Below are positions 1 to 25,321 of a stretch of DNA of 25,321 nucleotides, piece by piece. Position 1 is the stretch's first letter. The number at the start of each line of letters is the position of its first letter. The notes under the pieces are model-generated. The model was not told the DNA's origin, did no database searches, and saw nothing but the letters and a program-made list of their open reading frames with translations. The stretch lies in IMG/VR virus record IMGVR_UViG_3300045135_000515, positions 1 through 25,321 of that record. The stretch is one strand, 5' to 3'. This DNA is from a virus. Both the position numbers and the translations under genes were made by a program.

Positions 1-306
1 GAACACCGCAAAGGTCAGATGGAGAATACGAACTACACATGGACGAGTTATCGTGACTGTCCGTTCTTTCCAAAGACTCTTGCAATTGAGTATAAATCTA
101 TATCAGAAACAGGTTGGTATCACAAGATGTATCAAATCATGGTTGCAACTGCCGGTAGTGCAATCAAGAAGGGATATCCAATCACCGCACGTGAAATTGC
201 CGAACTATGTCGGCAGCTTGACATTGATACTGGCAATTGGTATACTAGCCGTCCGTTAGAAGTAGAAGCGGATCGTGCTGTAGAATATGCATATCGTAAC
301 AACTAG
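1..306 (+). CDS. C-terminal part of a possible primase-like protein (5' end outside window)
   Basis: The frame is open from the first base, so this is probably the last ~101 residues of a gene that begins upstream; an internal ATG at 19 has no good ribosome binding site. The visible part is a helical domain: a stretch around GWYHKMYQIMVATAG, then ITAREIAELCRQLD, then an end of the form R-x-x-E-x-E-A-D-R-A-V-E-Y-A. This resembles the small helical C-terminal (PriCT-type) domain of phage and plasmid primases of the archaeo-eukaryotic class. That reading is from pattern only. The position just upstream of uvsX and the gp41 helicase would suit a replication gene. It ends 8 bases before the next gene's ATG. 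Confidence 0.4.
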   Translation, partial: EHRKGQMENTNYTWTSYRDCPFFPKTLAIEYKSISETGWYHKMYQIMVATAGSAIKKGYPITAREIAELCRQLDIDTGNWYTSRPLEVEADRAVEYAYRNN

Positions 307-314
307 GAGTTATT

Positions 315-1103
315 ATGGCTGAACAAGAAATTTCCGACGCTGAAATCGTCGAAGAAACCCCCAAAGGCCCACTGCGGGTCGCTGTTATTGGAGAGGAAGA
401 CAACGTACTGGCACGTGCCACGTTATTGTCTTTCGGTGTTCCGAAGGGGGTGGAAGTACAGAGGTATTCTGTGGAGGAAATCGACACATGTGTCGAAACA
501 ACACCAAACGTTGTATTTTGGTGTGAACCCATTGATGTGAAAAAGAATGACAGTCTTGATGACTCTGATCTTCTTGCATCTATTCAGAAATTAGTTCGAG
601 TGTCTCGATCAGGTATCTGTATTCGTTCGGTGATCAATATCGAGACTCATGATCGATTGGTTATGTCATTGACCAAAGAAGGTTTCGATGCGAAGGTAGT
701 CTACATGCCTGACATGTCTGACAGTCAGAATGTTACCGACATAATCGATGCGTCTCTGATCATGGGTGGTTCACAACAGGCTATCGGTGCACTCGTAGGA
801 ATACTGAGTGGTGCGTCTTGGTTCAATACACTTGACCTTGTTACTGGTACTGCCGCAGAAGTCGTATATACTCGACTTGCAGTGTCTGGTTACAACATGG
901 TTCGTCAGAAGTACTTTGACGAAGTCCATGAAGCAGTGTTGGATATGAAGGGTGCCAATCCGATGATTGTGAATCGTCTGATCACAAAAGTATTGGGTGA
1001 TGTACCAGTACCGTCCAGTGTGAATGAAAACGTATATGATGCACGAATCTTTGCAGGTGCTACAGACAAACTTACATTGATCGAATCCTGTTTGGAGAAT
1101 TAA
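315..1103 (+). CDS. UDP-glucose 6-dehydrogenase-like protein, degenerate
   Basis: 262 aa, started at the ATG after a good GGAG (306-309). The layout follows the first two domains of nucleotide-sugar dehydrogenases. A first Rossmann strand PLRVAVIG is followed by a strand NVVFWCEPID, a strand GICIRSVI, then KVVYMPDM and ASLIMGG. After these comes a central helix of the type AAEVVYTRLAVSGYNMV with the FDEV pair that corresponds to the family's substrate/dimer helix. The Gly-rich GxGxxG loop after the first strand is missing (it reads GEEDN), and there is no C-terminal UDP-binding domain or catalytic Cys motif, so it is much shorter than the usual ~400+ aa. Dehydrogenase activity is therefore unlikely. 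It sits 1 base from uvsX, which suggests co-transcription with DNA metabolism genes. Family assignment is by pattern and moderate. Confidence 0.6.
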   Translation: MAEQEISDAEIVEETPKGPLRVAVIGEEDNVLARATLLSFGVPKGVEVQRYSVEEIDTCVETTPNVVFWCEPIDVKKNDSLDDSDLLASIQKLVRVSRSGICIRSVINIETHDRLVMSLTKEGFDAKVVYMPDMSDSQNVTDIIDASLIMGGSQQAIGALVGILSGASWFNTLDLVTGTAAEVVYTRLAVSGYNMVRQKYFDEVHEAVLDMKGANPMIVNRLITKVLGDVPVPSSVNENVYDARIFAGATDKLTLIESCLEN

Positions 1104-1104
1104 T

Positions 1105-2151
1105 ATGTCGCTAATGGCGAAACTAAAAAAGAACTCGAAGGTTGTGGGTACTGCGGTACTAGATCAATCCGAGTTCTTTCAAGAGAAAGAGATCACACGA
1201 ATCAACGTTCCCATGATGAATGTGGCTCTTTCTGGTAAGTTGGACGGTGGTCTATCTTCAGGTCTAACTGTCCTTGCAGGGCCATCGAAACATTTCAAGA
1301 CATCATTTGCCTTGAAGATGGCCTCTGCTTATTTGGAATCTGATCCTGAAGCAATCATGTTGTTCTATGATTCAGAATTTGGATCACCCCAATCATACTT
1401 CACCAACTTTGGCATTGATACAAGTCGTGTGTTGCACGTACCGATCACCAATGTCGAGGAACTGAAGTTTGACTTGATTAATCAATTAGAAGAGATCGGA
1501 AAGGATGACAAGGTCATCATCGTGATTGACTCTATTGGCAACCTTGCGTCTAAGAAAGAACTTGAAGATGCAATCAATGAGAAATCTGTCGCAGACATGT
1601 CACGTGCGAAGGCACTGAAAGGTCTGTTCCGAATGTCAACGCCGTATCTGACCATGAAGAACATTCCGTTACTGGCGATCAACCACACTTACAAAGAGAT
1701 TGGATTGTTTCCAAAAGATATCGTAGGTGGTGGTACGGGTATCTACTACTCTGCGGATAACATCTGGATTCTGGGTCGCCGTCAGAACAAAACGGGTACA
1801 GAGGTGACTGGATATGACTTCATCATTAATGTCGAGAAGTCGCGATACGTTAAAGAAAAGTCTAAGATTCCTATCTCGGTTTCTTGGGATGGTGGCATTG
1901 AACGTTTCAGCGGTCTGTTGGACGTTGCTTTGGCTGGTGGTTACGTTATTAAACCTAGTAATGGCTGGTATCAACTGGTCGATAAAACAACTGGGGAAGA
2001 GATCGGATCGAAGGTGAGACAGAAAGACACTCTTACCGAGGAGTTCTGGAAACCGTTGTTGAGTCGTCAAGACTTCTCTGATTTTGTGACAGGTATGTAC
2101 TCCATCACTGGAGGTGTTACTGCTGAGTTAGAACTGGAGGATGTCGAATGA
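1105..2151 (+). CDS. uvsX: UvsX RecA-like recombinase
   Basis: 348 aa. This is the T4-type strand-exchange ATPase that forms filaments on ssDNA for recombination-dependent replication and repair. Walker A is the UvsX-specific form GPSKHFKT (residues 59-66; T4 has GPSKSFKS). Walker B is VIIVIDS with D142. The segment IGNLASKKELEDA follows, then AINHTY and VGGGTG, all as in T4 UvsX, and the C-terminus is acidic (ELELEDVE). The start aligns with T4 UvsX (both begin MS and lead to a PMMNxALSG segment), so the first ATG is preferred over the one at 1114. It is slightly shorter than T4 UvsX (391 aa), mostly at the C-terminus. It overlaps the next gene by ATGA. Order uvsX, small gene, helicase is the T4 order. 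Confidence 0.97.
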   Translation: MSLMAKLKKNSKVVGTAVLDQSEFFQEKEITRINVPMMNVALSGKLDGGLSSGLTVLAGPSKHFKTSFALKMASAYLESDPEAIMLFYDSEFGSPQSYFTNFGIDTSRVLHVPITNVEELKFDLINQLEEIGKDDKVIIVIDSIGNLASKKELEDAINEKSVADMSRAKALKGLFRMSTPYLTMKNIPLLAINHTYKEIGLFPKDIVGGGTGIYYSADNIWILGRRQNKTGTEVTGYDFIINVEKSRYVKEKSKIPISVSWDGGIERFSGLLDVALAGGYVIKPSNGWYQLVDKTTGEEIGSKVRQKDTLTEEFWKPLLSRQDFSDFVTGMYSITGGVTAELELEDVE

Positions 2152-2459
2152 GTTTAACGGACGATGTTGACTATCAGTTGATACCTGCCGAGGGTGTTGA
2201 TAATGAACAAGCGTGGGACGTTCGCGTCCTGCGTGGCCCTTTTACTGAGACAGTTATTCGATATGGTAATCTTGCGGTCGATGAAGAAAAAGGTTGTTTG
2301 AACTTTAACTTTATGGTAATATCTACACCTGATGATACATTGACTGAAGAGAATGAAGACCTGCAAATATTTGTGGGTGACATTCTAGAGTCACTCCTTG
2401 AAACCGCTATCGATGAAGGCAGTCTACTTGAGAATGAAAGAACAACTGATACTGAATGA
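2148..2459 (+). CDS. Small conserved protein in the gp40 position (possible head vertex assembly chaperone)
   Basis: 103 aa, beginning at an ATGA overlap with uvsX. The sequence begins MSLTDDVDYQLIPAEG and is acidic, with a beta-rich middle (WDVRVLRG, TVIRYGNLAV, LNFNFMVIS) and an acidic helical end. In T4 the gene between uvsX and 41 is gene 40, a ~114-aa protein that assists prohead vertex assembly. Size and location match, but I am inferring the function from position more than from motifs. Its last 26 bases overlap the start chosen for the helicase. Confidence 0.6.
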   Translation: MSLTDDVDYQLIPAEGVDNEQAWDVRVLRGPFTETVIRYGNLAVDEEKGCLNFNFMVISTPDDTLTEENEDLQIFVGDILESLLETAIDEGSLLENERTTDTE

Positions 2460-3801
2460 ATTTGTCACTAACGACTCTTACATGCGTAAGGTCGGCCCGT
2501 TCCTTAAAAAACAATACTTCGAAGGTGTCTACAAACTGATCTTTTCTGAGATCGCAACTTATGCAAACAAGTACAACAAACTCCCTACCGAAGACGCCCT
2601 GAGACTTCAGATCACAGAATCTGATAACATTAACGAATCAAACTATAACGAGGCACTAGAGGTTCTTCCGTCCCTCTTTGCAAAGAAAGAACACGATCAA
2701 CAATGGTTGTACGATATCACTGAGAAGTGGTGTCAAGACCGTGCGGTGTATCTGGCGATCATGGAATCGATTCAGATCATTGATGGTAAACACCAGACCT
2801 TGACCAAGAACTCTCTGCCTGATGTGTTACAGAAGGCCTTGTCAGTTTCTTTTGACACTAATATAGGACACGACTATGTTGAAAACGCTGATGATCGTTA
2901 TGATTTTTATCATCGTACTGAAGATAGGATTCCTTTTGATCTCGAATATTTTAATGCCATTACTAAAGGTGGTCTTCCTAATAAAACTCTCAATATTGCT
3001 CTTGCTGGTACTGGTGTCGGTAAATCTCTCTTCATGTGCCACGTTGCAGCCGGTGCATTGTCACAAGGAAGGAATGTTCTTTACATCACAATGGAAATGT
3101 CAGAAGAGCGTATTGCAGAACGAATTGACGCCAATCTTCTCAACTGTCCAATCGACCAGATCCCAAACCTATCTAAGGTCATGTTCAGAGATCGAGTGCG
3201 GGAAATCGGAAAGAAGTCCGAAGGACAATTGATCATCAAAGAGTATCCGACAGGACAGGCGCACACGAATCACTTCCGTGCACTGCTCGAAGAACTTCGT
3301 TTGAAAAAGAAGTTTGCGCCTGACATTATCTTTGTTGATTACCTAAATATATGTGCATCTTCACGAATGAAGGGAATGGGTGGTTCGATTAATTCATACA
3401 CCTATATCAAGGCAATCGCTGAAGAACTTCGTGGTCTTGCCGTTGAGTTTGATGTTCCGATCGTATCTGCAACCCAGACAACTCGATCTGGTTTCGCAAA
3501 CTCTGACCCAGGCCTAGAAGACACCTCGGAGTCGTTTGGATTGCCTGCCACTGCGGATCTTATGTTTGCACTGGTGTCTAATGAGGAACTTGAGAACCTT
3601 GGTCAGATCATGGTGAAACAGTTGAAGAATCGATACAATGATCCGAATGCAAACAAACGATTCGTGGTTGGTATTGATCGATCCAAGATGAAACTATTTG
3701 ATGTGGATGAAAGAGAACAGACTCTTACTCAAGAAGATGATATCCCCGTGTTCGATAAGACACCATCGGGAGATAAACTAAAACGTATTAACTTCTCATA
3801 G
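2434..3801 (+). CDS. 41: gp41-like replicative DNA helicase (DnaB family)
   Basis: 455 aa. This is the hexameric 5'-3' helicase that unwinds the replication fork and works with primase. The N-terminal helical domain (to about residue 140) leads to the linker ALSVSFDTNIGHDY, which closely matches T4 gp41. The RecA-type core has Walker A GTGVGKS (192-198), an ITMEMSEERIAERIDAN segment, Walker B DIIFVDYLNIC (D302), an arginine-rich motif KNRY and the SxxGLPATADLM segment typical of gp41. I start at 2434 (MKEQLILNEF) rather than 2398, because this aligns with the T4 start and avoids a 60-base overlap with the upstream gene. The ribosome site is weak, consistent with translational coupling. Confidence 0.96.
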   Translation: MKEQLILNEFVTNDSYMRKVGPFLKKQYFEGVYKLIFSEIATYANKYNKLPTEDALRLQITESDNINESNYNEALEVLPSLFAKKEHDQQWLYDITEKWCQDRAVYLAIMESIQIIDGKHQTLTKNSLPDVLQKALSVSFDTNIGHDYVENADDRYDFYHRTEDRIPFDLEYFNAITKGGLPNKTLNIALAGTGVGKSLFMCHVAAGALSQGRNVLYITMEMSEERIAERIDANLLNCPIDQIPNLSKVMFRDRVREIGKKSEGQLIIKEYPTGQAHTNHFRALLEELRLKKKFAPDIIFVDYLNICASSRMKGMGGSINSYTYIKAIAEELRGLAVEFDVPIVSATQTTRSGFANSDPGLEDTSESFGLPATADLMFALVSNEELENLGQIMVKQLKNRYNDPNANKRFVVGIDRSKMKLFDVDEREQTLTQEDDIPVFDKTPSGDKLKRINFS

Positions 3802-3811
3802 GAGTAGGGCC

Positions 3812-4012
3812 ATGGATCCATATATTCACACTATCATCGCAACAGGTTTGATGTACGTATCGTACCGAGTGGGTTACTACTATGGCGATATCAATGGTAT
3901 AGAGGGAATGGTACAAACCCTTCTGACTATCTTCAAGGCAGATGGTATGGAGATCAATGAGGAAGGTGAGTTCTGGATTAAAAAAGATGGAGAAACTAAA
4001 AAGGTTAATTGA
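3812..4012 (+). CDS. Small single-TM protein
   Basis: 66 aa, with GGAG at 3801-3804 and ATG at 3812. A hydrophobic, Tyr-rich segment (about residues 4-24, IHTIIATGLMYVSYRVGYYYG) is followed by an acidic soluble tail ending in KKDGETKKVN. It is probably an inner-membrane protein with a cytoplasmic C-terminus. I recognise no function; small conserved membrane proteins of this form are common beside T4-type helicase genes. It ends in TGATG, which also starts the truncated DUF3310-like fragment. Confidence 0.7.
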   Translation: MDPYIHTIIATGLMYVSYRVGYYYGDINGIEGMVQTLLTIFKADGMEINEEGEFWIKKDGETKKVN

Positions 4013-4097
4013 TGATTGATTATAAATTTCGTGAACCTGAACTGATTGAAGAATTCAAACGTTACATTGACTCGACCTATGCGGGTCACTATGGTCA
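4012..4097 (+). repeat. Direct repeat, copy 1 (5' end of DUF3310-like gene)
   Basis: 86 bases repeated at 4612-4697 with 11 differences, mainly at third codon positions. The two copies flank the cytidylyltransferase-like gene and a 3' gene fragment. The synonymous pattern means both copies were once under protein-level selection, or that one was acquired from a related phage. Confidence 0.85.
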
Positions 4098-4116
4098 GAG
4101 TTTCTGTTCGCTTTGA
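4012..4116 (+). pseudogene. Truncated 5' copy of the DUF3310-like gene
   Basis: A 34-codon frame that reads MIDYKFREPELIEEFKRYID and continues to GHYGQ, then leaves homology and stops after SFCSL. Residues 1-29 match the N-terminus of the intact gene at 4612 almost exactly. At DNA level 4012-4097 matches 4612-4697 at 75 of 86 positions by my count, with most changes silent. Identity stops abruptly at 4097/4098. The conserved core of the family (FFSGNIDKYNDRYGKKG in the intact copy) is absent, so this is a remnant, though a short peptide could still be made because it has an intact start overlapping the preceding stop. Confidence 0.75.
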
Positions 4117-4127
4117 ACGCTAAAGAA

Positions 4128-4208
4128 ATGGCGATCGAGGATGATGGAACTCTTACAGTAACCCTACACAATGGTAAAAAGAAAACACTTGAGGAATTAG
4201 GTGAGTAA
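4128..4208 (+). pseudogene. 3' fragment of an unidentified small gene
   Basis: A 26-codon frame from ATG 4128 to TAA 4206-4208 reads MAIEDDGTLTVTLHNG and then KKKTLEELGE. The same frame stays open upstream to the homology break at 4098 (EFLFALNAKE), so the translated similarity to a real protein probably extends left of the ATG. It looks like the tail end of another phage gene fused to the DUF3310 stub at a recombination junction. It could be translated alone (AAAGAA precedes the ATG) but has no recognisable function. Confidence 0.4.
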
Positions 4209-4625
4209 ATGATTATTGGATTCACAGCGAGCACTTTCGATTTGCTTCACGCTGGACATGTCTCTATGTTACGTGAAGCAAAAGAACAGTGCGATTATTT
4301 GATATGTGGGCTTCAAGTTGATCCCACAGTTGATCGACCAGAAAAGAATAAACCCGTTCAAACACTGGTCGAACGATACACTCAACTCTCTGCTGTTAAA
4401 TACGTTGATGAAATTATACCATATCAGACCGAAGATGATCTGATCGATATCTTGAATATGGTGAATATAGATGTTAGAATAATAGGTCATGAATATAAAG
4501 ACACTACCTTTACGGGTAGAGCAACATGCGCAAAACGTGGTATTGAAATTTATTTTAACAAACGAGACCATAGGTTCTCGTCTAGTGATTTGAGAAAGAG
4601 GGTAGTAGAAAGTGATAAATTATAA
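4209..4625 (+). CDS. Cytidylyltransferase-family protein (glycerol-3-phosphate cytidylyltransferase-like)
   Basis: 138 aa, close to the ~130 aa of TagD-type enzymes. It carries the nucleotidyltransferase signature HAGH (residues 14-17) after GFTASTFDLL, a GHEYKD segment (93-98) and the C-terminal RFSSSDLR motif (122-129) that corresponds to the RTEGISTT/ISSTxLR nucleotide-binding element. The reaction in this family is CTP (or ATP) plus a phosphorylated alcohol or sugar to a nucleotide-activated product and PPi; the substrate here is unknown. It may activate a precursor for surface or sugar modification. The gene sits between a stub and a full copy of the DUF3310-like gene, so it is likely a recent insertion. 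Its end overlaps the next gene by 14 bases. Confidence 0.85.
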   Translation: MIIGFTASTFDLLHAGHVSMLREAKEQCDYLICGLQVDPTVDRPEKNKPVQTLVERYTQLSAVKYVDEIIPYQTEDDLIDILNMVNIDVRIIGHEYKDTTFTGRATCAKRGIEIYFNKRDHRFSSSDLRKRVVESDKL

Positions 4626-4697
4626 GTTTCGTGAAGATGAACTGATAGAAGAATTCAAGAGATACATTGACTCGACTTATGCGGGTCACTATGGTCA
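4612..4697 (+). repeat. Direct repeat, copy 2 (5' end of intact DUF3310-like gene)
   Basis: Partner of 4012-4097. Here the repeat runs on into the intact reading frame, whereas copy 1 ends at a junction with unrelated sequence. Confidence 0.85.
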
Positions 4698-4896
4698 AGG
4701 CGGACTTCAGTCTGCTGAGATCATCGTAGACCGTGGTCATGGCATGGGTTTCTTTTCTGGTAATATCGACAAGTACAACGACCGATATGGCAAGAAGGGT
4801 GAGACGCCTGATGATTGGAGAAAGGATGTTATGAAAACAATTCATTATGGTTTTCTGAAACTGTACGAACACGATCGGTTGCACAGTGAAGATTGA
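4612..4896 (+). CDS. DUF3310-like protein (intact copy)
   Basis: 94 aa with GTG start inside the previous gene; MINYKFRED matches the stub at 4012. The central GNIDKYNDRYGKKGETPDDW and following helix (KDVMKTIHYGFLKLYE) fit the DUF3310 (SaV-like) family of small phage proteins, whose signature is a G-x-x-x-KY-x-x-R-x-x-K segment followed by a D-x-x-K-x-x-x-Y helix. The biochemical role of that family is not established, and annotation as a nucleotide kinase is not supported by any P-loop here. The last 11 bases overlap the next gene. Confidence 0.75.
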   Translation: MINYKFREDELIEEFKRYIDSTYAGHYGQGGLQSAEIIVDRGHGMGFFSGNIDKYNDRYGKKGETPDDWRKDVMKTIHYGFLKLYEHDRLHSED

Positions 4897-5110
4897 CAAA
4901 CGGGCATTAAAAGAGGCGGTTTTTGACACGGCGCTTGCAACACCGCTGAATCTTATGTTAAACTATATCTTTCTTGCGGTCTTTCTCTCATGGGGTTGGG
5001 GCGCATTTCAGATATCAGTTGGAATGACTGTTATGTTTTTTATGGTTGCGATTGTTCGCAAATATTATGTAAGGCAATATTTTAAACGTGGAGATAGTGA
5101 TGTCAAGTAG
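4886..5110 (+). CDS. Small two-TM membrane protein with R-x-Y-x-x-R-x-x-F end
   Basis: 74 aa from GTG 4886. Two hydrophobic segments (about 22-41 and 43-60) are followed by IVRKYYVRQYFKRG. A membrane hairpin ending in R-x-Y-x-x-R-x-x-F is a recurrent phage small-protein type (DUF7220-like by pattern). Charged N-terminus and C-terminus suggest both face the cytoplasm. Function is unknown. It overlaps both neighbours, so translation is probably coupled. Confidence 0.65.
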   Translation: MKIDKRALKEAVFDTALATPLNLMLNYIFLAVFLSWGWGAFQISVGMTVMFFMVAIVRKYYVRQYFKRGDSDVK

Positions 5111-5375
5111 TGAAATTAATCAAAGTATTACAGGATTCGTGGACGCGGCCAAGAAAGGAGTTGTGACGGTCGAGTTCCGCAAAATTGACACTGGTGAACT
5201 TAGAGTCATGCCCTGTACCCTCAATCGAGAACTTTCTGAAAACAATGTGCAGGAAATCCTCGAACAAAAGGATGAATCCGACAACATAGCCGTCTGGTCT
5301 ATGGACAAACAGGCATGGAGATCGTTTCGGGTCAACACCCTGCAAGCGTGGTATCGAGGTTACCCACGTGTCTAA
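5100..5375 (+). CDS. SH3-like beta-barrel protein (DUF2693-like)
   Basis: 91 aa from ATG 5100, chosen because GTGGAG at 5088-5093 is well placed; an in-frame GTG at 5088 would add four residues. The sequence VVTVEFRKIDTGELRVMPCTLN followed later by IAVWSMDKQAWRSFRVNTLQ is the pattern of small phage proteins annotated as SH3 beta-barrel fold / DUF2693: a strand with a basic turn and R-x-M, then a W-R-S-F strand. It is the last gene of the first transcription unit. Role unknown; nucleic acid or protein binding is plausible for the fold. Confidence 0.7.
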   Translation: MSSSEINQSITGFVDAAKKGVVTVEFRKIDTGELRVMPCTLNRELSENNVQEILEQKDESDNIAVWSMDKQAWRSFRVNTLQAWYRGYPRV

Positions 5376-5393
5376 AGGTTATAAGAAATTTCT

Positions 5394-5419
5394 TTTTTAT
5401 AACAAAATAATCTAAAAAA
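5394..5419 (+). promoter_or_regulatory. 26-nt A/T-rich upstream element, copy 1
   Basis: Five Ts followed by ATAACAAAATAATCTAAAAAA. The identical 26 bases recur at 10478-10503 upstream of another promoter, and a diverged form lies at 14719-14745. It ends 14 bases before the -35 box here. It may be an UP-element (alpha subunit contact) or a phage regulator site; the repetition is seen directly, the role is inferred. Confidence 0.7.
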
Positions 5420-5433
5420 ACTTCAAAAACCGC

Positions 5434-5462
5434 TTGCAAAAACCTCCGTTATTTGAGATAAT
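5434..5462 (+). promoter_or_regulatory. sigma70-type promoter P1
   Basis: -35 TTGCAA (5434-5439), 17-nt spacer, -10 GATAAT (5457-5462). It lies in a 183-base gap and fires toward the 182-aa gene at 5559. Confidence 0.8.
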
Positions 5463-5475
5463 ACATGTGTTGGTT

Positions 5476-5529
5476 GGGGAGATCTGGTGTCTTCTGACTA
5501 GGAACCCTCGGGGTTCACTGCTTCTCCCC
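5476..5529 (+). promoter_or_regulatory. Structured mRNA leader downstream of P1
   Basis: An outer stem GGGGAGA (5476-5482) with TCTCCCC (5523-5529) encloses a perfect hairpin GAACCC-TCG-GGGTTC (5502-5516). It is followed by CTCCCCTTTTT and then the GGAG and ATG of the next gene. The T-run after a GC stem could make it a leaky terminator or attenuator; it could also simply stabilise the mRNA. Confidence 0.55.
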
Positions 5530-5558
5530 CTCCCCTTTTTGATTATGGAGATTTGATT

Positions 5559-6107
5559 ATGAATGCTTTGATTGCCGAATATAACAAGCGTGGTTACCAG
5601 TTAGAGATCGACGCTTCCAGCCTTGTTGCGAAATGTACTCGTGAGAGCAAACGTGCTCGTCTCGGTTACAAAGTCGAGTACAACTACCGTTTCCAAACTA
5701 TCGATCGTATGTGGAAACACGTTGAAGGTTTCCTTGCTGGTCTTGATCGTGCCGCCGAGTTCAAAGCGAAACGCAAAGCACAACGTGCGCTTGATCGTCA
5801 GAACGCAGTCGCCAATGCTCAAGTCGGTGACATCTATGTCGCTTCTTGGGGTTGGGAACAGACTAACGTTGACGCCTACCAAGTTGTCGCTAAGAAAGGT
5901 GCGACTGTGACTCTTCGTGAGATTGGTCTTCGCAGTGTTGACGGTTCTGAAGGTTTCATGTGCGACAAGGTTGTTCCTGTCAAAGATGCTTTCATCGGTG
6001 AAGAGTTCACCAAACGAATCACTGGTCGATACATCAAGATCGACGATGTCCGCTCTGCTTGTCCTGCTGAAGAAGGCAAAGAATTCTATCGTTCTTGGTA
6101 CGCTTAA
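5559..6107 (+). CDS. Conserved phage/mobile-element protein with GDIYVASWGWEQTN motif
   Basis: 182 aa from ATG 5559, with GGAG eight bases upstream; first gene after P1. The N-terminal half is basic and helical (residues ~15-90, rich in K/R, ending in QRALDRQNAVANAQ). The C-terminal half starts with VGDIYVASWGWEQTNVDAYQVV, followed by strands TVTLREIGL and so on. This second half is a recognisable uncharacterised family found in many phages and integrative elements, with the core G-D-I-x-x-x-S-W-G-x-x-Q-T-N. No enzymatic motif is evident. The K/R-rich front half suggests nucleic acid binding, which is inference. Confidence 0.7.
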   Translation: MNALIAEYNKRGYQLEIDASSLVAKCTRESKRARLGYKVEYNYRFQTIDRMWKHVEGFLAGLDRAAEFKAKRKAQRALDRQNAVANAQVGDIYVASWGWEQTNVDAYQVVAKKGATVTLREIGLRSVDGSEGFMCDKVVPVKDAFIGEEFTKRITGRYIKIDDVRSACPAEEGKEFYRSWYA

Positions 6108-6116
6108 GGAGTTATT

Positions 6117-6269
6117 ATGGATACTATAGTTTACGATGTGGTTTGGAAAGATAGTGATGGTGTCAAATATCAAGACACCTATTTTTCTGAACGGCAGGCT
6201 AAATTGCAGGTCAAGAGTCTTAACGAAGAAGGCAAAGATGCCTACATTATTGAGTGGGATGTATCCTAG
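6117..6269 (+). CDS. Small acidic protein ending in IIEWD
   Basis: 50 aa: ATG 6117 follows AAGGAG at 6105-6110. It reads MDTIVYDVVWKDSDG, a middle YFSERQAKLQVKSLNEEG and an end AYIIEWDVS. Its TAG overlaps the GTG start of the SprT-like gene. A second small protein with similar layout and a YEVIEWD end lies at 15069, also directly overlapping a zinc metallopeptidase gene. Function unknown; the pairing is discussed as a finding. Confidence 0.65.
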   Translation: MDTIVYDVVWKDSDGVKYQDTYFSERQAKLQVKSLNEEGKDAYIIEWDVS

Positions 6270-6682
6270 TGCTTAACGTTTTCTTTCAGGGTCGTGTACG
6301 TCAACAGGCGAGACTCCAAGAGTTTGCCTGTGATGTGATCAATGATTTGTTACCTCGTGAGTTCAAACGTGATATTGACATTCATGTTCGATTCACAAAG
6401 AACATCGATGCAATGGGTTACTGTCACATGGAAGACGAAGAGACGATTGCTATCGAGGTGTGTAATCAGGGAGATCTGAACCAGATCGCATCAACCATTG
6501 CACACGAGTTGGTTCATGCAAAGCAGTTCATTCGTGGTGAACTTAATGCAGGTATGACCCGTTGGAAACGGCAGGAGATCCCCGTTGGCCCTCGGGGTGG
6601 TATTCAGATTCAGTATCATGATCAACCGTGGGAACGCGAGGCGTTTGAAAAAGAGGTTGACTTGGTGAAGGCGTTTTGGTAA
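6269..6682 (+). CDS. SprT-like zinc metallopeptidase-fold protein
   Basis: 137 aa from GTG 6269 (TAGTG overlap with the preceding small gene). The zinc signature is TIAHELVHAKQF with H79, E80 and H83; the acidic PWEREAFEKE helix at ~120-129 is placed as the third ligand region in phage SprT-like proteins. The N-terminal half has an amphipathic helix and a strand HVRF. Cellular relatives (SprT/Spartan) cut DNA-bound proteins, but the phage short forms are mostly untested. The protein is compact and single-domain, without a zinc ribbon. Confidence 0.8.
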   Translation: MLNVFFQGRVRQQARLQEFACDVINDLLPREFKRDIDIHVRFTKNIDAMGYCHMEDEETIAIEVCNQGDLNQIASTIAHELVHAKQFIRGELNAGMTRWKRQEIPVGPRGGIQIQYHDQPWEREAFEKEVDLVKAFW

Positions 6683-6704
6683 TATATAACTTGAGGTCTG
6701 TGAA

Positions 6705-6926
6705 ATGAAACTAATTACTATATCATGTACGGGTGACGATTTTTCCCACACGGTTGAAGAGGGTTACCCACCAGAGGAAATGGAATGGCGAATCATTCAG
6801 GCGGCTGAGGAACAGTTTCCAAATTTCAAACAACTGTTCCATTATGACAGCGTTGGTCTACCTGCGGTTGATCTGATTCAGAATGGAAGATGTATTCACC
6901 AAATGCGATTTGAGGCAGAAGTATGA
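6705..6926 (+). CDS. Hypothetical protein, 73 aa
   Basis: ATG 6705 follows GAGG (6692-6695). Small acidic protein beginning MKLITISCTGDDFSHTVEEG and ending IHQMRFEAEV; predicted strand-helix-strand. No family recognised. It overlaps the next gene by ATGA, so the two are probably translated together. Confidence 0.6.
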   Translation: MKLITISCTGDDFSHTVEEGYPPEEMEWRIIQAAEEQFPNFKQLFHYDSVGLPAVDLIQNGRCIHQMRFEAEV

Positions 6927-7267
6927 ACGAAGAAGCAAAGGCAATTTTTGATTTAGAACAACAGATTCTGCAATGTTGGAATGTTGTTGATGACATTAAA
7001 CTGTTGTACAACCACTTCGGTGACAATCCAAAGTTCGAAGGACTGGATCCAAAGGCCGAAGACGAGATGATGAATCTTCTTCTTGGCCTTGAATCGATGT
7101 ATCAACTCAAGTTTGATACGATGTTTCGCACGTTCGAAGATGTCGCTCGTGAGTTCCATCGTCGTGGTAAGTTAGCGCAACTGGATCGTGAGAAGCAACT
7201 CGCCGAGATGTTCGACAAAGCGATCGACAAACAATGGAAAATGAATGAGAGCGATAATGACAATTGA
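6923..7267 (+). CDS. Hypothetical helical protein, 114 aa
   Basis: Starts in the ATGA overlap. Strongly helical and charged throughout: EEAKAIFDLEQQILQCW, then a DDIKLLYNHFGD segment, LLGLESMYQLKFDTMFRTFEDVA and a K/R/E-rich end. No signal peptide or membrane segment. I recognise no function; similar ~110-aa helical proteins occur among T4-type phage accessory genes. Overlaps the next gene by 11 bases. Confidence 0.65.
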   Translation: MNEEAKAIFDLEQQILQCWNVVDDIKLLYNHFGDNPKFEGLDPKAEDEMMNLLLGLESMYQLKFDTMFRTFEDVAREFHRRGKLAQLDREKQLAEMFDKAIDKQWKMNESDNDN

Positions 7268-7475
7268 TGAATTAGTAGAGATCGCCAAAGAAGTTGAGAT
7301 TGGTGATCCGTTTGACTGGGGTAACGTCAACATTCATGAAGAGTCTGCGTATCGTCTGATGGCGATGGGTGTGATGGGAATGGACATGTCTGAAGATGTT
7401 ATGAGAGCAACCATTGTTAAGTTATGTGTTGAGAACCTCGTGTTGAACACAAAACTAATGATGGTAAACAAATAG
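7257..7475 (+). CDS. Hypothetical protein, 72 aa
   Basis: Begins MTIDELVEIAKEVEIGDPFDW. ATG 7257 is preferred over the in-frame ATG at 7245, which would lie further inside the preceding gene. The C-terminal half is helical and Met-rich (YRLMAMGVMGMDMSEDVM), ending NLVLNTKLMMVNK. No recognised domain. Likely cytoplasmic. Confidence 0.6.
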   Translation: MTIDELVEIAKEVEIGDPFDWGNVNIHEESAYRLMAMGVMGMDMSEDVMRATIVKLCVENLVLNTKLMMVNK

Positions 7476-7530
7476 GAAGGTGGCGACCTTAAACGCAAAC
7501 TTAAACACACACAACACAAAGGAGATTCAT

Positions 7531-7746
7531 ATGAATCCATACGAAGTAAGATTAGAAGTACTAAAGATGGCTCAAGGTATGTTAGAACGTCAGTTCGATA
7601 CAGAACAAGCGTTTCTTTGGGAGTTGATGAGTAAGGATCTAGTTACTCTTCACACATTGCGTACTCAAATGCCTCAAATGCCAACGCCTGAACAGATTAA
7701 GGAAAAGGCAAACGAACTGTACGAATTTGTTTCTGAAAACAAATAG
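7531..7746 (+). CDS. Hypothetical helical protein, 71 aa
   Basis: ATG 7531 is fixed by a near-perfect AAAGGAGA at 7518-7525; an earlier in-frame start at 7480 has no such site. The protein MNPYEVRLEVLKMAQGMLE then ends in a proline-punctuated helix pair PTPEQIKEKANELYEFVSENK. This C-terminal pattern is common in small T4-type phage proteins of unknown role. It is the last protein gene before the RNA region. Confidence 0.7.
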   Translation: MNPYEVRLEVLKMAQGMLERQFDTEQAFLWELMSKDLVTLHTLRTQMPQMPTPEQIKEKANELYEFVSENK

Positions 7747-8265
7747 TATAGATAGTATTGTGAGTTCGGTATGAATGGTCTAACCAACCGCCTTAACTGT
7801 CGAGGTAGATAAGACCCCGTACATTAGTCCGTAGGGAAGAACTGTGGTGGTTCGATGCTCTTGTATGTGGGGAGTCCTCGTTGACTCTTAAACGTGTGAC
7901 AGTACTCGCAATCTAATTGCGTCAGGGTACATGGAAACATGAACGCACACTACCTGTAACAAGGTCAAGTCCGTGACGGTAAAGGTGTTATCCGATTTCC
8001 CCGCCGAAAGGTTGGGAGATGCCCCATCGATATGTTGGGAACGTAAGTTGCTGAACGGTTATGAGGATTTGCAGTAGACGGATCGAAAACGCAACATCTA
8101 CTACTTATTTTCGGTGATGCTCACATCGGGGGGTTACTCATAAACAACACCCCCCAAGCTTAGCCCGAGAAGAACCACTTTGTAAGTCGTCTGTGCACGG
8201 GCGCTGATAATGGAGAATAAGGTTTGGGACTACCCGAACGAGTGTCTCCACTTTATTAAAAAAAT
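7747..8265 (+). ncRNA. Large structured non-coding RNA candidate (GOLLD/ROOL-like context)
   Basis: About 520 bases with no credible protein frame on either strand. Many local stems are visible: CCCC..TACA (7815-7823) with TGTA..GGGG (7862-7872); CGCAAT-CTA-ATTGCG (7907-7921); CATG-GAAA-CATG (7930-7941); a GAAA-capped hairpin at 7999-8017; a GCAGTAGA/TCTACTAC pairing near 8070-8103; GGGGGGT (8128-8134) with ACCCCCC (8149-8155); GCCCG (8163-8167) with CGGGC (8198-8202). The last element is TGGAGA (8211-8216) with TCTCCA (8245-8250) around GTTTGGG/CCCGAAC. A T-loop-like GGTTCGAT lies at 7850-7857. Size, two GAAA tetraloops, and location beside phage tRNA genes resemble the GOLLD and ROOL giant RNA classes; homology is untested. 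Its own promoter is unclear, so it may be processed from read-through. Confidence 0.55.
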
Positions 8266-8268
8266 CAC

Positions 8269-8298
8269 TTGACAGTAGAACATTAATTGTTATATAAT
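8269..8298 (+). promoter_or_regulatory. sigma70-type promoter P2 for the RNA operon
   Basis: -35 TTGACA (8269-8274, consensus), 18-nt spacer, -10 TATAAT (8293-8298, consensus). It is the strongest-looking promoter in the window and faces only non-coding RNA segments and the tRNA genes. Confidence 0.85.
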
Positions 8299-8324
8299 TA
8301 GTTTGTAAGTTGAGATGTTTGATC

Positions 8325-8486
8325 GTTTTAGAATGGACACTCAGGGTTGTACTCAGTGTAGTAAAACGCTGGCGTGAGTATAAATGTCCTAGCTCGTCGT
8401 AGAGATTGATCCCTCGTAGACGCACTCGACAGACCCTGCCAAATCCTAGGCTATCGGGCAATAAAAATGAGTGTCCATTCTAAAAC
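8325..8486 (+). ncRNA. Stem-bounded RNA segment A (162 nt)
   Basis: Closed by a perfect 19-bp terminal stem: GTTTTAGAATGGACACTCA (8325-8343) with its exact complement at 8468-8486. The interior has no reading frame and shows further pairing, for example CAGTG/CGCTG near 8354-8371 and CCTAG/CTAGG arms near 8388 and 8447. It starts ~20 nt after the predicted P2 start site. A long closing stem of this type is a typical RNase III substrate, so a discrete RNA may be released. Confidence 0.7.
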
Positions 8487-8538
8487 ACACTCGGTATACA
8501 GATAGTATGCAGAGACATAAGAAACGTGAGTGTGTTTT
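8482..8538 (+). ncRNA. Stem-bounded RNA segment B (57 nt)
   Basis: Closed by a perfect 11-bp stem AAAACACACTC (8482-8492) with GAGTGTGTTTT (8528-8538). Its 5' arm shares five bases with the 3' arm of segment A, so the base of one stem competes with the other. A further hairpin GACTG/CAGTC (8545-8565) follows. Confidence 0.65.
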
Positions 8539-8569
8539 CGGAATGACTGCGCCGTAAAGACAGTCCCTA

Positions 8570-8643
8570 TTTTAGAATAGACATTGTGTCCGTCCTGACA
8601 TGTCTAACACGAAGGGTGAACTGGGCCAGTGTCTATTCTAAAG
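8570..8643 (+). ncRNA. Stem-bounded RNA segment C (74 nt)
   Basis: Closed by a 14-bp stem TTTTAGAATAGACA (8570-8583) with TGTCTATTCTAAAG (8630-8643), one pair being U-G. The arms are a diverged version of those of segment A; a G-to-A change in the 5' arm is matched by C-to-T in the 3' arm. The interior is shorter than in A. Confidence 0.65.
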
Positions 8644-8731
8644 CACACTATGTCGTAAGACTGAACTTTGACATTGCGAGATAAGGGACGCCCAATGTGG
8701 ATACTTTTGAGGAGTTGGGATAGTGTGTTTT
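8640..8731 (+). ncRNA. Stem-bounded RNA segment D (92 nt)
   Basis: Closed by a 12-bp stem AAAGCACACTAT (8640-8651) with ATAGTGTGTTTT (8720-8731), one G-U pair. Arms are a diverged version of segment B with compensatory changes. An internal stem ACATTG (8671-8676) with CAATGT (8693-8698) is visible. It ends seven bases before tRNA-Thr. Confidence 0.65.
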
Positions 8732-8738
8732 ACTTTTT

Positions 8739-8813
8739 GCCGATTAAGCATAAATGGCGATGCAGTTGACTTGTAATCATCAGAAGGGGGTTCGATTCCC
8801 TCAATCGGCACCA
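8739..8813 (+). tRNA. tRNA-Thr(TGT)
   Basis: Acceptor GCCGATT/AATCGGC, D-stem GCAT/ATGC, anticodon loop CTTGTAA, T-arm with GGTTCGATT, discriminator A and encoded CCA. The anticodon stem has one T-T mismatch. Reads ACA (and by wobble ACG) codons. First tRNA after the structured segments. Confidence 0.92.
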
Positions 8814-8818
8814 ATTAT

Positions 8819-8893
8819 TCCTCGGGGGCCGCAAGGTGTGGCAGCAGACTGTTAATCTGTGATAGCTTGGTTCGATTCCAAGCCGAGGAGCCA
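8819..8893 (+). tRNA. tRNA-Asn(GTT)
   Basis: Acceptor TCCTCGG/CCGAGGA, anticodon loop CTGTTAA on a CAGA/TCTG stem, T-arm GGTTCGATTCC, discriminator G and encoded CCA. These are normal bacterial tRNA-Asn features. It starts five bases after tRNA-Thr. Confidence 0.94.
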
Positions 8894-8899
8894 ATTTTG

Positions 8900-8983
8900 G
8901 GGGAGATTGCTGAGTGGCCAAAGGCAACGGACTGTAAATCCGTCACGAGAGTTTCGATGGTTCGAATCCATCTCTCCCCACCA
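8900..8983 (+). tRNA. tRNA-Tyr(GTA)
   Basis: Class II tRNA: acceptor GGGGAGA/TCTCCCC, anticodon loop CTGTAAA on CGGA/TCCG, long variable arm (TCACGAGAGTTTCGA region), T-arm GGTTCGAATCC, A73 and encoded CCA. The variable arm and GTA anticodon identify Tyr. Confidence 0.95.
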
Positions 8984-8984
8984 C

Positions 8985-9059
8985 ACTCCTGTAGCTTAAT
9001 GGTAGAGCACGACCCTCATAAGGTTATGGTTCTTGGTTCGAATCCAAGCGGGAGTACCA
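8985..9059 (+). tRNA. tRNA with CAT anticodon (elongator Met, or Ile2)
   Basis: Acceptor ACTCCTG/CGGGAGT, anticodon loop CTCATAA, T-arm GGTTCGAATCC, A73 and encoded CCA. It pairs A1-T72 and lacks the three G-C pairs of an initiator anticodon stem, so it is not initiator tRNA. Whether C34 is modified to lysidine (Ile2 identity) cannot be read from the gene. The anticodon stem has a weak closing pair. Confidence 0.88.
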
Positions 9060-9060
9060 A

Positions 9061-9136
9061 CCCTCAGTAGTTCAGCGGATAGAATAACTGCCTTCTAAGC
9101 AGTCGGTCACTGGTTCGAATCCAGTCTGGGGGCCCA
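9061..9136 (+). tRNA. tRNA-Arg(TCT)
   Basis: Acceptor CCCTCAG/CTGGGGG, anticodon loop CTTCTAA on CTGC/GCAG, T-arm GGTTCGAATCC, encoded CCA at 9134-9136. Reads AGA/AGG, codons rare in many gammaproteobacteria. Oddly it has a C1-G72 pair and position 73 is C, whereas Arg tRNAs usually have A or G there. Confidence 0.88.
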
Positions 9137-9155
9137 AAAACAAAGAGGATGATGC

Positions 9156-9263
9156 ATGAAAAACGATGATGACAATTATGTTTTGAAGTTTGTGTGGTAT
9201 TCTTTTGTGGTTGCGGTATTGACTATTGTCGGTACATACGGTATACTGAACAATGTTTGGTAA
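9156..9263 (+). CDS. Small single-TM protein, 35 aa
   Basis: ATG 9156 follows GAGGA (9145-9149). The protein starts MKNDDDNYVLK, then a hydrophobic segment FVWYSFVVAVLTIVGTYGIL (about 12-31), and ends NNVW. It probably has an acidic N-terminus in the cytoplasm and one membrane pass. Function unknown. It is the first protein gene after the tRNA cluster, probably on the same transcript. Confidence 0.55.
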   Translation: MKNDDDNYVLKFVWYSFVVAVLTIVGTYGILNNVW

Positions 9264-9277
9264 AAGGATTGAGTGAT

Positions 9278-9571
9278 ATGAAAAATCGTTATGGGTATGA
9301 ATATTGTTATGTGAAGTATGATGACAATCTCTATCGGTTCAATATGGACGAAGAGCATATGAAGTATATGCGTTATGGTGGTCATGATTTTCAAGAGGGA
9401 ATTGACTTCAATGATCTTGGCATGTTCGATCCGAGCGGTGGGCCGTATGTTGCAGTAGGTAGTAAAATCTACTGGGATGAGATTCACGAAGGTGTAGAAG
9501 GAAGTGACCCTTTGATTGTGACTAAAATCATGGATCGTGGTGCAGAAGGTTTGTTTGTGGAGGTGGAATGA
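9278..9571 (+). CDS. Hypothetical protein, 97 aa
   Basis: ATG 9278 with AGGA at 9265-9268 starts the protein MKNRYGYEYCYVKYDDNLYRF; the same frame is open further left but without a ribosome site. The sequence is aromatic-rich in its first half, with a middle FQEGIDFNDLGMFDPSGG and a beta-rich C-terminus (PLIVTKIMDRGAEGLFVEVE). It looks like a small cytoplasmic alpha/beta protein. I do not recognise the family. Ends in an ATGA overlap with the next gene. Confidence 0.6.
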   Translation: MKNRYGYEYCYVKYDDNLYRFNMDEEHMKYMRYGGHDFQEGIDFNDLGMFDPSGGPYVAVGSKIYWDEIHEGVEGSDPLIVTKIMDRGAEGLFVEVE

Positions 9572-9789
9572 TGACAATGAATTATGAACGTCGCAATGCA
9601 GTTGTGCGCACTGAACAATTTCTTGTTGCTATTCTGAAAGGTGAGTATGCGCACCATTATGAAGATCTACTGCAAGAAGCAAGAAGTTGTCTGAAACATT
9701 ATCCAGGCGAGTATGATATGATGCTTGCCGCAGAGCAGGCGCCTGAAATCTTTGGCGATTGGGAGTATTATCGTGAACATTCCAAATAG
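9568..9789 (+). CDS. BPSL0761-like small protein
   Basis: 73 aa, starting in the ATGA overlap. The pattern ERRNAVVRTEQFLVAIL, then LLQEARSCLKHYPGEYDM, matches the BPSL0761-type family: E-R-x-x-A-V-x-x-x-x-x-F-L, followed by R-x-x-A-x-x-x-L-x-H-Y-P. The family is small, widespread in bacteria and phages, and without known function. Overlaps the next gene by 17 bases. Confidence 0.65.
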   Translation: MMTMNYERRNAVVRTEQFLVAILKGEYAHHYEDLLQEARSCLKHYPGEYDMMLAAEQAPEIFGDWEYYREHSK

Positions 9790-10027
9790 TATTAAGAACG
9801 CTGATCGTGAGACCCTTGAGAAACTTGCGTGGGGTTGGTATCAAATGGTATGTGACCTTGAGAAGCAAGTCGATTGTAAACTGGTCAGTCGTGTAGAAGT
9901 AATTGATGGGACTGGTCGTGGTTATGTAAAGTATCTCAACGAAGATCAGTTTGCTTGGTTAGGTTTTCAAGACGATGCTCGCACCTTGAAAGTGTTTATT
10001 CAAGATCGGGTGGAGTATATGTTGTGA
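9773..10027 (+). CDS. Hypothetical protein, 84 aa
   Basis: Start set at GTG 9773 because GGGAG (9761-9765) is correctly spaced; the frame continues left but only inside the previous gene. MNIPNSIKNADRETLEKLAWG begins a helical half, and a beta-rich half follows (LVSRVEVIDGTGRGYVKYLN). No domain recognised. Overlaps the next gene by four bases (GTGA). Confidence 0.55.
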   Translation: MNIPNSIKNADRETLEKLAWGWYQMVCDLEKQVDCKLVSRVEVIDGTGRGYVKYLNEDQFAWLGFQDDARTLKVFIQDRVEYML

Positions 10028-10221
10028 GAAAATATCGCATCGTAAAGAAAAATTGGGAAATGGGTTACGATCCACAAATCAAAAGATGGTATGGGTGGTC
10101 TTCTCTTTTATGTCTCGAACATGAGGGTTATTACCGCAGATTCGAACAAGCACAAGACCGTATCTTTCTGGATAAGAAATATCGTGATGAAGGTGACAGA
10201 GTAGTTTGGAGCAATGAGTGA
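10024..10221 (+). CDS. Hypothetical basic protein, 65 aa
   Basis: GTG 10024 overlaps the previous stop and has GGTGGAG (10009-10015) ahead of it. The sequence MRKYRIVKKNWEMGYDPQIK is basic and aromatic, ending DEGDRVVWSNE. Small, soluble, probably beta-rich. No family recognised. Confidence 0.5.
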   Translation: MRKYRIVKKNWEMGYDPQIKRWYGWSSLLCLEHEGYYRRFEQAQDRIFLDKKYRDEGDRVVWSNE

Positions 10222-10439
10222 TGAAAGTTGAAGTAAACAAACGCACAGCAGTATTTGCGGAACTCCAAAATTACTGTCATATGAGTGGTAAAGATGATTA
10301 TATAGAACTGACTAAATGGACTAACGGTGAAGGTTTCGACATACAGATTGACAGTAAACGTGGCGCAGAACAGTATTTCAGTTTGACTTATGGTGAGTGG
10401 CAGTTGTTGCAGGTGCTGATGAACTGGGAAGGCGAGTGA
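10221..10439 (+). CDS. Hypothetical protein, 72 aa
   Basis: ATG 10221 overlaps the preceding TGA (a GTG three bases earlier is also possible); GGAG lies at 10208-10211. MKVEVNKRTAVFAELQNYC is followed by YIELTKWTNGEGFDIQID and YFSLTYGEWQLLQVLMN. The second half suggests a beta hairpin followed by a helix. Function unknown. Confidence 0.55.
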   Translation: MKVEVNKRTAVFAELQNYCHMSGKDDYIELTKWTNGEGFDIQIDSKRGAEQYFSLTYGEWQLLQVLMNWEGE

Positions 10440-10471
10440 TGAGCAAATACAAAATAGCAGAAGTATATTAA
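10439..10471 (+). pseudogene. Ten-codon stub duplicating the start of the gene at 10898
   Basis: ATG overlaps the preceding TGA and reads MSKYKIAEVY, then stop. The intact gene at 10898 begins MSYKIAEVKF. The DNA agrees in TACAARATMGCAGAAGT and the ATGAG start, so this is a 5' remnant left when the promoter P3 block and two genes became placed between the stub and the full copy. Confidence 0.55.
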
Positions 10472-10477
10472 ATGATG

Positions 10478-10503
10478 TTTTTATAACAAAATAATCTAAA
10501 AAA
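10478..10503 (+). promoter_or_regulatory. 26-nt A/T-rich upstream element, copy 2
   Basis: Identical over 26 bases to 5394-5419. Here it ends four bases before the -35 box of P3, closer than at P1. Confidence 0.7.
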
Positions 10504-10507
10504 GTAG

Positions 10508-10536
10508 TTTACATTCCTCTCGGTCTGTTATATAAT
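10508..10536 (+). promoter_or_regulatory. sigma70-type promoter P3
   Basis: -35 TTTACA (10508-10513), 17-nt spacer, -10 TATAAT (10531-10536). The leader contains AATTGAGAAAAGGA, whose TTGAGA is shared with the leaders of P4, P5 and P6. Drives the genes from 10568. Confidence 0.82.
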
Positions 10537-10567
10537 TATTACATAAATTGAGAAAAGGAATTAAATT

Positions 10568-10663
10568 ATGAAAGACAAATTTTTACCAAGCAAAAATGAA
10601 ATGCCGATGGTTGTCTTTGTATTGGCTTCCATCTTTTCTGTTATTTACTTTGTAGTTGCTTAA
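10568..10663 (+). CDS. Small single-TM protein, 31 aa
   Basis: First gene after P3; AAAGGA is at 10555-10560 and ATG at 10568. It reads MKDKFLPSKNEMPMV and then a hydrophobic helix VFVLASIFSVIYFVVA to the stop. A single-pass membrane peptide with a basic cytoplasmic N-terminus. No function recognised; a very short membrane protein directly behind an early promoter fits a host-modulating role, which is speculation. Confidence 0.55.
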   Translation: MKDKFLPSKNEMPMVVFVLASIFSVIYFVVA

Positions 10664-10679
10664 GGATTATATAGAGATT

Positions 10680-10886
10680 ATGGCGTTTGTAATGTATGAC
10701 GTAGACAAAAAAGAAATTAAGAATGTAATGATTGTCGATGACGGAAGTGACCGCCCAGAAAAAATTTATGAAGATCGTGTAGACGAGTACGGCGATATTC
10801 GAGACAAGTGGATGCCTTACGAGGAGTTTGTTGCCAAGTATGGTGAAGACCTGATTCCAATTCTTAAGCGAATGAAAGACAAGTAG
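10680..10886 (+). CDS. Hypothetical protein, 68 aa
   Basis: ATG 10680; AGAG/AGGA-type sites upstream are weak. MAFVMYDVDKKEIKNVMIVDD is followed by a charged stretch and YEEFVAKYGEDLIPILKRMKDK. Predicted strand pair followed by helices. Function unknown. Confidence 0.55.
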   Translation: MAFVMYDVDKKEIKNVMIVDDGSDRPEKIYEDRVDEYGDIRDKWMPYEEFVAKYGEDLIPILKRMKDK

Positions 10887-10897
10887 GAGCAAGAGTG

Positions 10898-11260
10898 ATG
10901 AGTTACAAGATCGCAGAAGTGAAGTTTAACGGTGGAAAGGGCACTGTGCTCTGCAATGTGTGTCGCATTATGCTGACAGATGCCTGTGATACCAGAGAAC
11001 AGATTGACTGCTATCATCTATGCGAAGAATGTTATGAAGAAATGAACGCAGAGAACTACGCAAAACTGTATAACTTTGTTCGTTACATCGCACGGGATTG
11101 GGTAGAGTTGAGTCATGACAAAGTGCGGTTACAACGAGACGACTATATGAAACGGGCAAAAGCACTGTTGGATGCGTTAACAGTAACAAAGTACACACAC
11201 ATTGACGAGGTGTTGGAAGATTGTGATGGGTTGGTGGAACAAAATAGCGAGGGAAAATAA
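10898..11260 (+). CDS. Putative zinc-binding protein with two CxxC pairs
   Basis: 120 aa from ATG 10898 (GGAG at 10886-10889; a GTG three bases earlier is possible). After MSYKIAEVKFNGGKGT come CNVC (residues 19-22 region) and CEEC with a preceding CYHL, which together can form a treble-clef or rubredoxin-type zinc site. The rest is helical (YAKLYNFVRYIARDWVEL, YMKRAKALLDAL). The zinc site is a pattern inference; no family name is certain. The start of this gene is duplicated as a stub at 10439. Confidence 0.65.
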   Translation: MSYKIAEVKFNGGKGTVLCNVCRIMLTDACDTREQIDCYHLCEECYEEMNAENYAKLYNFVRYIARDWVELSHDKVRLQRDDYMKRAKALLDALTVTKYTHIDEVLEDCDGLVEQNSEGK

Positions 11261-11261
11261 A

Positions 11262-11558
11262 ATGAGGCAGTGTTGTGAAGGTGGGCCAATGACTGCAGGA
11301 TGTCATCATGACCACTGCACTGGGCCAAGAGAAACCAAGCTGGTTGAAATCACAGATGAAGAATATGCACTGTTTCAAAAACTTGCGTCAGTGTGGTATC
11401 ATAGCGAAGCAGAAATTACTGGTGCTTTTTTTATCTGTGGTCGTGCTGGTGAAGAGGATGAAATGGGTCTGCCTGATGCCATTTTAGTCTGCCCACAAAT
11501 GGGTAGCAATATCACAGCAATCTATGAGAAGAAAACGGTAGGAAGAAGTGGGCAATGA
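11262..11558 (+). CDS. Conserved hypothetical protein with ILVCPQMG motif
   Basis: 98 aa from ATG 11262, with GAGGGA upstream. The N-terminus is Cys/His-rich (MRQCCEGGPMTAGCHHDHC), which might bind metal. A helix EEYALFQKLASVWY follows, and the end reads LPDAILVCPQMGSNITAIYEK. That last motif is familiar from uncharacterised phage proteins. Cys/His content suggests zinc, unproven. Overlaps the next gene by ATGA. Confidence 0.55.
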   Translation: MRQCCEGGPMTAGCHHDHCTGPRETKLVEITDEEYALFQKLASVWYHSEAEITGAFFICGRAGEEDEMGLPDAILVCPQMGSNITAIYEKKTVGRSGQ

Positions 11559-11923
11559 TAACATATAGCACAAACTGGATGGGGCCAGTCAGTATGGACT
11601 GGTATCGTGAACGTGGACTCACTCATGAAGTGTCTGAAGTGTTAGAAGAAGATCAAAGGTTTGGTGATCTGAAAGCGGGTGACACATGGACTTACGAGGA
11701 GATTACTACTCACTACTCGTGTGGTCGCATCGACATTCGTGACAGCAGTAAAGAAGGTTACGATGGTTGGGACGAATATGCTCTTGATCCTATGCATGCT
11801 GAAGATTGGAGTGCATTAGGTGATTACCTCTGGGACTTGACAACCGAGACACAATTGAGTTATAATGAACTCATAGAATCGTTTGAGAAACATTACGGGA
11901 AGAAAATACGATGGATGGACTAA
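11555..11923 (+). CDS. Conserved phage protein with TNWMGPVSMDWYRERGL motif
   Basis: 122 aa starting in the ATGA overlap. It begins with the strongly conserved-looking YSTNWMGPVSMDWYRERGL, then CGRIDIRD, then a GWDEYALDPMHAEDW segment and a C-terminal helix with ELIESFEKHYGKKIRW. This is an uncharacterised family that I recall across many phages and some bacteria; no catalytic motif is assignable. Acidic and aromatic, likely soluble. Confidence 0.65.
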   Translation: MITYSTNWMGPVSMDWYRERGLTHEVSEVLEEDQRFGDLKAGDTWTYEEITTHYSCGRIDIRDSSKEGYDGWDEYALDPMHAEDWSALGDYLWDLTTETQLSYNELIESFEKHYGKKIRWMD

Positions 11924-12207
11924 AGACATTTCTGTGCGTGCTGGTTGTCGGAATCTCAAGTAACGCAAACGCAGATTGGTTCGAAGAACTCGCGAAGGTT
12001 GCTATCGCCAATGAGATTGTCGAACAGATAGACAACGGAAAGATTACTGATCTGAACCTACCTCAATCACTTGTCGCAAATGAAATAAAAAGAATCGATA
12101 GAGACTTGAAACTTCGTGCGGAATATGATATAGCCATTAAGAAGAGTCAACTTCGACAGAAGATTCGAAACTGTGTGAATTACCAAATGCGTGAGTGTGA
12201 TCTATGA
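11911..12207 (+). CDS. Putative secreted/periplasmic protein, 98 aa
   Basis: ATG 11911 lies inside the end of the previous gene. The N-terminus is a signal peptide: MDGLK, hydrophobic TFLCVLVVGISS, then NANA-DW with a probable signal peptidase I site after ANA. A Cys in the hydrophobic core does not form a lipobox. The mature part is helical and charged (WFEELAKVAIANEIVEQI, then DLKLRAEYDIAIKKSQLRQK) with two Cys near the end. An exported phage protein in an early gene block could act on the host envelope; that is inference. Confidence 0.6.
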   Translation: MDGLKTFLCVLVVGISSNANADWFEELAKVAIANEIVEQIDNGKITDLNLPQSLVANEIKRIDRDLKLRAEYDIAIKKSQLRQKIRNCVNYQMRECDL

Positions 12208-12746
12208 AACAAATGAACGGTGATATGAAATTCACCACAGCGGGTGATATGATGAAAGAAGAAAACGGATTTCGACGGTTACAAGAACGTCTGCGTGAAG
12301 AGGGGTGGTACGTAGGTTGGAATCACTACTGTTGTCAGTCATGCGCATGGATGGATGTTCCTGATAATTTCGAAGACGGCACGAAAGTCGACTTAAGTAA
12401 AGTACTATTCAATCACAGTCAGGATTGTGAGTTCGAAATTGACTGTCCTTATGATGTGATCGAAGAGGAAGAAAAGTGGGACGAGTGGCAAGAACAGTAC
12501 GAAGAGGCCTTAGAGAATGATACTCTTAAAGAATTTCTGGGTGACGATTACTTACCTGAAGGACTATTATACGAAGGTAGTTTTATTTGTTGCCCACCCG
12601 AGATGCAGTCATATTCTATGTTCTGTTTTGATGGTAGTAAAAAAGGTGTTCAGAATCTTAAAGAGATCCTACCAATCATTGAAGAATGTGGGTGCGAATG
12701 GAGTTGGGATCAAACGGGTAAACAACGAATTGAAATTAGTTGGTGA
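12204..12746 (+). CDS. DUF6891-like conserved protein
   Basis: 180 aa starting in an ATGA overlap. An LQERLREEGWYVGWNHYCCQ segment with CC-x-x-C (CCQSC) is followed by a strongly acidic middle (IEEEEKWDEWQEQYEEALE) and a C-terminus with ICCPP, IIEECGCEWSWDQ and RIEISW. A helix followed by CCxxCA and then a strand with an H-Q-D/S-Q-D turn resembles the DUF6891 type found in bacteria and phages. Seven or more Cys suggest metal binding. Function unknown. Confidence 0.55.
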   Translation: MKQMNGDMKFTTAGDMMKEENGFRRLQERLREEGWYVGWNHYCCQSCAWMDVPDNFEDGTKVDLSKVLFNHSQDCEFEIDCPYDVIEEEEKWDEWQEQYEEALENDTLKEFLGDDYLPEGLLYEGSFICCPPEMQSYSMFCFDGSKKGVQNLKEILPIIEECGCEWSWDQTGKQRIEISW

Positions 12747-12809
12747 GAAGTATACCGAAATTCGTCATAATGACGAAAAACGGTGTATTTGGAATTTGGA
12801 GAACGAAGC

Positions 12810-13136
12810 ATGATCTATGGTTCTATTCGTCATGGTTATGACGGTCGTAAAGTGAAGAAACGTAAAGTGAAAGGAGAAGTCTATGGCAAATACACGCCGC
12901 CACCATTTAAACCACTCACGGCAACAACAGGCTCGTCGTATGCAGATATTCGAATGGCAGAAACAAATCGATACCGATCGGCCGATGTCACAGTCACTCA
13001 AGGAGTCTGTGCAAAACCCGACCGAAAAGAATACACAGGTACGTTAGTCAAGGGTATCTCTACGATGCACAAGAGTAATGCGGTACCGATTATTAATGAA
13101 CAAGAAGCAAAAGAACATGCGAGTATGAGACGATGA
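12810..13136 (+). CDS. Conserved basic phage protein with KGISTMHKSNAVPI motif
   Basis: 108 aa from ATG 12810, eight bases after GGAG (12797-12800 region); an in-frame GTG at 12783 is less likely. A basic N-terminus (YDGRKVKKRKVKG) leads through PPPFKPL to a C-terminal motif YTGTLVKGISTMHKSNAVPI. This end motif occurs in small proteins of many marine phages; no role is known. The K/R-rich start is compatible with nucleic acid binding. Confidence 0.65.
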   Translation: MIYGSIRHGYDGRKVKKRKVKGEVYGKYTPPPFKPLTATTGSSYADIRMAETNRYRSADVTVTQGVCAKPDRKEYTGTLVKGISTMHKSNAVPIINEQEAKEHASMRR

Positions 13137-13354
13137 GTTTAGAATTTACAAAAACAATGAACAAGGTGGATGAATACTTTGATCGAGAAATCGAACAGAG
13201 TGCTCTTGATTTTATAGAAGAACACTATGGTGTCACGTGGGATGAACTGACCGAGGAACAGATTCAAGAAATCGCAGAGTTCGCCGAAGACAACGAATGG
13301 AGTGTGTTGTCACGTGGTTTTCGAAGTGTAGTAACCATGTGGGAGTCAAATTAA
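13133..13354 (+). CDS. Hypothetical acidic protein, 73 aa
   Basis: Starts in an ATGA overlap. MSLEFTKTMNKVDEYFDREI continues into acidic helices with WDELTEEQIQEIAEFAED, ending VLSRGFRSVVTMWESN. Highly acidic small helical proteins like this are common in T4-type phages and some bind host proteins, but nothing here defines a target. Confidence 0.6.
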   Translation: MSLEFTKTMNKVDEYFDREIEQSALDFIEEHYGVTWDELTEEQIQEIAEFAEDNEWSVLSRGFRSVVTMWESN

Positions 13355-13355
13355 G

Positions 13356-13679
13356 ATGGAACAAGATCTACAGACATACATAGATCTAATTAAACAATGG
13401 CACCACGATCGCAATCTGATCGTTGGTGCTACCGACAAAGATCAAGTATGTAAACTCATACAGGAAGTAGGTGAACTCAGTGATAACGTGTGTAAAGGCC
13501 GTGATGTTAGTGACGATATTGGTGATTGCATTGTCGTTTTGGTTAACATTGCCGAACGACATGGATTGACCTTGACAGAGTGCTGTAAGATAGCGTATAA
13601 TGATATCAAGGATCGAAAAGGTCGTATGGTCGATGGAATTTTTGTGAAGGAAGCTGATTATGAGTACACCCCCAACTGA
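13356..13679 (+). CDS. MazG-like nucleotide pyrophosphohydrolase-fold protein
   Basis: 107 aa, a single MazG domain. The metal-binding pattern is E37-V-G-E40 (KLIQEVGELSDN) and D53-D54-I-G-D57 (SDDIGDCIVVL), which is the E-x-x-E / D-x-x-D arrangement of all-alpha NTP pyrophosphatases. Such enzymes cleave (d)NTPs to NMP and PPi; phage versions have been proposed to alter (p)ppGpp or to clean nucleotide pools. GGGAG lies 11 bases ahead of ATG 13356. It overlaps the next gene by 20 bases. Confidence 0.85.
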   Translation: MEQDLQTYIDLIKQWHHDRNLIVGATDKDQVCKLIQEVGELSDNVCKGRDVSDDIGDCIVVLVNIAERHGLTLTECCKIAYNDIKDRKGRMVDGIFVKEADYEYTPN

Positions 13680-13908
13680 CCCGTATAAATATCTGTGGCG
13701 CGAAGAGATCGACGCAGATTATCACTGTCACATCTATCTCACCAAAGGTACAGATTTGTACGGTTGGGTTCAACATGGTACTACCGAAGTGGTTATGTTT
13801 TCAAAACCATATCGAACATGGTCACCTTCTCGCCGTAAGTTTCGAAAACTAGGCAAGAAGGAGATCGATGCCCTATGTATGAATACAGAGTTAAAATTTG
13901 CCGCATAG
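13660..13908 (+). CDS. Hypothetical basic protein, 82 aa
   Basis: ATG 13660 within the end of the MazG-like gene, with GGAAG ahead. It reads MSTPPTDPYKYLWREEIDAD, then beta strands (HCHIYLTKGTDLYGWVQHG), then a basic tail with SPSRRKFRKLGKKEIDALC. Predicted small beta-rich protein. A TATAAATA late-promoter-like box falls inside it at 13684-13691. Family unknown. Confidence 0.6.
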   Translation: MSTPPTDPYKYLWREEIDADYHCHIYLTKGTDLYGWVQHGTTEVVMFSKPYRTWSPSRRKFRKLGKKEIDALCMNTELKFAA

Positions 13909-14312
13909 TCGACGGTGACACAGTAGACGTTGATATCGACCTAGGGTTCGGTGTTTGGTTACATAACGAACGTGTCCGATTGGTTGGTATTGATGCTCCT
14001 GAGTCGCGTACAAGTGATCTGGAGGAAAAAAAGTTCGGACTCCTATCCAAAGAGTATCTCAAGGACAAACTCGCCTCAGGCGCCACTCTGAAGACCTATA
14101 AGGATAAGGAAGGTAAGTTCGGCCGAATCCTTGGTGAGTTCATCGTCTATGACAATGTCAGTGATTCGTGGATGTCTGTTAATGAGATGATGATTCGAGA
14201 TCATATGGCAGTCAAGTATGTGGGTCAATCCAAACATCTCATCGAAGATGAACACCTTCATAATCGTAAAATTCTTATAGAACGTGGTGTTATAAATATA
14301 TCCGAAACTTAA
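13875..14312 (+). CDS. Thermonuclease-like (SNase) nuclease
   Basis: 145 aa OB-fold nuclease of the micrococcal nuclease family. Visible elements are VDGDTVDVDIDLGF (D13, D15, T16), RVRLVGIDAPES with R33/R35, D40 and E43, and KFGRILGEF with R84. These correspond to the calcium ligands, Arg35, Glu43 and Arg87 of staphylococcal nuclease. No signal peptide, so it would act in the cytoplasm, for example on host DNA or RNA. Length is about that of the catalytic core. Its 3' end contains a late-promoter box for the next gene. Confidence 0.9.
   Translation: MYEYRVKICRIVDGDTVDVDIDLGFGVWLHNERVRLVGIDAPESRTSDLEEKKFGLLSKEYLKDKLASGATLKTYKDKEGKFGRILGEFIVYDNVSDSWMSVNEMMIRDHMAVKYVGQSKHLIEDEHLHNRKILIERGVINISET
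14291..14298 (+). promoter_or_regulatory. T4-type late promoter box TATAAATA
   Basis: Exact match to the T4 late -10 consensus, 42 bases before the AAGGAG-ATG of the two-TM gene and followed by ~40 non-coding bases. Location at the end of the nuclease gene is typical of compact phage genomes. Confidence 0.7.
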
Positions 14313-14339
14313 TGTTTCAACCACTATAAGGAGTAATCT

Positions 14340-14693
14340 ATGTCTGAAGAAAATCAAAGACCAGAAGACTCTGCAAAAGAAGTGGCGAGCAAATATATCG
14401 GTAAATATGGTTTATTATACATTACCCTGATTGTTCTTATAGGTGTAGGTTCAAGCGCTTGGTTGTCTGAATCCGCCGTGACAGCTGTTATGACGATGAT
14501 TGGTGGTGCTCTTGTTGCTCTTATTAATATGTTGCAGGGAGTTACTGGTACACGGGATGACGATCCAAACACGGAGATCATTAAACAGTTGATCGACAAA
14601 CTTGAGATCGAAGAAAAACCAATGAAGGTAAATGTTGATGGTGAACAAGTCACTGTCACTCACGGAGAAAGTTCTGTATCCACTAAATCATGA
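14340..14693 (+). CDS. Two-TM membrane protein, possible holin-like
   Basis: 117 aa; AAGGAG (14329-14334 region) precedes ATG 14340. A charged N-terminus (MSEENQRPEDSAKEV) is followed by TM1 YGLLYITLIVLIGVGSSAW (about 23-43) and TM2 AVTAVMTMIGGALVALINML (about 46-66). An acidic soluble tail (IIKQLIDKLEIEEKPMKVNV) completes it. Two TM segments, late promoter, own terminator and stand-alone transcription fit a class II holin-like or virion-associated membrane protein. T4's own holin (t) has a different single-TM design, so the function is uncertain. Confidence 0.55.
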   Translation: MSEENQRPEDSAKEVASKYIGKYGLLYITLIVLIGVGSSAWLSESAVTAVMTMIGGALVALINMLQGVTGTRDDDPNTEIIKQLIDKLEIEEKPMKVNVDGEQVTVTHGESSVSTKS

Positions 14694-14700
14694 TATAACG

Positions 14701-14726
14701 AAGGGTTCTAAGGAACCCTTTTTTAT
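14701..14726 (+). terminator. Rho-independent terminator
   Basis: Perfect 8-bp stem AAGGGTTC-TAAG-GAACCCTT (14701-14720) running into TTTTTT. It closes the late unit of the two-TM gene. The T-run merges with a diverged copy of the A/T-rich upstream element of P4. Confidence 0.9.
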
Positions 14727-14769
14727 TCCAAAATATTCTAAAAAACTTCAATTATTTTCAAAACACCCC

Positions 14770-14810
14770 TTGACTATGTTCTCGAATCATGCGATAATTA
14801 CAACGTAATT
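14770..14810 (+). promoter_or_regulatory. sigma70-type promoter P4 with 5' palindrome
   Basis: -35 TTGACT (14770-14775), 17-nt spacer, -10 GATAAT (14793-14798). The palindrome AATTAC-AAC-GTAATT (14796-14810) overlaps the -10 and the predicted start site. P6 has the same -10 and palindrome. Confidence 0.85.
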
Positions 14811-14832
14811 GAGAGAGAGAGAGGTGTTTGAG

Positions 14833-15060
14833 ATGATTGATTTTATTGATGTTTCTGATGGTCACATCCTTCTTTGTGATGGTGTCCGATGTGTCGGTAT
14901 TGGTAACGATGCGGAGAGCGTTGCGAACGCTATTCTGTTTCGTGGTGGCCCTGCTCCCGTGATTTACAAATCTTCTTCTTGTGACTTTGCTGAACAGTAC
15001 GGGTTCGAGAGTCAGAAAGCGTTTGATGATTTGTGGGATGATGTTTGTGGATTGTTGTGA
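14833..15060 (+). CDS. Hypothetical protein, 75 aa
   Basis: First gene after P4; GAGAGG at 14819-14824 fits ATG 14833, so an upstream in-frame TTG is rejected. MIDFIDVSDGHILLCDGVRC leads to a helix ESVANAILF and an acidic helical C-terminus (SQKAFDDLWDDVCGLL). Small alpha/beta protein, no family recognised. Confidence 0.6.
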   Translation: MIDFIDVSDGHILLCDGVRCVGIGNDAESVANAILFRGGPAPVIYKSSSCDFAEQYGFESQKAFDDLWDDVCGLL

Positions 15061-15068
15061 GGTATGTG

Positions 15069-15212
15069 ATGTTGCATGATTATGTTTATTATTTGAAAGT
15101 TGAAGGTGAAGTGATCTACGAATTAGTGTTCGAAAGTGAAAAGATGGCGATTGAGTTCGCTGAAGAGAGTGCTTACAAAGATTACGAAGTTATTGAATGG
15201 GACTGTGAATGA
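15069..15212 (+). CDS. Small acidic protein ending in YEVIEWD
   Basis: 47 aa from ATG 15069; GAGG lies at 15058-15061. MLHDYVYYLKVEGEVIYELV then FESEKMAIEFAEESAYKD and YEVIEWDCE. The layout (two strands, a helix with F-x-S-E, then a final strand ending in I-E-W-D) parallels the 50-aa protein at 6117. Its stop overlaps the start of a HELTH metallohydrolase gene, as the 6117 gene does with the SprT-like gene. Confidence 0.6.
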   Translation: MLHDYVYYLKVEGEVIYELVFESEKMAIEFAEESAYKDYEVIEWDCE

Positions 15213-15805
15213 AAATATCTGACCAAACTCTCTACAATCTGTATCTGCAAAAACACAAAGCGAAACAGAACAAAGGTGAGAAAGGTTCTCGGGACTCGGA
15301 ACGTTCGAAGACCTACAAAGCCGAGTGGGCGTTTACTGGTGCGAATCCTGCCGTTATCAAAAAGTTTGAAGATGTCAGTGAAGCACAGAAGTTTGTCTCG
15401 AAGGTCTGCAAGTCGGCGACTTGGAAAAAACTGTGGGACGAGAATGGTCGTTGGGAAAAATGGATGCAGGACGTGCCTGTTCGTCAGAAGCAGACTGGTC
15501 ATGGCCGTCGAACCGCCGCGTTCACCAATGGTCGATCGATTACTGTCGACCCTCTGTGCGGTCTAGATACGTACACGATGTTACACGAACTGACTCACTG
15601 TCTGGGTCACATGCACCACGGTCGTTCGTTCCGTAAGGATCTATTGCGTCTGGTGTCACGTTTCATCGGTGCTGATGCGGCGAAGAGTCTGAAATCAGAA
15701 TTCAAGAAAGCGAAGTTGCCCTGTGGTGAACCTCGTAAACCAATGTCGTTTGACCAATGGGTAGCGGCGAAAAATCGAATGGAGAAAATGCGTAATGAAT
15801 ATTAA
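15209..15805 (+). CDS. Zinc metallohydrolase-like protein (HELTH motif, TIGR04338-like)
   Basis: 198 aa. The zinc signature is MLHELTHCLGHMHHGRSF, with H126, E127, H130 and a further His at 136/137 before Gly, giving an HExxH-x(5-6)-HG layout. This resembles the TIGR04338 putative metallohydrolases of phages and actinobacteria. The N-terminal ~100 residues are basic with W-rich helices (WKKLWDENGRWEKWM). Substrate unknown. Start in an ATGA overlap with the small YEVIEWD gene; the last 11 bases overlap the Sm-like gene. Confidence 0.75.
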   Translation: MKISDQTLYNLYLQKHKAKQNKGEKGSRDSERSKTYKAEWAFTGANPAVIKKFEDVSEAQKFVSKVCKSATWKKLWDENGRWEKWMQDVPVRQKQTGHGRRTAAFTNGRSITVDPLCGLDTYTMLHELTHCLGHMHHGRSFRKDLLRLVSRFIGADAAKSLKSEFKKAKLPCGEPRKPMSFDQWVAAKNRMEKMRNEY

Positions 15806-16070
15806 TGATGTAGTGACAATTATTGTGGGTAACGGTACAGAGTACGTTGGAAAGTTTCGTCTCGAAACCGAAAACGAATATATCATTGGTGACCCACACA
15901 TCGTGGCCCCAGACGGTAACAATCTCGGGTTTATGCCTACGGTTGCGATGACGGGTGAACCACGAATCGGTGAGGTGAAGTTTAACAAGACTCAGGTTGT
16001 ATTGGTTGTCAAGACTGCTGAGGCAGTAGTGAGAGAATACATCAAGTCATCGAGTGGGTTGATTGTATAA
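15795..16070 (+). CDS. Sm-like (LSm fold) protein
   Basis: 91 aa, ATG inside the end of the preceding gene. Strands VVTIIVGNGTEYVGKFR and ENEYIIGDPHIVAP are followed by LGFMPTVAM and a second block TQVVLVVKTAEAVVREYIKS. The layout of a G-N-G-T-x-x-x-G-K turn, a D-P turn, a short insert with G-x-M-P and a V-x-x-V strand is that of small Sm-like proteins encoded by marine T4-type phages, one of which of putative cyanophage origin has a crystal structure with an Sm fold. Sm rings bind RNA; an RNA partner here is unknown, but the window has candidate phage ncRNAs. Confidence 0.65.
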   Translation: MNINDVVTIIVGNGTEYVGKFRLETENEYIIGDPHIVAPDGNNLGFMPTVAMTGEPRIGEVKFNKTQVVLVVKTAEAVVREYIKSSSGLIV

Positions 16071-16192
16071 TGTCGATCGAGAAACACATTGCAACGTGGG
16101 TGTACTACACCTACCGTTTCAACAAAGATTTGCCTAAATGGTTGCAAAAAGATCTGGAACGTTCTAAAAAAATATTAGGAGTAGTGGAGTAA
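16070..16192 (+). CDS. Hypothetical protein, 40 aa
   Basis: ATG overlaps the previous TAA (TAATG). The sequence MSIEKHIATWVYYTYRFN continues to DLPKWLQKDLERSKKILGVVE. Basic, aromatic, helical; stop overlaps the next ATG. Contiguous overlaps on both sides support translation. No family known. Confidence 0.5.
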   Translation: MSIEKHIATWVYYTYRFNKDLPKWLQKDLERSKKILGVVE

Positions 16193-16413
16193 TGAAAGTA
16201 ACATTTGAAATGGAAGACGAACAGGTCGATGCAATCCTTGTTAGTCAATTGAAACAGACTATCGAGGGTCTTGAAGAGAGTCTTGAACAGCGTGCGAACG
16301 GTGTTGGTATCAGTATCTTTGACAGTGACCCTATCGAGGACATTCAGTATCTCAACCAATACATTTCTGCGTTCAAGTTGGCACTGGACTGGTATGGTGG
16401 TGAAGTTGACTGA
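16192..16413 (+). CDS. Conserved small phage protein, 73 aa
   Basis: Starts at a TAATG overlap after TAGGAG. It begins MKVTFEMEDEQVDAILVSQL, has a helix KQTIEGLEESLE, then IFDSDPIEDIQYLNQYISAF and KLALDWY. The last part (D-x-x-x-D-I-x-x-L-x-x-x-I-x-A-F-x-x-x-L-x-W-Y) is a recurrent pattern in T4-type phage hypothetical proteins. Likely a helical hairpin; function unknown. Confidence 0.65.
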   Translation: MKVTFEMEDEQVDAILVSQLKQTIEGLEESLEQRANGVGISIFDSDPIEDIQYLNQYISAFKLALDWYGGEVD

Positions 16414-16510
16414 AGCAATTATAATTTTCTGGTTAAGCATTAACGTGATTGTCACGGCGTGGTTCATCGCAGTGTACGTTACGAAAACATTGAGGAAGAA
16501 AAACAAGTGA
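16394..16510 (+). CDS. Small single-TM protein, 38 aa
   Basis: From ATG 16394 (GTG at 16397 or 16400 also possible), overlapping the previous gene by 20 bases. MVVKLTEAIIIFWLSINVIV continues into TAWFIAVYV and a basic tail TKTLRKKNK. One long TM segment with positive C-terminus inside. Unknown function; overlaps the following small membrane gene by four bases. Confidence 0.5.
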   Translation: MVVKLTEAIIIFWLSINVIVTAWFIAVYVTKTLRKKNK

Positions 16511-16671
16511 AGTTCTTATATTTTTTATTGAGTTGTTATGTGTTGACAGCTGCGTTCAGTATGCGGATCAGTGAAGGATCCGCACCCACAGTGTTAGTGC
16601 TAGGGTCAGTTGTATCGTTTTTGTACATTATTTACTATATTAATTTGAAATTATTTTCGAAAACCTCTTGA
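16507..16671 (+). CDS. Small two-TM protein, 54 aa
   Basis: GTG 16507 overlaps the previous TGA, with GAGGAAG ahead. Hydrophobic segments FLYFLLSCYVLTAAF (3-17) and TVLVLGSVVSFLYIIYYI (28-45) are joined by a short loop. The 3' end overlaps the -35 box of P5. No function recognised. Confidence 0.5.
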   Translation: MKFLYFLLSCYVLTAAFSMRISEGSAPTVLVLGSVVSFLYIIYYINLKLFSKTS

Positions 16672-16707
16672 TTTTGTTTTGGAAAAGATATATACTACCC
16701 TTGTAGT
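16668..16707 (+). promoter_or_regulatory. sigma70-type promoter P5 with 5' hairpin
   Basis: -35 TTGATT (16668-16673), 17-nt spacer, -10 TATACT (16691-16696). The hairpin ACTAC-CCTT-GTAGT (16694-16707) begins within the -10 and would lie at or near the 5' end of the mRNA. Confidence 0.78.
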
Positions 16708-16737
16708 TTGAAATTAACCCTTGAGAGGAAATATATT

Positions 16738-17682
16738 ATGGCACATATGGTTGAAACAATGGCATACGCAGGACAGGTACCTTGGCACGGTTTGGGTACT
16801 AAGGTCGCTGCGGATTTGACCCCACGTCAGATGATGGAGAAGGCAGGTTGTGATTGGGAAGTTCTGAAGGTACCTACCTACGCTGGTGAAGAAATGATTC
16901 CTACTGGCGCGTCTGCACTGATTCGCTCTTCGGACAATCGAGTCCTTGCACCGATGGTCGGTGACAACTGGGAACCTGTACAGAACGTTGAAGCGTTTGA
17001 CTTCTTCACTGAGTACTGTCTCGCTGGTGATATGGAGATGCACACTGCGGGTTCACTTGCGGACGGTAAGAACGTCTGGGCACTCGCGAAGGTCAATGAG
17101 TCGTTCGATGTTCTGGGTGAAGATCAGGTAGACTCTTACCTTCTGTTCTCTAACCCACACCAGTACGGTAAGTCACTCAATGTGCGCTTCACCCCGATTC
17201 GTGTGGTTTGCAACAACACACTGACTATGTCTCTGAGTATGGGTTCGAAGAACGAAGTGTCTCTGAACCACCGCCGTGTGTTTGACCCCCAGATGGTCAA
17301 GGATCAGTTGGGTATCGCACACGAGAAGTTTGCGCAGTACAAAGAGGCTGCACGGTTCCTTGCGAAGAAACGTGTCACGCAAGAGGACTTGGTTCAGTTC
17401 TTCAACAACGTCTTCCCCATCGCGGACAAGAGTGTTAAGGTCAAGACCTACGCTGATTTGTCTCGCACTGCGAAGCGAACCTATGATGTTCTTGAGACTC
17501 AGCCAGGTGCGAACTTCGCAATGGGTACTTACTGGAACGCAGTGAACGCAGTCACCTACATGACTGACCACGAGTTGGGACGTAACGCCGATACGCGTAT
17601 GCAGTCTGCATGGTTCGGTGCGAATCAGTCCAAGAAACTCAAGGCGATGAACCTTGCACTTGAAATGGCGGAGGCAGCGTAA
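16738..17682 (+). CDS. DUF932 (TIGR03299 phage/plasmid-like) protein
   Basis: 314 aa. ATG 16738 follows GAGAGGAAA (16723-16731), so the in-frame ATG at 16708 is not used. It starts MAHMVETMAYAGQVPWHGLG, the hallmark N-terminus of TIGR03299/DUF932 proteins, and contains RFTPIRVVCNNTLTMSL and LNHRRVF, also typical. The family is common on plasmids and phages, with no agreed function. Codon use favours GGT, CGT and AAC-type codons, suggesting high expression, in line with its own promoter. Confidence 0.9.
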   Translation: MAHMVETMAYAGQVPWHGLGTKVAADLTPRQMMEKAGCDWEVLKVPTYAGEEMIPTGASALIRSSDNRVLAPMVGDNWEPVQNVEAFDFFTEYCLAGDMEMHTAGSLADGKNVWALAKVNESFDVLGEDQVDSYLLFSNPHQYGKSLNVRFTPIRVVCNNTLTMSLSMGSKNEVSLNHRRVFDPQMVKDQLGIAHEKFAQYKEAARFLAKKRVTQEDLVQFFNNVFPIADKSVKVKTYADLSRTAKRTYDVLETQPGANFAMGTYWNAVNAVTYMTDHELGRNADTRMQSAWFGANQSKKLKAMNLALEMAEAA

Positions 17683-17707
17683 TGCTGCCTTTGGTATTAT
17701 TACCAAA
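17673..17707 (+). terminator. Two adjacent hairpins after the DUF932 gene
   Basis: GGCAGC-GTAAT-GCTGCC (17673-17689) spans the stop codon and is followed by TTTGGTA-TTA-TTACCAAA. Only short T-runs follow, so termination may be partial. Confidence 0.5.
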
Positions 17708-17725
17708 ATTTAATGATAAAATCTG

Positions 17726-17766
17726 TTGACAACACACCCGATCCGTGCGATAATTACCACGTAATT
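17726..17766 (+). promoter_or_regulatory. sigma70-type promoter P6 with 5' palindrome
   Basis: -35 TTGACA (17726-17731), 17-nt spacer, -10 GATAAT (17749-17754). The palindrome AATTAC-CAC-GTAATT (17752-17766) overlaps the start region, and TGCGATAATTAC is shared with P4. Confidence 0.87.
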
Positions 17767-17782
17767 GAGAGGGAGGTTTGAC

Positions 17783-17899
17783 ATGAATGACGTTTTGATT
17801 TTTCTTGCGCAGTATCCTGATGCTCTCAAGGTTTTTGTCTACGGTGGATTGTTGTCTCCGTTGGCGTTTGTTCTTTTTAAAATGATTAAGGAAATTTGA
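17783..17899 (+). CDS. Small single-TM protein, 38 aa
   Basis: First gene after P6: GGGAGG at 17771-17776 and ATG 17783. MNDVLIFLAQYPDALKVF leads into the hydrophobic segment VYGGLLSPLAFVLFKMI with KEI at the end. One membrane pass. As with the 31-aa protein behind P3, a tiny membrane protein is the promoter-proximal gene. Stop overlaps the next start. Confidence 0.55.
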   Translation: MNDVLIFLAQYPDALKVFVYGGLLSPLAFVLFKMIKEI

Positions 17900-18279
17900 T
17901 GATGTATTCTAATTATGATGAGATCCCTAAAGAAGTTCGCCGTTATATTCTCGACCAGTCTGGTGCTCGTCGAATAAAACAAAACTCTTTGGCCTACTGT
18001 AACGAACTTGCAGAAGACTACTTCGAGTACGAAGCTGAGTGTGCAGAACTCAAGAAGTTCGCGTTACACGTTGTTCGTGATGGTAATAAAATTGTGAAAA
18101 CTTTCGAAAGTTGTGACGATGTTTTTGTTGCCTTTGATCAAGAGATCGACTATAATATAGGAACTCTTGGGGTGACTATGGTCATCACTCAGGCAGGACG
18201 ACCGATGCGTGGATACGTTAACGGTAAAGTGATTAACCCTGCAACTATTTATGATGGACTAGGACATTTTCGTGGTTAA
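17899..18279 (+). CDS. Hypothetical protein, 126 aa
   Basis: ATG 17899 overlaps the previous TGA (a second ATG follows at 17902). The N-terminal half is helical (MMYSNYDEIPKEVRRYILDQ, then YCNELAEDYFEYEAECAELK). The C-terminal half is beta-rich with VGTLG-type turns (NIGTLGVTMVITQAGRPM, YVNGKVINPATIYD). Two-domain alpha then beta layout; family not recognised. Overlaps the HD hydrolase gene by 8 bases. Confidence 0.6.
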   Translation: MMYSNYDEIPKEVRRYILDQSGARRIKQNSLAYCNELAEDYFEYEAECAELKKFALHVVRDGNKIVKTFESCDDVFVAFDQEIDYNIGTLGVTMVITQAGRPMRGYVNGKVINPATIYDGLGHFRG

Positions 18280-18808
18280 TTTGGATTATGTAGTAATGTT
18301 TGCGCGACGAGCCCACCAAGGGCAAGTCCGCAAGTACACTGGTGAAGATTACGTTGAACACTGTTATGCAGTTGCTGAAATGTATCAATCATGGTGTAAC
18401 GAGAAGGATCAAGATGCGGTTTACGCAGCGATACTTCACGACACTGTTGAGGACACTCCAGTAACTCACGAGTTGATTCAACAACAGTTTGGTGATCGGG
18501 TTGCACAGTACGTTTGGTACCTCACCAAACCCGAGAACTTTGTGGGTAACCGTGCCGCACGTAAGGCATTAGATCGTGCACGACTCGCACTTGCACCTGA
18601 AGTAGTACGGTTTATAAAGATACTAGATATAATGCATAACGCAAAAAGTATCAAGGAATATGATCCCAAATTCTGGGAGACATTCCGACTAGAAGCAATC
18701 GAGTTGTTCGATGGGATGAATGCAAAGAATGTTTGGAATTCTCAGGTTCATCCAGATCACGAACATCGATATGCAGAGTTTATCGCGGAGTTGATAGACG
18801 GACTATGA
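18272..18808 (+). CDS. HD-domain (p)ppGpp hydrolase-like protein (MESH1/SpoT-HD type)
   Basis: 178 aa from GTG 18272. The RelA/SpoT-type HD domain is clear: ARRAHQGQVRKYTGEDYVEH with H30, AAILHDTVEDTPVT with H56-D57 and E60-D61, then KILDIMHNAKSI with D119 and N123. These are the metal and substrate residues of small alarmone hydrolases such as MESH1, which are single-domain and ~180 aa like this one. The predicted reaction is removal of the 3' pyrophosphate from (p)ppGpp. A phage could use it to blunt the stringent response. No synthetase domain is present. It is followed by a terminator. Confidence 0.85.
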   Translation: MVNLDYVVMFARRAHQGQVRKYTGEDYVEHCYAVAEMYQSWCNEKDQDAVYAAILHDTVEDTPVTHELIQQQFGDRVAQYVWYLTKPENFVGNRAARKALDRARLALAPEVVRFIKILDIMHNAKSIKEYDPKFWETFRLEAIELFDGMNAKNVWNSQVHPDHEHRYAEFIAELIDGL

Positions 18809-18823
18809 GTTCCCCTCATGGTG

Positions 18824-18860
18824 GGAGGTGCAATGCCTTCGCTCCGCTCCAAATACCTCC
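18824..18860 (+). other. Hairpin between hydrolase gene and terminator
   Basis: GGAGGT (18824-18829) pairs with ACCTCC (18855-18860) around a C/T-rich loop with CGCTCCGCTCC. No start codon uses this Shine-Dalgarno-like arm. Possibly part of a 3' stabilising structure. Confidence 0.4.
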
Positions 18861-18879
18861 TCCGTGGTATGCAGTGATT

Positions 18880-18903
18880 GGGTGCTTTACGCACCCTTTT
18901 TTT
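18880..18903 (+). terminator. Rho-independent terminator
   Basis: GGGTGC-TTTAC-GCACCC (18880-18896) followed by seven Ts. It separates the early-type unit from the late virion module. Confidence 0.92.
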
Positions 18904-18911
18904 CGTGTTAT

Positions 18912-18919
18912 TATAAATA
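18912..18919 (+). promoter_or_regulatory. T4-type late promoter box TATAAATA
   Basis: Exact late consensus, just after the terminator and 24 bases before ATG 18943, with TTGGAGA as the ribosome site. Best-placed late promoter in the window. Confidence 0.85.
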
Positions 18920-18942
18920 GTATAGATTACTTGGAGAATAAC

Positions 18943-20211
18943 ATGAGAATAAGTCGTATCACATCGCAGGAAGAGGATGCACTGAAAAAATGCATTGCTC
19001 CCTATGTGTACACTCTCAAAGACCAGAACACGAAGAGTGCGACGGTGATTGTCCGAGCCCCTAGAGATGACCGTGGTAGTGTAAAACAAGATATCGAAAA
19101 GAAACTTACGGCTAAAAAATATACGTTTAGTGCAGAACGAACGGGTGGTTCTGTCGGTAGTACGGTCATAACGTACAAGAACACTCAGGTGAGAATAATC
19201 TACAAACCCTTGTCGGGTGGTATGAGTGAGACAACTCTCAACTCCACTATCACGGAACTCGCACCCGCGCTTGCGTTTATGGCAAATAAAAAATTTACCG
19301 ACGTAAACAAGTTCCACAAGTTTCTTATGGAAACAATTCCCACTGCAAACAAGTATGGTTGTTATCTGAATGCACAGGATAAGGCTGCGGGACATAAGTT
19401 CATTGAAGATATGCCTACATCATCAAAGTTCGAAGAGAAGATGGACAACGCCATTGCAATTTTGAATTACCTCTACGAACTTGATTCGAAGTCAAAAATT
19501 AAACAGGTCTACTTTGCGTATCGTGCAAAACCACAGAACATAAATCCAAACCACAAGGGTGATTTGTTCGTGCAGTTCGTGAATGGTAAATGGTTGGGTG
19601 TGTCTCTCAAGGCGGGTGGTGAAAAAACTGCTGAACCGCAATTGAATACATATGTGAACAAACTATTCGATGACTACAATCGACCAAGTGATAAGACCAA
19701 ATTAATGAACGCGGTCTACAACGAGATTCATTCTAAACTTGGATTAGGTCGCAATTGGGCAGACCGAACAAACAAGAAACAATCTATCGAGACCATCATA
19801 GAATATAAAGAAAACTATCCAAAGGCATATGAAGAAACATATGACAAGATGTTGGAGATGTGCAGAACGGCCGTGGTGGATGCGGTCAACAAGAACATAA
19901 AAGACACCAAAGACTACATCGTCAAACAGGTTTTGAAAAAGGATGAGAATGTCCCATTGGTTGTTGTGAAGGCATTTGGTCGCAGTTACAAGATGGTGAC
20001 CGATGAAGACAAATTAGAAAACTTTCTACCAAGAGCAGACAAGATTACTGCAAGAAAGTCAACGGGTTCAAAACAAGAATGGTTTATCGACCTATCAAAC
20101 AAAAAAGAAAAACTAACAATGAAGATGTCGATAAGAACCAACCAACCCGAACCGAATAACAAGATAGCTCAGGGGTTCAATCTAGCAATTAAATTTAATG
20201 GACTAAAATGA
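18943..20211 (+). CDS. Unknown 422-aa late protein, possible PD-(D/E)XK-like fold
   Basis: ATG 18943 behind GGAG and the late promoter; the frame is open further left but those codons lie upstream of the promoter. The N-terminus is MRISRITSQEEDALKK. A central block HKGDLFVQFVNG then KWLGVSLKAGGEKTAEPQLN resembles the D-x(n)-(S/D/E)-x-K core of restriction-endonuclease-like folds: D in GDLF, then SLK. The following QLNTYVNKLFDDY helix also fits such folds. The C-terminal ~120 residues are basic with strands WFIDLSNKKEKLTMKMSIR. Late expression next to structural genes suggests a packaged or DNA-handling protein; nuclease activity is a hypothesis only. Confidence 0.6.
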   Translation: MRISRITSQEEDALKKCIAPYVYTLKDQNTKSATVIVRAPRDDRGSVKQDIEKKLTAKKYTFSAERTGGSVGSTVITYKNTQVRIIYKPLSGGMSETTLNSTITELAPALAFMANKKFTDVNKFHKFLMETIPTANKYGCYLNAQDKAAGHKFIEDMPTSSKFEEKMDNAIAILNYLYELDSKSKIKQVYFAYRAKPQNINPNHKGDLFVQFVNGKWLGVSLKAGGEKTAEPQLNTYVNKLFDDYNRPSDKTKLMNAVYNEIHSKLGLGRNWADRTNKKQSIETIIEYKENYPKAYEETYDKMLEMCRTAVVDAVNKNIKDTKDYIVKQVLKKDENVPLVVVKAFGRSYKMVTDEDKLENFLPRADKITARKSTGSKQEWFIDLSNKKEKLTMKMSIRTNQPEPNNKIAQGFNLAIKFNGLK

Positions 20212-20212
20212 T

Positions 20213-20299
20213 ATGAAAGACAAAGATGAAAAAAAATCACGCACAAACAAACCACAGATTCGCGGAGGAATAAATGGGCGCATCACGATATTTAAATAA
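20213..20299 (+). CDS. Possible 28-aa basic peptide
   Basis: ATG 20213 to TAA 20297-20299, reading MKDKDEKKSRTNKPQIRGGI and then NGRITIFK. It overlaps the next gene by 26 bases in another frame and has no strong ribosome site. It may only be the leader carrying the GGAGG of the next gene. Confidence 0.25.
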   Translation: MKDKDEKKSRTNKPQIRGGINGRITIFK

Positions 20300-20960
20300 C
20301 GAAGGAATCTGGATTGCCGCCGGAGAGATTGCAAACACTTCCCACATCAACAAGTTCGGATATCAGGGAACTGACGGTGGTACCGGAACTATCTGGGACG
20401 GTAACGGAACGACTGCCGACTATCCATATCCTGCCGCAGGTGTTGCATCGTCATCATCTACCAGTGGTGATGATACTGGAGAAGGTTTAGAAATTCAGGG
20501 ATTAGATGAAAACTATAATCCACTCGTGGTCACTACCACCGTTGGTGCAACTACTACCGAAACGTTTTCAAGAATTTTTCGTGTTCGTAAAACAACTGCA
20601 ACCAACGTTGGTGTAATCTCGATTAACATAGGTAGTAACCTTGCCGCACAGATTCTTGCTGGTAACGGACAAACTCTCATGGCAGTTTACACGATTCCCG
20701 CAGGTAAGACAGGATACCTTGTCAAGTTTCAGGGGTCGATGGACAAGCAGAATGTCGATGTGAAGTTTAAGTTGTTTGCACGACCATTTGGTGACGCATT
20801 CAATCTGAAAGGTCAATGGGGAACTCAGGGTGGTAACTCAGTAACATACGATTATCCCGTGCCTTTGAAGTTCGAAGAAAAGACTGACATCAAAGTAAAT
20901 GTCGAATCTGGTACTTCTGGACACGGCGCAATCTTTGACATTATACTGGTAGACAACTAA
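20274..20960 (+). CDS. Putative virion structural protein
   Basis: 228 aa with GGAGGAATAA before ATG 20274. It begins MGASRYLNNEGIWIAAGEIA, then HINKFGYQGTDGGTGTIWDG, and has a Thr/Ser/Gly-rich beta character throughout (TTTVGATTTETFSRIFRV). KFG-x(5-8)-TIWDG near the N-terminus is a motif of virion-type proteins in marine T4-like and other phages, and the C-terminal half (IPAGKTGYLVKFQGSMDK) resembles jelly-roll or decoration proteins. Likely on the capsid or a fibre; which one is not determined. Overlaps the next gene by one base. Confidence 0.65.
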   Translation: MGASRYLNNEGIWIAAGEIANTSHINKFGYQGTDGGTGTIWDGNGTTADYPYPAAGVASSSSTSGDDTGEGLEIQGLDENYNPLVVTTTVGATTTETFSRIFRVRKTTATNVGVISINIGSNLAAQILAGNGQTLMAVYTIPAGKTGYLVKFQGSMDKQNVDVKFKLFARPFGDAFNLKGQWGTQGGNSVTYDYPVPLKFEEKTDIKVNVESGTSGHGAIFDIILVDN

Positions 20961-22174
20961 TGGATTTTTTAGACTTCATCACAGAACAGAAGAACACCCA
21001 TATGACTCACATTGAGGATAAAGTCCTCTATGGGGGTGTTGATGGCACTCGACAGGCCATCAATGCATTGCGTGAGTTGCGTAACATGCTTGCAGGAAAG
21101 AAAGAGGGTGGAGTCTCAGTGAAGTGGGATGGTGCGCCTGCAATCTTTGCAGGTATCGACCCCCGTGATGGAGAGTTCTTTGTTGCAAAGAAAGGTATCT
21201 TCAATAAGAATCCCAAGGTCTACAAGACTGCCGCAGAGATTGATGCAGACACGTCTGGTGACCTTGCAGACAAACTCAAGGACGCCCTGAAATATCTACC
21301 AGAGTTAGGTATCAAGGGTGTCATTCAAGGTGACTTTCTGTTTGGTCGTGGTGATCTATCAACGCAGACAATTGATGGTCAGTCCTATGTGACATTTCAC
21401 CCAAACACAATTGTTTATGCAGTGCCTAAAGATCAGGCAAAGGCAGTAAAGTCTGCTAAGATTGGTATCGTATGGCATACTACATACACCGGTCGAACGT
21501 TCGAAACTATGAAGGCCTCGTATGGTGTAAACGTTGCGGGTCTCAGAAAGTCTCGTAACGTATGGTCACAGGATGCCATGTTGCGCGATGTTCGGGGTGC
21601 GACAATGTCTGCAACAGAAACAGAAAACGTCAATGCGATTCTTTCTGATATCGGAAAACTGTTTAACTCAATAACAGGGTCTACTCTTCGTGAACTCGAA
21701 GGTAATCAGATTCTTGCACAACACATCGAACAGTTCAATAACACATACGTGCGGAAAGGACAACGAATAACAAACTCAGTCGCACACACTACGAAACTGA
21801 TACGTTGGATCAAGTCTAAATATCAAAAAGAAATTGATGCACGTAAAACAGAAAAGGGTAAGTCCACACAACAGAAGAAGTTGGACGACCTGTTAAGTTT
21901 CTTTTCTGATTCAAACAAAAAAAGTCTGATTAAGATGTTTGAATTACAAAAATTGATTGTGGACGCAAAGTTAATTCTTATAAATAAACTTAATCGGATC
22001 GGTTCTCTTGAAACTTTTGTGAAAACTTCCAAAGGTTACAAGGTTACTGGTCAAGAAGGTTATGTAGCAATTGACACACTTGGTGGTGACGCTGTTAAGT
22101 TAGTAGATAGGATGGAGTTCAGTTATAATAACTTTTCTCCCGATATCCTGAAAGGGTGGCAAAAGAAAAGATGA
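20960..22174 (+). CDS. Ligase-fold protein with KxDG motif (DUF6267-like), late
   Basis: 404 aa. The segment VSVKWDGAPAIFAGIDP contains K55-W-D57-G58, the nucleotidyl-lysine motif I of DNA/RNA ligases and capping enzymes. A strand FFVAKKGIF (motif III-like) and IKGVIQGDFLFGR (motif IV-like, with D125) follow. The C-terminal ~170 residues are helical and charged. I recall this as a DUF6267-type family of marine T4-like phages; ligase activity is not established. The N-terminus MDFLDFITEQ resembles a T4 capsid-targeting sequence with a possible protease site after FITE. A TATAAATA box occurs inside at 21979-21986. The stop overlaps the homing endonuclease start. Confidence 0.7.
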   Translation: MDFLDFITEQKNTHMTHIEDKVLYGGVDGTRQAINALRELRNMLAGKKEGGVSVKWDGAPAIFAGIDPRDGEFFVAKKGIFNKNPKVYKTAAEIDADTSGDLADKLKDALKYLPELGIKGVIQGDFLFGRGDLSTQTIDGQSYVTFHPNTIVYAVPKDQAKAVKSAKIGIVWHTTYTGRTFETMKASYGVNVAGLRKSRNVWSQDAMLRDVRGATMSATETENVNAILSDIGKLFNSITGSTLRELEGNQILAQHIEQFNNTYVRKGQRITNSVAHTTKLIRWIKSKYQKEIDARKTEKGKSTQQKKLDDLLSFFSDSNKKSLIKMFELQKLIVDAKLILINKLNRIGSLETFVKTSKGYKVTGQEGYVAIDTLGGDAVKLVDRMEFSYNNFSPDILKGWQKKR

Positions 22175-22725
22175 TAGAAGTTTATGGCATATTCGAGAAC
22201 AAGACCAACGACATTGTTTATGTCGGTCAAACCTCTCGTGGCCATAAACAGAGATTTAACGAACACAAGAACACTAAAGGGTTTGACCCATCGAAGTATT
22301 CGATTAAAGTTCTAAAAGAATGTTCCGTTGATGAATTAGATAAGTGGGAAAAACATTACATAAAAAAATACGACACTTTATCTAAATGGAACAAGCAAGA
22401 CGGTGGTAAGAATCCAAGGGGTTATAACATACCACCAAGGGTTCAGTCCAAAGAAGAAATTGAATGGAGAAGTGAGTGGATGAAAGAAAATAATCCACTT
22501 TCAAATCCAGAAACGAGAAAGAAAAAATCACAGACTATGACAGAGTTGTATTCCTCTGGCAAGTTAGAAAATCCAATGGCTAAGAAGTGGTTGGTAGAAT
22601 ACGAAAACGGTAGAAGTGAATGTGTTGTCTCTTTGAAAAAATGGTGTCGAGAAAAGTCCTACAACTATATGGCACTATACAACGGACGACAAGATAAAGA
22701 TATAGTTAGAGTTATTAAACTTTAA
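22171..22725 (+). CDS. GIY-YIG homing endonuclease (Seg-like)
   Basis: 184 aa from ATG 22171 (ATGA overlap). The GIY-YIG module is MIEVYGIFENKTNDIVYVGQ with Y5-G-I and Y17-V-G, then R28 in QRFNEH (equivalent to the catalytic Arg of I-TevI) and the E of DKWEKHYIKKYDT, then WNKQDGG. It is followed by a NUMOD3-like DNA-binding motif NNPLSNPETRKKKSQTM and a basic C-terminal part. Such free-standing enzymes cut a related phage's DNA near the insertion point and spread by repair. It looks more A/T-rich than its neighbours, consistent with recent arrival, and separates two late genes. Confidence 0.92.
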   Translation: MIEVYGIFENKTNDIVYVGQTSRGHKQRFNEHKNTKGFDPSKYSIKVLKECSVDELDKWEKHYIKKYDTLSKWNKQDGGKNPRGYNIPPRVQSKEEIEWRSEWMKENNPLSNPETRKKKSQTMTELYSSGKLENPMAKKWLVEYENGRSECVVSLKKWCREKSYNYMALYNGRQDKDIVRVIKL

Positions 22726-22763
22726 TTTACATTGGATGGCAGAAACCTAGTAGGAGATAAACG

Positions 22764-23189
22764 GTGTTATCGTTTAAGGATTTTATTGTAGTAGACTATA
22801 CACAGACAGGTGACGAGTTACTTGCGTATCAGGCGCAAAAACGTCATCGTGGTGTAGTTGGAGAAGAGACCACAGACGAGGCTCTCTCATTTGCAGGTCG
22901 ACGGGCACTCGGTCGTGCGATGAAACGTCGACAAGCAGTTCTAAAAAAATCAAGAGCACGTGCGATGCAAAAGGTCGCAGGTCAAGATGTTCTGATGAAA
23001 CGTGCCGAGAAACAAGCACGTAACATAATTTTCCAAAAATTGTCAAAAGACACTCCTCGCGGGGAACTAACCCCCCAACGCCGTGCAGAGATCGAAGCGA
23101 AGGTTGCGAAAGCAAAAACTCGTGTGCAGGCACTTGCTAGAAAACTATTACCGAAACTCCGTCAAGCGGCTAAGGATAGGAAAAAGTAA
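22764..23189 (+). CDS. Small basic late protein with capsid-targeting-like N-terminus
   Basis: 141 aa from GTG 22764, with TAGGAGATAA ahead. N-terminus MLSFKDFIVVDYTQTGD; a middle GRRALGRAMKRRQAVLKK and a long K/R/A-rich helix (RAEIEAKVAKAKTRVQALAR) follow. Extremely basic and helical, like internal head proteins that travel with DNA. The MxSFxDFI start resembles the T4 internal-protein leader (MKTYQEFIAE), though no L/I-x-E cleavage site follows directly. Overlaps the next gene by one base. Confidence 0.6.
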   Translation: MLSFKDFIVVDYTQTGDELLAYQAQKRHRGVVGEETTDEALSFAGRRALGRAMKRRQAVLKKSRARAMQKVAGQDVLMKRAEKQARNIIFQKLSKDTPRGELTPQRRAEIEAKVAKAKTRVQALARKLLPKLRQAAKDRKK

Positions 23190-24604
23190 TGAGTAAAGTT
23201 CCATCGTTTAGTCAATATCTCGTTGAAGAGACTCGCGAAGTATTTTTCACTTTTGGTCGTATGAATCCACCAACTATCGGTCACGGTAAGTTGATGAATG
23301 TGATGTCTGCAAAGGCGGGTAAGAACCCATACAAAGTATATCTGTCGCAGTCTAGTGATCCTCGTAAGAATCCATTGACCTACGAACAGAAGATCAAACA
23401 CTCTCGTAAAATGTATCCCAAACATGCACGGTCAATCATCAAGGACAAGAAACTACGTAATGTCTTTGAGGTTGCATCGTCTCTGTATGACCAAGGATTT
23501 AATCGTATCACAATGGTTGTTGGTGCGGATCGTATTACAGAGTTTGAGACACTCCTGAACAAATACAACGGTGTCAAAGGCCGTCACGGTTTCTACAACT
23601 TCGAAAAGATCAATGTTGTATCTGCGGGTGATCGTGATCCAGATGCAGAAGGTGTTGAAGGTATGTCTGCGTCTAAACAACGTGAGAATGCCAAGAATAA
23701 TGATTTCACAACATTCTCTCAAGGCATCCCATCGTCTATGTCTAATAAGGACGCAAAACGATTGTTCAATGACGTTCGTGCGGGTATGGGATTGAAAGAA
23801 ACTACTCAATTCAAGAACCATATTGCACTAGAATCGGTTTCTGAAACACGTGAAAAATTCATTGAAGGGGAGTTGTTTAATGAGGGTGATGAAGTTTTTA
23901 TCAAGAGTTCTGGAAAGAGCGGACATATCCACCGCCTTGGTGCTAATTATGTTATCGTTGCTCTGGATGAAGGTCGCATATCTCGTGAATGGTTGGATAA
24001 TGTAGAGAAAATAGATGAGGCTGGGTTTGGTAACAGTCGGTCTGTCTTTCATGATCTAATGCCAAATCTCGATAACTTCCTTGATCGTTTTGGTGGTGGT
24101 CGTAAAAGGTGGAAGTATGCGATACAACAATATCAACGGTTGGACAAAGAAAACCCCAAAGCAAATTTAAACACGAAGGCATATAAGGCAGCACAGATCG
24201 CTGACGTAGATGTCCGTGGACTGCGTGATCTTATTCAGAAAATGCAGAAGGAAGAAACCTATTCACCTCAGAAACACGAGTGGGGTACTGATGCGGCGAC
24301 TAAGTGGGCAAAGTCTATGACCCCTGGCGAGACCGTCAAGGAAGCAGACGATGAATTATCTGCGGTGAGACGCAGCATCGAAAAAGAAAAGGATCAAGAT
24401 AAAAAGAAACACGATCGTATGTTGGATCGTGCAAGACTTGCCCGTGCAAGGCGTAAGAATAAAGAAACAAGACCTACTCAAGAGTCGAAGGGTAATCCAG
24501 TTGCAAAGAATTTGAACAAGTTCAACAAACCTGCAACGCACAAAGACAAAAAGAAAGATGATAAACGTGGTTATTTAAAACACAAGGGTAACTTAGATGG
24601 CTAG
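23189..24604 (+). CDS. Nucleotidyltransferase-fold protein (cytidylyltransferase/NMNAT-like) with extra C-terminal domains
   Basis: 471 aa. Residues 1-14 (MSKVPSFSQYLVEE) look like a leader with a possible cut after YLVE. The catalytic domain (15-200) has TFGRMNPPTIGHGKL with T29-x-G31-H32, MVVGADRITEF (110-119) and MSASKQR (159-165), the set of HxGH-type nucleotidyltransferases. A second region (~227-275, NEGDEVFIKSSGKSGHIHRL and VIVALDEGRIS) looks like a small KOW/SH3-type barrel. A helical region (~280-370) and a very K/R-rich tail (KKKHDRMLDRARLARARR) follow. Substrate unknown. This multi-domain layout is known from marine T4-type phages; late expression and basic tail suggest packaging in the head. 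Confidence 0.75.
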   Translation: MSKVPSFSQYLVEETREVFFTFGRMNPPTIGHGKLMNVMSAKAGKNPYKVYLSQSSDPRKNPLTYEQKIKHSRKMYPKHARSIIKDKKLRNVFEVASSLYDQGFNRITMVVGADRITEFETLLNKYNGVKGRHGFYNFEKINVVSAGDRDPDAEGVEGMSASKQRENAKNNDFTTFSQGIPSSMSNKDAKRLFNDVRAGMGLKETTQFKNHIALESVSETREKFIEGELFNEGDEVFIKSSGKSGHIHRLGANYVIVALDEGRISREWLDNVEKIDEAGFGNSRSVFHDLMPNLDNFLDRFGGGRKRWKYAIQQYQRLDKENPKANLNTKAYKAAQIADVDVRGLRDLIQKMQKEETYSPQKHEWGTDAATKWAKSMTPGETVKEADDELSAVRRSIEKEKDQDKKKHDRMLDRARLARARRKNKETRPTQESKGNPVAKNLNKFNKPATHKDKKKDDKRGYLKHKGNLDG

Positions 24605-25321
24605 GGATTATAAGAAGGAATACGCCAACTATCATTCGCGACCCGAACAGATTAAAAGACGTGCTGCACGTAATGCGGCTCGTCGTGCAATGCGTGGTCG
24701 AAAGGAACTGACTGACGAGAAAGATGTACATCACAAGGATAACAATCCGATGAACAATGACAAGTCTAACCTTTCGATTGTGACCAAACACTACAATCGT
24801 CGTGAACCTAGACTCCGTGTAGAAGACCTACGCAAGTGGTTCGGTAAGGGTAAGAAAGGTGATTGGATTCGTGTTGGTACGGACGGAGAGATTAAAGGTG
24901 ATTGTGCACGGGAACCAGACGAAGGTAAACCCAAGTGTATGCCTCGTGACAAGGCACATAGTATGTCTAAGAAGGATAGAGCATCTGCGGCTCGAAGAAA
25001 GAGACGCGCAGATCCAGACGCAGATAGGCCAGGAACAGGGAATAAACCGATTATGGTAAAAACAGACAAGAAAGAATCAGTGAACGAAAAGAATGTCCCA
25101 ACAAATCCCAAGTTGTGGGCAAAGTTCAAAGCACAAGCAAAATCAAAATTCGATGTTTATCCTTCTGCATATGCAAACGGATGGGCTGCAAAACAATACA
25201 AAGCCGCAGGTGGTGGTTGGAAAACGGAGAGTGTAAAAGAAATGAAAACCTTCAATGATGTTCGAGAAAAGTCTGTATCTCAAGCACAACAGAAGATGAT
25301 GGCCATGGCACTTGCGTACAA
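24597..25321 (+). CDS. Composite basic protein with HNH-like region (3' end outside window)
   Basis: ATG 24597 overlaps the previous gene by 8 bases; the frame is open for 241 codons to the end. A basic helix (RRAARNAARRAMRGRKEL) precedes an HNH-like segment DVHHKDNNPMNNDKSNLSIV (H45, H46, N54, N58). Next is a region GDWIRVGTDGEIKGDCAREP with Cys pairs and MSKKDRASAARRKRRADP, a repeat unit familiar from marine phage proteins. Then come NPKLWAKFKAQAKSKFDVYP with SAYANGWAAKQYKAAGG, and finally MKTFNDVREK leading into SVSQAQQKMMAMALAY, which resembles the start of DUF3008. It looks like four small phage domains strung together. Confidence 0.7.
   Translation, partial: MARDYKKEYANYHSRPEQIKRRAARNAARRAMRGRKELTDEKDVHHKDNNPMNNDKSNLSIVTKHYNRREPRLRVEDLRKWFGKGKKGDWIRVGTDGEIKGDCAREPDEGKPKCMPRDKAHSMSKKDRASAARRKRRADPDADRPGTGNKPIMVKTDKKESVNEKNVPTNPKLWAKFKAQAKSKFDVYPSAYANGWAAKQYKAAGGGWKTESVKEMKTFNDVREKSVSQAQQKMMAMALAY

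Follow-up and report, generated by a model that had tools for sequence, protein, structure and literature searches.

A candidate modular phage non-coding RNA beside a tRNA array, with a putative circularly permuted abiF-like domain

The DNA analysed here (the window) is a 25,321-nucleotide (25.3-kb) IMG/VR virus record that encodes a UvsX-like recombinase and a DnaB-like helicase, with the nearest named helicases, at 60 to 68% identity, found in Phage C48C1 and T4-like cyanophages. Its longest stretch without a plausible protein gene spans positions 7747 to 8738 (992 nt) and is flanked by a small open reading frame and the first of five tRNA genes (8739). A preliminary description from the sequence alone had singled out 7747-8265 as the largest protein-free block, which is correct apart from the wider true span; its statement that all other gaps stay under about 190 nt was slightly low, the next largest being 216, 213, 196, and 177 nt. 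The sole open reading frame of at least 50 amino acids in the block (8138-8461, minus strand) gave no significant match to PHROG or Pfam families, and no sign was found of a decayed protein gene, raised in that description as the counter-possibility. The stretch 7747-8265 is the first half of the block and ends just 5' of a sigma70-type promoter (8269-8298). Past this promoter, the second half of the block serves as the tRNA-unit leader, and 7747-8265 itself yielded no promoter. Elsewhere in the window, 22156-22725 and 24597-25319 encode possible homing endonucleases (PHROG homing endonuclease match; HNH-like N terminus) among genes of unknown function. The features of the block and of the tRNA array are as follows.

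About 7768-7914, plus strand: 5' domain (D5), with helices 7796-7802/7897-7903 and about 7815-7822/7863-7870
7915-7992, plus strand: M2 domain, with a CAUG-GAAA-CAUG hairpin (7930-7941) and a CCUGUAACAAGGUC..CCGUGACGG core (model R2)
7993-8106, plus strand: linker with predicted hairpins, including a GAAA hairpin at about 7999-8015 (folding only)
8108-8171, plus strand: putative permuted abiF-like domain (six copies, rotated-motif scan), with closing helix 8108-8114/8165-8171, abiF core pairs 8119-8121/8157-8159, and sealed basal stem 8128-8133/8150-8155
8181-8249, plus strand: conserved two-part 3' domain of 69 nt, a hairpin followed by a hairpin within a terminator-like stem (model R1)
8269-8298, plus strand: promoter TTGACA-18-TATAAT of the tRNA-array leader, sigma70-type, 12 of 12 consensus positions matched
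8327-8484, plus strand: M1 cassette in a TTTAG...CTAAA clamp stem, with a possible pseudoknot (partial support)
8485-8547, plus strand: hairpin ACACACTC...GAGTGTGTTTTC (inverted repeat)
8571-8642, plus strand: second TTTAG...CTAAA clamp stem, with a different 40-nt cargo
8639-8732, plus strand: second GCACACTAT...ATAGTGTGTTTTA stem
8739-9136, plus strand: tRNA array for Thr, Asn, Tyr, Met, and Arg (ARAGORN and Rfam)

The folding energy of 7747-8265 is unexceptional (z of -1.70, equalled by 6 of 100 shuffles), and since it is only mildly low, nested stems alone are weak evidence. This stretch is a real structured RNA, and the proof lies in covariation in related phages rather than in folding energy. 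Relatives were gathered by pattern scans of IMG/VR; along the route via neighbouring proteins, relatives of the window helicase lacked the block and the protein encoded at 6254-6682 yielded no relatives. Model R1 recovered 20 copies of the 3' domain among 84 sources, including copies outside model building, such as that in L137 and a second one in L093. In the 3' domain alignment, which was fitted to model R1, 98.9% of cells are paired, and compensatory change was seen in 14 of 17 pairs; none of the shuffles attained this, and slid versions fall to 34-53%. Nothing above noise was obtained with R1 in S-CREM1, S-SZBM1, Acj61, PZL-Ah8, Grass, Thibault, or the three Vibrio phages 1.012.O, 1.193.O, and 1.063.O. 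A bacterial reservoir of the 3' module was considered and rejected, as the contexts of 12 pattern matches in 257 Gb of genomes, inspected by eye, were unlike the module (chance or coding), and matches in L088, L090, and L120 were likewise judged by context to be chance.

For M2, model R2 gave ten confident copies, including those of Vibrio phages L112, L113, and L116, with 98.7% of alignment cells paired and compensatory change in 8 of 15 pairs. The CATG-GAAA-CATG hairpin at 7930-7941 is kept with compensation (CATC-GAAA-GATG in L094), and its loop exchanges GAAA and GCAA among relatives. In Vibrio phages 1.012.O, 1.193.O, and 1.063.O, M2 is located inside unannotated tracts; those of 1.193.O (L113:2570-3955) and 1.063.O (L116:2746-3900) are non-coding, about 1.2 to 1.4 kb long, and share with each other M2 and other sequence, possibly representing another large phage RNA. 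The 5' domain is common to the window, L189, L118, and L094, with compensated pairs in the RNAalifold prediction for alignment A7, which holds only these 4 sequences. The linker (7993-8106) had no BLAST match and is not conserved in the relatives found. Thus, the preliminary picture of a highly structured stretch is borne out by conserved structure of the 3' domain, M2, and the 5' domain in related phages, and the "double hairpin" noted at its end corresponds to the covarying 3' domain; of the two GAAA hairpins pointed out there, the one at 7930-7941 is conserved and the one at about 7999-8015 is supported by folding only.

The proposed kinship with GOLLD and ROOL RNAs proved wrong. In a cmscan of the window against all Rfam families, only the tRNAs reached the gathering score, and at E values up to 5 nothing relevant appeared in the block, with GOLLD, ROOL, HEARO, and OLE all absent. 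In place of one ornate fold we found a string of independent modules: its pieces recur in IMG/VR phage contigs in different arrangements, for the most part next to tRNAs, and L189 keeps the order of the window (5' domain, M2, abiF in its ordinary form, and 3' domain). The parts are conserved as RNA structure in related phages and shuffled between phages, mostly beside tRNA genes. GOLLD and ROOL are likewise large, structured RNAs of phages and lie close to tRNA islands (PMC12286853), and the location of the window RNA near five tRNA genes resembles theirs but is not specific to them. A large structural RNA working like GOLLD or ROOL, through self-assembly, packaging, or ribosome or tRNA binding, with the abiF-like fold as a borrowed building block, would fit a large phage-borne RNA with a conserved GNRA hairpin beside tRNAs as well as the recurrence of M2 in the long non-coding Vibrio-phage tracts; we regard it as decidedly unlikely given the lack of any sequence, structure, or Rfam match to either family and the separate occurrence of the modules in varying orders, which is unlike one fixed fold. 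What stands of the original proposal is a structured, phage-borne, tRNA-linked, and possibly new class of RNA. Just one of the modules has a known relative, and it points toward the antitoxin RNA of AbiF (abiF, RF03085), not to RNA cages. Our preferred reading of 7747-8265 is a modular non-coding RNA of the phage, about 480 to 500 nt long and composed of the 5' domain, M2, a putative permuted abiF-like domain, and the 3' domain.

The abiF RNA is the antitoxin of AbiF/Abi_2, as exemplified by RCd22 of C. difficile prophages. An ordinary abiF motif lies no more than 180 nt upstream of the 3' domain in 9 of the 20 copies. In L093, a sequence adjoining tRNA-Asn matches the Rfam abiF consensus at 32 of 32 positions and lies shortly before the 3' domain; L095, L133, L137, L171, and L189 likewise carry abiF that scores higher than the Rfam threshold (RF03085 gathering score, 37 bits). 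In L087, abiF carries a domain inserted in its terminal loop, and in L092 and L096 the 3' domain is present without abiF upstream. In the window, the region 8108-8171 occupies the slot that an exact ordinary copy fills in sister phage RNAs. It shares with abiF the N-GC/GC-N' core, the AUGCNCAnnnnGG strand, and the basal stem, but departs from the strand order of ordinary abiF (basal stem, NGC, CUCU loop, GCN', basal stem); the core with its AUGCNCAnnnnG strand is present in permuted order, UUAG stands where ordinary abiF has the CUCU strand, and the halves are swapped (GAUGCNCAnnnCG, stem-loop, and NGC-UUAG within the closing helix). The window differs from RF03085 further in the RNA of about 500 nt around the motif, in the absence of a detected AbiF gene, and in a score below Rfam detection, the window copy giving no match to the covariance model even at E 5. 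This permuted form was found in six R1 copies (window, L086, the second copy in L093, L094, L098, and L119). Its variable core pair is U-A, C-G, or G-C, which is the same variation as in ordinary abiF subtypes. We therefore read 8108-8171, as a strong inference from sequence, as a circularly permuted abiF RNA. It might have originated by opening of the variable terminal hairpin of abiF into the closing helix and sealing of the basal stem by a loop; in toxin-linked bacterial abiF RNAs (L210 and L217), hairpin length varies where the permuted form is opened.

The resemblance might also be coincidental, with 8108-8171 being some other stem-loop domain, part of a new RNA class without an assigned function. 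The rotated-motif scan (3.5 Mb) ranked L098 first and the window third but beat three shuffled sets by only 1 to 2 points (28.4 versus 27.3), a score that is weak by itself. The permuted sequences are few (5 distinct ones, three with an A.A mismatch in the closing helix), shuffle support is modest (16 of 500), and the UUAG strand is altered relative to abiF. The isolated segment folds as proposed (z of -3.07). The main support for a permuted abiF comes from position and covariation. A coincidence appears unlikely considering the shared slot in sister RNAs, a 12-nt identity (ATGCTCAAATCG) to ordinary abiF in L086 and L119, the N-GC/GC-N' covariation, and the insertion of a domain in the same loop in L087.

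A further explanation is that the stretch is a transcription-unit element, mainly a processing leader, spacer, and terminator parting gene expression from the tRNA array, in which the abiF-like and 3' domains act as terminators. The final stem of the 3' domain is followed by ACTTTATT just before a new promoter, T-runs follow many viral abiF motifs, and toxin-linked abiF RNAs likewise precede T-runs. A terminator would need neither an invariant loop sequence nor 500 nt of covarying structure, and the 3' domain occurs also away from tRNAs (L089, L092, and L096), and we consider this reading quite unlikely. In the viral contigs L125, L128, L139, L144, L181, and others, for which no AbiF gene was detected, a T-run comes directly after ordinary abiF, as though the motif served as a terminator too.

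Matches to abiF RNA were found in 30 of 616 sampled bacterial genomes, and 22 of 34 such matches adjoin a gene similar to phiC2 AbiF; several of these toxin-adjoining RNAs carry the loop sequences of the phage RNAs. Abi_2 (PF07751) was undetected in 96 phage records bearing the abiF motif or its partner modules, with phage phiC2 scoring 168 bits as a control, and no Abi_2 gene was detected in the window contig. Many of these viral contigs are fragmentary, and an AbiF gene might be located outside them. Among named phages, orphan abiF above the Rfam threshold is carried by S-SZBM1, S-CREM1, Thibault, Acj61, PZL-Ah8, and others, several copies lying within or beside tRNA arrays. Many other viral copies had no tRNA nearby in the DNA fetched and a terminator-like look, so that linkage to tRNAs is no general property of orphan abiF. 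In Bacillus phage Grass, a tract of about 840 nt without an annotated gene (L202:1330-2170) lies beside tRNAs and holds an abiF-like sequence, CCTACACGCCTCTTAACAATGCGGACCACGGTAGG, below the Rfam threshold.

Like the window RNA, the orphan abiF sRNA of cyanophage S-CREM1 (PMC9964418) comes with a phage tRNA array and lacks an accompanying AbiF gene. It differs in having the ordinary 37-nt form between two tRNAs, with no larger RNA described in the accessible text. That text calls it probably functional during infection, and neither it nor the accessible part of a review (PMC12197685) proposes an AbiF-neutralising role. In S-CREM1 (L199), manA and wcaG RNAs also lie within the tRNA array, and a non-regulatory reading of both may be deserved.

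In our view, the best explanation of the window RNA, to which we assign a probability of about 0.5 from sequence comparison, is that the phage encodes an imitation of the RNA antitoxin of AbiF, with which it would neutralise host AbiF. Its abiF-like domain would fold like abiF RNA, which binds and silences the Abi_2 HEPN RNase toxin AbiF. Produced during infection, the RNA would attach to host AbiF in trans, acting as a surrogate antitoxin, and the toxin would stay inactive once the phage takes over and the RNA antitoxin made by the host itself runs low. The remaining domains (5', M2, and 3') would give the abiF-like domain stability, help to present it, or have other targets. The permuted fold, AbiF binding, and the anti-defence benefit are what we infer; we favour the surrogate-antitoxin role because an antitoxin fold without its toxin offers a phage no obvious gain beyond protection from host AbiF. 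Phage counter-defence against type III toxin-antitoxin systems is provided by pseudo-ToxI RNA. The phage protein TifA also counters a type III system, according to the accessible part of its report (PMC10853763). Both are likewise phage products directed at an RNA-controlled RNase toxin, but the toxin family is another one, TifA is a protein, and in the window the role is a candidate only. A precedent for binding in trans is RCd22, which contains two abiF motifs, is encoded by a C. difficile prophage, and neutralises AbiF in trans by direct binding (PMC12373285). For the permuted abiF, the orphan-abiF pattern, and the 3', M2, and M1 domains, no prior report was found in mostly openly accessible literature, nor did a search by title, within what titles convey, find a description of phage decoy antitoxins in tRNA arrays.

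The second half of the block contains, at 8300-8738, a second array of RNA cassettes leading into the five tRNAs, with no BLAST match in named phages. M1 was found in six copies, with compensatory change in 13 of 38 pairs; the helix of its possible pseudoknot is only 80% paired. The loop of the 8485-8547 hairpin resembles sequence near a permuted tmRNA in L087 (BLAST match 8487-8525). This tmRNA (L087:629-888; RF04321, 112.5 bits) lies in a phage array beside a 3' domain and a clamp cassette. Such clamp-stem cassettes, with invariant TTTAG...CTAAA ends, covarying interiors, and differing cargoes of 38 to 140 nt, are scattered through phage tRNA arrays and were seen at 8300-8738 of the window and in L084, L085, L086, L087, L093, L094, L095, L098, L117, L118, and L133. 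The clamps may be processing stems or mark shuffled cassettes.

It is tempting to speculate, tentatively and with considerable doubt, that phage tRNA arrays carry swappable cassettes of counter-defence RNA, namely the clamp-stem modules, M1, M2, the 3' domain, and abiF mimics in ordinary or permuted form. Each would decoy a different RNA-binding host defence and be shuffled from phage to phage like protein anti-defence islands. The window RNA would then be one compound decoy, perhaps containing the first RNA antitoxin found circularly permuted in nature. AbiF-type HEPN toxins have been reported as relatives of Cas13 ancestors and are restrained by an RNA. If lytic phages carry orphan and even permuted abiF within or next to tRNA arrays, this would amount to RNA-based counter-defence against a widespread system and would account for some otherwise unexplained non-coding DNA in these arrays. 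Whatever their function, the 3', M2, and M1 domains are well-supported RNA structures absent from Rfam.
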